A model generated the notes under the pieces. It did not search any database. It saw nothing but the letters and a program-made list of their open reading frames with translations, and was not told the origin of the DNA. Of a stretch of 64,000 bases of DNA, positions 1 through 64,000 are shown piece after piece. Numbering within the stretch: the stretch's first letter is position 1; each line of letters starts with the position of its first letter. The translations under genes were made by a program, and so were the position numbers. Source of the stretch: Cyanobacteriota bacterium. GTDB taxonomy: Bacteria > Acidobacteriota > Vicinamibacteria > Vicinamibacterales > UBA2999. The stretch is taken from NCBI GenBank assembly GCA_019752015.1, contig JAIEMQ010000013.1:1-64000 (forward strand). Direction: 5' to 3'.

Positions 1-198
1 CGCACCGGTCCGGAATTCCTCCGTGAACTGTCGCCGTGCTCGTTTTCCCGTCTTGCTTGATCCCATTCTGGACATCGTATCCGCCTTCCGGAAAGTGTCC
101 ACGGAATCGGATCAATGCCAAGTTTCAGGGTTCCCACTACGCGCGCCGGCTGCTCACCGTCACGGCATGAGCGGGGAGATGTGTCAGCACCGCTCAGA

Positions 199-235
199 AA
201 GGCGATGAGGGCGTGCCGTACGCCCTCATCGCCTT
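199..235 (-). terminator. Perfect 16-bp inverted repeat, probable terminator
   Basis: Positions 199-214 (AAGGCGATGAGGGCGT) and 220-235 are exact reverse complements separated by a 5-base loop. Read on the minus strand the stem ends in CGCCTTTC, a weak T tract. It lies 19 bases after the stop codon of the minus-strand ORF that ends at 254, so it fits a terminator for that reading direction. It could also act in both directions. Confidence 0.7.
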
Positions 236-253
236 GTTGGTTATCGAGGCAAG

Positions 254-517
254 CTATCGGCAGGCTCGCGGGACCGCTGCCGGCGTCGGCTGGAGGCTGA
301 CTCCTGCGCTGTCCCATTCAGCAAATTTGAGGGCAGTCTGGCCGTTGCAATTGAGATAACCACGTGAGCCTTGCGCTGACCACATGCTGTTACCGGTGAT
401 CGTGCCGCTGTCGACGCTGTCGACAGCCAGGTTGATGACGGCGCCGGAGATGCCGTTGTCCTGAACCGTGCCGATGTTGGCAGTACGTGTCCCGTGCCAT
501 GGCGTCGAGCATGCCAA
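254..517 (-). pseudogene. Truncated 3' end of an unidentified gene (87 codons)
   Basis: The open frame encodes an 87-residue product with no signal peptide and no recognisable start signal. The central part is rich in G, N, S, D and small hydrophobics (for example NGISGAVINLAVDSVDSG and SGTITGN), which resembles the rungs of parallel beta-helix or adhesin-like proteins; that comparison is by eye only. A perfect hairpin terminator follows 19 bases after the stop, which supports this being the genuine 3' end of a gene. Upstream, only 27 bases separate it from the phosphomannomutase stop, so the 5' part is missing. I read it as a remnant left by a rearrangement; it could also be a short expressed orphan or a non-coding frame. 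Confidence 0.35.
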
Positions 518-544
518 AGCCCAATAGACGACGGGCCGGAATGT

Positions 545-1897
545 TCAGCCGCGGATGATGCTGAGGACCTCGTCGCGGCGCTTTTCCATGATCTCGGGCG
601 TCAGCCCTTCGAGATTCAGCCGCAACAGAGGTTCAGTATTGGACTGGCGAACGTTGAAGTGCCAGTCCTTGAATTCCGCCGAGATGCCATCAAGGTCGTA
701 CGGATTGCCGTCCTGGTAGGCCTTCTTCAGCTCCGCGATCTTCCTCGCCGCGATGTCCATGTTCGCGACCTTCGTATTGATCTCGCCGGAGATGAAGTAC
801 TTCTCGCGCAGCGGCTTCAGCAGGTCACGCAGCGACATCCCGCGCTTCGACATCAGGTCGAGGATCATCAGCGCCGGGATGAAGCCGTTGTCGGCATAGA
901 AATTGTCGCGGAAGTAATAGTGGCCGGTGACTTCGCCGCCGAACACCGCGTTCTCTTCGCGCATGTGCGCCTTGATGAAGGCATGACCGACCCGGTTCAT
1001 CAGCGCCTTGCCGCCGTATTTCGCGACGATGTCCTTGACGGCATAGCTGGCGCGAACGTCGTAGATGATCGTTTCGCCCGGCGACTTCATGAGGAACGCC
1101 TCGGCGAGAAGTGCGGTGATGAAGTCGCCGGCAATGAATTCGCCGGTGCCGTCGATGAAGAAGCAGCGATCGGCGTCGCCGTCCCACGCGATGCCGATGT
1201 CGGCCTGCTGCCGAATCACTTCGGCGGTGATGTCCTGCCGGTTTTCCGCCAGCAGCGGATTGGCCTCGTGGTTCGCAAACGTGCCATCCAGCTCCATGCA
1301 GAGCATCGTCGTCCGGCAGGGCAGCCGCTCGAACAGCTTCGGGGCGACGATGCTCGCCACACCGCTGCCGCCGTCGAGCACGACGTTGAACGGCTTGATC
1401 TCGAACTCGTCGACGAACCCCATGACGTGCTGGATGTAGCGGGGCATGATGTCGCGCCACGAAACGGAGCCAGGTGTCGCGGGCGGCGCAGGGATCGCGC
1501 CGGCCATGATCATCTCCTTCATTTCCTTGATGCCGGCTTCGCCGCTGAGCGGAAAGGCGTCCTTGCGGACCATCTTGCAGCCGTTGTACGCGCCGGGATT
1601 GTGCGACGCGGTGATCTGCGCGCCGCCGTCCAGGCCATCGGCCGCAACCGCGTAATACATCTGGTCCGTGCCGATGAGGCCGTAGTCGACGAGTGTGCCG
1701 CCCTGCGCGACGGCGCCGTCCTTGAACGCCTCCGCCAGCGACGGCGACGAGGTGCGCATGTCGCGGGCCACGGCGTACTTGCCGGGCCCGAGATACGCGA
1801 TGAACGCGCGGCCGAGTTGATGGAACAGCTCCTCGGTGATTTCAGAAGGGTAGAGGCCCCTGACGTCGTAGGCCTTGAAGACTGACGGGTTGATCAT
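545..1897 (-). CDS. manB: Phosphomannomutase/phosphoglucomutase
   Basis: Alpha-D-phosphohexomutase of 450 residues that interconverts hexose 6-phosphate and hexose 1-phosphate in the cytoplasm, feeding sugar-nucleotide synthesis. Visible family signatures are the phosphoserine loop TASHNPGAYNG (about residue 100), the metal-binding DGDADRC (about 240), the sugar-binding GGEVTGHYYF (about 320) and the C-terminal phosphate-binding RQSNTEPLLR. The frame is open further upstream, but the start is placed at MINPSVFKAYDVRG, which is the normal N-terminus of the family and gives an ATGA overlap with the stop of the pyrophosphorylase gene. The pair therefore supplies Man-1-P or Glc-1-P and activates it, probably for surface polysaccharide or glycolipid. 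Substrate preference between mannose and glucose cannot be told from sequence. Confidence 0.93.
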   Translation of the reverse strand: MINPSVFKAYDVRGLYPSEITEELFHQLGRAFIAYLGPGKYAVARDMRTSSPSLAEAFKDGAVAQGGTLVDYGLIGTDQMYYAVAADGLDGGAQITASHNPGAYNGCKMVRKDAFPLSGEAGIKEMKEMIMAGAIPAPPATPGSVSWRDIMPRYIQHVMGFVDEFEIKPFNVVLDGGSGVASIVAPKLFERLPCRTTMLCMELDGTFANHEANPLLAENRQDITAEVIRQQADIGIAWDGDADRCFFIDGTGEFIAGDFITALLAEAFLMKSPGETIIYDVRASYAVKDIVAKYGGKALMNRVGHAFIKAHMREENAVFGGEVTGHYYFRDNFYADNGFIPALMILDLMSKRGMSLRDLLKPLREKYFISGEINTKVANMDIAARKIAELKKAYQDGNPYDLDGISAEFKDWHFNVRQSNTEPLLRLNLEGLTPEIMEKRRDEVLSIIRG

Positions 1898-2958
1898 GAT
1901 CCGATGCTCGTGAAGTCGGTCAGTTGCGTCCGGTCGCCGAGGAGCGAGCGCCCTTCGAGAACCGCGTCGCGGCCGATGTGGCAATTGCGTCCGATGATGG
2001 GCCCGTGCACGACCGCGTGCTGGCCGATGCGCGAGTTCGGCCACACGATCGTGTCCTGCAGGTCCGCGGACTCCTCGATCATCACGCCGCGGCCGAGCAC
2101 GGTGTAGCCACCGATGGTCGCGCCGGCTTTCACGTGGACGCCGGCGTCGATGAAGCACGGTCCGCTGATCGTCACGCCGTCCTCGATGCGCGCGTCAGGC
2201 GAGACGATCGGCCTGGTGCGATCGGCGGTCCGGAACAATCCGCCCGCGAACTTGCCTTCGAACATGTCGCGGTGCACCTGCACGTACTTTTCCGGCGTGC
2301 CGATGTCGATCCAGTAGCCGCGATCGACGTAGGCCACGAACGTTTCCCGGCGTTCGATCAGCGAGGGGAAATACGCGCGTTCGATCGAGTAGGACAGATC
2401 CTTCGGAATGCGATCGAACGTGTCGGGCTCCAGCACGTAAATGCCGGCGTTGATGGTGTTGCAGGTGATCTCGTCGGGATTGGGCTTTTCGAGAAAGCGG
2501 CGGACGCGCCCGTCGGCTTCGGTTTCGACCAGTCCGTAGGCGCTCGGGTTGTCGACCGGCGTCAGCACGATCGTCGCCTTGGCGTTGCGCTCGCGATGCT
2601 GCGCCACCACGGCGTTCACATCAACGCTCGTCATCACGTCGCCGTTGAAGACGACCAGCGTGTCGGTGATGCCCTGCGCGGCATAGCGGATGGCGCCGCC
2701 TGTGCCGAGCGGCGACGGCTCGACGACGTATCGCACGCGCACGCCCGTGCCGGCGCCGTCGCCGAACACTTCCTCGATCTTGCGCGGCTGGTAGTTGAGG
2801 CTGAGAATCACCTCGTCAATGTCGGGCACCTGTTTGAGGAGCTCGATCTGATAGTGCAGAAATGCGCGATCGAAAATCGGCACTACAGGCTTGGGGGTAT
2901 GAATCGTCAGCGGGCGGAGGCGCGTGCCTTTACCTCCAGCGAGAAGAATGGCCTTCAT
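1894..2958 (-). CDS. NDP-sugar pyrophosphorylase (mannose-1-phosphate guanylyltransferase type)
   Basis: Nucleotidyltransferase of 354 residues. The N-terminal Rossmann-like domain carries the signature LLAGGKGTRLRPLT and the lysine of TPKPVVPI; the catalytic-domain motif VFNGDVMTS is near residue 100 and FLEKPNP near 160. The C-terminal third is a left-handed beta-helix of hexapeptide-like repeats (SPDARIEDGVTISGP, IGGYTVLGRGV), as in GDP-mannose pyrophosphorylases of the GMPPB type. An in-frame ATG lies four codons upstream, but GGAAG sits 5 bases before the MKAILLAGG start, so that one is chosen. The gene overlaps the phosphohexomutase by ATGA. GDP-mannose is the likely product; a UTP- or dTTP-using relative is not excluded. 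Confidence 0.85.
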   Translation of the reverse strand: MKAILLAGGKGTRLRPLTIHTPKPVVPIFDRAFLHYQIELLKQVPDIDEVILSLNYQPRKIEEVFGDGAGTGVRVRYVVEPSPLGTGGAIRYAAQGITDTLVVFNGDVMTSVDVNAVVAQHRERNAKATIVLTPVDNPSAYGLVETEADGRVRRFLEKPNPDEITCNTINAGIYVLEPDTFDRIPKDLSYSIERAYFPSLIERRETFVAYVDRGYWIDIGTPEKYVQVHRDMFEGKFAGGLFRTADRTRPIVSPDARIEDGVTISGPCFIDAGVHVKAGATIGGYTVLGRGVMIEESADLQDTIVWPNSRIGQHAVVHGPIIGRNCHIGRDAVLEGRSLLGDRTQLTDFTSIGS

Positions 2959-3059
2959 GCAAACTTCCATCTTACACGACCGAGGCGTAGAATGAGGGTA
3001 GCGTCGGGCCGTGGCAGCGCTTCGGAAGTGTTTCGGAAGTAATAGCGGCGAAGGTCTTT

Positions 3060-3674
3060 ATGAACTTACCGAACACGATTACGGTGGCCCGGATCTTCCT
3101 GGTGCCGCTGCTCGTGTCGGTGCTCCTCACCAAATTCGAAGGCCGTCTGGTCATCGGCCTGCCGGTCGAGCTGGTCGCCGGCGCCATCTTCGGCATCGCG
3201 TCACTGACCGACTGGCTGGACGGCTATCTCGCGCGGCGCCGCAAGCAGGTCACGACGCTCGGGCAGATTCTCGATCCGCTTGCCGACAAGCTGCTGATTT
3301 CCGCGACGCTAATCTCGCTCGTGCAGCTCGATCTGGTGCAGTCATGGATGGTCGCGGTGATCATCAGCCGCGAGATCGCGGTCACCGGGCTCAGAAATCT
3401 CGCCTACTCGCGCGGCCTGACCATGCCGGCGTCCGGGCTCGGCAAGATCAAGATGGCCTCGCAGGTCACGGCGATCCTGTTGTTGATCCTGGGCTGGGAG
3501 CGCGTGCCGCTGCTGGTGTTGCTGGGGCAGGGCGTGATGTGGGTGGTGCTCGTGACGTCGCTGGTGTCGGCGTTCGATTACTACCAGGGCTTCCAGCGCG
3601 CGATGGTTACCCGCGATCCGAAAGTGGCCGACTTCGAAACGGCGAAGTCGGCCAGGGAGAAAAAGATCTCGTGA
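3060..3674 (+). CDS. pgsA: CDP-diacylglycerol--glycerol-3-phosphate 3-phosphatidyltransferase
   Basis: Integral membrane enzyme of 204 residues that makes phosphatidylglycerophosphate from CDP-diacylglycerol and glycerol 3-phosphate, the committed step to phosphatidylglycerol and cardiolipin. It has the full CDP-alcohol phosphotransferase motif, DG-x2-AR-x8-G-x3-D-x3-D, seen as DGYLARRRKQVTTLGQILD followed by PLADK, and four to five hydrophobic helices. It begins MNLPNTITVARI, typical of PgsA. An AAGG element lies 5 bases before the ATG. It is divergent from the pyrophosphorylase gene and stands alone; its last codons run into a tandem octamer array. Confidence 0.95.
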   Translation: MNLPNTITVARIFLVPLLVSVLLTKFEGRLVIGLPVELVAGAIFGIASLTDWLDGYLARRRKQVTTLGQILDPLADKLLISATLISLVQLDLVQSWMVAVIISREIAVTGLRNLAYSRGLTMPASGLGKIKMASQVTAILLLILGWERVPLLVLLGQGVMWVVLVTSLVSAFDYYQGFQRAMVTRDPKVADFETAKSAREKKIS

Positions 3675-3702
3675 TTTGGTGATCTCGTGATCTAGTGATC
3701 TT
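3671..3702 (+). repeat. Tandem array of four octamers (GTGATCTN)
   Basis: Units GTGATTTG, GTGATCTC, GTGATCTA and GTGATCTT follow each other without gaps, starting inside the last codons of pgsA and ending just inside the convergent hypothetical gene (which stops at 3692). It is one of about ten short arrays of this kind at gene junctions in the window. Confidence 0.85.
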
Positions 3703-4468
3703 GTTGCGAGGCCGGACGCCGGGGCACGACCACGTCGCCCGGCATGATGCCGTCGACCGCTCTCACCACCACGACCTTCGTGGTCCGCTCCGACACCGTC
3801 ATCGCCACCACGTCGCCCATGTAAACGAGCGGCGGAGTCGTGCCCAGCCGGTAGTCGCGGTAGACGGCGAAACGCTGGCCGGGCGTGACGCCGTGCAGCG
3901 AGCCGCGATCGATCGAGAACACGTCGCCGTCGCCAAACAGCGTCCGGTTGTTGGCGCCGAAGATCACGTTCGCGCGATCCGCGAAGTCCGGATAGACCGG
4001 CGGGCTCGCCGACGAGGGCAGCGCGATGTCGACCCACGGCTCGAGGAAATCGCCCGCCTCGACCGAATCACACGCGCGATCGATCGACGCCAGCGCGTTG
4101 AACTCGTCGATCGCATAGATCGTCAGCCAGCCGGTGACACGAAGGCTGCCGTAGCCGTCGCCGGGCCTCGAGTAACCCGTCTGGTGGCTCCTGGCCCGCT
4201 GCGCGACGTACTGCTGGCCGACCGCGAGGCCATCGCCCGGCGTGCGGTGAATCACGACCAGTCCGTTGGTCAGCGCCGTGCGGCTGCCGTCGGTGCTGTG
4301 CGGGCCGGCGATGGTGAGGCGCGGAATCGGCTTGCCGGCGATCGGCAAATCCGTGCACGTCACGATCGGCACGTTCAGGGTCTTCGGACCCGTCACATCG
4401 TTCGACTGGGCGTACGCAGGGGCGGCGGCCAGGACCACCCCCCCAATCATGATCACGCAAATGCGCAT
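3692..4468 (-). CDS. Secreted protein of unknown function
   Basis: 258-residue protein with a clear Sec signal peptide (MRICVIMIGGVVLAAAPAYA, cleavage expected after AYA). No domain was recognised with confidence. The first half holds short beta-strand-like blocks; the last 80 residues (TPGQRFAVYRDY, MGDVVAMTVSER, VDGIMPGDVVVPR) look like the barrel-type repeat that follows LysM or occurs in FlgT-like exported proteins of this kind of genome, but this is an impression. It is 61 bases downstream of bamD in the same direction, so an envelope role is plausible. The start is chosen because it gives the signal peptide. Confidence 0.75.
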   Translation of the reverse strand: MRICVIMIGGVVLAAAPAYAQSNDVTGPKTLNVPIVTCTDLPIAGKPIPRLTIAGPHSTDGSRTALTNGLVVIHRTPGDGLAVGQQYVAQRARSHQTGYSRPGDGYGSLRVTGWLTIYAIDEFNALASIDRACDSVEAGDFLEPWVDIALPSSASPPVYPDFADRANVIFGANNRTLFGDGDVFSIDRGSLHGVTPGQRFAVYRDYRLGTTPPLVYMGDVVAMTVSERTTKVVVVRAVDGIMPGDVVVPRRPASQQDH

Positions 4469-4529
4469 TTATGCCTGCTTTCCGGCGGTCTCCCGCCTTG
4501 GGAGCGCGTCAGCGGATCTTATCGGAAGT

Positions 4530-5333
4530 TCACGAGGGATTCTTGAGCTCGATGATGCGCTTCTGCGCGGCCTCGAGATATTCGGACTTCTCGAATTCCT
4601 TCACCAGCCGCTCGTAATAGGGCAGCGCTTCCGACTGCTTGGCCTTGCTCTCGGCCGGCGCGGTGATCTGCTTGCTCTGGAGGTAGAGCGATTCAGCGAG
4701 ATGGAAATACAGCGCGTCGCGATTCGTGAACTGCGGATCGGTGGTGAGCACGTCCTTGAAGCGATCGACGGCGCCGGTGTACCACTTGATACGGTAGTAA
4801 AAAAAGCCGACGCGGTAGCTGGCTTCGCTCAACCGGTCCTTCGCCTCGCGCTCCATCTTGCGCGCCTCGGGCATCAACTTGCTGTTGGGAAAGCGCTGTA
4901 GAAAGATCTCGATTTCCTTGATCGCGTCCCTGGTGGCCTGCTGATCGCGTTCCGGCGCGAGCATCTGGTTCGTGTATGACCGCGCCAGCTGCAGCTGCGC
5001 GTAGTCCGCGCGCGGATGCGTGGGATAGAACGTCAGGAACTCGCGAAATTCGTTGGCGGCCAGCAGCAGGTTCGCGGTGCCGCCGTCGCTGATGTAGGTA
5101 TCGCCGAGCGCGAGCTTGGCGTCGGGACGATACGAGCTCTGCGGATAGTTGTCGACGATGTTGCGGAAGTATTCACGGGCGTCGAGCCACTTCTTGTCCT
5201 TCGCCGCGGCCGTGCCTCGATCGAACAGGAACTTATCGGCGTCCGCGTTGCCCGGGGCGACCGTCGCCGTCTTCTCGGCGCACGCCCCGATCAGCGTCGC
5301 CGTGAGAACTAATACGAGAATCCGCGACATCAT
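4530..5333 (-). CDS. bamD: Outer membrane protein assembly factor BamD
   Basis: Lipoprotein of 267 residues belonging to the BamD/YfiO family, which with BamA inserts beta-barrel proteins into the outer membrane. It starts with a lipoprotein signal and lipobox (LTATLIGAC). TPR-like helix pairs follow: WLDAREYFRNIVDNYPQSS, ANEFREFLTFYPTHP, IKEIEIFLQRFPNSKL, then YRIKWYTGAVDRFKDVL. Length is close to the family norm of about 245-280. The start ATG overlaps the stop of the epimerase gene (ATGA); a second ATG is immediately adjacent. Its presence supports a cell with an outer membrane. Confidence 0.88.
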   Translation of the reverse strand: MMSRILVLVLTATLIGACAEKTATVAPGNADADKFLFDRGTAAAKDKKWLDAREYFRNIVDNYPQSSYRPDAKLALGDTYISDGGTANLLLAANEFREFLTFYPTHPRADYAQLQLARSYTNQMLAPERDQQATRDAIKEIEIFLQRFPNSKLMPEARKMEREAKDRLSEASYRVGFFYYRIKWYTGAVDRFKDVLTTDPQFTNRDALYFHLAESLYLQSKQITAPAESKAKQSEALPYYERLVKEFEKSEYLEAAQKRIIELKNPS

Positions 5334-6271
5334 CGTTGATTCGTGTCCATCCAGCGCCACATCTGCCGAAGCCCTTCTTCGAGGGTCACCGACGGCGCGA
5401 AGCCGAGATCGGCCTTCGCGCGCGACGTGTCGGCATAGGTGTCGCGCATATCGCCCTTCTGCGGGCCCTGCTGATCAATCGTGACCTTGCGGCCGGAGAC
5501 GCGGGCAATCAGGTCGAAGACCTCCCGCAGGGAGACGCGCGCGCCTCCACCAATATTGTAGACGCGCCCGGGGACTCCCCGGACGGCCGCGTCGGCGGTC
5601 GCCTTGGCCGCGTCGGCAACGTAGGTAAAGTCGCGGGTCTGCAGCCCGTCGCCGAACTGCACCAGCGGTTTCCCCTGCAGAATCGCCGAAAAGAAGCGGT
5701 TGAACCCCATGTCGGGACGCTGACGGGGGCCGTAGACGGTGAAATACCGCAGCGACACGCACGGCACGCCGAAGTTCACGTAATAGAGGTGGCACAGCTG
5801 TTCGGCGGCGAGCTTGGTCACGCCGTACGGGGACACCGGCTGCGGCAGGGCCGTCTCCTGCATCGGGATCTCCACATCGTCGCCGTAGACCGATGAGCTC
5901 GATGCGTAGACGAGCCGCTCGATCGGTTTCTTCGCGCACGCCTCGAGCAGGCGCTGCGTGGAATCGATGTTGAGGCCGGTGTAGACCCCGAACTCCGATC
6001 CCCAGCTGCGGCGGACGCCGGCCTGGGCGGCGAGATGGAAGACGTGCGTGATGCCTTCGAGGTGCTTCGCGAGATCGAGCTCGCGGAGATCGCCTTCGAT
6101 GAATTCGTAGCCGTCGCGGCCGCGCAGGTTCTGGAGATTGCGCTCCTTCAACGGCCGTGGGTAGAAATCCGTAAACGCGTCGATGGCGCGCACGCGCGCG
6201 CCGCGTTCGAGCAGCAGCTCGCTCAAGTGGGAGCCGATGAATCCCGCGCCCCCGGTCACCAAGGCATTCAT
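5330..6271 (-). CDS. NAD-dependent epimerase/dehydratase (UDP-glucuronate/UDP-glucose 4-epimerase type)
   Basis: 313-residue extended short-chain dehydrogenase that acts on nucleotide sugars. It has the Rossmann signature TGGAGFIGSHL, the catalytic SSSSVYG stretch and the YGVTK catalytic pair (Tyr/Lys, about residues 149-153), followed by RYFTVYGPRQRPDMG, which is typical of UDP-glucuronate and UDP-glucose 4-epimerases. The exact sugar cannot be assigned. It overlaps the thioesterase gene upstream and bamD downstream by ATGA, so it is cotranscribed with both. It may supply precursors for surface polysaccharide. Confidence 0.88.
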   Translation of the reverse strand: MNALVTGGAGFIGSHLSELLLERGARVRAIDAFTDFYPRPLKERNLQNLRGRDGYEFIEGDLRELDLAKHLEGITHVFHLAAQAGVRRSWGSEFGVYTGLNIDSTQRLLEACAKKPIERLVYASSSSVYGDDVEIPMQETALPQPVSPYGVTKLAAEQLCHLYYVNFGVPCVSLRYFTVYGPRQRPDMGFNRFFSAILQGKPLVQFGDGLQTRDFTYVADAAKATADAAVRGVPGRVYNIGGGARVSLREVFDLIARVSGRKVTIDQQGPQKGDMRDTYADTSRAKADLGFAPSVTLEEGLRQMWRWMDTNQR

Positions 6272-6693
6272 GCGAACAAGTCCTTCACGCGATCGGGCAT
6301 GCGCACCGGCCGGCCATCGCGATCGATGGTGGCGTGCACCGTGTGGCCCGTGGCCAGCAGCGCGCCGTCGGCTCGCCGCGTGGCTTCGTAATCAAACTGG
6401 ACGCGCACCGGCGACAGCTTTTTCGCCCGCGTGCGAATCTCGATGTCGTCGTCATACCGCGCGCCCTGCTTGTATTCGCAGTGCGCCTCGATGACCGGCA
6501 GCTGAATGCCGTCCGCTTCCATTTCGCGGTAGGTCCATCCGGTATCGCGCAGCCAGTCGGTCCGGCCAATCTCGAACCAGATCAGGTAGTTCGAGTGGTA
6601 GACGACGCCCATCTTGTCCGTCTCAGCGTAGCGCACTCGCACGCTCGAGGTGGTTGCGCGCTGCAACGAGCCCTGCCCCGAGCGAGGCGTCAT
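6268..6693 (-). CDS. Acyl-CoA thioesterase, YbgC/4-hydroxybenzoyl-CoA family
   Basis: Hot-dog fold thioesterase of about 141 residues. The conserved block RVRYAETDKMGVVYHSNY contains the catalytic aspartate of the family, followed by WFEIGRTDWLR. It hydrolyses acyl-CoA thioesters; in many diderms the relative YbgC is linked to the Tol-Pal system. The start is uncertain. The ATG at 6693 lies inside a palindromic REP-like element, so the first codons (MTPRSG) may be repeat-derived. A TTG at 6666 (AGGG a few bases upstream) or a GTG at 6642 would give the more usual short N-terminus. The stop overlaps the epimerase start. Confidence 0.85.
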   Translation of the reverse strand: MTPRSGQGSLQRATTSSVRVRYAETDKMGVVYHSNYLIWFEIGRTDWLRDTGWTYREMEADGIQLPVIEAHCEYKQGARYDDDIEIRTRAKKLSPVRVQFDYEATRRADGALLATGHTVHATIDRDGRPVRMPDRVKDLFA

Positions 6694-6727
6694 GCGAGGC
6701 TCCCGAGCATGACGCCGAGTCGAAGGG
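6671..6727. repeat. REP-like palindromic element
   Basis: The element runs CCCTG...GAGCGA, then an exact 10-bp inverted repeat (GGCGTCATGC at 6686-6695 with its complement at 6707-6716, 11-base loop), then GAGTCGAAGGG. The outer blocks match those of a second copy at 38298-38346, while the central palindrome differs. It fills the gap between rpe and the thioesterase gene and covers the annotated start of the latter. Confidence 0.65.
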
Positions 6728-7399
6728 TCATGCGTTCGCGGCGGCGACGGCTTTGTCCTTGATCGCCTTCGCCGCTTTCTCCGCGTCGCCGGCGCCAAAG
6801 ATCGCGTTGCCCGCGACCAGCCATTCCGCGCCGGCCGTGACGACGCTTTCGACGGTGGTGAGGTCGACGCCGCCATCGACTTCAATGGGAGCGCGATTGC
6901 CCGCGCCATCGAGCAGCGCGCGCACGCCGGCGATTTTTTTCAGGCTGTGAGGAATGAAGACCTGGCCGCCGAATCCCGGATTCACCGACATCACGAGCAC
7001 GAAATCCACGTCAGCGGCGATTTCTCCAATCGCGGACACCGGCGTCGATGGATTGAGCGCGACGCCCGCTTTGGCGCCGAGCTTCTTGATCTGCGTGATC
7101 GTCCGGTGCAGATGCGGCAGTACTTCAATGTGTACCGACACCATGTTGGCGCCGGCATCGATGAAGGCCTCGATGAACCGATCCGGATCCGTGATCATCA
7201 GGTGGACCTCGAGCGGCAGCTTCGTGACTTTCCGCAGCGAGCGCACGACCGGGACACCAATCGTGATGTTGGGCACGAAGTGGCCGTCCATCACATCCAC
7301 GTGAATCTGATCGGCGCCGCCCCGCGTGGCGGCTTCAATCTCCGATCCGAGCCGCGCGAAATCGGCCGCGAGGATCGACGGCGCCAGCTTGATATTCAC
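6728..7399 (-). CDS. rpe: Ribulose-phosphate 3-epimerase
   Basis: TIM-barrel enzyme of 223 residues that interconverts ribulose 5-phosphate and xylulose 5-phosphate in the pentose phosphate pathway. Family signatures are complete: LAPSILAADFARLG at the N-terminus, the metal-binding HVDVMDGHFVPN, LEVHLMI, SVNPGFGGQVF and the phosphate-binding EVDGGVDL. The start is GTG, overlapping the stop of the PASTA gene (GTGA). Its place behind rsmB and a PASTA gene mirrors the rsmB-prpC-prkC-rsgA-rpe order of Firmicutes. Confidence 0.96.
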   Translation of the reverse strand: MNIKLAPSILAADFARLGSEIEAATRGGADQIHVDVMDGHFVPNITIGVPVVRSLRKVTKLPLEVHLMITDPDRFIEAFIDAGANMVSVHIEVLPHLHRTITQIKKLGAKAGVALNPSTPVSAIGEIAADVDFVLVMSVNPGFGGQVFIPHSLKKIAGVRALLDGAGNRAPIEVDGGVDLTTVESVVTAGAEWLVAGNAIFGAGDAEKAAKAIKDKAVAAANA

Positions 7400-8124
7400 C
7401 GGCTGACCTCGAGGGCGATGGCGTCGCCGGGGTGGACCTGGTAGCCGCCGTTGGGTGTCTGCCGCACGACCACGCCCGGCGGAATCGCCGACGAGGCTGA
7501 TTGCGACGTGATCGACACGCGGAAGCCGCGAGTCCGCATGACGTCCGCGGCGCGCTCACCGTTCAATCCGATCAGATCGGGCATCACGTAGGTCGCGCGG
7601 TCTTCTCCGCGATTGACGAGCAGGCGGATCTCCGCGGTTTGGGTTGCCGGCGGCGGATCCTGCGCGACCACGATATCGGGTGGATAGAGGTTCGACCGGA
7701 TCTCGGACACCGTTCCGATCATCAAGCCATCCTGCGCGACGCGGATTTCAGCGGAGCGCTGCGTCTCGCCGAGCAGATCGGGTGCGAGCGCGATGTGTGC
7801 GCCGGCGCTGACCCAGACGCGCACGCTGCGCTGTCGACGCACGGTCGATCCCGGCCCCGGATCTTGCCCGAGCACGGATCCAGCCGGCACCTTCGGGTCG
7901 GGACGCCGCGCGTCGTCAATTCGGAGTTGCAGATCGAGTCCGGACGCGAGATTGGTGGCATCGGCGATCGACTTGCCGGCCAGATCCGGCACCGTTACCT
8001 GGCGGGCACGGACCGCCACGCGCATCGCGATGCCGGCAAATACGAAGAACGTTCCGGCGAGCGCTCCGGCCAGCAAGAGGATCTTGCCGAAGCTCCACAC
8101 ACGGGTCTTGAGGGCTGTCGCCAA
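7396..8124 (-). CDS. Membrane-anchored PASTA-domain protein without kinase domain
   Basis: Predicted 242-residue protein with a short cytoplasmic N-terminus, one membrane helix (FGKILLLAGALAGTFFVFA, about residues 13-31) and three PASTA repeats outside, beginning near VTVPDLAGKS (about 43), LAPDLLGETQRS (about 112) and VMPDLIGLNGER (about 178). PASTA domains bind peptidoglycan or beta-lactams in penicillin-binding proteins and Ser/Thr kinases. There is no kinase or transpeptidase domain here. The longer open frame would overlap rsmB by 125 bases; the TTG at 8124, 13 bases after the rsmB stop, is preferred, with a GTG at 8100 as the alternative. The position between rsmB and rpe is the prkC position of Firmicutes. 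Confidence 0.85.
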   Translation of the reverse strand: MATALKTRVWSFGKILLLAGALAGTFFVFAGIAMRVAVRARQVTVPDLAGKSIADATNLASGLDLQLRIDDARRPDPKVPAGSVLGQDPGPGSTVRRQRSVRVWVSAGAHIALAPDLLGETQRSAEIRVAQDGLMIGTVSEIRSNLYPPDIVVAQDPPPATQTAEIRLLVNRGEDRATYVMPDLIGLNGERAADVMRTRGFRVSITSQSASSAIPPGVVVRQTPNGGYQVHPGDAIALEVSR

Positions 8125-8137
8125 CAGAGCAATGGTA

Positions 8138-9424
8138 CTACGTTCTGCGGAGGACTGCGCCGAAGAAGGCTTCGAGGTGATCGCGAAATGGCAGCGTTTG
8201 GTGCGACCGTTCCAGCGCGTAATCAGTGCGGCTGGCAAGGAACGCGGCGACGACTGCTTCATTCTCTTCGGGCTCGCTCGAGCAGGTCGAGTAGAGCAGG
8301 CGGCCGCCCGGCTTTACGAGATCGGCGGCGCGCGCGAGCAGCTCGAGTTGGGCGGCGGCGAAGCCCTGCAGATCACCCGGCGCGCGGCGCCAGCGGATGT
8401 CTGGGTCGCGGCGGACCGTGCCGAGGCCGGAACACGGCGCATCGATCAGCACGAGATCGAACATCTGCTCGGCGAAGGGGAGCGGTCCGTCGCCGGGAGC
8501 ATGGACGACCTTCGCATTGCGAACCTTGCATCGGGCGAGCGTGGTCGCCAAGAGCCGAACGCGCTGAGGCCTCACGTCGCAGGCAATCACCCTGCCGGAC
8601 GCGCCGACGGCGGCGCTCAGCGCGAGCGTCTTGCCTCCGGGGGACGCGCACAGATCGAGGGCGATCGCTCCGTCAGCAGGAGTGGCCAGCTCTCCAATCA
8701 ACTGCGAGGCTTCATCCTGCACGACGAAACGGCCTTCGGTGAATGCCACGGTGCCGAGCGGCCTGCCGTCGATTACTCGCAGGCCGAACGCCGCGCGCCC
8801 GGTCGGTTCGGTCGCAACGCCCGCGCCGGCGAGCTCCCGGGCGAGCGCTTCGCGAGTGGTGAGGTGCCGCGTGACGGCAAGGCACATCGCCGCGTGTTCG
8901 TTGTTGAACGTCAACCACGTTTCCGTCGCGGCGGCGCCGTAGCGGTGCAGCCAGCGGTCCACCAGCCATCGGGGGTGCGAGTGAACGACGGCGAGGTATT
9001 CGGCGGCGTTTTCGCGTGGCGGCCAGGTGAGGGATTCGCGATCGCGCGACACCGATCTCAACACGGCGTTCGTCAGCCCGGCGGCGCTCGATTTCCCCGA
9101 CCTCCGAGTCAGTTCGACCGCATCGTTAATCACAGCGGACGCGGGCAGCCGCGACAGATAGATCAACTGAAAGGCGCTCATGCGCAACACGCGCAGGACC
9201 GCCGCATCGAGTTTGGCAATGGGCCGCTTCACGCGCAGCGACAGCTGATAGTCCAGCGCCGCCTGCATCCGCAGAGTGCCGGTGACGATTTCCAGCAGCA
9301 GAGCGCGGTCGCGATCGTCGGTGAGGCCGGCGCGAGCGCGCGCGATGGCGCTGCCCATGTCGAGATCGCCGGCGTCGATCACGGCCAGCGCATCGATCGC
9401 CGCCCGTCGCGCCGGCGCGATCAT
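8138..9424 (-). CDS. rsmB: 16S rRNA (cytosine(967)-C(5))-methyltransferase RsmB
   Basis: 428-residue rRNA methyltransferase with an N-terminal NusB-like helical domain (about 1-135) and a C-terminal SAM-dependent Nol1/Nop2/Sun domain. Seen are the SAM-binding LDLCASPGGKTLALS, the LIDAPCSGLGTVRRDPD loop with one active-site cysteine, and YSTCSSEPEENE with the second. The start ATG (MIAPARRAAID) overlaps the fmt stop as ATGA; a much longer upstream reading of the same frame only mirrors fmt and is ignored. It is part of the def-fmt-rsmB translation cluster. Confidence 0.94.
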   Translation of the reverse strand: MIAPARRAAIDALAVIDAGDLDMGSAIARARAGLTDDRDRALLLEIVTGTLRMQAALDYQLSLRVKRPIAKLDAAVLRVLRMSAFQLIYLSRLPASAVINDAVELTRRSGKSSAAGLTNAVLRSVSRDRESLTWPPRENAAEYLAVVHSHPRWLVDRWLHRYGAAATETWLTFNNEHAAMCLAVTRHLTTREALARELAGAGVATEPTGRAAFGLRVIDGRPLGTVAFTEGRFVVQDEASQLIGELATPADGAIALDLCASPGGKTLALSAAVGASGRVIACDVRPQRVRLLATTLARCKVRNAKVVHAPGDGPLPFAEQMFDLVLIDAPCSGLGTVRRDPDIRWRRAPGDLQGFAAAQLELLARAADLVKPGGRLLYSTCSSEPEENEAVVAAFLASRTDYALERSHQTLPFRDHLEAFFGAVLRRT

Positions 9425-10371
9425 GGCTGGACGAACCGGGCGCCGGGCACGAGCACCTGCGCCGCCATGACCTCGCGGGCGCCCATGACCCGTTTGCCTT
9501 CGAGTTGTATGTCGACGAGCTCGAGCGTCGTGCGATCGCCGCACACCACATGCAGGCCGTCGATCGGCGTGGCGTGCACGATGGTGCCGGGAGCTTCGTT
9601 CAGGGTCGGGCGTGTCGACAGGCGCGAGCGGTGAAGGATGTAGCGTGTGTGCCCGAGGTAAGTGAACGCGTGCGGCCACGGCCACAAGCCGCGAACCAGA
9701 TTGTGAATCCGCGGCGCCGGCAGCTTCCAGTCGACAATGCCTTCTGCCCTGGCCAGCTTCGGCGCGTAGGTGACGAGCGAGTGATCCTGCGGAGTCTCTC
9801 GCACCGTGCCGGCTTCAATGGCGTCCAGCGTCTTGATCAGCAGCTCGGCGCCGCGAACGGCGAGCTTCGACTCCACGATCGTGGTCGTATCGTCGGCATC
9901 GATCGGCACGATCGCCGCCGCCAGCATGGGCCCGGCGTCGAGCTCCTTGACGACGCGCATGATCGTGACGCCGGTTTCGGCGTCGCCGTTGATGACCGCG
10001 CGATGGATTGGAGACGCGCCTCGATACTTGGGCAGCAGCGAGGCATGGACGTTGATGAGGCCGAAACGCGGCGCGGCGAGTAGCCAGTCGGGCAGGATCT
10101 TGCCGTAGGCCGCGACCACGCCGATGTCGGCCTTCAGCGCGGCGAACGGCAACTCGAATTGATCGCGCGCCAGTTTCGCCGGTTGCAGTACCGGCAGCCG
10201 CCACGATGCCGCCAGTGACTTTACCGGGCCGTCGGTAATCTGCTGCCCGCGTCCGCGAGGCCTGTCGGGCTGCGTGACCACGCCAACCACCTGATGAGGC
10301 GAATTCACGAGGTGCTCGAGGGCCGGCACCGCAAACGCCGGTGTGCCGAAGAAGGCCACCCGCAGCGGCAT
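9421..10371 (-). CDS. fmt: Methionyl-tRNA formyltransferase
   Basis: 316-residue enzyme that formylates initiator Met-tRNA using 10-formyl-tetrahydrofolate. The N-terminal formyltransferase domain begins RVAFFGTPAFAVPALEHL, and carries VVTQPDRPRGRGQ and the signature LLPKYRGASPIHRAVINGD (Asn/His/Asp active-site region), followed by TGVTIMR. The C-terminal OB-like domain starts near residue 205 (RAEGIVDWK). Length matches the family. It lies 7 bases after def and overlaps rsmB, as in many bacteria. Confidence 0.97.
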   Translation of the reverse strand: MPLRVAFFGTPAFAVPALEHLVNSPHQVVGVVTQPDRPRGRGQQITDGPVKSLAASWRLPVLQPAKLARDQFELPFAALKADIGVVAAYGKILPDWLLAAPRFGLINVHASLLPKYRGASPIHRAVINGDAETGVTIMRVVKELDAGPMLAAAIVPIDADDTTTIVESKLAVRGAELLIKTLDAIEAGTVRETPQDHSLVTYAPKLARAEGIVDWKLPAPRIHNLVRGLWPWPHAFTYLGHTRYILHRSRLSTRPTLNEAPGTIVHATPIDGLHVVCGDRTTLELVDIQLEGKRVMGAREVMAAQVLVPGARFVQP

Positions 10372-10378
10372 CAGCAGC

Positions 10379-10888
10379 TCACCACTTGCCGGCCTTCGAC
10401 AGCTTCTTGATCTTTCTCAAGATCAAGTCGCGTGAGATCCCGCGCAGGCGATCGACGAACAGGCACGAGTTCAGGTGATCGATCTCGTGCTGCAGCGCGC
10501 GCGCCATCAGCCCTTCGCCTTCGAGGCGGAATATCTTGCCATGACGATTCAGGCCTTCGACGACCACGCGTTGGGGCCGCGCCACGGTCGCGGTGAATCC
10601 CGGGATGCTGAGGCAGCCCTCTTCTTCGAGCTGCATGCCCTCGCGCTCGACGAACTGCGGGTTGATCATCGCGTGCAGCGCCGAGGGGTCCTTGCCGAAC
10701 GACAAGTCGATCACGAAAATCTTCAGCGACACGCCGACCTGCGGCGCGGCCAGGCCGATGCCGGGCGCCGCGTACATCGTTTCGATCATGTCGTCGATCA
10801 GCGTTTCGATCTCCGGCGTGATCGTCTCCACGGCGAGCGCCGGCTCGCTGAGGATCGAGTCCCCGAGTCTGAGGATGGGTCTGAGCAC
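10379..10888 (-). CDS. def: Peptide deformylase
   Basis: 169-residue Fe/Zn peptide deformylase, which removes the formyl group from new proteins. All three motifs are present: GIGLAAPQVG (motif 1), EEGCLSIPG with the cysteine metal ligand (motif 2) and QHEIDHLN with the two histidine ligands and catalytic Glu (motif 3). It starts 3 bases after the aroC stop and precedes fmt. Confidence 0.97.
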   Translation of the reverse strand: MLRPILRLGDSILSEPALAVETITPEIETLIDDMIETMYAAPGIGLAAPQVGVSLKIFVIDLSFGKDPSALHAMINPQFVEREGMQLEEEGCLSIPGFTATVARPQRVVVEGLNRHGKIFRLEGEGLMARALQHEIDHLNSCLFVDRLRGISRDLILRKIKKLSKAGKW

Positions 10889-10891
10889 AGC

Positions 10892-12115
10892 TCAGGCCCG
10901 GGCGGGCGCCGGGCGGCGCGCGACGCGCCCGCGAATGCGCGAGCCGGTGCCGGTCACGCGGGCGCGGAGATCGACCATCGAATCGCCTCCGAACCGTTCG
11001 AGCAAGGCGTCGGCGAGCACGAGGCCCACCATCGCTTCACCGACGACCGCCGCGGCGGGCACCGCGCACGTATCGCTGCGCTCGATCGCGGCCGGCGCTT
11101 CTTCGAGCGTCGTCAGATCGACCGAACGCAGCGGCTTCATCAGCGTCGAGATCGGCTTCATGAAGCCGGTGACGCGCAGCTCTTCGCCATTGGTCACGCC
11201 GCCTTCGAGGCCGCCGGCGCGATTGGTCGGCCGGACGATCATCGGCTCACCGGTCGCAGCCGCCGGATTGGCGACGATTTCGTCGTGCACCTGTGATCCG
11301 GGCCGGCGCGCGCCTTCGACGCCGTCGCCGATGGAGATCGCCTTGATCGCCGGTATCGACATCAGCGCCTGGGCCAGGCGGCCATCGAGCTTGCGATCCC
11401 ACTGCACGTAGCTGCCGAGACCCACCGGCACGTTGCGCGCGATCACTTCGAATGATCCGCCGAGCGTGTCGCCGGCTTCCTTGGCGGCGTCGATCGCCGC
11501 CATCATCTGTCTTTCGATCGTCGTATCGGCGCAGCGGAGCGGCGCTTCGGGCGCCAGGGCGCGAGCGGCCTCGAACGACACCGGCGCGCCCGCCGGAACG
11601 ACGATGGCACCGATGCCGGTGATGTGGCTGGTGATGTCGCAGCCGACGGCGAGCAGGAGCTGGCGGGCGACGGCGCCGGCAGCGACTCGGGCCGCCGTCT
11701 CCCGAGCGCTGGCGCGCTCGAGGACATCGCGGATGTCGTCGTGATCGTATTTGAGCGCGCCGGCGAGATCGGCATGACCGGGCCGCGGCCGAACGACCGG
11801 CGCGCGATTGGCGCCGGCCGATCCGGCCGGTGCCTGCGGCTCGACGTGCATCGTGTTCTGCCAGTTCTCCCAGTCCTTGTTGCGAACGAGCATCGCCACC
11901 GGAGCGCCGGTCGTCTTGCCGCGGCGCACGCCCGACAGGATCTCGGCGCGATCGGATTCGATCGCCATGCGGCGGCCGCGGCCGTAACCAGCCTGGCGGC
12001 GCCGCAGTTCAAGAGTGATCGCGTCGAAATCGATCGCCAGGCCGGCGGGCAAACCTTCCAGGATGGTGACGAGGCCTTGTCCGTGTGACTCACCGGACGT
12101 CAGAAAACGCAGCAT
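10892..12115 (-). CDS. aroC: Chorismate synthase
   Basis: 407-residue FMN-dependent enzyme that converts 5-enolpyruvylshikimate 3-phosphate to chorismate, the last step of the shikimate pathway. The N-terminal LRFLTSGESHGQGL is the chorismate synthase signature 1; GYGRGRRMAIESD and the ASARETAARVAAGA region are also typical. The start at MLRFLTSGE is chosen over the longer frame because it is the family N-terminus. It is the first gene of the long minus-strand operon and is separated from the other aromatic genes at 23-34 kb. A TACAAT hexamer ends 9 bases before the ATG (12130-12125) and may be its -10. Confidence 0.96.
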   Translation of the reverse strand: MLRFLTSGESHGQGLVTILEGLPAGLAIDFDAITLELRRRQAGYGRGRRMAIESDRAEILSGVRRGKTTGAPVAMLVRNKDWENWQNTMHVEPQAPAGSAGANRAPVVRPRPGHADLAGALKYDHDDIRDVLERASARETAARVAAGAVARQLLLAVGCDITSHITGIGAIVVPAGAPVSFEAARALAPEAPLRCADTTIERQMMAAIDAAKEAGDTLGGSFEVIARNVPVGLGSYVQWDRKLDGRLAQALMSIPAIKAISIGDGVEGARRPGSQVHDEIVANPAAATGEPMIVRPTNRAGGLEGGVTNGEELRVTGFMKPISTLMKPLRSVDLTTLEEAPAAIERSDTCAVPAAAVVGEAMVGLVLADALLERFGGDSMVDLRARVTGTGSRIRGRVARRPAPARA

Positions 12116-12225
12116 TCGCCGAGCATTGTATATGAAGAAACTGCGACGTCTTTGACGCGCGCTCGCCGGATCACGCGGAGAGTTGCGAATTCGCGCGGGG
12201 CCTTTCGTTTGCAGGATCGAGCGCC

Positions 12226-14505
<2,280 letters not shown>

Positions 14506-14511
14506 GCACGA

Positions 14512-15432
14512 GTGCTGCGCTATTTCGTTCGCCGCGTGTTCCTCGCCGTGCCGGTGTTGCTCGGTGTCGCCACGCTGGTGTTTTCGCTGATCCACCTGGT
14601 GCCCGGCGATCCCGCGCAGGCGATGATGGGTGACGGCGCGTCGCCGCAGGATGTGGCCGAGCTTCGCAAGAGCCTGGGGCTCGATCAGCCGCTGTTCACG
14701 CAATATGCCGGCTTCCTTCGCAATGCGATCACGGGCGATCTCGGCAACTCGTTCCGCACCGGCCAGCCGGTGACGACGATGATCGTCGAGCGGATTCCGG
14801 CAACGGCGGAACTGGCGATCGCCGCGATGATCATCGCGATCCTGATGGCGGTTCCGCTGGGCGTCATCGCCGCCGTCTGGCGAGGAACGGCGATCGATTA
14901 CAGCGCCATGACGTTCGCGCTGGCCGGCGTGTCGATACCGAATTTCTGGCTCGGACCGCTCCTGGCGATTGTATTCGCCGTCGAGCTCGGCTGGCTGCCG
15001 GTCTCGGGCCGCGGCACGCTGGCGCATCTCGTCCTGCCGGCGATTTCGCTCGGGCTCGCGCTGGCCGCGATCCTCGCGCGGATGACGCGCGCCAGCCTGC
15101 TCGACGAGCTCGGCGAGCTGTACGTTCGCGCCGCTCGCGCACGCGGGGTTTCGAACACCGCCGCGATCACCACTCACGCGCTGCGCAACAGCATGGTGCC
15201 GCTGTTGACGATCATCGCGTTGCAGTTCGGCGCGGTCCTGACCGGCGCCGTGATCACGGAAACGATCTTCGCGTGGCCCGGCATCGGACGCTTGCTGATC
15301 CAATCGATCGGCTTCCGCGATTACCCGATGGTGCAGGGCTGCATCCTGCTCATCGCCGTCACCTACGTCACCGTGAATCTGATCACCGACCTGATGTACG
15401 GCGTTCTCGATCCCCGGATTAGATACGAATGA
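14512..15432 (+). CDS. ABC transporter permease, DppB/OppB family
   Basis: 306-residue inner-membrane permease of a dipeptide/oligopeptide/nickel-type ABC importer. Six hydrophobic helices are visible and the start MLRYFVRRVFLAVPVLLGV is the usual OppB N-terminus. The cytoplasmic coupling loop with the EAA-like motif is YVRAARARGVSNTAAI. The start codon is GTG; a TAGAAT hexamer ends 8 bases upstream. It overlaps the next permease gene. No substrate-binding protein or ATPase gene is nearby, so the rest of the transporter must be encoded elsewhere. Confidence 0.92.
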   Translation: MLRYFVRRVFLAVPVLLGVATLVFSLIHLVPGDPAQAMMGDGASPQDVAELRKSLGLDQPLFTQYAGFLRNAITGDLGNSFRTGQPVTTMIVERIPATAELAIAAMIIAILMAVPLGVIAAVWRGTAIDYSAMTFALAGVSIPNFWLGPLLAIVFAVELGWLPVSGRGTLAHLVLPAISLGLALAAILARMTRASLLDELGELYVRAARARGVSNTAAITTHALRNSMVPLLTIIALQFGAVLTGAVITETIFAWPGIGRLLIQSIGFRDYPMVQGCILLIAVTYVTVNLITDLMYGVLDPRIRYE

Positions 15433-16238
15433 CGTTTCGGTCAGGCCAGGCGCGCGCGGGGCTGGTCATTGTCGCGATCGTCGTGCTCGGCGCGCTGACG
15501 GCGCCGTTGCTGCTGCCGTGGGATCCGGCAACGCAGGATCTGCCGAATCGACTGCAAGGCCCGACGTGGCAGCACTGGTTCGGCCTTGACGAATTGGGCC
15601 GCGACATCCTCGCGCGCGTGCTGCTCGGCGCCCGCGTCTCGCTGATGGTCGGCATCAGTGTCGTCGGCGTATCGTCGATCGTCGGGATGGCGGTCGGCGG
15701 CGTGTCGGGCTATTACGGCGGCCGAATCGATCAGGTGATCGGCCGCGTGATGGACGTGTTGATGGCGTTCCCGGGCATGCTGCTGGCGATCGCGCTCGTC
15801 GCGGTGCTCGGACCAAGCCTCGTCAACGTCGTGATCGCCCTGGCTGTGATCGGGTGGGTGGGCTACGCGCGGCTGGTTCGCGGCCAGGTGCTTCGCGCCC
15901 GCGAATTCGAATACGTCACCGCCGCGAAAGCGCTGGGCGCGGGAACCGCGCGCGTGTTGGTGCGCCACGTGCTGCCGACCGCGGTGCCGCCGATGCTCGT
16001 CCAGGCGACGCTGGGCATGGCCGGCGCGATCCTGTCCGAAGCCGCGCTGAGTTTCCTCGGCCTCGGTGTCCAGCCGCCGACGCCGAGCTGGGGCACGATG
16101 ATCAATGGTGGACGCGTGCATCTGCTCGACGCGCCGCACCTCACGATCTTTCCGGGATTGTTTCTGGCGATCGTCGTCCTGGGGTTCAACTTCCTCGGCG
16201 ACGGCTTACGCGACGCGTTAGACCCGCGGAGAACGTGA
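15429..16238 (+). CDS. ABC transporter permease, DppC/OppC family
   Basis: 269-residue partner permease. The OppC_N-like first helix is followed by HWFGLDELGRDILARVLLGARVSL, typical of this family, and the coupling-loop motif YVTAAKALGAGTARVLVRHVLP. The C-terminus GVQPPTPSWGTMI is also characteristic. Start ATGA overlaps the stop of the first permease. The substrate (peptide, nickel, other) cannot be assigned. Confidence 0.92.
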   Translation: MTFRSGQARAGLVIVAIVVLGALTAPLLLPWDPATQDLPNRLQGPTWQHWFGLDELGRDILARVLLGARVSLMVGISVVGVSSIVGMAVGGVSGYYGGRIDQVIGRVMDVLMAFPGMLLAIALVAVLGPSLVNVVIALAVIGWVGYARLVRGQVLRAREFEYVTAAKALGAGTARVLVRHVLPTAVPPMLVQATLGMAGAILSEAALSFLGLGVQPPTPSWGTMINGGRVHLLDAPHLTIFPGLFLAIVVLGFNFLGDGLRDALDPRRT

Positions 16239-16240
16239 CC

Positions 16241-17626
16241 TTATCGCAAAATTCGTCGCTTCATCTGCTGGAGTGGGCCGTTCTCCGGCTCCGCCGCGAG
16301 GGCTTCGTCGATCACCTGGTGCGCGCGGGCAACATCCCCGGCGCGGAACGCGGCGTCGGCGAGCTTGACGGACAGCGCCGGGCTCGGACCGGCTTCGTCG
16401 ATGGCGCGATCGAACCAGCGCACGGCCAGCACGGGCTCGCCCAGCCGCATCGAATAATCCGCGATCCGCGTCGCCACCGTCGCCAGCGGCTTCTCGTCGC
16501 CGATCAACGTCGCGTACTTCAGCAACGCATCGCGCGCATCCTGGATGCGGCCGTCGCGCGCGGTGACGTCGGCAAGCTGCAGGTACGCATCGGGCGGGAC
16601 CGGCAACTTGGCGACCGCCTGTCGCAGCGCGCGCTCCGACGCCTGGCGGTCGCCGGCCAGCATCCACGCGCGGCCGAGCTCCGCATACGTGTCGCTCGAC
16701 GTATCCGACCGGCCGGCGGCATGTTGCAGCGCTTCGATGGCCTTGTTGAGCGCGACCCGATCGCCGCGCCGCCCGGCCTCGGTCAGCCACACGTGGCCGA
16801 GCGCCGCGTAGACGTGCGGCGCATCGGGAAACTTTTCGACGGCGCGGCCGAGCGTGATCACGGCGGCATCCTCGCGTCCGGCGCGCGCCTGCGCCAGGCC
16901 GACCGCCACGAGGCGATCGGAACGCGTCGGCTCGAGCGCGGCGAGCGCTTCGAGTTGATTGATCGCGCGGTTGTAATCGCCGTCCAGCAGATACACATCC
17001 GCGAGCGCCTCACGCGCCGAGGTCTGGCTCGCGGGCGATCGCCGCGCCGCTTCTTCGAGCGATTTTCGAGCCGCCGGGATCTGATCGAGATCGCGCTGCA
17101 CGAGGCCGAGGACGTAATGCGCTTCGCCCATCCCCGGCTCGATCGCCAACGCCTTTTTCAACGCCGGCATGGCTTCCGTGACGCGTCCGGCGCGGTAGCG
17201 CGCCAGGCCAAGTTTGTAGAGGACGCGCGCGTTGCCGTCGTCGAGAGCGATGAACGCGTCGTAGCGCTCGATGGCGCGCTCGTGCCGGCCGAGCGCCACG
17301 TTCACATCGCCAAGCGATTCGATGGCGCGCAAGGAGCTCGGATCGATGTCCGCGGCACTCCGGAAATCTCTCAGGGCGTTTTCGAGCTCATTGAGCGACT
17401 GATACACGGCGCCGCGCTTGAAGTGCGCGACCATGGAATCAGGCTTGCGCGCAATGGCACCGCTATACGCCTCGTTGGCCTGGAACGGCCGCTCGGCAAC
17501 GACCGCGGCATCACCTTCGGCAATCAGGCGCTCGAATTCCCGCTCATTCCGGAGCGCGCCGACGGCGAGGGCCCCGGCAACGCCGGCAATGGCCACTACG
17601 ACCACGGCTGGAATGGTCAATCGCAC
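16241..17626 (-). CDS. TPR-repeat protein with N-terminal membrane anchor
   Basis: About 461 residues. A single hydrophobic segment (IPAVVVVAIAGVAGALAVGAL, residues 4-24) is followed by roughly a dozen tetratricopeptide repeats, for example HFKRGAVYQSLNELENAL, ARVLYKLGLARYRAGR and AHYVLGLVQRDLDQIPAA. TPR arrays act as scaffolds; a specific role is not visible. The GTG at 17626 is chosen because the longer frame runs into the divergent sigma-factor gene and encodes residues unlike a natural N-terminus. It converges on the permease operon, with only 2 bases between the stops. Confidence 0.85.
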   Translation of the reverse strand: MRLTIPAVVVVAIAGVAGALAVGALRNEREFERLIAEGDAAVVAERPFQANEAYSGAIARKPDSMVAHFKRGAVYQSLNELENALRDFRSAADIDPSSLRAIESLGDVNVALGRHERAIERYDAFIALDDGNARVLYKLGLARYRAGRVTEAMPALKKALAIEPGMGEAHYVLGLVQRDLDQIPAARKSLEEAARRSPASQTSAREALADVYLLDGDYNRAINQLEALAALEPTRSDRLVAVGLAQARAGREDAAVITLGRAVEKFPDAPHVYAALGHVWLTEAGRRGDRVALNKAIEALQHAAGRSDTSSDTYAELGRAWMLAGDRQASERALRQAVAKLPVPPDAYLQLADVTARDGRIQDARDALLKYATLIGDEKPLATVATRIADYSMRLGEPVLAVRWFDRAIDEAGPSPALSVKLADAAFRAGDVARAHQVIDEALAAEPENGPLQQMKRRILR

Positions 17627-17670
17627 GTCAGAATGGTAACAGCGCCAGCCGAATTCGGGCCAGAAAACAG

Positions 17671-17698
17671 GGAACTTTCGGCCGAAGGCGGGTTCTAA
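17671..17698 (+). promoter_or_regulatory. ECF-type promoter before a sigma-factor gene
   Basis: GGAACTT (17671-17677) and TCTAA (17694-17698) are separated by 16 bases. This matches the known SigmaE-type consensus (GGAACTT, 15-17 bases, TCTRA). It lies 16 bases before the ATG of an ECF sigma gene, which suggests autoregulation. Confidence 0.65.
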
Positions 17699-17714
17699 TC
17701 CTGATACACTCGCC

Positions 17715-18344
17715 ATGGGCGTTCGCACCGACACCGTCATGAAAGACGCCGGGGCACTCGGATGGGTAGAGGTAGGAAACCGCGAAGCGGTGCTGATCGA
17801 GCGCTGCGCCGCGGGGGAGCCCACCGCCTGCGCCGAGCTCGTGGCGGGCCATGAACGGATGGTTTACCAGCTCGCCCTGCATCTCCTCGGCGACCGCGAC
17901 GAGGCCCTCGACCTCTCGCAGGAAGTGTTCTTCAGCGTTTTCCGGACCATCAAGAATTTCCGCGGCCAGTCGGCCCTCAAGACCTGGATCTATCGCATTG
18001 TCATCAACCAGGCCCGCAATCGCCAGCGTTGGTGGAGGCGGCGTCACAAGGCCGACCAGGTGTCCCTCGATCAGCACGTGGCCGCGCACGGCGACCTGCG
18101 CCAGCCGGGCGATCACACCGCCCCCGATCGCGCCTACGCGCGCAAGCAGCTGGCGGAGCGCCTGTGGAACGCGCTCGATCATCTTCCGTTCGATCAGCGC
18201 ACGGTGATCGTGCTGCGCGAGATCGACGGCCTCAGCTACGAAGACATTGCAGACTCCCTCGGCGTCGCCATCGGCACGGTGAAGTCGCGCCTCACGCGCG
18301 CGCGGCAAACGTTGCGTGACGAGCTCCGGGAGGTCCGCCCATGA
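17715..18344 (+). CDS. RNA polymerase sigma factor, ECF (RpoE-like) family
   Basis: 209-residue group 4 sigma factor. Region 2 (about 40-105) contains ALDLSQEVFFSVFRTI and the -10-recognising LKTWIYRIVINQARNRQRW; region 4 (about 150-200) contains LPFDQRTVIVLREIDGLSYEDIA and VAIGTVKSRLTRAR. An internal ATG at codon 9 is an alternative start. It overlaps the anti-sigma gene by ATGA, the usual arrangement for a released-on-signal system, and has a SigmaE-like promoter 16 bases upstream. Confidence 0.93.
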   Translation: MGVRTDTVMKDAGALGWVEVGNREAVLIERCAAGEPTACAELVAGHERMVYQLALHLLGDRDEALDLSQEVFFSVFRTIKNFRGQSALKTWIYRIVINQARNRQRWWRRRHKADQVSLDQHVAAHGDLRQPGDHTAPDRAYARKQLAERLWNALDHLPFDQRTVIVLREIDGLSYEDIADSLGVAIGTVKSRLTRARQTLRDELREVRP

Positions 18345-19240
18345 TCAGCCAGTATCCGTGCCTCGACCTGCGCGAGCGTCTCGAGGCCTTCCACGACGGT
18401 GAGCTGTCGATCGACGACCGCATCGCGATCCAGCACCACCTGAATGAATGCTCCTCGTGCAACGCCGCCGCCACCGGCCTCGTGGAGCTGAGCTCGACGC
18501 TTCGCGAATTCGCCGCGGTGGTCGGTGAGGATCAGCCCGTCGAAGCGCTCGGCATCCCGTCGCGTGTCATCGAGCGGCTGAAAGTCGAAGAGGCGTTCTC
18601 GATCCGCGCGCAGATCACCGACTGGTTCCAGGACCTGCACCTGGTGTGGGCCGGCCTGGGCGCGTCGATGGCGACCGCGATCTGCATCATCGGCTCGGCG
18701 AGCGTGCTGCATGCCGCGAACCAGGAGCGCCCGAACTCGATGGCGCGCGCCATTGCGGTGCTCGCGAGCCCCGGCTCGAACGACAACCCGATCCGCCTGA
18801 ATTACGACATGGAAGCGCCGCGCGCCGTGACCGATACCGCGATCGACATGGCGGAAGAGGAAGGCGAGTACACGCTGTCCGCGGTCGTATCGCGCGAAGG
18901 CCGCGTCCAGGGCGTCGAGATGATCAACCAGCCGTACGATCGCCCCGGCCTCAACGCGATGCTGAACGAAGCCTACCGCATGAAATTCGCGCCGGCGACC
19001 GCGCGCGGTGATGCCGTGGCGGTCAGCGTGGTGTGGCTGGTGGCGAATACGACGGTCAAGGGCCGGCACGACGAAGACATGCAGGCGCTGCGTCAGGCGC
19101 TGCGATTGAAGACGCAGCCGGCGCCGATTGCGCCGCTGCCGATTCCCGCCGAGGCCGGCGAGCCGAAACCCGCGCAGATGTTGAAGCCGGGTGGACCGGA
19201 AGCCGCGGCGATGGCCGCGAACGCTGCCGGCGGTCTCTAG
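18341..19240 (+). CDS. Zinc-finger anti-sigma factor with extracytoplasmic domain
   Basis: 299 residues. The cytoplasmic N-terminus holds the ZAS zinc-binding motif H-x3-C-x2-C (HLNECSSC, near residue 33) that clamps ECF sigma factors. A membrane helix follows (LGASMATAICIIGSASVL, about 105-122). The outer part (about 125-299) includes EGEYTLSAVVSREGRVQGVEMI, which resembles the TonB C-terminal/energy-transducing fold, and a Pro/Ala/Glu-rich tail. The periplasmic part probably senses the stress. Translationally coupled to the sigma gene. Confidence 0.85.
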   Translation: MISQYPCLDLRERLEAFHDGELSIDDRIAIQHHLNECSSCNAAATGLVELSSTLREFAAVVGEDQPVEALGIPSRVIERLKVEEAFSIRAQITDWFQDLHLVWAGLGASMATAICIIGSASVLHAANQERPNSMARAIAVLASPGSNDNPIRLNYDMEAPRAVTDTAIDMAEEEGEYTLSAVVSREGRVQGVEMINQPYDRPGLNAMLNEAYRMKFAPATARGDAVAVSVVWLVANTTVKGRHDEDMQALRQALRLKTQPAPIAPLPIPAEAGEPKPAQMLKPGGPEAAAMAANAAGGL

Positions 19241-19246
19241 TTCTAG

Positions 19247-21445
19247 TTAGCGCACCACCACCTGACCGGTACCGACATTCCCCAAAGCATCCGTCGCGCG
19301 AATGACGAGCGTACGGCCTTGCGCGTCGGCATCGAGGCGGATGTCGAATCCTTCCTGACGGCCATCGAGGATCCCGTCGCGCGGGAACGCCGGCTGCCAG
19401 CGCTGCGCATCGAGCGAATACTCGACCTTGGTCACCGCTGAGTCCGTGTCGCGAACTTCCGCGGGCACCACGAAGCGCGTGCCGTCCTTCCGCAGCGTGC
19501 CGACCTGCACCGTGGGTGCGATGTTGTCGATCTCAAAGCTGCTGCTTTCGAGCTCGCCGGCCAGCGAGGCATCGGCGGGATTGGACTTGCGATCGGACGC
19601 GAGCACTTTCAACACGTAGGTGCCGTTTGGAACCGACGTGGTGTCCCACACCAGCAGCGTGTCGCGCTGATCCGACTTCAGTGATCGCCAGTTGGTATCG
19701 CCTTCGCGGCGATAGAACACGTCGTAGCTCAGCTCGTCGTTGTTGTCGTCCTCGGCCTTCCACTGGAAGGTCTGCAGGCCGCGCTGAAAGATTCGGCGCC
19801 CGAGCACCGGCGCGCCGGCGCCGAGCGGATTGTTCGAGCCGGCGCGCTTGTCCTGCGCGTCCTCGTCGAGGCCGGCAATCTCCGTTTCACCGCTCGAGAA
19901 CGGCTTCTGGAAGACGACGCCCGGCGGATGCAGCGTGATCGACGTGACCTGCGGACGGATGTTTCGCGGCAGGTAGGCCGACGAGAGTGACGTCAACACC
20001 GGCACCGCGGTTGCGGTGCCGGTCAGCACCGCGCGCCACTGCAGGTATCGCGCCTTGGGGCTGGTGATCTGCGAGCCGTCGGCATTCGAGTACGCCGGGC
20101 TCCACTCGCTCCACGCGTCATCGGGCGTCCGGGTATTGCCCGAGCGCGTATGGATCTCGACTTTGGCGCCGGCCGGAACCGTTGCCCGCCAGGTCATCGC
20201 GCCCCAGGTCGAGACCAGGCGCGCATCCTTCACATCGGATTCAAAGGTGCCGCGCGTGGCGCGCGTCGACGCCACGGCCATCAGCAGTCCCGGATTCGCG
20301 GTCGCCAGCAGCGTGCGATCGCCCGAGCGCGCGATCATCGTCGCCTGCTGCGCCGGCACGCGCGTGACGAGCACGGCGCTGACCGGGTCGCCGCTCAAAC
20401 GAAACAGTTTGCCCTTGCCGCCGGTTGCCACGAGCACCGCGCCGTCGCCTTCGATCGCGACGTCGTACGGCGCATCATCGCGCGCGGTCCACAGCTCATC
20501 CCAGAGGCCGTCGGGCTGCACGCGATACACCGCTCCGGTCATCGTGGACCGGCCGGTGCTCGATGATGCGCCGCCACTCGACTGGGCCGAGACGACGTCG
20601 ACCACCGTCATCGACGTGATCTCGGTCGAGACGTTTGGAATCGACGGCGTGACGGGCGGGGGAGTGATCGGTGCGTCCTGGGAATCGCCGCCGCTTTGCG
20701 CGCGGCCGCTCTGGGCCGCGGCGTAGATCGCGCCTTTCGGATCGACACGAATGGAGTGAATCTCCTGGTACGTCGTGTCCAGAAGAAGAAAGCCCTTGCC
20801 GGCGGCGTCGACGCGGAAGACGCGGCCCGGCGCGCCGGTGCCGACGAGCAGCTGCCGGTTCTGATCGAACGCGAGCGTGACCGCATGCGAGGTTTTCGAC
20901 GCGAAGAACCTGCTGCCTTTACCGTCCGGCGTGATCTTGTAGACCGTGCCCTTGTCGCCGGTGCCCGCAAACACGTTTCCGCTGCCGTCGACGGCCAGCG
21001 ACCAGATGTACTTGTCGTCCGGATCGAAGAACGGCGTCGCCTGGCCTTTGGCATCGACGCGATAGATGCGCCCGTCGGGCGAGGTGCCCACGTAGAGACC
21101 GCCGTCGGGAGCGGGCGCCAGCGCGTGCACTTCCATTTCGGTGCTGTCGTAGAAGAGCGATCCCTGGCCGGTGCGATCGATCTTGATCACCTTGCCGTCG
21201 TTGCCGGTGCCGAGGAACCAGGCGCCGTCCGCGCCGGGCATCACGGTCCAGACAAACGGCGCGGCCGCGTCGTGGACCTTGGTCAGCGCGGGACCGAGCG
21301 TCAGCCGCCCATGTTGATCGATCGACAGTTGATCGACTTCGCCGCGCAGGAAATCGGCTTGTGTCGCGGCCTGCCAGAACCCGGGCGCCGCAGAAAGGGA
21401 AGCCGCCGTCAGGAACAGGGCGACTCCAAGCACTCGTGGAATCAT
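19247..21445 (-). CDS. Secreted beta-propeller protein
   Basis: 732 residues with a signal peptide (VLGVALFLTAASLSAAPG). Residues about 50-400 contain repeated strands of propeller type, each with a D-G-K/x-I/V-Y core: GTGNDGKVIKIDRTGQG, GTSPDGRIYRVDAKGQ, GTGDKGTVYKITPDGKG, GTGAPGRVFRVDAAGKG. The C-terminal half has strands resembling fibronectin-type domains. Family members of this kind bind ligands or partner proteins at the surface; a catalytic site was not seen. The start overlaps the stop of the S55 peptidase gene by one base (TGATG), so the two are cotranslated and may work together. Confidence 0.8.
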   Translation of the reverse strand: MIPRVLGVALFLTAASLSAAPGFWQAATQADFLRGEVDQLSIDQHGRLTLGPALTKVHDAAAPFVWTVMPGADGAWFLGTGNDGKVIKIDRTGQGSLFYDSTEMEVHALAPAPDGGLYVGTSPDGRIYRVDAKGQATPFFDPDDKYIWSLAVDGSGNVFAGTGDKGTVYKITPDGKGSRFFASKTSHAVTLAFDQNRQLLVGTGAPGRVFRVDAAGKGFLLLDTTYQEIHSIRVDPKGAIYAAAQSGRAQSGGDSQDAPITPPPVTPSIPNVSTEITSMTVVDVVSAQSSGGASSSTGRSTMTGAVYRVQPDGLWDELWTARDDAPYDVAIEGDGAVLVATGGKGKLFRLSGDPVSAVLVTRVPAQQATMIARSGDRTLLATANPGLLMAVASTRATRGTFESDVKDARLVSTWGAMTWRATVPAGAKVEIHTRSGNTRTPDDAWSEWSPAYSNADGSQITSPKARYLQWRAVLTGTATAVPVLTSLSSAYLPRNIRPQVTSITLHPPGVVFQKPFSSGETEIAGLDEDAQDKRAGSNNPLGAGAPVLGRRIFQRGLQTFQWKAEDDNNDELSYDVFYRREGDTNWRSLKSDQRDTLLVWDTTSVPNGTYVLKVLASDRKSNPADASLAGELESSSFEIDNIAPTVQVGTLRKDGTRFVVPAEVRDTDSAVTKVEYSLDAQRWQPAFPRDGILDGRQEGFDIRLDADAQGRTLVIRATDALGNVGTGQVVVR

Positions 21446-23283
21446 CAGGGTTGATCGAGGGAAAGGGTCAGCTGACGGGCTCCCGTCACCGCGAAATCGA
21501 GCGCGAGCTGCCATTCGCCGCGCGTCATGGTGCGCAGCGAGCTGACCGTGCCGCTGTTGCGATCGGCTTCCATCACCGCGAGCACCGACGGCGGCAGGCC
21601 GGCCATCGGCTCGCCGTTGACGATCGCGCCGGCATCGGACGAGGTCAGACGCACGTAGAGACGGTTGTTGCGGCGCGCGCGGTTGAACGTGCGCATCACC
21701 TGCGACACACGCTGCATGTCGGCGCCGCGCGTATCACGGCGATCATCGGCGGTCGTGCGGGCGGCGTCGGCGACCGTCAGCTGCAGCGATCCGGTCAGGT
21801 TGGCGGGAATCTGAATCGGCACCTGCCGCACGATCTCCTGTCCGCTGGCGGAGCGCAAGGCCACGTTCACGATCGCGTCCTGGCCGGCACGCGGCCGGGT
21901 CGTATCGAGCCACACGCGCTCGATGCGCGCGCTGCGCTGCTGTTCGCTGGCGTCGATCGTCAGCGCGATCTTGCCGACCTCGACGTTCTCGCCGGAGTTC
22001 TTGAGCAGTGCCGTCAGCGGCCCTGCAACGTAGGCGGCGGCGCCGCCGGCGGGCTGTTCGCCGCTGAAGATGTCTTCGAACGACAGGTCGCCTTCGGATC
22101 GAATCGACGCGCTGCCGCGAATCGCAAACGACGCCGGACCCGCGCCGCGCTCGTACGACGTAAGCACGTTCGCCACCGAGAGATACGTGAGGAGCGGCGT
22201 GAACGTAAAGTCGCGCACGACGCCGAAGTTGAACGTGCGCGACGGTCCGCGGTCCGAGTTCAACGTAATGGTGACGGGAATCAGCGACGGCGCGGCGCCG
22301 AGGCGGCCGGCGATCGCGGTCGCGCGATCCTGCTGCACCGTGCCGATCACCTCGCCGAAGCTGGCCAGCTTGCTCGAGGCCATCAGGCTCGGCAACACTA
22401 CCTGCACTTCGGCGCGTGTCATCGGGAACTGGATCGGGCCCAGGTTGTAGAGCGGGTGGCCGAAAGCGTAGACGCGATCGCCATCCACGTGCGTCACCGT
22501 GCCGGTTGCGCCAAGCTCGAAATCGCCGGTCAGCAGTCCCACACCGACCGCGTCGCCAGGCTGGAGCGGCCGCGTATTCGCCGCCGAAAGGCCGGCACCC
22601 GGCGACTGCGGGCTCGACATCGGAACGAATCCCGCGGCGGCGAGAGACGGCGAGATCGAATCGAACACCGACGCATCGAATCCTGATGCGGTCATCGGCA
22701 CCGCGATCGGCCGCAGCATCGCGCTCATGCGGCCAAGGTCCGACGCCACGCCCGACAGCACGAGCGCCTGCGACGGATCGTCGACGAAGGCTTTCGATCG
22801 GCCGAGATCGCGCGACCAGATGTCGAGCAGCTCGCGCGGCGTCGGTTGCAGCGACATTGCGGCCGGACGCATCACGCGCGTGGCGCCAGCCATCAGCGTT
22901 GCATCAACCATCTCGTCGATCGGTGTGATGCCGGCGATCGGCTCGGTGGAAAACTGACCGAGAGAATACGACACCGCGCCCATCAGCTTGCCGTCCACGT
23001 AGACGGGGCTGCCGCTCATGCCGGCGATGACACCGGTCTTCGCGAGCGGTCCACCTTCGAGCCGCGCGAGGATGAGATTGCGCTTCGGCCCGATGACGTT
23101 CCGCATCACGCCGAGGATTTCAACTTTGAAGTCCTCGAGCCTGGTGCCGGAAAACACCGTACGGCCAACGCCGATCATGCCGGGCCGGACCTGATCCAGG
23201 GGCAAATAGGTCGTTTGAGCGACCGGCGCGGCGATAAGAACACCGAGCGCCAGGGCGGCGGCGATAAACGTGCGTAAATTCAT
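21445..23283 (-). CDS. SpoIVB-like S55 peptidase-domain protein
   Basis: 612 residues with a signal peptide (FIAAALALGVLIAAPVA). The N-terminal quarter matches the SpoIVB peptidase (S55) domain: VRPGMIGVGRTVFSG, then VIAGMSGSPVYVDGKLMGAVSY, where GMSGSPVY contains the expected nucleophile serine. In Bacillus, SpoIVB cleaves SpoIVFA to trigger SigK processing; here no other sporulation gene is nearby, and proteins with this domain are widespread in non-sporulating bacteria. The middle part has YAFGHPLYNLGPIQFPM, also typical of the family. The rest is unassigned. A TATAAT hexamer lies 33 bases upstream. Confidence 0.85.
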   Translation of the reverse strand: MNLRTFIAAALALGVLIAAPVAQTTYLPLDQVRPGMIGVGRTVFSGTRLEDFKVEILGVMRNVIGPKRNLILARLEGGPLAKTGVIAGMSGSPVYVDGKLMGAVSYSLGQFSTEPIAGITPIDEMVDATLMAGATRVMRPAAMSLQPTPRELLDIWSRDLGRSKAFVDDPSQALVLSGVASDLGRMSAMLRPIAVPMTASGFDASVFDSISPSLAAAGFVPMSSPQSPGAGLSAANTRPLQPGDAVGVGLLTGDFELGATGTVTHVDGDRVYAFGHPLYNLGPIQFPMTRAEVQVVLPSLMASSKLASFGEVIGTVQQDRATAIAGRLGAAPSLIPVTITLNSDRGPSRTFNFGVVRDFTFTPLLTYLSVANVLTSYERGAGPASFAIRGSASIRSEGDLSFEDIFSGEQPAGGAAAYVAGPLTALLKNSGENVEVGKIALTIDASEQQRSARIERVWLDTTRPRAGQDAIVNVALRSASGQEIVRQVPIQIPANLTGSLQLTVADAARTTADDRRDTRGADMQRVSQVMRTFNRARRNNRLYVRLTSSDAGAIVNGEPMAGLPPSVLAVMEADRNSGTVSSLRTMTRGEWQLALDFAVTGARQLTLSLDQP

Positions 23284-23316
23284 GCAAATGCCAGGTGGAT
23301 ACCGACTTAGACACCC

Positions 23317-23322
23317 ATTATA
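23317..23322 (-). promoter_or_regulatory. Consensus -10 hexamer (TATAAT) before the S55 peptidase gene
   Basis: The minus strand reads TATAAT, then GGGTGTC, with the start codon 33 bases downstream. No clear -35 was found at 16-18 bases, so this rests on the hexamer alone. Confidence 0.45.
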
Positions 23323-23441
23323 CGGGGCTTGGCTTGCTTTCCCCGTAGAGCTTCTGTTAGCCTTTCGACGTTCAAATGCGCTCGCGAGCCGTCAATAACG
23401 CCGCCGTTTCGACCGGTCATTTTGGCCGTAAGGGCAGCGGT

Positions 23442-23498
23442 GTGGGTTCGTGGTGGTGGTATTGGTGCCCAACTGGAGAGGCTCACCGGTCCGTGTAG
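23442..23498 (+). CDS. trpL: trp operon leader peptide (WWWYW)
   Basis: A short frame starting GTG at 23442 encodes 18 residues with the core GSWWWYWCP: four Trp codons and one Tyr codon in a run of five (23451-23465). AAGGG (23430-23434) lies 7 bases before the GTG as a Shine-Dalgarno sequence. The same frame is open back to an ATG at 23376, giving 40 residues, but that ATG has no Shine-Dalgarno. Trp is normally the rarest residue, so this run in front of an operon for Trp synthesis is the hallmark of a ribosome-stalling attenuation sensor. The frame ends at TAG 23496-23498, just before the terminator region. Confidence 0.88.
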   Translation: MGSWWWYWCPTGEAHRSV

Positions 23499-23526
23499 TT
23501 CCACCACACACTCTGACGCTCGACCG

Positions 23527-23565
23527 AAGCGCCTCTTCAATCAGGAGAGGCGCTTTTTTATTTTT
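23527..23565 (+). terminator. Intrinsic terminator of the trp attenuator
   Basis: Exact 10-bp stem AAGCGCCTCT / AGAGGCGCTT with a 9-base loop, followed by a T tract of 6 T, one A, 5 T. It lies 28 bases after the leader-peptide stop and about 40 bases before aroDE. Confidence 0.9.
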
Positions 23566-23600
23566 GATTGCAGATTGCGGATTGCGGATTGCGGACTTAG
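23566..23600 (+). repeat. Tandem array of heptamers (GATTGCG)
   Basis: Units GATTGCA, GATTGCG, GATTGCG, GATTGCG and the degenerate GACTTAG directly follow the attenuator T tract and reach to within 6 bases of the aroDE start codon. The array occupies the place where a ribosome-binding site would be expected; no Shine-Dalgarno sequence is visible. Confidence 0.85.
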
Positions 23601-23606
23601 ACGCTG

Positions 23607-25079
23607 ATGAAACCTGCAAAGCTTTGCGTGACCGTAACGGCCGACACCATGGCCGAACTGCGTACTCGCCGCGACCAGGTGGCGGACGCGGACATGGTCG
23701 AGCTGCGGCTGGACACCGTAAAGGATCCGAGCGCCGCCGCCGCGCTTGCCGGACGCAAGAAGCCGGTGATCATGACCTGCCGGCCGAAAGCGGAAGGCGG
23801 TCACTTCAACGGCAGCGAAGAGGAACGGCGCTCAATCCTCAGTGAAGCGCTGGCCCTCGGCGCGGAATATGTCGACCTCGAATTCAAGGGCTCCTGCGCC
23901 GACTTGATGGAGCGCACCGGCGGCCGCCGCGTCATCCTCTCGCATCACAACTTCGCCGGCATGCCGGCCGATCTCAAGGAGATGGCGCAGGCGATGCTCG
24001 CGAGCGGCGCTGAAGTCGTGAAGCTCGCCGTGACCGCGCATCAGTTACGCGACTGCCTCGCGCTGCGCGCCATCGGGAAGAATACGCGCGTGCCGATGGC
24101 GTTAATCGCAATGGGTGAAGCGGGCCTCGTGTCGCGCGTCCTCGCCTCGTGGATGGGATCGTGCTGGACCTACGCGGGCGACGGCGCCGCTCCGGGACAG
24201 CTGCCCGTGAAGCGGATGCACGATGAATATCGCTTCCGCCGCATCGGCGCGCGAACGGCGCTTTACGGCGTGGTCGGCAAACCCGTCTCGCATTCAGTCT
24301 CGCCGTCCATGCACAACGCGGCGTTTCGCGCCGCGCATCTCGATGCGGTCTACCTGCCGCTGGCCGCCTCCGACTTCGCGGACTTTGAGGCGTTCGCAGA
24401 CGAAGCGAGCCTCGCCGGCGTCAGCGTAACGGCGCCGTTCAAGGTCAACGCCTTCGAGCGCGCCGATGAATGCGATCCGGTCAGCCGCCGCATTCAATCC
24501 GTCAACACGCTGCGGCGCGAAGCCGGCAAGTGGCTGGGGTGCAACACCGACGTCACCGGATTCCTGTCGCCGCTCGAGTCCGCGATGCGCCTGCCAGGCA
24601 CGCGCGCCACGATTCTCGGCGCCGGCGGAGCCGCGCGATCCGTATCGGTCGCGCTCGCTTCCGCGGGCGTGAAAGTGACGATCGCCGCGCGCCGGAAGGA
24701 TCAGGCGCGGGCCGTTGCCGGCCTGACTGGCGCCGCAATCTCCGACTGGCCGCCGGATCCGGCAACGTGGGATCTCCTCGTCAACGCCACGCCGGTCGGC
24801 ACCGCGCCGGGTGTCGAGGCGTCGCCGCTTCCCGATGACTATCTGTTTCACGGCGGGCTCGTTTACGACCTCGTTTACAACCCGCCGCAGACGCGGCTGC
24901 TCGACACCGCCGCGCGCGCCGGCTGCCGGACCATCGGCGGCCTCGACATGCTCGTGGCACAGGCCCAGGCGCAGTTCGAATGGTGGACCGGGGGACGGCC
25001 CGCCGATCGCGTCATGCGCGAGGCCGCGCTCGCCAGGCTGGCCGCGCACAACAGTGAAAAAGCAGAGGCTCAATCTTGA
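23607..25079 (+). CDS. aroDE: Bifunctional 3-dehydroquinate dehydratase (type I)/shikimate dehydrogenase
   Basis: 490-residue fusion that performs two consecutive shikimate-pathway steps: dehydroquinate to dehydroshikimate, then NADPH-dependent reduction to shikimate. Residues 1-215 are a type I AroD barrel with ELRLDTV, the catalytic-His region SHHNF and the Schiff-base lysine in EVVKLAVT (about residue 136). Residues about 218-485 are AroE: YGVVGKPVSHSVSPSMHN, GVSVTAPFK with the catalytic lysine (about 277), NTDVTGF and the NADP-binding ILGAGGAARS. The same domain order occurs in plants and some bacteria. First structural gene after the attenuator; the TTGA overlap couples it to trpE. Confidence 0.95.
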   Translation: MKPAKLCVTVTADTMAELRTRRDQVADADMVELRLDTVKDPSAAAALAGRKKPVIMTCRPKAEGGHFNGSEEERRSILSEALALGAEYVDLEFKGSCADLMERTGGRRVILSHHNFAGMPADLKEMAQAMLASGAEVVKLAVTAHQLRDCLALRAIGKNTRVPMALIAMGEAGLVSRVLASWMGSCWTYAGDGAAPGQLPVKRMHDEYRFRRIGARTALYGVVGKPVSHSVSPSMHNAAFRAAHLDAVYLPLAASDFADFEAFADEASLAGVSVTAPFKVNAFERADECDPVSRRIQSVNTLRREAGKWLGCNTDVTGFLSPLESAMRLPGTRATILGAGGAARSVSVALASAGVKVTIAARRKDQARAVAGLTGAAISDWPPDPATWDLLVNATPVGTAPGVEASPLPDDYLFHGGLVYDLVYNPPQTRLLDTAARAGCRTIGGLDMLVAQAQAQFEWWTGGRPADRVMREAALARLAAHNSEKAEAQS

Positions 25080-26548
25080 AGCTGACGACGTTCGATGAAT
25101 TCGTTGACCTCGCCAAGCGGGCAACGTTTGTGCCGGTGGTGAAGGAATTGGTCGCCGATCTGCTGACGCCCGTGTCCGCGTTCTTGAAAGTCGCCGAGCA
25201 TTCCGATTACGCGTTCCTGCTCGAGAGCGTCGAAGGCGGCGAGCATGTCGGCCGTTATTCATTCCTTGGCAAGGATCCGTTCCTGATCTTGCGCGGCCGT
25301 AATGGCGAGACGGAGATCGAAAAGGCCGGCGTGACGACCAGGGGTGAGAAGCCGTTCATCGACACGCTTCGTGAATTGATGAACAGCTTCCAGTCGCCGT
25401 TCGTCCCGGGCCTGCCGCGCTTCACCGGCGGCGCCGTCGGCTATCTCGGTTACGACACCGCCGCGTGGTTCGAGCCGACCACGAAGCGCGATGGCGATCC
25501 GCCGCCGAACAGGGACGATGCGGGGTTCATGCTGTTCGATACGGTGCTCGCCTTCGATCACGTGCAGCACCGCATCCTGCTGATCGCCAACGCGCGGATT
25601 TCCGGCGATGAAGATCTGAGGTCGCTGTATCAATTCGCGTGCGCGAAGATCGCGTTCCTCGAGCGCGAGCTGGAGCGCGCGCTGTCGTTGAAGCGACCAA
25701 CCGGCGGCGACGCGGTCGACCTCGTCTCGAACATGTCGCAGCAGACCTACGAATCGATCGTCAGGAAGGCGAAGGAATACATTGCGGCCGGCGACATTTA
25801 CCAGGTCGTGCTGTCGCAGCGGTTCGAGGCCGACGCCGGCGTCGATGCGTTCACCGTCTACCGCGCGCTCCGTCACGTGAATCCGTCGCCGTACATGTTC
25901 TTCATCCGCATGGGCGATCGATCGATCGTCGGCTCGTCGCCGGAGATGCTGGTCCGCGTTGAGGGCCGTCACGCCATCACGCATCCGATCGCCGGCACGC
26001 GGCCGCGCGGCAAGTCGGAAGAAGAGGACATGCGGCTCGGCGAAGAGCTCAAGCGCAACGAGAAGGAAAAGGCCGAGCACGTGATGCTCGTCGATCTCGG
26101 GCGCAACGACATCGGCCGCGTGTGCGACTACGGCACGGTGCGCGTGCCGACCTACATGGCGCTCGAGCGCTACTCGCACGTCATGCACCTGGTGTCGGTC
26201 GTCGAAGGCCGGCTGGCCGAGGGACGCGATCGTCTCGACGCGCTGGTCTCGTGTTTCCCGGCCGGCACGGTCTCCGGCGCGCCAAAGGTGCGCGCGATGC
26301 AGATCATCAACGAGCTGGAACCAACGCGGCGTGGCCTTTACGCCGGCGCGGTCGGCTATCTGGATTTTGGAGGCAACCTCGATTTCTGCATCGCGATCCG
26401 CTCGATCCTCCTGGAGGGCGGCAAGGCGTACATCCAGGCCGGCGCCGGCATCGTGGCCGACTCGAATCCCACCGCAGAGTACGAAGAAACGCGCGACAAG
26501 GCGCGCGCGATGATTCGCGCGCTCGAGCTCGCGCAGGGCGGGCTGTAA
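25076..26548 (+). CDS. trpE: Anthranilate synthase component I
   Basis: 490-residue chorismate-using subunit that, with TrpG, makes anthranilate, the first step of Trp synthesis. Conserved features: [18 protein letters not shown] near residue 45, a region where Trp binds for feedback inhibition in the family; [30 protein letters not shown]; and [15 protein letters not shown]. The start is TTG, overlapping the aroDE stop as TTGA, with AGAGG 6 bases upstream. It should be controlled twice, by attenuation and by Trp feedback. Confidence 0.96.
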
Positions 26549-26553
26549 GAACG

Positions 26554-27120
<567 letters not shown>

Positions 27121-27122
27121 CG

Positions 27123-28145
27123 ATGTTCCCGGCCCTGATCGAGAAGCTTCGTCACCACGAGGACCTCACCACCGCGGAAGCCGCGGCGGCGATGGCGGCG
27201 ATCATGAAAGGCGACGCGGCGCCGGCGCAGATTGCCGGCCTGCTCGTCGGTCTCAGCATCAAGGGCGAGCGGCCGACGGAGCTGGTCGGCTTTGCGCAGA
27301 CGATGCGCGCCAACGCGGTGGCGATCACGCCGCCGGCCGGCGCGGTGTTCGATACGTGCGGCACCGGCGGCGATCGGTCGGGCACCTTCAACATCTCGAC
27401 CGCGTCCGCGATTGTGCTGGCCGCCTGCGGCAGGCGAATCGCCAAGCACGGCAACCGATCGGTGTCGAGCCAGTGCGGCAGTGCCGACGTGCTGGAAGCG
27501 CTCGGCGTCAACATCCAGGCCACGCCGGCCGTCGTCGAGCAGTGTCTCAATGAAGTCGGCGTCGCGTTCCTGTTCGCGCCGACGTTTCATCCGGCGATGA
27601 AACACGCCGCGCAGGCGCGCAAGGATCTCGGCGTGCGGACGGCCTTCAACCTGCTCGGACCGCTGACCAATCCCGCGCGCCCGTCGCGACAGCTCGTCGG
27701 CGTGCCAAGGCCCGAACTGACGGAGCTGCTCGCACGATCGTTGTCGCTGCTGGGATCAGAGCGCGCCTGGGTGGTGCACGGAGCAGACGGCCTCGACGAG
27801 CTGTCGACCACCGGATACACGAAGGTCTCGGAATCGCGCGGCGACTCGGTGCAGACCTTCTATGTGCATCCCGCCGACTTCGGACTGGCGAAGGCCTCAC
27901 CCGAATCGCTCAAGGGCGGCGATGCCGCCAGGAACGCCGCGATTGTGCGCGCCGTGTTGAGCGGCGAGGCCGGACCGCAGCGTGATGTCGTCCTCTTGAA
28001 CGCCGGCGCCGCGCTCTTCGTCGCGGGTCATGCCGACACGGTGAAGGCGGGGATCGCGAAGGCGGCCGCTGCGATCGACAGCGGTAAGGCCAGGGGCGTG
28101 CTGGACAAACTGATCGCGGTCTCGAATCGGGGGGCAAGCGCGTGA
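27123..28145 (+). CDS. trpD: Anthranilate phosphoribosyltransferase
   Basis: 340-residue enzyme that joins anthranilate to PRPP. The PRPP-binding FDTCGTGGDRSGTFNIST is complete, followed by KHGNRSVSSQCGSAD, and FLFAPTFHPAMKHA and RTAFNLLGPLTNPA, all diagnostic of TrpD. The start is ATG at 27123, 2 bases after the trpG stop; upstream extension of the frame is ignored. GTGA overlap with trpC. Confidence 0.97.
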   Translation: MFPALIEKLRHHEDLTTAEAAAAMAAIMKGDAAPAQIAGLLVGLSIKGERPTELVGFAQTMRANAVAITPPAGAVFDTCGTGGDRSGTFNISTASAIVLAACGRRIAKHGNRSVSSQCGSADVLEALGVNIQATPAVVEQCLNEVGVAFLFAPTFHPAMKHAAQARKDLGVRTAFNLLGPLTNPARPSRQLVGVPRPELTELLARSLSLLGSERAWVVHGADGLDELSTTGYTKVSESRGDSVQTFYVHPADFGLAKASPESLKGGDAARNAAIVRAVLSGEAGPQRDVVLLNAGAALFVAGHADTVKAGIAKAAAAIDSGKARGVLDKLIAVSNRGASA

Positions 28146-28984
28146 GCGCCACTCCCGATCTGCTCGAGGCGATCGTGGCCGCCACGCGCGCCCGCGTTGA
28201 CGCGGCGGTGACGCGTGAGCCGCGCGCGTCATTGGAACGCCGCGCGTTGTCGCGGACGCCGGACGGCAAGCGCTTCGCGGATCGCCTGGGCCGCAGCGGA
28301 TCGATCAACGTGATCGCCGAGTGCAAGCGCCGGTCGCCCTCGAGGGGCGTGCTCAGAGCGGCCTATGAGCCGGTAGCGATTGCCAAGGGTTACGAACAGG
28401 CCGGCGCCGCGGCCCTCTCGGTGTTGACGGAGCCGGGATTCTTCGACGGCGCACTGGAACATCTCGCGGCGGTTCGTGACGCGGTGACGATCCCGCTGTT
28501 GCGCAAGGACTTCATCATCGACGACTACCAGCTGCTCGAAGCGCGGGCGGCCGGAGCCGACGCAGTCCTGCTGATCGTGGCAGCGCTGAGTAACGACGCG
28601 CTGTCGTCGCTGTCGAGAGCCGCTCGCGATCTCGATCTTGCGGCACTCGTCGAGGTGCACAGCGTCGACGAATGCCGGCGCGCGATCGCCGCGGGCGGGC
28701 AGATCATCGGCGTCAACAATCGCAACCTGCGCACGCTGCAAGTCGATCTCAATGCATCGCGCGACGTCGCGGGCCTGCTGCCGTCGTCCGCGATCGGCAT
28801 CAGTGAGAGCGGGCTCAGGACACCGTCGGATCTGCAAGCGATGAAGGCGCTCGGCTATCGCGCGTTCCTGATGGGCGAGCGGTTCATGATCGAACCGGAT
28901 CCCGGTGCGGCGCTCGCCGGCTTGATCGAGTCGCTCGAAGGAGCGCTGGCCCGCCGTCGCCTTGGCGAAGGGGGGCGGACGTGA
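28142..28984 (+). CDS. trpC: Indole-3-glycerol phosphate synthase
   Basis: 280-residue TIM-barrel enzyme that closes the indole ring from carboxyphenylaminodeoxyribulose phosphate. Signature [16 protein letters not shown] carries the substrate-binding and catalytic lysine; [12 protein letters not shown] and [10 protein letters not shown] are also present. The start is GTG overlapping trpD; the stop overlaps the trpFB start (GTGA). It is not fused to trpF, unlike in E. coli. Confidence 0.97.
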
Positions 28985-30819
28985 CCGCCGTCAAGATCTG
29001 CGGCATTACTCGTCTCGAGGATGCGGAAGCGGCGGCGCGCTTCGGCGCGTCGTACGTCGGCTTCGTGCTGTGGCCGAAGAGCCCGCGCGCCGCGACGCTC
29101 GCGGCGGTCAGGTCGATTGTTCCGCAGCTGCCCGCCGGCGTCACGCCGGTTGGCGTCTTCGTCGATCCGAGTGTCGAAGAGATCAGTGCCGCGGTCGACG
29201 CTGGTATTCGAATCGCGCAAATCCATGGCCATGTCCCCGACGTCGATGTGCGCGTCATTCGCGCGGTCCATCTTGCCGGTGACGGGATTGAACCCGATGT
29301 CGAAGACGATACGGTCCTGCTCGACGCGCACGATCCGGCCAAGCGCGGTGGGACCGGGACAACGGTTGATTGGCGGCGCGCCTCGCGCATCGCGCGACAG
29401 CGGCGCGTGATTCTCGCGGGCGGTTTGACTGCTGAGAACGTCGCTGACGCGATTCGCGTCGTCCAGCCGTTCGCGGTCGATGTCGCCTCGGGTGTGGAGC
29501 TGTCACCAGGAATAAAGGATCACAAGAAGATGAAAGACTTCATCAAAGCGGCACTCGATGCACCCGTTCCACCCGACGCCCCCGATGCACCCGCGCAGTG
29601 GTTTGGCCGGCGTGATCCCGACGCGCGCGGATACTTCGGGCAGTTCGGAGGACGCTTTGTCCCCGAAACCCTCGTCGCGCCGATCGAAGCGCTCGAGCGT
29701 GAGTATCTGAGCGCTCGCCAGGATCCCGCGTTCGCCGAAGAACTGTCGCGGCTGCTGAAGCACTATGTCGGCCGTCCGACGCCGCTCTGGGAAGCGCGCC
29801 GCCTCGCCGAAGCTGCGGGCTGCGGCCAGGTGTTCCTGAAGCGCGAAGACCTGACGCACACCGGCGCGCACAAGATCAACAACGCGCTCGGCCAGGCATT
29901 GCTCGCGAAACGCATGGGCAAGGCCCGCATCGTCGCCGAGACCGGAGCAGGGCAGCACGGCGTGGCAAGCGCGACGGCGTGCGCACTCCTCGGCCTCGAA
30001 TGCATTGTCTACATGGGCACCGAGGACATGCGCCGCCAGGCGCTCAACGTGTTTCGCATGCGCCTGCTCGGCGCCACGGTCGAGGGCGTCGATTCAGGCA
30101 GCCGGACTCTGAAGGACGCGATCAACGAAGCGATGCGCGACTGGGTCGCGCGTCCGCACGATACGCATTACCTGCTTGGCTCCGCGCTCGGGCCGCATCC
30201 GTATCCGCTGATGGTGCGTGAATTTCAATCCGTGATCGGGCGCGAGGCCAGACAGCAGATCCTCGAACAGGCCGGCCGTCTGCCGGACGCGGTGATCGCC
30301 TGCGTGGGCGGCGGCAGCAACGCGATCGGGATCTTCGATGCGTTCATCGACGATCGCAATGTCCGCCTCGTGGGAGTCGAGGCTGGTGGTGAGGCGATTC
30401 GTCCAGGTCGCCATGCCGCGCGATTCGCGTCCGGCGCCGCCGGCGTACTGCAAGGGACGCGGACGTTCGTCCTGCAGGATGCGAATGGCAACATCGAGCT
30501 CACGCATTCCGTATCCGCTGGCCTCGACTACGCCGCGGTTGGTCCCGAGCATGCGTGGCTGCAGGAGACCGGCCGTGCCGAATACGCATACGCGACGGAC
30601 GATGAGGCGTTGAAAGCGTTCCAGGATCTGGCGCGACTCGAAGGCATTTTGCCGGCGCTCGAGTCGTCACACGCAATCGCGTACGTGACGAAGACGGCGA
30701 AGAAGTTTGGCAAGGACGCCGTGCTTCTCGTCAACCTGTCGGGGCGCGGCGATAAAGACGTGACGAGCGTCGAGCAGATCCTCAAGGAGGGCGCGGCGGA
30801 GCTCGCGCAAAAGAAATAG
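28981..30819 (+). CDS. trpFB: Phosphoribosylanthranilate isomerase fused to tryptophan synthase beta chain
   Basis: 612-residue fusion without an internal stop. Residues 1-190 are Trp[16 protein letters not shown] with the catalytic cysteine, [29 protein letters not shown] and [10 protein letters not shown]. Residues about 207-612 are Trp[16 protein letters not shown], the PLP lysine in HTGAHKINN (about residue 297), [20 protein letters not shown] and SGRGDKD. The join, residues 193-204 ([12 protein letters not shown]), is encoded by four tandem 9-base units. TrpF acts before TrpC, and TrpB after it, so the two halves do not catalyse adjacent steps. TrpA would have to dock on the TrpB half. 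Confidence 0.95.
29557..29592 (+). repeat. Tandem 9-base units encoding the TrpF-TrpB linker
   Basis: GATGCACCC, GTTCCACCC, GACGCCCCC and GATGCACCC follow each other in frame and encode the linker between the two enzyme domains. The unit resembles the GGTGCC/GGCACC arrays found at other gene junctions. Confidence 0.7.
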
Positions 30820-31604
30820 TGTCCCGGATCGAAGAGCGCTTCACAGAACTGCGCGGTGCCGGGAGGACCGGGCTCGTCACCTACGTGACCGCCGGCGATC
30901 CTGACCTGACGCGTTCGGCGGAGATCATCAAGCGTCTCGATCAGGCGGGTGCCGACGTGCTGGAGATCGGCGTGCCGTTCTCCGATCCGCTTGCGGATGG
31001 GCCGGTGATCCAGCGCGCCACCGAGCGGGCGCTGGCGGCCGGCGTGACGCTGAAAGACGTCCTGGCGATGCTCGAGACGCTGCGGCCGTCGATTTCGGCG
31101 CCCATCGTCATCTTCAGCTACGCCAATCCGATACTTCGGATGGGGTTGCAGACCTTTGTGACCGAGGCGCGCGCAGCCGGCGTGGACGGCGTCCTGACGC
31201 TCGACATGCCGCCTGAAGAAGGGGAGACGTTTCGCACCGCGTTCGACCGCGCCGGGATTGATACAATTTTCCTGTTAAGTCCCACGACGACGGTCGAGCG
31301 GATCCGCCGGGCGTCTGCGCTCGGCAGCGGGTTTCTGTATGGCATCTCCCGCCTCGGCGTCACCGGCGTGCGCGACACGGTCGACGACTCGGCGCGCGAA
31401 CTTGCTCAGCGGGTCAAGTCGGAAACGCGATTGCCGCTGGCGCTCGGCTTCGGCATTTCGCGGCCCGAGCATGTGCGATCGATCGGGCAGTGGGCCGATG
31501 CCGCGGTGGTGGGCAGCGCGCTCGTCAAGGTGATCGCGGAGCACGGGCGGTCCGCGGGGTTGCTGGATGAAGTGGAGCGGTATGTGCGATGGCTCCGGAA
31601 CTGA
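30819..31604 (+). CDS. trpA: Tryptophan synthase alpha chain
   Basis: 261-residue TIM barrel that cleaves indole-3-glycerol phosphate to indole and glyceraldehyde 3-phosphate, and passes indole to TrpB. LVTYVTAGDPDL, LEIGVPFSDPLADGPVIQ with the catalytic Glu, and the catalytic Asp in GVLTLDMPPEE are present. GTG start, overlapping the last base of the trpFB stop; it overlaps the chorismate mutase gene by 16 bases. Confidence 0.96.
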   Translation: MSRIEERFTELRGAGRTGLVTYVTAGDPDLTRSAEIIKRLDQAGADVLEIGVPFSDPLADGPVIQRATERALAAGVTLKDVLAMLETLRPSISAPIVIFSYANPILRMGLQTFVTEARAAGVDGVLTLDMPPEEGETFRTAFDRAGIDTIFLLSPTTTVERIRRASALGSGFLYGISRLGVTGVRDTVDDSARELAQRVKSETRLPLALGFGISRPEHVRSIGQWADAAVVGSALVKVIAEHGRSAGLLDEVERYVRWLRN

Positions 31605-31936
31605 GTCTCGAACAGCTCCGCGAGGAGATCGACAAGATCGACGAGGTGATCGTGCGCCTGCTCGACAGCCGCGCGCGATGCGCCTACACGGTCGGCCGCT
31701 TGAAGCACGAACTCGGCCGGCCGATCTACGAGCCGGCGCGCGAAGCCGCGGTGATCGCGCACGTGCGGCAGGTCAACGAAGCACTGGGCGGACCGCTCGA
31801 CGGCGATGCGGTGGCCCGGCTGTACGAACGCATCATGGACGAAGCGCGTCGCATTCAGCGCCTTGAAGCGGAACGCGACGCGAAGAAGAACGAAGAACAA
31901 ATAGCGAAGAACGAAAATCTGAAATCCGAAATCTGA
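31589..31936 (+). CDS. aroQ: Chorismate mutase, AroQ class
   Basis: 115-residue all-helical chorismate mutase making prephenate for Tyr and Phe. The helix LEQLREEIDKIDEVIVRLLDSR and the GRPIYEPAREAAVI block are typical of the AroQ/PheA N-terminal domain. The core ends near residue 92 (MDEARRIQR); the remaining tail (KKNEEQIAKNENLKSEI) is encoded by tandem heptamers and is unlikely to be part of the active fold. No prephenate dehydratase is attached. It lies in the aromatic operon between trpA and the DAHP synthase gene. Confidence 0.92.
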   Translation: MAPELSLEQLREEIDKIDEVIVRLLDSRARCAYTVGRLKHELGRPIYEPAREAAVIAHVRQVNEALGGPLDGDAVARLYERIMDEARRIQRLEAERDAKKNEEQIAKNENLKSEI

Positions 31937-31948
31937 GATCCGAGATCA
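31885..31948 (+). repeat. Tandem heptamer array in the 3' end of aroQ
   Basis: Units GAAGAAC (three copies) pass into GAAATCC, GAAATCT, GAGATCC and GAGATCA. The first part is translated as the C-terminal tail of chorismate mutase and the last units lie in the 16-base gap before aroF. Confidence 0.8.
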
Positions 31949-31952
31949 AATC

Positions 31953-32999
31953 ATGGTTGTCGTAATGAAGGAACGGGCGAGTGACACGGAAGTCGAAGCG
32001 GTCATCGCTCAACTGGTCGAACTCGGCATGGACGTGCATCGCTCGACCGGCGCGTCGCGCATCGTGCTCGGCGTCGTCGGCGGCGGCAAGGTCGATCCGC
32101 GGCTGATCGAGCTGATGGCCGGCGTGCACGAAGTGGTGCGCATCACGCAGCCGTACAAGCTCGCCAGCCGCACCTTCCAGCCGGACGACACCATCATCAC
32201 GATCGGCGATTTACGGATCGGCGGCGACGAAGTGATCGTCATTGCCGGGCCGTGCTCCGCCGAGAGCGAGAAGCAGGTCTACGACACGGCCGCGGCGGTC
32301 AAGCGCGCCGGCGCCAAGATCCTCCGTGGCGGCGCGTTCAAGCCGCGCTCGTCGCCCTACAGCTTCCAGGGCATGGGCGAGGCAGGACTGAAGTTACTTC
32401 GCGAAGGCTCGAACGCGCACGACCTCAAGCTCGTGACGGAAGTCATGGATGCGAGCCAGATCGACGTGATCGGCAAGTACGCCGACATCTACCAGGTCGG
32501 CGCGCGCAACATGCAGAACTTCACGCTGCTCCGCGAGCTCGGCCGCACGCGCAAGCCGATCCTGTTGAAGCGCGGCATTGCGGCGACGATGGAGGAGTGG
32601 TTGTTGTCGGCGGAGTACATCCTCGCCGGCGGCAACAAGGACGTGATTCTCTGCGAGCGCGGCATCCGCACGTTCGAGACGTTCACCCGCAACACCCTCG
32701 ACCTCTCGGCCATCCCGATCGTCAAGGAGCTCTCGCACCTGCCGATCTTCGTCGACCCGAGCCACGGCATGGGCCGGCGCGACAAGGTGGCGCCGATGGC
32801 GCGCGCCGCGGTGGCGGCCGGCGCCGACGGCCTGATCATCGAGGTCCACAACGATCCGGATCACGCGCTGAGCGACGGCGCGCAGTCGATGTTCCCGACG
32901 CAGTTCGATCGCCTGATGGCGGAGCTGCGCATCATCGCGCCGGCGATTGGCCGCAGCATCTGCCTCGAGCCCGTCGCGCGCCGCGGCTGGGCTCGGTAG
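31953..32999 (+). CDS. aroF: 3-deoxy-7-phosphoheptulonate synthase, ferredoxin-like-domain type
   Basis: 348-residue DAHP synthase, the entry enzyme of the shikimate pathway (PEP plus erythrose 4-phosphate). Residues 1-75 form the ferredoxin-like regulatory domain of the AroF/PheB type; the barrel contains VIAGPCSAESEKQ, GGAFKPRSSPYSFQG, KRGIAATMEEW, CERGIRTFE and FVDPSHGMGRRD. This class (I-beta, like Thermotoga) can be inhibited by Tyr or by chorismate derivatives through the N-terminal domain. Being in this operon places pathway entry under the Trp-sensing attenuator. Confidence 0.95.
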   Translation: MVVVMKERASDTEVEAVIAQLVELGMDVHRSTGASRIVLGVVGGGKVDPRLIELMAGVHEVVRITQPYKLASRTFQPDDTIITIGDLRIGGDEVIVIAGPCSAESEKQVYDTAAAVKRAGAKILRGGAFKPRSSPYSFQGMGEAGLKLLREGSNAHDLKLVTEVMDASQIDVIGKYADIYQVGARNMQNFTLLRELGRTRKPILLKRGIAATMEEWLLSAEYILAGGNKDVILCERGIRTFETFTRNTLDLSAIPIVKELSHLPIFVDPSHGMGRRDKVAPMARAAVAAGADGLIIEVHNDPDHALSDGAQSMFPTQFDRLMAELRIIAPAIGRSICLEPVARRGWAR

Positions 33000-33000
33000 G

Positions 33001-33078
33001 GGTGCCTGAGGTGCCTGGGTGCCTATGGTGCCTGGGTGCCCATGGTGCCTGAGGTGCCTGGGTGCCTGAGGTGCCCTG
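33001..33078 (+). repeat. Array of nine 8/9-base units (GGTGCCTGN)
   Basis: GGTGCCTGA, GGTGCCTG, GGTGCCTAT, GGTGCCTG, GGTGCCCAT, GGTGCCTGA, GGTGCCTG, GGTGCCTGA, GGTGCCCTG run without gaps from the aroF stop to 10 bases before tyrA. The reverse complement unit (GGCACCCA) makes up an array at 58738-58820. Confidence 0.9.
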
Positions 33079-33088
33079 ACGTCAGAAC

Positions 33089-33874
33089 ATGCCTGATACC
33101 ACGCACGGACTTGCGATCGTCGGACCGGGACTGATCGGGAGCTCCGTTGCGCTGGCGGCGCGGCGCCGCTGGCCCGATCTGCAAATCAGGACGATCGATC
33201 AGGGGCAGTCGCTGAGCGCGATCGGCAACGCCCTGGTCGTCGTGCTCGCGGCACCGGTCAACGCCATCCTCGAGATCATTCCGAAGCTGCCGCTCGTCAT
33301 CTCCCCGAAGGCGCTCGTCGTCGACACCGGCAGCACGAAACACTCGATCATGCAGGCAGCGGGCGCCGCAAAGATCGCGCACTTCGTCGGCGGTCATCCC
33401 ATGGCCGGCGGCACCAGCGCCGCCGACGCCCGTGCCGATCTCTTCGACGATCGTCCCTGGTTCCTGACCAATCCCGATTCCCCCGAAGCGGTGCTGCGCG
33501 CGTCGCGATTCGTCGCGGCGCTCGGCGGCAGGCCGGTCGTGCTCTCGGATCACGGCCAGGAGCACGACCGCCTGATGGCGGCCATCAGCCATCTGCCGCA
33601 GGTGACCGCGTCGATGTTGATGGCGGTGGTCGCGCGGGCGGTGGGCGCGGACAACCTTCAGTGGAGCGGCAGCGGTCTGAAGGACACCACGCGGCTGGCC
33701 TCGAGTCCGGCGTCGATGTGGCACAGCGTGCTCGGCAGCAACAGCCGCGAGCTGCAGCCGTTGATCAAGTACCTGGCGTCGGAGCTGGCAGCGTTCGCCG
33801 ATCGTCTCGAAGATCCGGCCGCGGTCCGCGAGCTGTTCGACGAAGCCAACCGCGCCAAGCAGTCTTGTAAGTAG
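33089..33874 (+). CDS. tyrA: Prephenate dehydrogenase
   Basis: 261-residue NAD(P)-dependent enzyme converting prephenate to 4-hydroxyphenylpyruvate, leading to Tyr. Rossmann motif AIVGPGLIGSSVALA; the catalytic-region VGGHPMAGG with its histidine; SDHGQEHDRLMAAISHLPQ, typical of TyrA. It has no ACT domain. The gene follows a repeat array and lacks an obvious Shine-Dalgarno. Last gene of the aromatic operon; the TAG stop also forms part of a TAGAAT hexamer before scoA. Confidence 0.93.
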   Translation: MPDTTHGLAIVGPGLIGSSVALAARRRWPDLQIRTIDQGQSLSAIGNALVVVLAAPVNAILEIIPKLPLVISPKALVVDTGSTKHSIMQAAGAAKIAHFVGGHPMAGGTSAADARADLFDDRPWFLTNPDSPEAVLRASRFVAALGGRPVVLSDHGQEHDRLMAAISHLPQVTASMLMAVVARAVGADNLQWSGSGLKDTTRLASSPASMWHSVLGSNSRELQPLIKYLASELAAFADRLEDPAAVRELFDEANRAKQSCK

Positions 33875-33877
33875 AAT
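33872..33877 (+). promoter_or_regulatory. TAGAAT hexamer 6 bases before scoA, possible -10
   Basis: TAGAAT is followed by 6 bases and then the scoA ATG. With the usual 6-7 bases from -10 to transcription start, the mRNA would begin at or beside the start codon. The same spacing occurs at several other genes in the window. No -35 was recognised. Confidence 0.4.
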
Positions 33878-33883
33878 CAGCGG

Positions 33884-34579
33884 ATGAACAAAGTGCTGGC
33901 CTCCGCCGATGAGGCGGTCGCCGTCATTCCCGATGGCGCCACGATCATGATGGGCGGCTTCGGGCTGTGCGGCATTCCCGAGCATCTGATCGCGGCGCTG
34001 CACAGGCGCGGCACGAAGAACCTGACGATCGTCAGCAACAACGCGGGCGTCGATGATTACGGCGTCGGCCCGCTGCTGCGCGCCCGTCAGGTCCGCAAGA
34101 TGATCTCGACCTACGTCGGCGAGAACAAGGAATTCGAGCGGCAGTTCCTGCAGAAAGAAATCGAAGTGGAGCTCGTGCCGCAGGGCACGTTCTCGGAGCG
34201 GATGCGCGCGGCGGGCGCGGGCATTGGCGGGTTCTTCACGCCGACCGGCGCGGGCACGGTGATCGCCGAAGGCAAGGAGAGCCGCGTCATCAACGGACGC
34301 ACCTATATTCTCGAGGCGCCGCTGCACGCGGACTTCGCGTTCGTGAAGGCGTGGCAGGGCGATCGCTCCGGCAATCTGGTGTATCGAAAGACGGCGCGCA
34401 ACTTCAACCCGGTGATGGCCACCGCGGCGCGTCACACCATCGCGGAAGTCGAGCAGCTCGTCGATGCGGGCGCGCTCGAACCCGACGGCATCCACACGCC
34501 CGGCATCTTCGTGAAGCGGCTGATCCAGGGCCCGTCGTACGAAAAGCGCATCGAGAAGAGGACGACTCGCCATGAATAG
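33884..34579 (+). CDS. scoA: 3-oxoacid CoA-transferase subunit A
   Basis: 231-residue alpha subunit of a family I CoA-transferase that moves CoA between succinyl-CoA (or acetyl-CoA) and acetoacetate. [15 protein letters not shown] is the subunit A signature 1; [20 protein letters not shown] and [18 protein letters not shown] are typical of succinyl-CoA:3-ketoacid transferases. It overlaps subunit B by 8 bases. Used in ketone body, leucine or polyhydroxybutyrate breakdown; it has no obvious functional link to the aromatic operon before it. Confidence 0.94.
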
Positions 34580-35219
34580 ACGCGATCGCATCGTCAACCG
34601 CATCGCGCGCGACTTGCGCGACGGCGACTACGTCAATCTCGGGATCGGCATGCCGACGCTGGTCGCCAATTGCCTGCCGCCGGGGATCGAGATCACGCTG
34701 CATTCCGAGAACGGCATGCTTGGTGTGGGACCGTATCCGACCGAAGCGGAGATCGATCCCGATCTCATCAACGCCGGCAAGGAAACCGTGACCGAGCTGC
34801 CGGGCACGTCGTATTTCAGCAGTGCTGATTCGTTTGCGATGGTGCGCGGCGGCCACATCGACGTCACCGTGCTCGGCGCGCTCGAAGTCGACGCGGAAGG
34901 GAATCTCGCCAACTGGATGATCCCCGGAAAGATGGTGAAGGGCATGGGCGGCGCAATGGACCTGGTGGCCGGCGCCAAGCGCGTCGTGATCGCGATGGAG
35001 CACACCACGAAAGACGGCGGACACAAGATCCTGCCGAAGTGCACGCTGCCGCTGACCGGCATGAAAGTCGTCAGCCAGATCGTCACCGAGCTGGCGGTGA
35101 TCGACGTGACGCCGGACGGGCTGCTGTTGAGGGAGATTGCCTCGGACACGACGCTCGATGCGGTGGTCAAGGCGACCGGCGCGGCGCTGACCGTCGCCGA
35201 GCCGCTCGGAACCTTCTAA
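34572..35219 (+). CDS. scoB: 3-oxoacid CoA-transferase subunit B
   Basis: 215-residue beta subunit with the catalytic glutamate in [12 protein letters not shown], and [38 protein letters not shown]. The glutamate forms the enzyme-CoA thioester intermediate. Together with ScoA it makes the complete two-chain enzyme. Confidence 0.94.
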
Positions 35220-35250
35220 TCCCGGCCTTCGTCCCGTAGAAGAAGGTGAC

Positions 35251-36255
35251 ATGCCGATGCGCAAAGCTTTCCTGCTGATCGCCGCCGCCGGTCTGCTCGT
35301 TGACGCCCGCGTTTTCGCTCAAAGCCAGGACATCACCACGTATCGCCTCACCGGGACGCGCATCGCGCTCGGGCAGGACATCCGCATCGAGCGCGACGAG
35401 GAAGTCACCGACGGCGCCGTCGTCGTCGCCGGCAACCTGGAAGTGGCGGGCCGCGTTCGCGACGGCGTCGTGGTCGTCGGCGGCAACCTGCACCTGGCAT
35501 CGACGGCGGATGTCCGCGGCGACGTGGTGCTGGTCGGCGGCACGCTGACGCGCGACGCCGGCGCGCAGCTCACCGGCGGCATCAACTACGTGTCGTTCGG
35601 AGACTGGTCGCGACGCAACGTCGGAGGGTTGCCGTCGATTCGATTTGGCGAGGCCGGCCGATGGCTCTACCTCGCCGGGACGCTGGCGCGTGTCTCGGTG
35701 CTCGGCGTGTTGATGGTGGGGATGCTGCTCGTGGCGCGCGCGCCGGTCGCGCGGGTCGGCCGCGCCGCTCTCGCCGAGCCGCTGCGCGCGTTCGTAATCG
35801 GCTTCGTGGCCGAGATCTTCTTCATGCCGTTCCTGATCGCCGCCTCGATCGGCCTGGCCATCACGATCATCGGCATTCCGTTCGTCGCGATCCTCGTGCC
35901 GATCGCGATCGTCATCGCGATCGTTGCGTTCGTGCTCGGCTTCACCGCGCTGGCGTGCCGCATCGGCGAATGGGTCGAGGATCGCCTCGGCTGGCAGCCG
36001 GGCAACGCGTTCATCGCGACCGCGATCGGCTTTTTCGTGCTGCTTGGTCCGACGCTGGCCGCGCGCTTTGTGGACGTCGCCGCAGTCAGCGCATGGCCGT
36101 TGACCTACGCACTGATCGCAATCGGGCTGACGGTCGAATTCATTGCCTGGACGATTGGTTTAGGAGCCGCGATTACGACGGGTCTTGGCCGCTGGTACAC
36201 CGTGCCGCCGCCGATCGTCGCGCCGGCGCCGCCAACAGCTACGCAGCCTGCCTAG
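35251..36255 (+). CDS. Membrane protein with N-terminal bactofilin-like repeats
   Basis: 334 residues. A signal peptide (AFLLIAAAGLLVDARVFA) is followed by a small right-handed beta-solenoid-like segment of repeated strands (DGAVVVAGNLEVAGRV, DGVVVVGGNLHLASTA, GDVVLVGGTLTRDAG), reminiscent of bactofilin/polymer-forming domains. Residues about 145-325 contain four or more membrane helices. The architecture recurs in acidobacterial-type genomes but no function is known to me. AAGGTG 5 bases before the ATG is a good Shine-Dalgarno; a second in-frame ATG is two codons on. Confidence 0.8.
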   Translation: MPMRKAFLLIAAAGLLVDARVFAQSQDITTYRLTGTRIALGQDIRIERDEEVTDGAVVVAGNLEVAGRVRDGVVVVGGNLHLASTADVRGDVVLVGGTLTRDAGAQLTGGINYVSFGDWSRRNVGGLPSIRFGEAGRWLYLAGTLARVSVLGVLMVGMLLVARAPVARVGRAALAEPLRAFVIGFVAEIFFMPFLIAASIGLAITIIGIPFVAILVPIAIVIAIVAFVLGFTALACRIGEWVEDRLGWQPGNAFIATAIGFFVLLGPTLAARFVDVAAVSAWPLTYALIAIGLTVEFIAWTIGLGAAITTGLGRWYTVPPPIVAPAPPTATQPA

Positions 36256-36280
36256 CCGCAGCCCGTGGCGAAGGCTGGCT

Positions 36281-36730
36281 TCAGTAACCCGGTTCAAGCC
36301 CCGCGCGCACCTGAATCTGCGTGTTCGCGGATCCGACCACCTTACCGGCTTTCTTCAGCCGCAGGACGATTCGGTAGGTGCCGGAAGTCTTGAAGCGATG
36401 CTCGACGGTGTAGCGCCGCCTGATCTCGCTCTGGCCGGGTGAGTACGGCTCGCAGTCGCCTTCGGCCGTGGACGTCGTCAAGTCGCCCCATTCCCATTCG
36501 ACGTTCGGGCAGTAGAAGTCCTCGAAATCGTTCGACCCGCCCTTGACCTCCGCCACCACCACGACGCGGGCCGGTGCAAACGAGATCGACGGTGTCGCCT
36601 TGAGTGATAAGCTAGGCTTTTTGTTGCCCTGCTCACGGGCCAGCAGGGCATTTGCCGGGCTGACTAGAAGGATAAGCAGTGCGCTGAACGCCAGGACGAG
36701 TGCCTGAACGACGCCTGATTTCAAATACAT
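36281..36730 (-). CDS. Small secreted protein with PKD-like fold
   Basis: 149 residues with a signal peptide (VVQALVLAFSALLILLVSPANA). The body reads as an Ig/PKD-like beta-sandwich: VEWEWGDLTTSTAEGDCEPY followed by RRYTVEHRFKTSGTYRIVLRL, the order W-x-W/F-G-D ... H-x-F-x-x-x-G-T-Y typical of PKD domains. Two Cys could form a disulfide. Function unknown; it is monocistronic and convergent with the preceding membrane protein. Confidence 0.72.
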   Translation of the reverse strand: MYLKSGVVQALVLAFSALLILLVSPANALLAREQGNKKPSLSLKATPSISFAPARVVVVAEVKGGSNDFEDFYCPNVEWEWGDLTTSTAEGDCEPYSPGQSEIRRRYTVEHRFKTSGTYRIVLRLKKAGKVVGSANTQIQVRAGLEPGY

Positions 36731-36803
36731 GGCAGTGTCTTTCAGAACGTCTTTCAGACCAATGTCCCCCTGCAGACGGGCGCCAAAGGAATTCTAACCC
36801 AAC

Positions 36804-38297
<1,494 letters not shown>

Positions 38298-38303
<6 letters not shown>

Positions 38304-38346
38304 GTGAGCGGCGGCCGAACGGAGTTCGGCCACGCGAGTCGAAGGG
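38298..38346. repeat. REP-like palindromic element, second copy
   Basis: CCCTGAGTGAGCG is followed by an exact 8-bp hairpin (GGCCGAAC / GTTCGGCC, loop GGA, 38313-38331) and GAGTCGAAGGG. The flanks match the copy at 6671-6727; the stem sequence is different. It overlaps the pepA stop codon and could act as its terminator or mRNA stabiliser. Confidence 0.65.
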
Positions 38347-38354
38347 ATTTGCTG

Positions 38355-38360
38355 GATAAT
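38355..38360 (+). promoter_or_regulatory. GATAAT hexamer 6 bases before a small membrane gene
   Basis: GATAAT, preceded by TG, ends 6 bases before the GTG start at 38367. This spacing would give a leaderless mRNA. TAAGGG between them could alternatively serve as a Shine-Dalgarno if transcription starts further upstream. Confidence 0.35.
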
Positions 38361-38366
38361 TAAGGG

Positions 38367-38603
38367 GTGCAGCAAGAAGCGCAAACCGTCACGATCGTCC
38401 AGCTCGAGCCGGATCAGAAGCCGGCGAAAGACCTCAGCATGATCGACGTCTCGATCGCCGCGTTCGGCCTGACGGGGGTCATCATGGTCGCGGCGCTCGC
38501 TGCCGGATTGATTGCCGGCGCGGGCTATATCTGGTACCGGTCCCGTCGCGCCGTCACGCTGATCGAGGCGCGCGGCCACCAGCACAATCTGTTCAGATCG
38601 TAA
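38367..38603 (+). CDS. Small single-pass membrane protein
   Basis: 78 residues with a GTG start. A charged N-terminus (residues 1-28) precedes one hydrophobic helix (FGLTGVIMVAALAAGLIAGAGYIWY, about 33-57) and a basic tail (RSRRAVTLIEARGHQHN), so the tail is probably cytoplasmic. I do not recognise the family. It is convergent with the amidase gene, 10 bases away. Confidence 0.65.
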   Translation: MQQEAQTVTIVQLEPDQKPAKDLSMIDVSIAAFGLTGVIMVAALAAGLIAGAGYIWYRSRRAVTLIEARGHQHNLFRS

Positions 38604-38613
38604 TTCCGGAAAC

Positions 38614-40389
38614 TCAGCGCTCGATCGTCGTCACCGCCGCGCCCTTCAGCGACTTGCGGTAGCGAAGCACCGCGGCGTAGAGCGCCTGCGCGATGCGGCC
38701 TTTGTAGGCCGCGGTCTTGAGCAGCGACAGCTCTTGCTTGTTGGTGATGAAAGAGATCTCCGCGAGCACGCTCGGCATCGCCGCGCCGATCAACACCACG
38801 AACGGCGCCTTCTTCACGCCACGGCTGCGAACATCCTTGTTCGATCGCTTCAGGTTCGCGACCAGCGCATCCTGCACCATGCTTGCCAGGTCGCGCGATT
38901 CATCGAGCTTGTTGTTGAGCGTAATCGCCTTGATCAAATCGGGGAGCTGATGCATCTCGCGCTCGGACGCCGAGTTTTCTCGCGCCGCGACGGCTTCGGC
39001 TTCCGGCGAAGACGCGAAACTCAGGAAGTAGGTCTCGATGCCCTTCGCGGTGTTGTTGCGGCTCGAGTTCGCGTGAATCGAGAGGAACAGGTCGGCGCTG
39101 TTTCGATTCGCGATTGCGGTCCGCTCCTCGAGTGGAACGTAGACGTCGGTCCGCCGCGTCAGCACCACTTCAACGCCGAACTCCTTCTGGAGCAGTTTCT
39201 CGAGACGCAGGGCGATATCAAGCGTCAACGCCGCTTCGGTCAAGCCTTTGGCGATCGTTCCCGGATCGCGGCCGCCATGGCCCGGGTCGATCACGATGCG
39301 CGAGACGCTCAAACCGAGTTGGCGCGCGATCGAGAAGCCGCCCGCGACGTTCGCCGCTGGGGGCGCGGGTGACGGCGCCGGCGGACCAAGAGCTGGTATC
39401 GGCGCCGGTGGCAGCGGCTCGGGCGGGACCGGCGGAGCGATCACTTCTTCTTTGATCTCGACCGGCTTCGATGCCTGCGCGCGCTCCGCGTCGATTACCA
39501 GCCGGAACGGGCTGTACAGCGTAAAGACGCTGTACTTCGCGACCTCCTCGAGGTCGAGCACGACTCTGACGGTGTTGTCCGGATGGCGGCCGACGCGGAT
39601 CTTGTTGATCGCATCGCTGCCGTACGACAGCACCGTGTCCTTCAGCGCCGGTACGACCTCGACGTTCTTCAGATCGAAGAACAGGCGCGATGGGCCGGCC
39701 AGGCGTTCCTCGCGATAGGTCACTTCCTTGTCGAGCTCGAGTGTGACCCGCACGGAGTCAGGCATCGCGACGCGCTCGATCGATTTCAGCGTTGCGCGAT
39801 CGGCTGCGACGGGTGGCGCCGACGGATCAGAGGACGCCGCTGAAACAGGCAGGGCGTACGCCACCAACCCGACGGGTGAACGCGCCGCCAGGAGCGCAAC
39901 AACGGCAACAGCTGCCGGTTTCGCGGTTGACGTCGCCACAGCGGGCGCCACCATCCCCGGCAACTTCATGAACGCGGCGATCTTCGCGTTCGCCTTCCTG
40001 ACGAACGTGCTGTTCGGATATTCCTTGACCAGCCAGCGATACGTCTTGAGCGCGCGGTCGCGATCTTCGGCGCGATTGAAGCGCTGATACGCCGCATCGG
40101 CCAGGCTCGCCGCCTGCCACAACGCATCGTCCGCGTATCCGCTGGCGGGAAAGCGGCGCACAATGCCTTCGAAGGACGCCATCACCTGAGTGACCTGTGT
40201 CATCAAGTCGGCAGGCGGAGTCTTGTCCTTGAAGTCGGTCAACTGAACGCGGACCTTCTCGTCGCGTTCAACAGCGGCGACGTAGCGCGCTCGCGCGGTC
40301 TGCGCTTCCGCCGTGGCTGCAGACACCGGTAGCCACACGGCGAGGGCCGTCAGAATCGCGAACGCGTGCGCCCTACCGAAGCTGCGCAT
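38614..40389 (-). CDS. N-acetylmuramoyl-L-alanine amidase with AMIN domain
   Basis: 591-residue periplasmic cell-wall amidase. Signal peptide at 1-29; TPR-like helices at about 40-150 (ASFEGIVRRFPASGYADDALWQ); an AMIN domain at about 200-300 (DSVRVTLELDKEVTY, NTVRVVLDLEEVAKY) that targets the septum in AmiC; a Pro-rich linker; then Amidase_3 from about 365: IVIDPGHGGRDPG with a zinc His, LTEAALTLDIALRLEK with the Glu, DLFLSIHANSS with the second His and VLAEISFITN with the catalytic Glu. It overlaps ftsK by 17 bases, which fits a role in cell separation. Close to AmiC in layout. Confidence 0.9.
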   Translation of the reverse strand: MRSFGRAHAFAILTALAVWLPVSAATAEAQTARARYVAAVERDEKVRVQLTDFKDKTPPADLMTQVTQVMASFEGIVRRFPASGYADDALWQAASLADAAYQRFNRAEDRDRALKTYRWLVKEYPNSTFVRKANAKIAAFMKLPGMVAPAVATSTAKPAAVAVVALLAARSPVGLVAYALPVSAASSDPSAPPVAADRATLKSIERVAMPDSVRVTLELDKEVTYREERLAGPSRLFFDLKNVEVVPALKDTVLSYGSDAINKIRVGRHPDNTVRVVLDLEEVAKYSVFTLYSPFRLVIDAERAQASKPVEIKEEVIAPPVPPEPLPPAPIPALGPPAPSPAPPAANVAGGFSIARQLGLSVSRIVIDPGHGGRDPGTIAKGLTEAALTLDIALRLEKLLQKEFGVEVVLTRRTDVYVPLEERTAIANRNSADLFLSIHANSSRNNTAKGIETYFLSFASSPEAEAVAARENSASEREMHQLPDLIKAITLNNKLDESRDLASMVQDALVANLKRSNKDVRSRGVKKAPFVVLIGAAMPSVLAEISFITNKQELSLLKTAAYKGRIAQALYAAVLRYRKSLKGAAVTTIER

Positions 40390-42712
40390 CCACCTCCTCG
40401 AAGTACTCGCGTCCGACGAGCACCTCGCGCGGTTTACCGCCGGTCGCGGCGGACACCAGTCCCTCCGCTTCCATCATGTCGACGAGCCGGGCGGCGCGGC
40501 TGAAACCAATTCGCATCTTGCGCTGCAGATACGAAATTGACGCCTGACCGGTCTGCACGACAATGCGGGCCGCCTCGTCGTAGAGCTCGTCCTTCTCGAA
40601 TTCGAGACCCTCGGGGCCGCCCTTCTTTTCTTCCTCGGTGATCGTCTCGTCGTAAACGGGCTTGCCTTGCTTGCGCAGGAAGCTCGCGAGGCGCGCCGAC
40701 TCCTGCTCCGAAATGTACGGCCCGTGCAGACGGATGTGACGCGATGAAGCCGGCGGCAGGAACAGCATGTCGCCTTTGCCGAGCAATTGCTCCGCTCCGT
40801 TGCTGTCGAGAATCGTGCGCGAGTCGATCTTCGACGACACGCGGAACGAAATGCGCGACGGCAGGTTGGCCTTGATCAAGCCGGTGATGACGTCGACCGA
40901 CGGGCGCTGCGTCGCCAGAATCAGGTGAATGCCGACCGCGCGCGCCATTTGTGCGAGGCGGCAGATCGATTCTTCCACTTCGTTGCCGGCCACCATCATC
41001 AGGTCGGCCAATTCGTCGACCACGACGACGATGAAGGGCAGCGGCCGTGTCGGTTCGCCTTCCTTCGGCGTTTCGCCGGACTCGATCATCGCGCGGACGT
41101 TGCGATTGAACTGTTCGATGTTGCGCACGCCGTACGCGGCCAGCGTCTTGTAGCGCTCTTCCATCTCGCGCACCGCCCAGCGCAGCGCATTGGCGGCCTT
41201 CTTCGGCTCCACGACGACCGGCGTCATCAAGTGCGGAATGTCTTCATACATTCCCAGCTCGAGGCGCTTGGGGTCGACCATGATCATCCGCACATCGTCC
41301 GGTGTCGCGCGGTAGAGGATGCCGGTGAGCATGGCGTTCAAGCCGACCGATTTGCCGGTGCCGGTCGAACCCGCGATCAACAAGTGCGGCATCGTGGCGA
41401 GATCGGCCATGTATGGCTCGCCGTGGATCGTCTTGCCGAGCGCGAACGTCAGCTTCGACGTCGAGCGCGTGTACGAATCGGATTCGAGCAGCTCGCGCAG
41501 CGAAATCGCTTCGCGATTCGGATTCGGAATCTGGATGCCGACCGTCGCCTTGCCGGGGATGCGATCGATCAGGATCGATTCGGCCTGCATCGCGAGGCAG
41601 AGATCGTCAGCGAGGCCGGTGACTTTCGAATACTTCACGCCCGCATCCGGCTTCAGCTCGAAGGTCGTGACCACCGGACCGGGATGAATCTGCACGACCG
41701 AGCCGTCGACCGAGAACTCGCGGCACTTTTCCTCGAGCAGCCGCGCCGCATCCATCAGTTCGCGCTCGTCGATCTTGCTCTCGGGCTTCGAGGGATCGAG
41801 CAACGAGGTCGGCGGCAACGAGTAGGAGCCAAGCCGGCGTTCGACACGTTCCGGTTCGGGCAGCGGCAGCGGCGCGCTGACCGGCGTCCTCGCGACCGCC
41901 TTCTTCTGCACGACGGGCGGGGCGGCGGCGGCCGGGGCGGGCATCGGATCTTCACGGCGCGAAGCGGTCTTTTCCCGCGCCGCCACGGGCACTTCGATCC
42001 TTTCGGGTTTCTCGATCTTCGCGGTTTTCTTTTCGGGCTTGGCGATGACGGCCGGCGTGTCCTTCTTGCCGTACTTCACCATCACCTCGCGGCGCTGCTG
42101 CGCCTTGCGCCGCTCCTCGCGCCACTGCTTGAACGCCGCGATGCCCTGCGACCAGACGCCGCCGAGGCCGGCGAAGATCGCGCTGAACAACCGCCCGAAC
42201 GAGAACTGCGTCGCGAGAATCACGGCGGCGACCATTAACGCGAGGATCACGATCACCGAGCCGGTGCGGCTCAAGTACTCGGACATGAAACCGCCGAGCC
42301 ATTCGCCGAGATACCCGCCGGCGCGGAACGCGCGCGGCCCGAAATCAACGCGGCCGAGCGTCAGGCCGAGGAACGCGCTGCCGCAGGCGAACAGCATCGC
42401 GGCGCCGACGAACTTCGTGTAGACGGCGTCGATCTTCCGGCACCAGAAGTAATGCCAGCCGGCGACGGCGATCGTCGCGGGGATCAGATACGAGGCGTAG
42501 CCGAGCACCTGGTAGGACAGCTCGCTGAGGAACGCGCCGACGCGGCCCGCGAAATTGGCGGGCACGTCGTGCGTCCCGGAGCTGAAGAACCACACCGGAT
42601 CGTTTGGATCGTAGGTCGCCAGCGCGATCAGCCAGATCAGCGCCGCGGCGAAGAGGGCCACGCCAACGACTTCGCTGACGCGCCGTGACAGGGCAGAACC
42701 GGAAGCAGCCAC
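40373..42712 (-). CDS. ftsK: DNA translocase FtsK
   Basis: 779-residue septal DNA pump. Residues about 15-180 contain four membrane helices; about 180-330 is a charged, Pro-rich linker; the motor follows with Walker A AGSTGTGKSVGLN (about 450), VDPKRLELGMYEDIPHL, Walker B VVVVDELADLMM, and the C-terminal winged-helix gamma domain (YLQRKMRIGFSRAARLVDMME) that reads KOPS sites. GTG start. It is 9 bases after RNase J. Coordinates chromosome dimer resolution with division. Confidence 0.95.
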   Translation of the reverse strand: MAASGSALSRRVSEVVGVALFAAALIWLIALATYDPNDPVWFFSSGTHDVPANFAGRVGAFLSELSYQVLGYASYLIPATIAVAGWHYFWCRKIDAVYTKFVGAAMLFACGSAFLGLTLGRVDFGPRAFRAGGYLGEWLGGFMSEYLSRTGSVIVILALMVAAVILATQFSFGRLFSAIFAGLGGVWSQGIAAFKQWREERRKAQQRREVMVKYGKKDTPAVIAKPEKKTAKIEKPERIEVPVAAREKTASRREDPMPAPAAAAPPVVQKKAVARTPVSAPLPLPEPERVERRLGSYSLPPTSLLDPSKPESKIDERELMDAARLLEEKCREFSVDGSVVQIHPGPVVTTFELKPDAGVKYSKVTGLADDLCLAMQAESILIDRIPGKATVGIQIPNPNREAISLRELLESDSYTRSTSKLTFALGKTIHGEPYMADLATMPHLLIAGSTGTGKSVGLNAMLTGILYRATPDDVRMIMVDPKRLELGMYEDIPHLMTPVVVEPKKAANALRWAVREMEERYKTLAAYGVRNIEQFNRNVRAMIESGETPKEGEPTRPLPFIVVVVDELADLMMVAGNEVEESICRLAQMARAVGIHLILATQRPSVDVITGLIKANLPSRISFRVSSKIDSRTILDSNGAEQLLGKGDMLFLPPASSRHIRLHGPYISEQESARLASFLRKQGKPVYDETITEEEKKGGPEGLEFEKDELYDEAARIVVQTGQASISYLQRKMRIGFSRAARLVDMMEAEGLVSAATGGKPREVLVGREYFEEVDAQLR

Positions 42713-42721
42713 GTTAGCTCC

Positions 42722-44416
42722 TTAAATCTCCATCACTACGGGCAGCACCATCGGGCGCCGCCCGGTCCGCCTCTTCAGGAATTTCCGCAGCTCGACGCGG
42801 ATGCGCTCCTTCATCAATCCCGGATCGCCGCGTTCTTCGACGCTGCATTCATCGATCGCCGTCGCGACGACCACCGCGCCTTCGGCCAGCACATCGGCGG
42901 TGCCTTCGTCGCTGACGAAACCGCGCGCCACGAGCTCAGGCACGCCCTCGATGATGCCGCTGCGCGCGTTGATCGCCACGACCGGCACGATCAGTCCGTC
43001 GGTCGAGATGTGCCGGCGATCGCGCAGCACTTCGTCGTTGACCTCGCCGACGCGGGTGCCGTCGATCAGCACCTTGCCGACGGTGGTCTTCCCGGCGATC
43101 CGTCCGCCTTCGGCGTCGAATCGCATCACGTCGCCGTCTTCGGCGGTGATCACCGACACCGGAGTGGGCAGCCCCCGCGTCACGAATTTGGCAACCCGCG
43201 CGTGCCGGGCCAGTTGCCGGTACTCGCCGTGGATCGGGACGAAATACTTGGGCCGCACCAGCGACAGCACCAGCTTCAGTTCCTCTTCGGAACCGTGGCC
43301 GGACACGTGCACGTGCTTCTGCGATTCGGTCACGATGTCGACGCCGCGCCGCGAGAGGTGATTCATCACCCGGCCGATCGCCTTCTCGTTGCCGGGGATG
43401 GCGCGCGCCGATATCACGACGCGATCGCCTTCCTTGAGCTGCACGTGGCGGTGATCGTCGATCGCAATGCGCGACAGCGCCGCGTTCGCCTCGCCCTGTG
43501 AGCCGGTGGCGAGACAGACCACGTCCTGGACCGGAAAAAACTGGACGTCCGAGTCTTTGATCACCACGCCGGTGGGGAGGTGGAGAAACCCGAGCTCCTG
43601 CGCGATGCGCGAGTTCTCGATCATGCCGCGGCCGACGAACGCGACCTTGCGATCGAACTGCGCCGCCAGATCGACAACGATCTGCAGACGGTACAGGCTC
43701 GACGAGAACGTGGCGACAACGATTTTGCCCTCGGTACTCGTGAAGATCTCTTCGAACGCATCTTCAACGTCAGCTTCCGATCCCGTGTAGCCGCGGCGAT
43801 CGATGTTGGTGCTGTCGCAGAACATGGCCAGCACGCCTTCGGAGCCGAGCTGCGCGAAGCGATGGAGATCGAACGGCTGGCCGTCGAGCGGTGTCTGATC
43901 GACCTTGAAGTCGCCGGTGTGCAGCAGGACGCCTTGCGGCGTGCGGACGACGACCGCGACGCAGTCCGGCATGCTGTGCGTGACCCGCACGAACTCGAGC
44001 GTGAACGGCCCGATCGTGATCGACAAGCCCGGTGTGACTTCGACCGTTTTCGGCTCGAGCGCGTGCTCGTCGAGCTTGTTGGCGACAAACGCCAGCGTCA
44101 GCGCGGTGCCGTAGACCGCGCCCTCGAGATGCGGCAGCACGTACGGCACGCCGCCGATGTGATCTTCGTGCGCGTGCGTCAGCACGAGGGCCTTGAGCTG
44201 TCCTTTGCGATTTTCAAGGTAGGCGAGATCGGGGACGATCAGATCGACGCCCGGCAAATCCATCTCCGGGAACATCGCGCCGGCGTCAATGACGATAGTC
44301 GTGTCCTGACACGAGATCGCCATCATGTTGAGGCCGAACTCGCCCAGGCCGCCAAGCGGCACGACATCGACTGGTGGCACACCGGCCGACACCGGTTGCG
44401 CCGCGAACACACTCAT
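42722..44416 (-). CDS. rnj: Ribonuclease J
   Basis: 564-residue metallo-beta-lactamase/beta-CASP nuclease with 5'-3' exo- and endonuclease activity on RNA. Metal-binding LTHAHEDHIGG (HxHxDH), LLHTGDFKVDQTPLDG, the beta-CASP ATFSSSLYRLQ and CLATGSQGE, and HVSGHGSEEELK near the end of the core are all seen. The C-terminal domain is present. RNase J takes the place of or works beside RNase E in mRNA turnover. It has a 187-base upstream region with strong hairpins. Confidence 0.95.
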   Translation of the reverse strand: MSVFAAQPVSAGVPPVDVVPLGGLGEFGLNMMAISCQDTTIVIDAGAMFPEMDLPGVDLIVPDLAYLENRKGQLKALVLTHAHEDHIGGVPYVLPHLEGAVYGTALTLAFVANKLDEHALEPKTVEVTPGLSITIGPFTLEFVRVTHSMPDCVAVVVRTPQGVLLHTGDFKVDQTPLDGQPFDLHRFAQLGSEGVLAMFCDSTNIDRRGYTGSEADVEDAFEEIFTSTEGKIVVATFSSSLYRLQIVVDLAAQFDRKVAFVGRGMIENSRIAQELGFLHLPTGVVIKDSDVQFFPVQDVVCLATGSQGEANAALSRIAIDDHRHVQLKEGDRVVISARAIPGNEKAIGRVMNHLSRRGVDIVTESQKHVHVSGHGSEEELKLVLSLVRPKYFVPIHGEYRQLARHARVAKFVTRGLPTPVSVITAEDGDVMRFDAEGGRIAGKTTVGKVLIDGTRVGEVNDEVLRDRRHISTDGLIVPVVAINARSGIIEGVPELVARGFVSDEGTADVLAEGAVVVATAIDECSVEERGDPGLMKERIRVELRKFLKRRTGRRPMVLPVVMEI

Positions 44417-44603
44417 GCGATATCCCAGCCGAACGCAGCGTCAATGGTGCACGCGCGTTCAGGGAATCCACCTTCGCGCGGACGCTACGGTGGACAAGCT
44501 GACGGCCTCTGACCCGGGAGGGTCCGGAAGGTCGCCGTTCAGGCAGCTGGGAGCGCCTGTAAAAACGGGCGGGTTTCGCCGGAAACTATAGCACAGCTTC
44601 ACC
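44417..44603 (-). other. Highly structured intergenic region upstream of rnj
   Basis: 187 bases with no gene. Hairpins seen on the plus strand: GACCC-GGGA-GGGTC enclosed by ACGGC/GCCGT (about 44500-44541), CAGGC-A-GCT-GGG-AGCGCCTG (44541-44560), CCACC...GGTGG (44468-44493) and GGCG-GGTTT-CGCC. The minus strand has TATAGT (44590-44585), a possible -10 for rnj, which would make the hairpins part of the rnj 5' UTR. It does not match SRP RNA, RNase P RNA, tmRNA or a riboswitch that I know. Confidence 0.4.
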
Positions 44604-45419
44604 TTACGGGCGCGAAAAGGCTGCCGCCAGCGCGGCCATTTCGGCCAGATCAAGCGTCTCGGGACGCCGTTGCGGGTCGATGCCGGCGCTCTTTAACACT
44701 ACGTTTGGCGCCAGCCCCCGATCGTAGCCGAACGGTTTCAGGGCGTTGGCGATCGTCTTCCGGCGCTGGGTGAACATGGTCCGGACCATTCGAACGAACA
44801 GGTCCTGATCGGCGATTGCGACCTTCGGAGGCCGAAAGGCGAGCCGGACGACCGCAGAATAGACCTTCGGTGGCGGCCGGAACGCCCCGGGCGGCAGGGA
44901 TAACACCCGCGTCACGTCGGCAGTCAGCCCGGTCAGGACGGTCAGCACCCCGTAGTCTCCGGTGCCGACCTTCGCGACCAGCCGATCGGCGACCTCCTTC
45001 TGCAGCATCAGCATCGCATCGCGAACGCCGCCCGTCTTCGCCGCCAGGTCGAGCAGCGTGAACAGGATGGGCGAGGAGATGTTGTAGGGGAGGTTGCCGA
45101 CAACGCGGAACTGACTGCCGGGACCGGGCGCCGCACCGAGCCACCCGGTGATGATTGGCACGAGATCCACCGCCAGGACATCACTCGTCACCACGGTGAC
45201 GTTCGGCAGTGCAGCGGCTTCGAGATCAGCAGCCAGATCGCGATCGACTTCGATGGCCAGCAGCCGCTTCGCCTGTGCCGCCAGCGGCCGCGTGATCGCT
45301 CCGCGGCCCGGCCCGATCTCGAGGATCGAATCCTCCGGCGAGACGGCGACGGCGGCGGCCAGCTTGTTGACCCACGCGCTCTCGAGGAAGTGCTGCGCGA
45401 ATCGTTTACGCGCTCTCAT
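44604..45419 (-). CDS. rsmA: 16S rRNA (adenine(1518)-N(6)/adenine(1519)-N(6))-dimethyltransferase
   Basis: 271-residue KsgA-type methyltransferase. RKRFAQHFLESAWVNK matches the family N-terminus, ILEIGPGRGAITRPLA is the SAM site and the catalytic NLPYNISSPILF (NLPY) is present, with FRPPPKVYSAVVRL downstream. The MRARKR start is chosen; a longer frame adds six residues and more overlap with the zincin gene. The two genes overlap by 14 bases. Confidence 0.95.
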   Translation of the reverse strand: MRARKRFAQHFLESAWVNKLAAAVAVSPEDSILEIGPGRGAITRPLAAQAKRLLAIEVDRDLAADLEAAALPNVTVVTSDVLAVDLVPIITGWLGAAPGPGSQFRVVGNLPYNISSPILFTLLDLAAKTGGVRDAMLMLQKEVADRLVAKVGTGDYGVLTVLTGLTADVTRVLSLPPGAFRPPPKVYSAVVRLAFRPPKVAIADQDLFVRMVRTMFTQRRKTIANALKPFGYDRGLAPNVVLKSAGIDPQRRPETLDLAEMAALAAAFSRP

Positions 45420-45822
45420 CGCTGCCGGCTTCGTCAAAATGCTCGCGCCGCCAGATCGCTTCGACGACGTCGATTTCCTCTTCGGTCATTCCGAAATAGT
45501 GGCCAAGCTCATGGATGAGCGTTTCTCCGATCGCATCGAAGACATCGTCTTCGCTGCCATCGCCGTCTTCCTCGATCGGATTTTGAAACAGCAGGATCCG
45601 ATCCGGCAGCTGGTTGCCGTGATCCCAGTGACGTTCCGTCAGCGGGGTGCCGTGGTAGAGACCGAGCAACGTACCGCCTTCCTCGACTTCCATTTCGTCG
45701 AGCAATTCATCCGACGGCTCGTCTTCGACGATGAAACCGACGTTGCGGATGTGGCGCGCAAACCGATCGGGGATGGAATCGATCGCTTCTTCGACCAGCT
45801 CGCGGAATCGCTCCCGGGTCAC
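45406..45822 (-). CDS. Metallopeptidase family protein (zincin fold)
   Basis: 138-residue member of the small possibly zinc-dependent peptidase family (Zincin_1 type). The motif ETLIHELGHYFGMTEEEID holds HExxH plus a further acidic ligand candidate. The N-terminus RERFRELVEEAIDSIPDRF and GLYHGTPLTER are family-typical. Cytoplasmic; physiological substrate unknown. It lies between nth and rsmA with short overlaps. Confidence 0.88.
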   Translation of the reverse strand: MTRERFRELVEEAIDSIPDRFARHIRNVGFIVEDEPSDELLDEMEVEEGGTLLGLYHGTPLTERHWDHGNQLPDRILLFQNPIEEDGDGSEDDVFDAIGETLIHELGHYFGMTEEEIDVVEAIWRREHFDEAGSDESA

Positions 45823-46547
45823 TTTTTGGCGACCTTCCGCGCGACTTTCTTCACGACCTTCTTGACGGCCTTCTTCGCCGCCTTTGCCACCGACGCCCTG
45901 CCGACCGGCTTCGTCGTGAAGCCGAGCCGATAGAAATCGCAGTCGGGTCTAACGTTGCACCTGGGGCAAAGCGGCTTCGGCTTGCAGATGCGGCGCCCGT
46001 GAAGGATCAGCGCGTCCGACGCGCGCGTCCAGCGTTCCGGCGGCAGCATCTCGCACAGTTGCGCTTCGACCTTGACGGGATCGTCGTTCTTCACGAGACC
46101 GATTCGATTCGCGACGCGCAGCACGTGACGATCGACCGGGAGGCCCGGCACACCGAGCGCATGACCGAGGACGACGTTGGCGGTCTTTCGTCCGACGCCG
46201 GGAAGCTTCGTCAATGCCTCCATAGCGGCGGGCACCTGTCCGCCGTGCTCGTCGACGAGCATGTTCGCCATGCCGATCAACGACTTCGATTTCTGCCTGA
46301 AGAATCCGGTCGAGAGAATCATCTTCTCGAGGTCGGGCGTCTTCGCCGCGGCAAGGGCCGGCGCGTCCGGATATTTCGCGAACAGCGCCGGCGTGACCAT
46401 GTTGACGCGCGCGTCGGTCGATTGCGCCGACAGGATCGTGGCGACGAGCAGCTCGAAGGCGTTGCCATGAACGAGCTCCGTGTCGGCATTGGGATGATGC
46501 CGATCGAGCGTGTCGAAAATTCGCGTGACGGCTGCCGGGGGCTTCAG
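45819..46547 (-). CDS. nth: Endonuclease III
   Basis: Base-excision repair glycosylase/AP lyase for oxidised pyrimidines. HhH motif LPGVGRKTANVVLGHALG with the catalytic lysine, then VDRHVLRVANRIG with the catalytic aspartate, and a C-terminal four-cysteine Fe-S site (CKPKPLCPRCNVRPDC), with spacing one residue shorter than in E. coli in the first interval. The first ATG in frame (46400) would delete about 49 residues that are clearly homologous (FELLVATILSAQSTD). The frame extends to a CTG at 46547, which overlaps the stop of the DUF3467 gene as CTGA; I take this as the likely non-canonical start. The tail is Lys/Ala-rich (KKAVKKVVKKVARKVAKK). Confidence 0.85.
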   Translation of the reverse strand: MKPPAAVTRIFDTLDRHHPNADTELVHGNAFELLVATILSAQSTDARVNMVTPALFAKYPDAPALAAAKTPDLEKMILSTGFFRQKSKSLIGMANMLVDEHGGQVPAAMEALTKLPGVGRKTANVVLGHALGVPGLPVDRHVLRVANRIGLVKNDDPVKVEAQLCEMLPPERWTRASDALILHGRRICKPKPLCPRCNVRPDCDFYRLGFTTKPVGRASVAKAAKKAVKKVVKKVARKVAKK

Positions 46548-46867
46548 TGAATCGGTCCTTTTCCGGGAGGCGCGGGCTGCGGCGGTTGATGCGACTCCGA
46601 GAAGATGCGCATGTTCTCCTGCAGCGCCGCGATCAGCGTCGGCACGAACTGCACCGGCAACACCAGCCGCGCGCGAATCGGCGCGCGCACGATGTGTTCG
46701 GCTTCGGCGTCGCGGATTTCCTTTTCGGACAGCGGCATCACCTCACAGAAGGTGAGCGTGAAGTCGAATGGCGTGTGGTTGACCGCGCAGAAGTTGGCGT
46801 AGGTCCGCGGATCGTTGCCGCCGTCCTCGGGGACGATGGTGAAGTTAATCTGTTTCCGGTCGGTCAT
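46544..46867 (-). CDS. DUF3467 domain protein
   Basis: 107 residues. The fold-family signature is visible as YANFCAVNHTPFDFTLTFCEV in two blocks and RLVLPVQFVPTLIAALQENM near the C-terminus. DUF3467 proteins are small cytoplasmic proteins of unknown function, widespread in Acidobacteriota, Bacteroidota and others. It lies between lexA and nth, and its stop overlaps the probable nth start. Confidence 0.82.
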   Translation of the reverse strand: MTDRKQINFTIVPEDGGNDPRTYANFCAVNHTPFDFTLTFCEVMPLSEKEIRDAEAEHIVRAPIRARLVLPVQFVPTLIAALQENMRIFSESHQPPQPAPPGKGPIH

Positions 46868-46895
46868 ATATTTCTGCCTGACCGACCACTCTAAC

Positions 46896-47504
46896 TCAGT
46901 ACTTGCGCATTACCCCCACGACAACGCCCTGGATCTGGATGCCGTCGGGCTCGACGTAAATCGGCTGCATGGCCGGATTCGCGGGCTGCAGCCGGATGCG
47001 ATTGCTTTCCTTGTAGAACTTCTTCAGCGTCGCGTCCTGGCCGTCGACGAGCGCGATCACCATTTCGCCGTTGTCCGCCGTCTTCCGATCTTCGACGATG
47101 ACCCAGTCGCCGTCGCGAATCTGTTCGTCGATCATCGATTCGCCCTTGACGCGCAGCACGTAGGTGTCGCGCTTGCCGGTGACGAGTGAGTCCGGCACGC
47201 TGATGGTCTCGTTGCCGGTGACCGCCTCGATCGGCATGCCGGCAGCGACGTAGCCGAGCATCGGCAGCTCGATGGCCCGCCCGCCGGAGCGGCTGGGCAG
47301 CAGCTCCACCGAGCGGCTGCGATTCCACGCGCGGCGGATGAATCCCTTTTCCTGCAGGTTGGTGAGATGCTTGTGAACCGTCGCCAGCGACGACAAGCTG
47401 AAGCGTTCGCCGATTTCCTCGAGGCTCGGCGCATAGCCGTGCTGCGCAATGAACTCGTTGAGGTAGTCGAGAATCTCGCGTTGCCGCTTGGTCAGTGGTT
47501 GCAT
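46896..47504 (-). CDS. lexA: LexA repressor
   Basis: 202-residue SOS repressor and self-cleaving protease. Winged helix at 1-70 (RQREILDYLNEFIAQHGYAPSLEEIG), cleavage site Ala-Gly in LGYVAAGMP, catalytic Ser in VKGESMIDEQIRDGDWV and catalytic Lys in ALVDGQDATLKK. The frame is open 30 codons upstream, but those codons are made of a tandem octamer and give a sequence unlike LexA; the start MQPLTKRQ with AGGA 7 bases before it fits. No clear palindromic LexA box was recognised upstream. Confidence 0.94.
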   Translation of the reverse strand: MQPLTKRQREILDYLNEFIAQHGYAPSLEEIGERFSLSSLATVHKHLTNLQEKGFIRRAWNRSRSVELLPSRSGGRAIELPMLGYVAAGMPIEAVTGNETISVPDSLVTGKRDTYVLRVKGESMIDEQIRDGDWVIVEDRKTADNGEMVIALVDGQDATLKKFYKESNRIRLQPANPAMQPIYVEPDGIQIQGVVVGVMRKY

Positions 47505-47510
47505 AGGCTT

Positions 47511-47542
47511 CCTGTTGGCCTGATCGCCTGTTGGCCTGTTTA
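47511..47542 (-). repeat. Tandem octamer array before lexA
   Basis: CCTGTTGG, CCTGATCG, CCTGTTGG and CCTGTTTA on the plus strand; on the lexA strand the unit CCAACAGG supplies the AGGA of the lexA ribosome-binding site from its last copy. Confidence 0.85.
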
Positions 47543-47603
47543 CCGTTTCTTCGCCCTGAAGATAGAGCGTAAACGAACAAAAGACGAAAATCAAGAATGC
47601 CGC

Positions 47604-47632
47604 TTAACCATCGCGTCCCGGGCCGGTCTAAT
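47604..47632 (+). promoter_or_regulatory. Putative promoter of the second ECF operon
   Basis: TTAACC (47604-47609) and TCTAAT (47627-47632) with a 17-base spacer. The AAC-to-TCTAAT distance is the same as in the promoter before the other ECF gene (17671-17698). The start ATG follows 4 bases after TCTAAT, so the mRNA would have almost no leader. Confidence 0.5.
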
Positions 47633-47636
47633 AGGC

Positions 47637-48260
47637 ATGGCACATGAGTCAGCGCTCAACCTGCCATGGATGGTGGCGACGGTGACGTCGTTCGATTCCG
47701 CTGAGGGCAAGCCTTGGTCGGAGCTCGACGATTCGGCCCTGGTCGCTGAAGCGGCGGCGGGCCGTCGCGAGGCGTTCGACGTGATCGTCGAGCGGCACCG
47801 GCGTGCGGTCTATCAGGTCTGCTATCGCTTCGTGCACAACCACGAGGACGCCAGCGATCTCGCGCAGGATGCGTTCGTGCGCGCATGGCGAGGGCTCAGG
47901 AACTTCCGAGGGCAGTCGGCGCTCTCGACGTGGCTCTATCGCATTGCCGTGAACGTCTGTCTGAATCGCGTCACCGCGAAGACGCCGCTGACCGAGCCGA
48001 TCGAGTCGACGGAACACTTCGAGGACGTCCGCATCGAGGGCGCGCAGCGTGCGATGATTCGGGAAGAGCGCGCGGTGGCCGTCCGCAAGGCGATTGCGCA
48101 CCTGCCGAAGAAGCAGCGCGCGACGTTGATCCTGCGGACGTATCACGACATGTCGCACCAGCAGATTGCCGACGTGCTGGGCAGCTCCGTAGGCGCGGTG
48201 AAGGCCAATTTCTTCCACGCCCTTGCGAATTTGAAAAAGATCCTGGGATCGGAACCATGA
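47637..48260 (+). CDS. RNA polymerase sigma factor, ECF family
   Basis: 207-residue group 4 sigma factor. Region 2 contains NHEDASDLAQDAFVRAWRG and LSTWLYRIAVNVCLNRV; region 4 contains LPKKQRATLILRTYHDMSHQQIA and SSVGAVKANFFHALANLKK. The frame is open upstream across lexA's region, but that part does not look like protein; an ATG at 47670 is an alternative start if transcription begins at the TCTAAT element. It overlaps its anti-sigma gene (ATGA). Confidence 0.92.
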   Translation: MAHESALNLPWMVATVTSFDSAEGKPWSELDDSALVAEAAAGRREAFDVIVERHRRAVYQVCYRFVHNHEDASDLAQDAFVRAWRGLRNFRGQSALSTWLYRIAVNVCLNRVTAKTPLTEPIESTEHFEDVRIEGAQRAMIREERAVAVRKAIAHLPKKQRATLILRTYHDMSHQQIADVLGSSVGAVKANFFHALANLKKILGSEP

Positions 48261-48811
48261 CGCACCTGACACCGGATGAATTGATCGACGCGATGGAAGG
48301 GGTCCTTGCCGCCGATCGCCAGGCGCACCTCGCCACGTGCGAGGAGTGCCGGCGTCAGGTCGAGGAGCTCGCCAGCGTGTTGCACGATGCGAAGCGGGTG
48401 AGCGTGCCCGAACCGTCGCCGCTGTTCTGGCCGCACTTCTCGGAGCGCGTGCGCGTCGCGATCGATCAGGACGCCGCCGCGGGCACGAACTGGCCGGCGT
48501 GGCTGCGCTGGCAGGTGCTCCTGCCGCTCGGCGCGATGGCGATGCTCATCCTCGGCTTGATGATGACGATCCCGATCGACAACGATGTGCGCGACGCCGG
48601 CCAGCTTACGGAATCGGCGCCGCACCAGGCCGAAAGCGAGAGCTGGGGCGCGGTCGCCGATCTCGTGGGACAGCTGGACGTGGAAACCGCGAGCGCCGCC
48701 GGCGTGATCGAGCCCGGCGTCGCGGAGCTGGCCGTGCTGGAATTGACGGCGGAAGAGCAGCAGGAATTGACGCGGCTGCTCCAGGCAGAATTGACGCGAG
48801 CCAAATCATGA
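48257..48811 (+). CDS. Zinc-finger anti-sigma factor
   Basis: 184 residues: ZAS motif H-x3-C-x2-C (HLATCEEC, near residue 24), a membrane helix (LLPLGAMAMLILGLMMTIPI, about 86-105) and an acidic extracytoplasmic tail. It should hold the preceding sigma factor inactive at the membrane. ATGA overlaps on both sides couple it to the sigma gene and to the periplasmic protein that follows. Confidence 0.85.
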   Translation: MTHLTPDELIDAMEGVLAADRQAHLATCEECRRQVEELASVLHDAKRVSVPEPSPLFWPHFSERVRVAIDQDAAAGTNWPAWLRWQVLLPLGAMAMLILGLMMTIPIDNDVRDAGQLTESAPHQAESESWGAVADLVGQLDVETASAAGVIEPGVAELAVLELTAEEQQELTRLLQAELTRAKS

Positions 48812-49401
48812 GACGCATCCCCGTGATTGCAGTGTTTGCTTTCGCACTCGGCGTGACGGTGGCGTTGCCGGCGAATGCACAGGAGCCCCAAAATCCGCCG
48901 CCGCAAGGCGGTGGTCCGTTGCCTGGTCTCGACAACGGCGACATGCGGCCCGGCGAAATCCAGCGGCTGTTCGACGCGTATCTCGTGATGGAAGCACAGC
49001 AGGCGCTGCAGCTGAGCGATCAGCAGTATCCGCAGTTTCTCACCCGGGTGCGCACGCTCCAGGAAACGCGGCGCCGCACGCAGCAGGAACGGAACCAGTT
49101 GATGGCGCAATTGCAGCGCGTCACCAATCCCCGCCTGCCGAAGCCGGTCGATGAATCGGAGATCAAGTCGCGGCTGACGGCGCTGGCGGAGCTCGAGGCG
49201 CGCACCGCGGCCGAGATGCGCAGGGCCTACAACGGCATCGACGAAGTGCTCGACGTCCGGCAGCAGGCGCGCTTCCGCGTGTTCGAGGAGCAGATCGAAC
49301 GGCGCAAGATCGAGCTGCTGATGCGCGCGCGCCAGCAGAACCGTCCCAATCAGCAGGGACCAAATGCAAACCCGCCGGTCAGACGACCTCCCGGGCCGTA
49401 G
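48808..49401 (+). CDS. Periplasmic Spy/CpxP-like helical protein
   Basis: 197 residues with a signal peptide (VIAVFAFALGVTVALPANA). The mature part is helical and rich in Gln, Arg and Glu (ALQLSDQQYPQFLTRVRTLQ, QQARFRVFEEQIERRKIELL), like Spy/CpxP/heavy-metal-resistance periplasmic sensors, with a Pro/Asn-rich tail. Placement behind a sigma/anti-sigma pair, with ATGA overlap, suggests it is the sensor or chaperone of this envelope-stress system. Confidence 0.7.
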   Translation: MRRIPVIAVFAFALGVTVALPANAQEPQNPPPQGGGPLPGLDNGDMRPGEIQRLFDAYLVMEAQQALQLSDQQYPQFLTRVRTLQETRRRTQQERNQLMAQLQRVTNPRLPKPVDESEIKSRLTALAELEARTAAEMRRAYNGIDEVLDVRQQARFRVFEEQIERRKIELLMRARQQNRPNQQGPNANPPVRRPPGP

Positions 49402-49409
49402 CCTGCTGC

Positions 49410-49415
49410 TAGAAT
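49410..49415 (+). promoter_or_regulatory. TAGAAT hexamer 6 bases before a hypothetical gene
   Basis: TAGAAT, then 6 bases, then ATG at 49422. Same arrangement as before scoA and at 54508; points to a leaderless transcript. Confidence 0.4.
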
Positions 49416-49421
49416 GAAGGC

Positions 49422-50000
49422 ATGCGCGGGCTGATCGTTGCTACGCTCGTCTTCGGCTCCATGAGCTCGGACGTCCTGACGCCGCAGCTCGCGGACGCCT
49501 TCGAGAAGAAGATCGTCCTCGTCCAGAATCACGCGAGCGCGAACTCGGGCAAGCCGCGCTCGACCGCGTTCACCCAGGTCGAAACCAACTCGTATCTGAA
49601 ATACAAAGCCGGCGACCTGCTGCCGGCCGGCCTGACGCAGCCGGAGCTGACCATCATCGGCGCCGGCAAAGTCTCCGGCCGCGCCATCGTCGATCTCGAT
49701 ATCGTCCGCCAGAAGCAGAGCAGCGGCGGCTGGCTCGATCCCACGAGTTACCTGACCGGCAAGCTTCCAGTCACTGCGTCGGGGAAGATCGTGACGTGGG
49801 ACGGCAAGGGCAAGTTCGAGCTGGAACGCGCGGAAGTCAGCGGCGTGCCGATCCCGAAGTCGTTCCTCGCGCAGATGGTCAACTTCTTCACGCGCACGGC
49901 TGACAATCCGAAGGGCTCGTCGATCGACGACACCTTCGTGCTGCCCGCCGAGATCCGCCGAATCGATGTAGACGCCAGTCGCTGGACCGTGCATCAATAA
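49422..50000 (+). CDS. Hypothetical protein, possibly exported
   Basis: 192 residues. The N-terminus is mildly hydrophobic (MRGLIVATLVFGSMSSDVL) but is not a convincing signal peptide. The body is beta-rich (VSGRAIVDLDIVRQKQ, LTGKLPVTASGKIVTWDGKGKFEL), with FTRTADNPKGSSIDDTF. I recognise no domain; the strand pattern resembles periplasmic lipid-binding LptA/AsmA-like or DUF-type pieces, without certainty. It is followed after 4 bases by recG. Confidence 0.7.
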   Translation: MRGLIVATLVFGSMSSDVLTPQLADAFEKKIVLVQNHASANSGKPRSTAFTQVETNSYLKYKAGDLLPAGLTQPELTIIGAGKVSGRAIVDLDIVRQKQSSGGWLDPTSYLTGKLPVTASGKIVTWDGKGKFELERAEVSGVPIPKSFLAQMVNFFTRTADNPKGSSIDDTFVLPAEIRRIDVDASRWTVHQ

Positions 50001-50004
50001 TCGG

Positions 50005-52179
<2,175 letters not shown>

Positions 52180-52180
52180 C

Positions 52181-52714
52181 ATGCGGATCATTGCCGGCAC
52201 TCACAAGGGACGACACCTCAAGGCCCCGAGGTGGGAGGGGATCCGTCCGACGTCCGACAAGCTGCGCGAGACGCTGTTCAACATCCTGCAGATGCGGATC
52301 GAAGGCGCGCGCGTGCTCGATGCGTTTTCTGGAACCGGCGCGGTGGCGCTCGAAGCCTTGAGCCGCGGCGCGGTGTCGGCGACGTGTCTCGACAACGATC
52401 GACGCGCCGCCGGGCTGATCGCCGAGAACGCCGCGCTCTGTGGCGAGTCGGATCGCTGTGTTATCATCCGCGACGTTGCGTCGCGGGCGTTGAAGAAGCC
52501 ACTGCCCGGCGGTCCATTCGAAATCGTGGTGCTCGATCCGCCGTACGATTACCCGAACCTGGGTGAGGCGGTCGAAGACGCCGCTGGGCAGCGCGCCGCC
52601 AACGGGCTCGTCGTGCTCGAGCACGCGTCGCGCGTCGCGCCGCCGCAGCCGGCCGGGCTCTCACTGACGCGGACCGTCACCTCGGGCGACAGCGCGCTGA
52701 CTTTCTACTCATGA
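52181..52714 (+). CDS. rsmD: 16S rRNA (guanine(966)-N(2))-methyltransferase RsmD
   Basis: 177-residue methyltransferase. MRIIAGTHKGRHLKAP and RPTSDKLRETLFNIL are the family N-terminus; SAM site VLDAFSGTGAVALEALSRGA; catalytic VLDPPYDYP (DPPY). It is 1 base after recG and overlaps coaD by ATGA; the rsmD-coaD pair is common in bacteria. Confidence 0.95.
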   Translation: MRIIAGTHKGRHLKAPRWEGIRPTSDKLRETLFNILQMRIEGARVLDAFSGTGAVALEALSRGAVSATCLDNDRRAAGLIAENAALCGESDRCVIIRDVASRALKKPLPGGPFEIVVLDPPYDYPNLGEAVEDAAGQRAANGLVVLEHASRVAPPQPAGLSLTRTVTSGDSALTFYS

Positions 52715-53220
52715 GCACACCGAAGCGCGTCGCCATCTATCCCGGATCGTTCGACCCGCTGACCAGCGGCCACGTCGACATCATCGAGCGCGGCTCGCGC
52801 ATTTTCGATTCGATCATCGTCGCCATCCTGGTCAATGTCGAAAAGGCGCCGCTCTTCAGCGAGAGCGAGCGGGTGGCGATCATCCGCGAGGTCTTCAAGG
52901 ACAAGCCGAACGTCCAGGTCGAAACCTTCAACGGGCTGCTGGTCGACTACGCCAAACGCAAACAGGCGCACGTCATCGTCCGCGGATTGCGGGCGGTCTC
53001 GGACTTCGAGTACGAATTCCAGATGGCGCTGATGAACCGGCATCTCGACCCGAGCCTCGAAACGGTGTTCATGATGCCGGCGGAGCAGTACACTTACATC
53101 AGCTCCCGGTTAATCAAGGAAGTCTTCACCCTCGGCGGCGAGGTCACGGGGCTGGTGCCGCCGCTCGTGGAAGAGCGCCTTCGCGATAAGGCAAAAGGCA
53201 GAAGGCAGAAGGCACAATGA
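52711..53220 (+). CDS. coaD: Phosphopantetheine adenylyltransferase
   Basis: 169-residue enzyme of coenzyme A synthesis (4'-phosphopantetheine plus ATP to dephospho-CoA). IYPGSFDPLTSGHVDII carries the nucleotidyltransferase motif ending SGH; RGLRAVSDFEYEFQMALMN and the ISSRLIKE (ISSTxVKE-type) motif follow. The last residues (KGRRQKAQ) are encoded by a tandem heptamer and exceed the usual C-terminus. Stop overlaps the aminotransferase start. Confidence 0.95.
   Translation: MSTPKRVAIYPGSFDPLTSGHVDIIERGSRIFDSIIVAILVNVEKAPLFSESERVAIIREVFKDKPNVQVETFNGLLVDYAKRKQAHVIVRGLRAVSDFEYEFQMALMNRHLDPSLETVFMMPAEQYTYISSRLIKEVFTLGGEVTGLVPPLVEERLRDKAKGRRQKAQ
53188..53215 (+). repeat. Tandem heptamers at the end of coaD (AAGGCAG)
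   Basis: AAGGCAA, AAGGCAG, AAGGCAG, AAGGCAC end one base before the next ATG, so the array is both the coaD tail and the ribosome-binding region of the aminotransferase. Confidence 0.85.
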
Positions 53221-54428
53221 GCTCGTTTGCATCGCGCATGAGCCGTGTGGTGGCGTCGCCGACCCTCAAGGTGGCGGCGGAAGCGGATCGTCTGCGCCGC
53301 TCCGGCGTCGACGTCGTCGATCTCGGCGCCGGTGAGCCGGACTTCGCCACGCCGGAACATGTCAAGGACGCCGCCCACAAGGCGCTCGACGCGAACTTCA
53401 CCAAGTACACGCCGTCGGCCGGCGTCATGGAGCTCCGCGACGCGGTCGCGCAGCGCTACAAGATCGACTACGGCGTCGAGTTCAAGCCCGAGGAAGTGAT
53501 CATCACCGCCGGCGCCAAGCAGGCGCTCTACAACACGGCGATGGCGCTGTTCGATCCGGGCGATGAAGTGATCACGACCGGGCCGTTCTGGCCGAGCATC
53601 GGCGATCAGATCAAGCTCGCGGACGCGAAGCCCGTCATCGTGCAGACGCACATGGAAGACGGCTTCACCATTCATGCGGCGCCGCTGATCGATGCGATCA
53701 CGCCGCGCACGAAGGCGATCCTCGTCAATTCGCCGTGCAATCCGACCGGCGCGCTGATGTCCGAAGCGGAAATGGCGAAGATCGCGGACGCGGCCAGCGC
53801 CCGCGGCCTCTGGGTGATCGTGGACTTCACGTACGAAAAGCTGATCTATGAGCCCGTCAAGCACAATCTGATCAAGGTCCTGTTCGAGCGGATGCGCGAC
53901 AAGACCGTCGTATGCAGCGCCACGTCGAAGGCCTACGCCATGACCGGGTGGCGCTGCGGCTGGGCGATCGCGCCGAAGGATGTGATCACCCAGTGCAACG
54001 TGATCCAGGGCCACTCGACGTCGAACATCAATTCGATCACGCAGAAGGCGGCGATTGCCGCGCTGACCGGGCCGCAGGACGGCGTGACGACGATGTTGAA
54101 TGAATACCGCAGGCGCCGTGATGCGGTTCACGCCTGGTTGACGGCGGATCCGCGTATCGTCTGCATCAAGCCGGGCGGCGCGTTCTACCTGTTCCCGTAC
54201 ATCGCGGATCTGCTGTCGCCGTCAGGCATCAAGAGCAGCGGCGAATTCGCCGAGGCGCTGCTGAAGGAAGTCGCCGTTGCGGTGACACCGGGCGAAGGCT
54301 TCAATGCGCCGGGATTCTTCCGCCTGTCGTACGCCACGTCGATCGAGCGCCTCAAGGAAGGCTGCGATCGGATCACGACGTTCGTGCAGAAGCTGGAGTC
54401 GTCGGGCAAACTGACCGCCGCGCGATAG
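53217..54428 (+). CDS. Class I/II aminotransferase, aspartate aminotransferase type
   Basis: 403-residue PLP enzyme of fold type I. VDLGAGEPDFATPEHV at the N-terminus, the AGAKQALYN cofactor loop, NSPCNPTGALMSEAE, and the PLP-lysine region SATSKAYAMTGWRCGWA (Schiff-base Lys, about residue 240). These match the I-gamma aspartate aminotransferases, some of which also use prephenate or aromatic keto acids. Given the nearby Tyr/Phe pathway, an arogenate or aromatic role is possible but unproven. Confidence 0.9.
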   Translation: MSSFASRMSRVVASPTLKVAAEADRLRRSGVDVVDLGAGEPDFATPEHVKDAAHKALDANFTKYTPSAGVMELRDAVAQRYKIDYGVEFKPEEVIITAGAKQALYNTAMALFDPGDEVITTGPFWPSIGDQIKLADAKPVIVQTHMEDGFTIHAAPLIDAITPRTKAILVNSPCNPTGALMSEAEMAKIADAASARGLWVIVDFTYEKLIYEPVKHNLIKVLFERMRDKTVVCSATSKAYAMTGWRCGWAIAPKDVITQCNVIQGHSTSNINSITQKAAIAALTGPQDGVTTMLNEYRRRRDAVHAWLTADPRIVCIKPGGAFYLFPYIADLLSPSGIKSSGEFAEALLKEVAVAVTPGEGFNAPGFFRLSYATSIERLKEGCDRITTFVQKLESSGKLTAAR

Positions 54429-54473
54429 TTGTTATCTGAGCCGTCCATGCCCTCTGTGGCGTTTGTGGATCTC

Positions 54474-54501
54474 TTGCGATCTCAACGGCCCGCGTTACAA
54501 T
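54474..54501 (+). promoter_or_regulatory. Putative promoter of the small protein/nucleotidyltransferase pair
   Basis: TTGCGA (54474-54479) and TACAAT (54496-54501) with a 16-base spacer; the ATG follows 6 bases after TACAAT, suggesting a leaderless mRNA. Confidence 0.5.
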
Positions 54502-54507
54502 TCCCGC

Positions 54508-54768
54508 ATGCAGCCGCTCGCTGATGACACGCCGCTCGATATCGAGGCCCGACAAATCGAGGGCTGGCGTCGGCTGTCCAGTACGGACAAACTCGCTCTC
54601 ATTGCGTCACTCTCCCGCGCGATCCGCGAACTGACGCTGGCCGGAATCCGCGCCCGCCATCCTGGCGCCTCGCCGCGCGAACAGTTTCTGCGTCTGGCCA
54701 TGCTGACGCTGGGCCCCGAGCTCGCCCGCTCGGCGTATCCCGAAATCGATCGTTTCGGCCTGACATGA
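54508..54768 (+). CDS. Small protein paired with a nucleotidyltransferase
   Basis: 86 residues, no membrane segment. QIEGWRRLSSTDKLALIASLSRAIRELTLAGIRARHPGAS is spread over two helices, followed by EQFLRLAMLTLGPELARSAYP. Acts probably as partner of the next gene, whose ATG overlaps its stop (ATGA). Small helical proteins with this pattern commonly precede nucleotidyltransferase-like genes; I do not know a characterised function. Own promoter 6 bases upstream. Confidence 0.75.
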   Translation: MQPLADDTPLDIEARQIEGWRRLSSTDKLALIASLSRAIRELTLAGIRARHPGASPREQFLRLAMLTLGPELARSAYPEIDRFGLT

Positions 54769-55352
54769 TAGCCGGTGACGCGATCAGCGTCGCCGTGCGG
54801 CTGGGAGCCATCCTCGATCGTCTGAACGTGCCCTACACGATCGGTGGTTCCATCGCGGCGTCAGTCGCCGGTGAGCCCCGCGCCACGATCGACATCGACA
54901 TCGTCGCCGCGCTGCGGCACGCCGAGGTGACGCCGTTGCTGGCGGCCCTGGGCGGCGATTTCTATGTCGCCGAGGACGCGCTCCACCGGGCCATCGATCG
55001 CCTGGGGACCGCCAACCTGATCGATCAGGCGACCGGCATCAAGGTCGACGTCTTCATTGCCGGCGGCACGCCGCTCGATGACCAGCAGCTCGCGCGCCGG
55101 CAGCGAATCGAGGTCCGGCCGGGACAGGCCATTTATGTGCACCCTCCGGAAGACATCCTGCTGCAGAAGCTGCGATGGTTCCGCAAGGGTGGAGGAGTCT
55201 CCGATCGCCAGTGGCGCGACGTCATCGGAATCATTCGCACGCAGGGCGCCGCCCTCGATCGCGCCTACCTGGCCGCGAACGCGCCAGCGCTGGATGTGAC
55301 GGCGCTGCTCGAGCGGGCGTTGCGGGATGCGGACGGCCGTCAACCTGACTAG
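54765..55352 (+). CDS. Nucleotidyltransferase-fold protein
   Basis: 195 residues. The MNT/polymerase-beta-like signature is intact: GGSIAASVAGEPR, then TIDIDIVAAL (the D-x-D metal pair) and KVDVFIAGG (third acidic residue). The C-terminal helices (YVHPPEDILLQKLRWFRKGG, SDRQWRDVIGII) resemble the AbiEii/DUF6036-type families. Such proteins include antitoxin- or toxin-side members of MNT/HEPN and AbiEi/AbiEii systems. Translationally coupled to the 86-residue protein. It overlaps the convergent glycosyltransferase by 4 bases. Confidence 0.8.
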   Translation: MIAGDAISVAVRLGAILDRLNVPYTIGGSIAASVAGEPRATIDIDIVAALRHAEVTPLLAALGGDFYVAEDALHRAIDRLGTANLIDQATGIKVDVFIAGGTPLDDQQLARRQRIEVRPGQAIYVHPPEDILLQKLRWFRKGGGVSDRQWRDVIGIIRTQGAALDRAYLAANAPALDVTALLERALRDADGRQPD

Positions 55353-57016
55353 CGATTCCCCACGAGGACAACGTGCGTCAGATCGCGCGACGGATCCGGC
55401 CAGAGCAGCGTCCGGACGCGGATGCCCGCTTCGTTGAAGTAGCGCAGCTCACCGAGACGATTCACCGTGAGGCCGCGCTCCCGTTCCAGCCGGTCCATCG
55501 TGTCCGTGGGCACCACCATCAAGGCCCGCTTCGGTTGCGACAGGAAATCGCGCACTTGATCGTCGGTGACGAGATCGGTCGTCTTGATCCCCGCATAGAA
55601 GACCAGATTGCGCACGAACACGCCCATCGTCCCGACCGCTTCATTGTTCTGGCGATGCTGTTGAATCAGCCGCGCCATCTGGCGGACGGTGTCGTCGCCG
55701 CCGCTCGACAGCGCGCCGTACTGCACCGCCGGCAGCGCCACCGCAGACGCCAGCGCGATCACGACCGGCGCGCTGCGCCAGTTGTTCGTGATCGCGACGA
55801 CGATCACCAGGGCACCCATCACGGCGATCGCGTAGGCGGCGATCGTCGTGTAGGCGGACTGCACGTTGATGAGCAGCGGCTGCGCCCGATACAGCAGCAC
55901 CGCCAGCGTCACAAAGAAGACGCCGCTAAGGAGCGACCCGGCGATCACCGGCACGGCGCGGCGCGGCATTGACCGCACGCCGTCGAGCCCGCGCCATTCC
56001 TGAGTGCGCTCGACGATCGACGATGCGAGCAGCAGTGCCAATGGCGGGAGTACCGGCAGCACGTAACGCGGCTGCTTGCCGACCGAGAGCGAATAGAACA
56101 ACAGCGGGAGGACCGCCCACAACAGCAGCCGCAAATCGATCGTGCCGACGGCGCGGCGGCCGCGAAGGAACTGTGTGATCGGCCCCAGCCACACCAGCGC
56201 GAGCGGCGTCCACGGCAACAAACCGCCGGCCACGACCGGCAGGTAGAACCACCACGGACGCGGATCGTTGAAGCGATCCGTCGCGAACCGCTCGAAGTTG
56301 TCGCCGACGAAAAAGCTTTGCAGGTACTCGTTGCCGTGACGCGCCCACATCACCACGTACCACGGCATGGCAACGGCGAGGAATATCAGGAATCCGATCA
56401 CGATGTCGGCTGGGTTCAGTCCAATCGATCGGCGCTCGATCATCAGCACCGGCACGATGACGATCGCCGGGATGATCACGCCGACCGGGCCTTTCATCAG
56501 GAAGCCGAGCCCGAGGCCGAGCGCCGCGAGGATCACGAACTTGCGCGGCGATCGCTCCTGCTCGAGCGTGGAGACCAGCGCGGCCCAGATGGCCAGCGTG
56601 ATGCAGAAGGTGAGCGGCAGATCCGGCAGCGCCATCCGCCCGATCGAAAAGTAGCCGAAGTTGGTGGCGACGATCGCGCCGGCGAGCAGGCCGGTCGTTT
56701 CGTCGTACCAGCGGCGTCCTGCCGCAGCGGTGACCAGCACCAGGCCGACACCGGCCAGCGCCGCCCATAATCGCGCGCCCATCTCGCTGGCGCCGGTGAC
56801 GAGGTAGGTCGCCGACGTCAGCCAGTAATACAGCACCGGCTTCTGAAAGCGCGGCTCGTAGTTGTAATAGGGAGTAATCCAGTCTCCCGATGCGACCATT
56901 TCGCGCGACGCTTCCGCGTAGAACGCCTCGTCGGAATCGGTGATGGCGCCACGCCCAAGACCTGCGAAGAAGGTCAGCGCTGCGAGCAGGAGCAGCGGAA
57001 GCGTGATGCGATGCAC
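55349..57016 (-). CDS. Glycosyltransferase family 39 membrane protein (ArnT-like)
   Basis: About 555 residues with 11-13 membrane helices. The first periplasmic loop has [21 protein letters not shown], with the acidic residue expected of GT-C enzymes, and [12 protein letters not shown]. Members transfer a sugar from a polyprenyl-phosphate donor to lipid A or protein; acceptor and sugar are unknown here. The GTG at 57016 is chosen; the ATG at 57103 would run further into the upstream region of rho and adds a charged non-membrane piece. Confidence 0.85.
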
Positions 57017-57129
57017 GGTTGCTGATATACTACCGGCAGTTTCTCCGGTTTTGCCTGCGTTTTCGCGCGCGGATCTGCTCCGCACCCCACTCAGACCTGA
57101 CAACCGAGCCTCTCATTTGGACAGCCTGC

Positions 57130-58500
<1,371 letters not shown>

Positions 58501-58504
58501 TCAC

Positions 58505-58786
58505 ATGTCGATCACGATCAAGGTCCGGCAGAATGGCTCGCTGCTCGTCGAAGGCGAGGACGTGAAACTCGTCGACTGGACCGGCGCGGAATATGTCGTC
58601 CCGAAGAGGCCGTTCTCTCTGTGCCGCTGCGGCCAGTCGAAGGAGAAACCCTTCTGCGACGGTTCGCACAAGACGTGCGGCTTCATCGGCGATCAGGCCG
58701 CTCCGGGTCCGCGGGCAAACCAGGCACCTCCGGCGGCACCCGGCACACCAAGCACCCCCGGCACCCCAGGCACCCCCGGCACCTAG
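58505..58786 (+). CDS. CDGSH iron-sulfur domain protein with repeat-derived tail
   Basis: 93 residues. Residues 1-62 form a CDGSH zinc-finger-like 2Fe-2S domain: FSLCRCGQSKEKPFCDGSHKTCGF, read in two parts as CRC...CDGSH, giving three Cys and one His ligand. It would bind a 2Fe-2S cluster, used in electron or cluster transfer. Residues about 68-93 (PPAAPGTPSTPGTPGTPGT) are encoded by a tandem array and are probably disordered. It lies 4 bases after rho. Confidence 0.9.
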   Translation: MSITIKVRQNGSLLVEGEDVKLVDWTGAEYVVPKRPFSLCRCGQSKEKPFCDGSHKTCGFIGDQAAPGPRANQAPPAAPGTPSTPGTPGTPGT

Positions 58787-58820
58787 GCCTAGGCACCCAG
58801 GCACCCAGGCACCCAGCCAC
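58738..58820 (+). repeat. GGCACCC tandem array, partly coding
   Basis: The first part encodes the Pro-Gly-Thr tail of the CDGSH protein; the second (about 58790-58820) has four exact GGCACCCA units. Reverse complement of the array at 33001-33078. It fills the gap to the convergent FHA gene. Confidence 0.85.
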
Positions 58821-58821
58821 C

Positions 58822-59460
58822 CTATTCCGTCGGGACGTTGCCTTCGCCTGGCCCAAGAATACGGAACAGCATCTGGATGCCGGCGATGCCGATGTGATCG
58901 CCGTCACGCAGCCGCACGCGTCCTGACGTGCGCGTGGTGCCGACCCACGTGCCGTGCCGGCTGCCGCAATCTTCAATCAGCGCCGCATCACCGTCGATCG
59001 TCACGCGGGCGTGACGACGCGATACGCGCGTGATGTCGACGCGGACGCGGCAGTCACGCGACCGGCCGATCACGTTCTCGCCGCGCTGCAGGCCGATCTC
59101 CCTGCCCTCGTAAATGATGCAGAACGGCGTTGCTTCGTCGGCCGCCGGATTCTGCGCGCTGTCGCCCTGGAACGCATAGCCGAAGCCGTGCACGGTGCGG
59201 ATGAAGCGCGGCCGCCGCGCCGATTCGCCGAGCGCGGTGCGCAGCTCGAAAATCAACGTCGTCAGGCTGACGTCGGAAACGAACGTCGACGGCCAGAGCC
59301 GCGCGTGGATCTCCTTCTTGCCGACTGCGTCGGGAGCCTTCGTCGACAGCAATGTCAGGAGATCGAAAGCCTTCGCGGTGAGATGCACGGATTCACCCGA
59401 CTGCTTGAGCAGTCGGGCGCCATGATCAAACACAAAATTGCCGAATTTCAACGCGCTCAT
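58822..59460 (-). CDS. Winged-helix (OmpR-type) plus FHA domain regulator
   Basis: 212 residues. Residues 5-105 are a Trans_reg_C DNA-binding domain (LTAKAFDLLTLLSTKAPDAV, VSLTTLIFELRTALGE, RTVHGFGYAFQG). Residues about 125-210 are a forkhead-associated domain (NVIGRSRDCRVRVD, VSRRHARVTIDGD, GSRHGTWVGTTR), which binds phosphothreonine. There is no receiver domain, so activity may be set by a Ser/Thr kinase rather than a histidine kinase. Convergent with the CDGSH gene and next to lactate permease. Confidence 0.9.
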   Translation of the reverse strand: MSALKFGNFVFDHGARLLKQSGESVHLTAKAFDLLTLLSTKAPDAVGKKEIHARLWPSTFVSDVSLTTLIFELRTALGESARRPRFIRTVHGFGYAFQGDSAQNPAADEATPFCIIYEGREIGLQRGENVIGRSRDCRVRVDITRVSRRHARVTIDGDAALIEDCGSRHGTWVGTTRTSGRVRLRDGDHIGIAGIQMLFRILGPGEGNVPTE

Positions 59461-59488
59461 GGCTCCCGGTTCCCGGCTCCCGGCTCCC
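59461..59488 (-). repeat. Tandem heptamers (GGCTCCC)
   Basis: GGCTCCC, GGTTCCC, GGCTCCC, GGCTCCC fill the 31-base gap between the FHA regulator start and the permease stop. On the minus strand the unit is GGGAGCC, identical to the array inside recG. Confidence 0.88.
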
Positions 59489-59491
59489 GGA

Positions 59492-61294
59492 CTACAACGA
59501 AGGCACCATCCACGGCACGACGTAGGCCTGCAGCATCGCCAGCAGTCCCATCAGCGCGGTCAGGATCAGGCTGTGGAAGATCACCTTCGAGAAGATCTCA
59601 CCTTCGCGGCCAACGGCGCCGACACCGGCGGCGCCAACAGAGAGATTCTGCGGGCTGATCATCTTGCCCATCACGCCGGCGGAGCTGTTGGTCGCGCCCA
59701 TCAGGATCGGATCCAGCCCCGACACCTTCGCCGTCGTCGCCTGCAGCGGACCGAACAACGTGTTCGAGGAGGTGTCGCTGCCGGTGAGGAACACACCGAG
59801 CATGCCGAGGAACGCGGAAAAGAACGGGAAGAGCCAGCCCGTGGCGGCGAGCGCCAGCGCCATCGACGAGGTCATGCCCGAGTAGTTCATCACCGTCGCG
59901 ATCGAGAGGATGAAGGCGATCGTGATGATCGGCAGCCGCAACTGCGCGGCCGTCTTGCCGAACGCCACACCGAAGATTGATGTGCGCGCGCCGGCCATCA
60001 CCATCGGAATGAACGCGATAAACGTCGCAATCAGCACGAGCGTGCCGGCGGCGGCGAAGAAATCGAGACGGTAGTTGAGCGCGTACGGCGTCGTCTTCGC
60101 GACGACCGGCGCTTCACGCTGCACCAGCGGCATCACCTTGCCGTCAACGAGTTGATATGCGCCCGGCCAGCTGAAGTCCCACACCGGGAATCGGAACGAC
60201 TGCGGCGCCTGCGAGGCCGGCGGACCGACCCATGGATCGGGACACAACGCATATCCGGCCTGGCCGCAGCGCAACAACGCGGTGACGTTCTTCGGCGGCT
60301 TCACCGTTCCCATGCCCGCGAAATTTCCACTCTGACCGATCAACACGACGATGACGAGAATGCCGTAGGTGGCGTAGGCGCGCCACACGCGCGATCCCGA
60401 ATCGAGCGTGGTCTCGACCGGCGCATTGATCTCGCCTTCGAGCGAGTCCGCGGGCTTCCAGAACTTCAACAACACGGCTACCGAAGCGAGCGAAAGTAAT
60501 GCAGCGAGCGTATCCGTCAGCTCGGGGCCCACGTAGTTCGAGACCGCGAACTGTCCGATCGCAAACGTGACGCCGGCCACGAGCACCGCGGGCAGCACGC
60601 CCATCATGCGGTTCCAGCCGGCATACAACACGACGAGGTACGCCGGAATCACCAGCGAGAAAAAGGGCAGTTGCCGCCCGACCATTGCCGATAGCGCCCG
60701 CGTGGTCGTTTGCGTGTCGGCTCCGAGCATCGGCGCCAGGAGGCCGCCCAACGTCGTGACCGGAATACCCAGCGATCCAAACGCGACCGGCGCGGTGTTC
60801 GCGATCAGCGCGAGGACCGCCGCCATGATCGGCTGGAAGCCGAGGCCGGCGAGCATCGACGCGGTGATGGCGACCGGCGCGCCGAAGCCGGCGATGCCCT
60901 CGATCAGCGCGCCGAAGCAAAACGCGACGAGCAGCACCTGGACACGGCGATCGGTCGTGAGGCGTGCGAGCGATCTCCTGATCACATCGAAGTCGCCGCT
61001 CTCCACCGAGAGGTTGTAGAAGAGCACCGCGCTGAACACGATCCAGCAGATCGGCCAGAGGCCGTAGGCCATGCCGTGAGTCGCCGCCGCGATCGTCAGC
61101 GGCAACGGCATGCCCCAGACCAGCCACGCCAGCAGAAACGCGCTGCTCGCGCCGGCGATCGCCGATTTCCACGGCGCAAACCGCCAGTACGCCAGCATCA
61201 GCGCGAGCAGGAGGGGTGGAATGGAGGCGACCAGCGCGGAGAGGAAAATGCTGCCGGCAACTGGGTTATAGGTCTGGTGAAAGAGTTCGGCCAC
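59492..61294 (-). CDS. lldP: L-lactate permease (LctP family)
   Basis: 600-residue inner-membrane symporter with about 13-14 hydrophobic helices. Family stretches: FGALIEGIAGFGAPVAITA, IANTAPVAFGSLGIPVTTL, FLTGSDTSSNTLFGPLQ and GATNSSAGVMGKMISPQ, all typical of LctP/LldP. It imports lactate (possibly glycolate) with protons. GTG start. A perfect TATAAT ends 8 bases before it, so transcript leader is very short. Confidence 0.94.
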   Translation of the reverse strand: MAELFHQTYNPVAGSIFLSALVASIPPLLLALMLAYWRFAPWKSAIAGASSAFLLAWLVWGMPLPLTIAAATHGMAYGLWPICWIVFSAVLFYNLSVESGDFDVIRRSLARLTTDRRVQVLLVAFCFGALIEGIAGFGAPVAITASMLAGLGFQPIMAAVLALIANTAPVAFGSLGIPVTTLGGLLAPMLGADTQTTTRALSAMVGRQLPFFSLVIPAYLVVLYAGWNRMMGVLPAVLVAGVTFAIGQFAVSNYVGPELTDTLAALLSLASVAVLLKFWKPADSLEGEINAPVETTLDSGSRVWRAYATYGILVIVVLIGQSGNFAGMGTVKPPKNVTALLRCGQAGYALCPDPWVGPPASQAPQSFRFPVWDFSWPGAYQLVDGKVMPLVQREAPVVAKTTPYALNYRLDFFAAAGTLVLIATFIAFIPMVMAGARTSIFGVAFGKTAAQLRLPIITIAFILSIATVMNYSGMTSSMALALAATGWLFPFFSAFLGMLGVFLTGSDTSSNTLFGPLQATTAKVSGLDPILMGATNSSAGVMGKMISPQNLSVGAAGVGAVGREGEIFSKVIFHSLILTALMGLLAMLQAYVVPWMVPSL

Positions 61295-61302
61295 GGGCGC
61301 CC

Positions 61303-61308
61303 ATTATA
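61303..61308 (-). promoter_or_regulatory. Consensus -10 (TATAAT) 8 bases before lldP
   Basis: Minus strand reads TATAAT, GGGCGCCC, GTG. With the usual -10 spacing transcription would start within 1-2 bases of the start codon. No -35 was recognised. Confidence 0.5.
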
Positions 61309-61422
61309 GGGTCGGGCTGGTGGTTCACCTATTTGCGCGTTTTGACGGCTTTCGCCCTGATGTTCGGCCCTCGAAAAGCCGATACCAACGTAGCCCCTGG
61401 AACTAAACGAGGTGAACCCAGT

Positions 61423-61959
61423 ATGGCGGCTGTGAATCCGAGTCCACGTCCGAATCCGAACGCCCCGAATCCGTACGCTCCTCCGCGCGCCCGAGTTCGT
61501 GACATTGCCGCCCCGAAGGCGGAAACGGTGCTCGCCGAACGCTCGACGCGGTTGGGCGCGTCCATCCTCGACATGCTGATCTTCTTCGCGATGGTCTACG
61601 TGCCGCTGCTGCTCGGCACGATTGTCGCCGCGGCCGGTGGTGACAGCGCTGCCAGCGGTGCGCTCGCCCTGGTCGGCGTGGTGCTGGTTCTCGGCGGCTT
61701 CGTCGCCTGGCTCTATATGACGTTGAAGCAGATGAGCGCCACCGGCCAGTCGCTGGCGAAGAAGTTCCTCAAGATCAAAGTGGTCCGGTCAGACGGCTCT
61801 CCGGCGTCGTTGAGCAACCTGATCTGGAAGCGTAACGTGCTCAACGCGTTGCTGAGCATCATCCCGATGTACGGCCTCATCGAAGTGCTGTTCATCTTCG
61901 CGGAGACGCGCCAGTGCCTGCACGACAAGATCGCCGACACGATCGTCGTCCAGGCGTAG
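61423..61959 (+). CDS. RDD family membrane protein
   Basis: 178 residues. A Pro/Asn-rich cytoplasmic start (NPSPRPNPNAPNPYAPP) is followed by the RDD core: ERSTRLGASILDMLIFF (R-x-x-A-x-x-x-D), two helices, GQSLAKKFLKIKVVR and a third helix. The ATG is selected because GAGGTG lies 8 bases upstream and the family core follows. RDD proteins are poorly understood; some are linked to Na+ transport. It is 12 bases before a second RDD gene. Confidence 0.88.
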   Translation: MAAVNPSPRPNPNAPNPYAPPRARVRDIAAPKAETVLAERSTRLGASILDMLIFFAMVYVPLLLGTIVAAAGGDSAASGALALVGVVLVLGGFVAWLYMTLKQMSATGQSLAKKFLKIKVVRSDGSPASLSNLIWKRNVLNALLSIIPMYGLIEVLFIFAETRQCLHDKIADTIVVQA

Positions 61960-61971
61960 GATCCGTTCGGC

Positions 61972-62673
61972 GTGGCCGAAGCTCTGGACACGGTTGTCGC
62001 AGTCGAGACGCCGGAAGGCATCCTCATCGAGCTGCGTCCAGCCGGCCTCGTCGTTCGCTCGTACGCGTTCGCGGTCGACTGGGGGATTCGCCTGGCGGTC
62101 CTCTATGCCGTCGCGATGCTGACCGCGTTCATCGGCGGGGTCGGCCTGGCGGTGTGGCTGATCCTGCTGTTCGCCTGCGAGTGGCTCTATCCGATCGTCT
62201 TCGAGCTGAAGGGATCCGGAGCGACGCCGGGCAAGCGCGTGTTCAAACTGAAAGTGACGATGGACAACGGCTTGCCCGTGACGCCGGCGGCGTCGATCAC
62301 GCGCAACCTGCTTCGCGTTGCGGACTTCCTGCCATTTGGTTTCGGCTTTGCGATCGCCAGCATGCTGATGCGCAAAGACTACAAGCGCCTTGGCGACATT
62401 GCCGCCGGCACCATGGTCGTGCACCAGCAAAAGCCGGCAGGGAAGCCGGTGCTCGCCGATGTGCCGCCCATCACACCCGCGACGGCGCTGGCACCGCGCA
62501 CGCAAGCCGCGCTGATCGCGCTGGCGGCTCGCGCGCCGTTCCTCACCGTCGAGCGGCTCGATGAGCTCGCCGCAATCGCGGCACCGGTATCAGGAGACGC
62601 GCGGCGATCGGGCCGGCGTGTCACGCATCGTGTGCTTGGCGTCGCGCAGTGGGCGATGGGGAGACGTGAGTGA
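61972..62673 (+). CDS. RDD family membrane protein, long form
   Basis: 233 residues, GTG start. RDD core at about 25-150: GLVVRSYAFAVDWGIRLAVLY, GATPGKRVFKLKV, ITRNLLRVADFLPFGFGFA. The C-terminal 80 residues form a soluble helical tail (TQAALIALAARAPFLTVERLDELA). It overlaps the SpoIIM-like gene by GTGA. RDD plus SpoIIM neighbours are a recurring cluster in bacteria, often with MoxR ATPase and DUF58 genes. Confidence 0.88.
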   Translation: MAEALDTVVAVETPEGILIELRPAGLVVRSYAFAVDWGIRLAVLYAVAMLTAFIGGVGLAVWLILLFACEWLYPIVFELKGSGATPGKRVFKLKVTMDNGLPVTPAASITRNLLRVADFLPFGFGFAIASMLMRKDYKRLGDIAAGTMVVHQQKPAGKPVLADVPPITPATALAPRTQAALIALAARAPFLTVERLDELAAIAAPVSGDARRSGRRVTHRVLGVAQWAMGRRE

Positions 62674-63638
62674 CGCCCCTGCAGTTCGAGCAGCTGTACG
62701 ACAAGGAGTGGGATGAGCTCGAGCTGAGCCTCGATCGTCATGCCGCGGCGCCGTCAGCCCGCGCCATCGCCGGCGCGCGATTCACCGAGCTGTACCGCCA
62801 CACCTGCGGGCACCTGGCGATCGCGAGGGGGCGATCGTACCCGCCTCACCTGATCGATCGGCTCGAGCACTTGACCGCCGAATGCCACCAGTTGATCTAT
62901 CAGCAGCGCGAGTTGGGCGCCGGGGCGCTGCTGAGAATCATCACCCGCGATTTTCCCGCGGCGGTCCGTGCGCACTCTGCGTACGTCGCGACGGCCACCG
63001 CGTTGTTCCTGGTGCCGACACTGGTGCTCGGCTTCCTCGTGTATACGCAACCGGAGTTGATCCTGTCGGTGGTTGACGCAGAGACCGCGGCGGAGTTCGA
63101 CGCGATGTACTCGGGCGGCGCGCAATCGATCGGCCGGCTTCGCGATGTCGACACGGACTGGGCAATGTTCGGCCACTACATCCGGAACAATATTGGCGTG
63201 GCCTTTCAGTGTTTCGCGGGCGGTCTCTTCGCGGGACTCGGGTCGATTTTCTTCCTCGCCTTCAACGGCGCGTACGGCGGCGCGATTGCCGGGTACCTGA
63301 CGGAACGCGGACTCGGCCACATTTTCTATTCGTTCATCGTCACGCACGCCGCGTTCGAACTGACGGCGATCGTGCTGGCCGGCGCCGCCGGACTACGCAT
63401 CGGGCACTCGCTGCTCGCGCCGGGCCGGCAGACCCGCGTGCAATCGCTGATCGCCGCGTCACGGCAGGCGATCGTCCTGTTGTACGGTGTCACCGCCATG
63501 CTGGTCGTGGCCGCGGTGATCGAAGCGTTCTGGTCGTCGGCGACCTGGATGCCCGTGTCGGTGAAATACGGCGTCGCGGGGCTGTGCTGGTCCGCGGTGT
63601 TCGCCTACTTCGCGTTCCAGGGACGCCATGCTCGTTGA
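62670..63638 (+). CDS. Stage II sporulation protein M family (SpoIIM/DUF95) membrane protein
   Basis: 322 residues. N-terminal helical soluble part (1-95), then about five membrane helices: AYVATATALFLVPTLVLGF, FGHYIRNNIGVAFQCFAGG, IFFLAFNGAYGGAIAG, YSFIVTHAAFELTAIVLAG with the family HxxxE-like segment, and two more near the C-terminus. In Bacillus SpoIIM takes part in septal peptidoglycan hydrolysis with SpoIID/P; here there is no sporulation context. GTG start. It overlaps the last gene by 11 bases. Confidence 0.88.
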   Translation: MTPLQFEQLYDKEWDELELSLDRHAAAPSARAIAGARFTELYRHTCGHLAIARGRSYPPHLIDRLEHLTAECHQLIYQQRELGAGALLRIITRDFPAAVRAHSAYVATATALFLVPTLVLGFLVYTQPELILSVVDAETAAEFDAMYSGGAQSIGRLRDVDTDWAMFGHYIRNNIGVAFQCFAGGLFAGLGSIFFLAFNGAYGGAIAGYLTERGLGHIFYSFIVTHAAFELTAIVLAGAAGLRIGHSLLAPGRQTRVQSLIAASRQAIVLLYGVTAMLVVAAVIEAFWSSATWMPVSVKYGVAGLCWSAVFAYFAFQGRHAR

Positions 63639-64000
63639 TACGCTCTCGGTGCGGCTGCGGCCGCGCACGCCCAACGAAGCGATCGATCTCGGCGTGCGGC
63701 TGTGCCAGAGCGCGGCGCCCGCGGTGTACCGCTGCTATTTCGTCGCCTTCATTCCGGTGCTGGCGATCGCGCTGGCGTCCACGGAGCTCATCGGCTGGTA
63801 TTCGACGATCGTGATCTGGTGGTTCAAGCCGTGGCTCGATCGCACGATCCTGTTCGTGCTGTCGCGCGCCGCGTTCGGGCAACCGACGAGCGTCGGCGAT
63901 CTGTGGCGGTCGCAGTGGCGGGTGTGCTGGCGGCCGTTGTTGTTCCTCTTGACCGTACGGCGGTGCTCGCTGTGGCGGTCGCTCACTGAACCCGTGTACC
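63628..64000 (+). CDS. Membrane protein of the RDD-SpoIIM cluster, 3' end beyond window
   Basis: Open frame from ATG 63628 to the window edge (124 codons seen, no stop). It begins MLVDTLSVRLRPRTPNEAID and contains membrane helices (FVAFIPVLAIALASTELIGW, IVIWWFKPWLDRTILFVLS). The position, the 11-base overlap with the SpoIIM-like gene and the R-x-R-x-P-x-E-A-x-D-L-G start suggest the conserved integral membrane component of this cluster. The family is not certain from a partial sequence. Confidence 0.75.
   Translation, partial: MLVDTLSVRLRPRTPNEAIDLGVRLCQSAAPAVYRCYFVAFIPVLAIALASTELIGWYSTIVIWWFKPWLDRTILFVLSRAAFGQPTSVGDLWRSQWRVCWRPLLFLLTVRRCSLWRSLTEPVY

Follow-up and report, generated by a model that had tools for sequence, protein, structure and literature searches.

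A probable tryptophan attenuator before an aroDE-trp-tyrA operon in Acidobacteriota, with antiterminator strand and tyrosine codons inside the leader frame

Background

Transcription attenuation by a translating ribosome is a classic means of making biosynthetic enzymes only when the amino acid is short. Here, we describe a leader of this kind in a 64,000-nucleotide stretch of acidobacterial DNA (hereafter, the window), where a classical trp-type attenuator, worked by the translating ribosome, very probably controls transcription of an entire aroDE-trp-aroQ-aroF-tyrA operon. This reading is strongly supported by comparative sequence, in which the control codons are conserved, the antiterminator strand is duplicated, the spacing is constrained, a leader start lies in frame behind a promoter box, and the strands are exchanged together outside the class. 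The leader appears to be a genuine classical trp attenuator in a phylum for which no earlier description was found. It is predicted to stand out by its length and nearly leaderless start, by an antiterminator strand within the open reading frame (ORF), by its position before aroDE, and by combining Trp and Tyr codons.

Materials and methods

Upstream regions of aroDE were compared at 61 distinct loci, the window included (40 + 19 + 2). Throughout, "order" denotes the order of the window, and its class was taken, by inference, to be Vicinamibacteria. Ten of the 40 loci (L045-L048, L050, L052-L055, and L059) were placed in the order solely by a TrpE identity of 67-75%. Among the 41 genomes of the family with an aroDE match, 30 were read, together with L192 and L193; in addition, 80 of 214 genomes matching TrpE, selected for their similarity and family, supplied upstream DNA. 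Duplicates were removed (L034-L042, L044, L049, L051, L056, L060, and L061), as was L119, a copy of L050, after which no other pair was at least 92% alike over at least 200 bases. L043, L057, and L058, which have no aroDE start, were discarded. L059 was kept outside the statistics, yet counted as the miss. The terminators of L015, L019, L033, L045, and L123 fall outside the terminator rule, and these loci enter the codon and promoter counts only; L131 was read by eye and enters no statistic, and L189 matched the automatic scan and is likewise outside the statistics.

Tyr codons were counted from codon -2 to codon +5, numbered from the first Trp codon of a cluster that was itself picked by Trp alone.

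Results

Architecture of the leader

The features of the leader and operon are collected in Table 1. A preliminary description, made from the letters of the window, had pointed to a short frame reading WWWYW, and this is indeed encoded as TGG TGG TGG TAT TGG in frame with both GTG 23442 and ATG 23376. It had also noted an octamer, GGAGAGGC, which occurs twice as stated, at 23475-23482 in the leader and at 23544-23551 in the 3' arm of the terminator; both copies can pair with GCCTCTTC at 23531-23538, one in the terminator stem and the other in the fold of the segment freed by a stalled ribosome. The terminator, described as a perfect 10-bp hairpin, has its 10 pairs (23529-23538/23544-23553) and its T tract; "perfect" is slightly too strong, one of the pairs being G-U (23537 with 23545). 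The stem extends to 13 pairs, followed by TTTTTTATTTTT. The leader ends at a TAG codon (23496-23498).

Table 1. Coordinates of the features assigned to the leader and its operon in the window
Feature	Coordinates	Strand	Remarks
-35-like TTGCTT	23334..23339	+	TTGACG in the 8 other congeneric loci
-10-like TAGCCT	23358..23363	+	12 nt before leader ATG
Predicted leader ORF, 40 aa, MRSRAVNNAAVSTGHFGRKGSGVGSWWWYWCPTGEAHRSV	23376..23498	+	nearly leaderless; ATG kept in 9/9 congeneric loci
GTG put forward as start in the preliminary description, with AAGGG 23430-23434	23442..23444	+	
Control codons Trp-Trp-Trp-Tyr-Trp (TGG TGG TGG TAT TGG)	23451..23465	+	same frame as GTG 23442 and ATG 23376
Antiterminator strand 2, TGGAGAGGC	23474..23482	+	inside leader ORF
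CGGTC, partner of GACCG 23522-23526 in a second antiterminator helix	23487..23491	+	fold of freed segment
CCACCACAC, can pair with Trp codons; candidate protector hairpin	23501..23509	+	partly conserved
Intrinsic terminator hairpin	23526..23556	+	strand 3 GCCTCTTC 23531-23538; strand 4 GGAGAGGC 23544-23551
Terminator T tract	23554..23565	+	
aroDE, fused 3-dehydroquinate dehydratase and shikimate dehydrogenase	23607..25079	+	TIGR01093 and TIGR00507, both above cut-off
trpE, trpG, trpD, trpC, trpFB fusion, trpA, aroQ, aroF (DAHP synthase), tyrA-like	25076..33874	+	

When the leader region was folded, as the preliminary description had proposed, the minimum free energy (MFE) of 23425-23566 was -59 kcal/mol (z = -2.99 against dinucleotide shuffles), and the alternative fold of 23468-23546, the part free of the stalled ribosome, pairs the leader copy with GCCTCTTCA (z = -2.74) in a 9-bp antiterminator extended by CGGTC/GACCG. 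This extension is invariant in 9 congeneric loci and therefore offers no covariation evidence. A third pairing, near the Trp codons, had been proposed to mask the leader copy; it is possible in the window and only partly conserved, since CCACCAC (23501-23507), which pairs with the Trp codons, reads CCACGAC in 4 of the 9 congeneric loci (window included) and CCACCGAC in one. The corresponding 1:2 hairpin is present in the window fold and imperfect in congeners, and strand 2 is at least half paired within the leader in 39/54 loci, a count made without a control. With that hairpin only partly conserved, the earlier wording of a "complete logic" of attenuation overstates the case, while the attenuator reading as such appears well supported.

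The operon follows in the order aroDE-trpEGDC-trpFB-trpA-aroQ-aroF-tyrA, in which the trpF part of the trpFB fusion and tyrA score below the curated cut-offs of their models. The leader does, as first described, precede aroDE instead of trpE, and aroDE would very probably be the first gene under its control.

Promoter and start of the leader frame

In 52/59 loci, the leader is preceded by a conserved promoter-like TTGAC-17/18-TANNNT, with a spacer of 18 in 43 and of 17 in 9; the window is among the seven loci that miss this rule, its own -35 box, TTGCTT, being degenerate and failing both consensus rules. A transcription start downstream of 23500 had been named as an observation that would speak against attenuation, and these boxes instead suggest a start upstream of the leader. 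The leader ATG is found 11-12 nt past TAGCCT (TAGGAT in L009) in all 9 congeneric loci, and every one of the 52 promoter-bearing loci has, 6-39 nt past the -10 box (8-23 nt in 48), an ATG, GTG, or TTG in frame with the Trp cluster and with no stop in between. As a frame control, starts 6-23 nt past the -10 box and open to the Trp cluster were counted in each frame: the leader frame has one in 49/52 loci vs 1/52 for each of the other frames, and with ATG alone the counts are 39 vs 0 and 0. Transcription typically starts about 7 nt past the -10 box, so the 5' untranslated region (UTR) would comprise a few bases, and the leader most likely begins at ATG 23376, almost without a 5' UTR. The leader codons before the Trp cluster show a pN/pS of 0.55 among 7 congeners, which lends weak support to translation.

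Conservation across aroDE loci

The Trp cluster stands before aroDE at 60 of the 61 distinct loci; the miss, L059, still has a terminator close before aroDE, with the Trp cluster lost or degenerate. Distances are tightly distributed across 54 loci: the medians are 22 nt between the first Trp codon and strand 2 (quartiles 20-23), 13 nt between the end of strand 2 and the stop (quartiles 9-13; 13 nt in the window), and 30 nt between the stop and the terminator (quartiles 28-34). In the same loci, 481/484 aligned cells of the terminator stem and 499/592 of the 2:3 helix are paired, and the latter has at least 7 consecutive pairs in 47/54, so that both the Trp codons and the duplicated strand, whose conservation the preliminary description had singled out for comparison, recur in relatives. 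Relative to the Trp codons, strand 2 is shifted in frame in 7/54 loci, and it crosses or passes the stop in L023, L029, L052, L120, and L122, from which it follows that the RNA, beyond the peptide alone, is conserved.

With a ribosome placed at the first Trp codon, the 2:3 helix appears in the MFE fold of 53/54 loci and of 9/11 outside the class, a result that is partly circular because strand 2 was chosen beforehand as the best complement; the shuffle test gave p <= 0.05 in 45/54 loci and in 5/11 outside the class. Covariation within the order, assessed by row shuffling, is modest (9 of 1000 shuffles reach the observed value), since strand 3 hardly varies there. RNAalifold applied to the 54 aligned leaders recovered the terminator only, the outcome to be expected of mutually exclusive folds.

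An automatic scan for a Trp cluster with a terminator matched 18/20 loci of the order and 12/58 outside it, the latter being a deliberate selection of diverse families and similar TrpE, not a random sample; the reverse strand gave 0/80. With a match at just 12 of these 58 chosen loci, the phylum as a whole may not share the system.

Loci outside the class and before trpE

A further comparison is provided by 11 loci from 9 families outside the class, in which the terminator stems are quite different (for example, GCCGTGGAC in L143, GCCTCCCC in L168, and ACCCGCCTT in L180) and the leader copies tend to differ along with the terminators. Exchanging arms among these loci lowered the mean pairing score from 19.9 to 14.2, and the observed sum exceeded that of all 20,000 permutations (swap test, p = 5e-5). 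Taken singly, L143, L146, L168, L174, and L180 passed the shuffle at 0.05, L135, L160, L179, and L191 did not, and L169 and L184 clearly failed. Before trpE (loci L062-L113), the scan matched 5/52 on the forward strand and 0/52 on the reverse strand; one of the five, L062, has a leader identical to that of L135. A plasmid search found nothing.

Tyrosine codons at the cluster

Among non-Trp codons at the cluster, 69 of 295 are Tyr (59 loci), vs 21/706 upstream and 3/382 downstream; at the 11 loci outside the class, the corresponding counts are 15/60 vs 3/128 and 2/54. Expressed as shares, Tyr makes up 23-25% at the cluster, inside and outside the order, vs 1-4% in the adjoining stretches, with a background of 1.7% in nine reading frames of the operon. 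At least one Tyr codon occurs at the cluster in 53/59 loci and in 8/11 outside the class, and TAT and TAC are both used, at several positions. Downstream, aroF and/or tyrA were found 3' of trpA in 10/10 operons of the order with about 10 kb read and in 4/4 of a further set. Outside the class, Tyr at the cluster is accompanied by tyrA in five cases (L135, L146, L180, L189, and L191), three have Tyr codons and no tyrA match in the fetched downstream DNA (L160, L174, and L179), and two have neither Tyr at the cluster nor a tyrA match (L168 and L169); L143 (with Tyr) and L184 (without) are cut by the contig end. The association between Tyr codons and tyrA outside the class is not significant with these few cases.

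Phe codons are mildly raised upstream of the Trp cluster (codons -14 to -3), at 64/706 and, outside the class, 11/128, about three times the operon background.

Known regulators

Models of the Trp repressor TrpR, of TRAP (MtrB; 9/9 candidates scored), and of the T-box (RF00230; 15/15 candidates scored) had no match in the genome, and the T-box model had none in the window; the control genomes match in all three cases. The Rfam model Trp_leader (RF00513) yielded nothing over the gathering threshold in the genome (150 of 542 first-look candidates scored), and none in the window or over the leader itself, while the E. coli control matches.

Discussion

Proposed mechanism

The locus combines a short ORF carrying cognate codons, a terminator before the first gene, and a competing antiterminator, at a spacing such that a stall would free strand 2 and the stop would cover it, the distances being measured and the footprint taken from established knowledge. 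From this arrangement, we infer that transcription would start a few bases before ATG 23376 and that a ribosome would trail the polymerase along the leader peptide. Under a shortage of charged tRNA-Trp, this ribosome should stall at the Trp cluster. When the first Trp codon occupies the A site, a ribosome shields about 15 nt on the downstream side; given the 22-nt spacing, its front edge would stop just short of strand 2 and leave it free. Strand 2 could then pair with strand 3 (about 23531-23539), the terminator would be blocked, and the operon would be read. If Trp is plentiful, the ribosome would reach the stop at 23496 and cover strand 2, strand 3 would pair with strand 4, and transcription would end at the T tract.

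Alternative explanations

The simplest alternative, an ordinary intergenic terminator next to a chance Trp-rich frame with no regulatory link, draws on the general facts that intrinsic terminators are common and that TGG repeats arise easily in G-rich DNA. It is extremely improbable given the retention of the codons in 60/61 loci, the tight spacing, the promoter, and the controls, and we reject it on the reverse-strand scan (0/80), the swap test, and the frame control; moreover, the closest long ORF on the upstream side (21445-23283, 612 aa) runs on the opposite strand, so the terminator does not serve it. TRAP-like protein-binding and T-box tRNA-binding leaders, with the short ORF incidental, deserve consideration because such leaders also control trp operons through terminator/antiterminator pairs. 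Searches of the genome with PF02081, PF01371, and RF00230 found nothing, and the spacing fits a ribosome footprint, which makes this possibility just as slight; on the lack of model matches, TRAP and T-box control were rejected.

The two other questions concern how the attenuator itself is built. The preliminary description had credited the short frame with its own Shine-Dalgarno sequence: AAGGG does lie 7 nt before GTG 23442, and the GTG is kept in 7/9 congeneric loci. It is missing in L006 and L009, however, whereas the upstream ATG is present in 9/9, and together with the promoter position and the frame control this makes GTG 23442 improbable as the main leader start. That role is rejected for it here; a secondary start at the GTG is possible. 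The other question is whether the attenuator with its start at ATG 23376 is a joint sensor of Trp and Tyr, in which a stall at either codon would cause read-through, as would befit an operon feeding both branches. The Tyr enrichment over the adjoining codons, inside the order and outside the class alike, the use of both TAT and TAC at several positions, and the regular presence of aroF and/or tyrA after trpA in the order suggest joint sensing. Against it stand the three loci with Tyr codons and no tyrA match in the fetched downstream DNA, a genome of the reverse kind (G273, with leader L122, has tyrA and no Tyr codon at the cluster), and an association that falls short of significance with few cases among related, non-independent loci. 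On balance, we consider an added effect of the Tyr codons plausible, if somewhat short of probable.

More tentative again is the broadest proposition, that in Acidobacteriota a single nearly leaderless leader, whose codons hold the antiterminator strand, gates a shikimate-Trp-Tyr operon through the supply of both Trp and Tyr; this arrangement might predate the divergence of the classes in which it occurs, its RNA sequence having turned over completely, or might have arisen more than once.

Comparison with known systems and significance

Leaders with several cognate codons are familiar from the enterobacterial thr (Thr and Ile) and ilv (Leu, Val, and Ile) attenuators, which the window leader resembles in this respect. 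A description of Trp and Tyr paired in one leader was not found among the matches listed in the open-access literature. In E. coli trp, strand 2 lies downstream of the leader stop, whereas that of the window falls within the leader ORF and ends before the stop. The window leader is also longer, almost without a 5' UTR, and has Tyr codons mixed in, its operon begins with aroDE, no TrpR was found, and, unlike the E. coli leader, it does not match RF00513. What the two would share is the logic set out in passages of the E. coli trpL literature, in which a short leader contains Trp codons, the antiterminator and terminator folds exclude each other, and the position of the ribosome decides between them (PMC1183508). 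For Sinorhizobium meliloti trpL/rnTrpL, passages of the published account describe a leader mRNA that starts at the ATG, with Trp codons and a terminator, encoding a 14-aa peptide before trpE(G) (PMC7298713); the window leader, by comparison, has about 40 aa, a predicted 5' UTR of a few bases, and an aroDE-trp-tyrA operon behind it. The Trp leaders of Actinobacteria likewise represent leader-peptide control of Trp genes outside Proteobacteria, in another phylum and, in the passages concerned, with no mention of Tyr codons (PMC1262725, PMC4833913).

Among the matches listed in the open-access literature, such an attenuator in Acidobacteriota was not described, and a 2010 comparative study by Lopatovskaya and others might contain acidobacterial predictions. 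According to passages of a 2010 report, a function had been associated with almost none of the attenuators predicted in Acidobacteria, and leader-peptide systems had, to its authors' knowledge, been shown in Proteobacteria and Actinobacteria only, before their own finding in Firmicutes (PMC2965389). The Acidobacteriota, a phylum of soils and waters that is abundant in soil, would thus gain a leader-peptide attenuator that the sequences clearly support, and the comparison points to about 70 small genes, 60 from the order and 12 from elsewhere, which are probably unannotated. If the Tyr codons count, a single RNA switch would balance two branches of aromatic biosynthesis.

Additional observations

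A GATACGGGTAAACCnnTGAAACTGCAAGG-like element lies shortly upstream of the trp promoter, about 250-330 nt before aroDE, in 10 loci (L021, L022, L024, L028-L033, and L192; at most 2 mismatches to a 13-base core). At 3 mismatches to the core, shuffled sequences also match (4/74), and a search of 8 of the 10 loci against Rfam gave no match at E <= 1. Between the terminator and aroDE, short ATTGCGG repeats occur at 23565-23601; similar DNA occurs at two further sites of the genome (L002 and L003), and L007 and L131 carry other simple repeats in the same interval. Leaders with a Trp cluster and a terminator were also seen before trpE in L088 and L104, both titled Deltaproteobacteria, and in L090, titled Ignavibacteriae.
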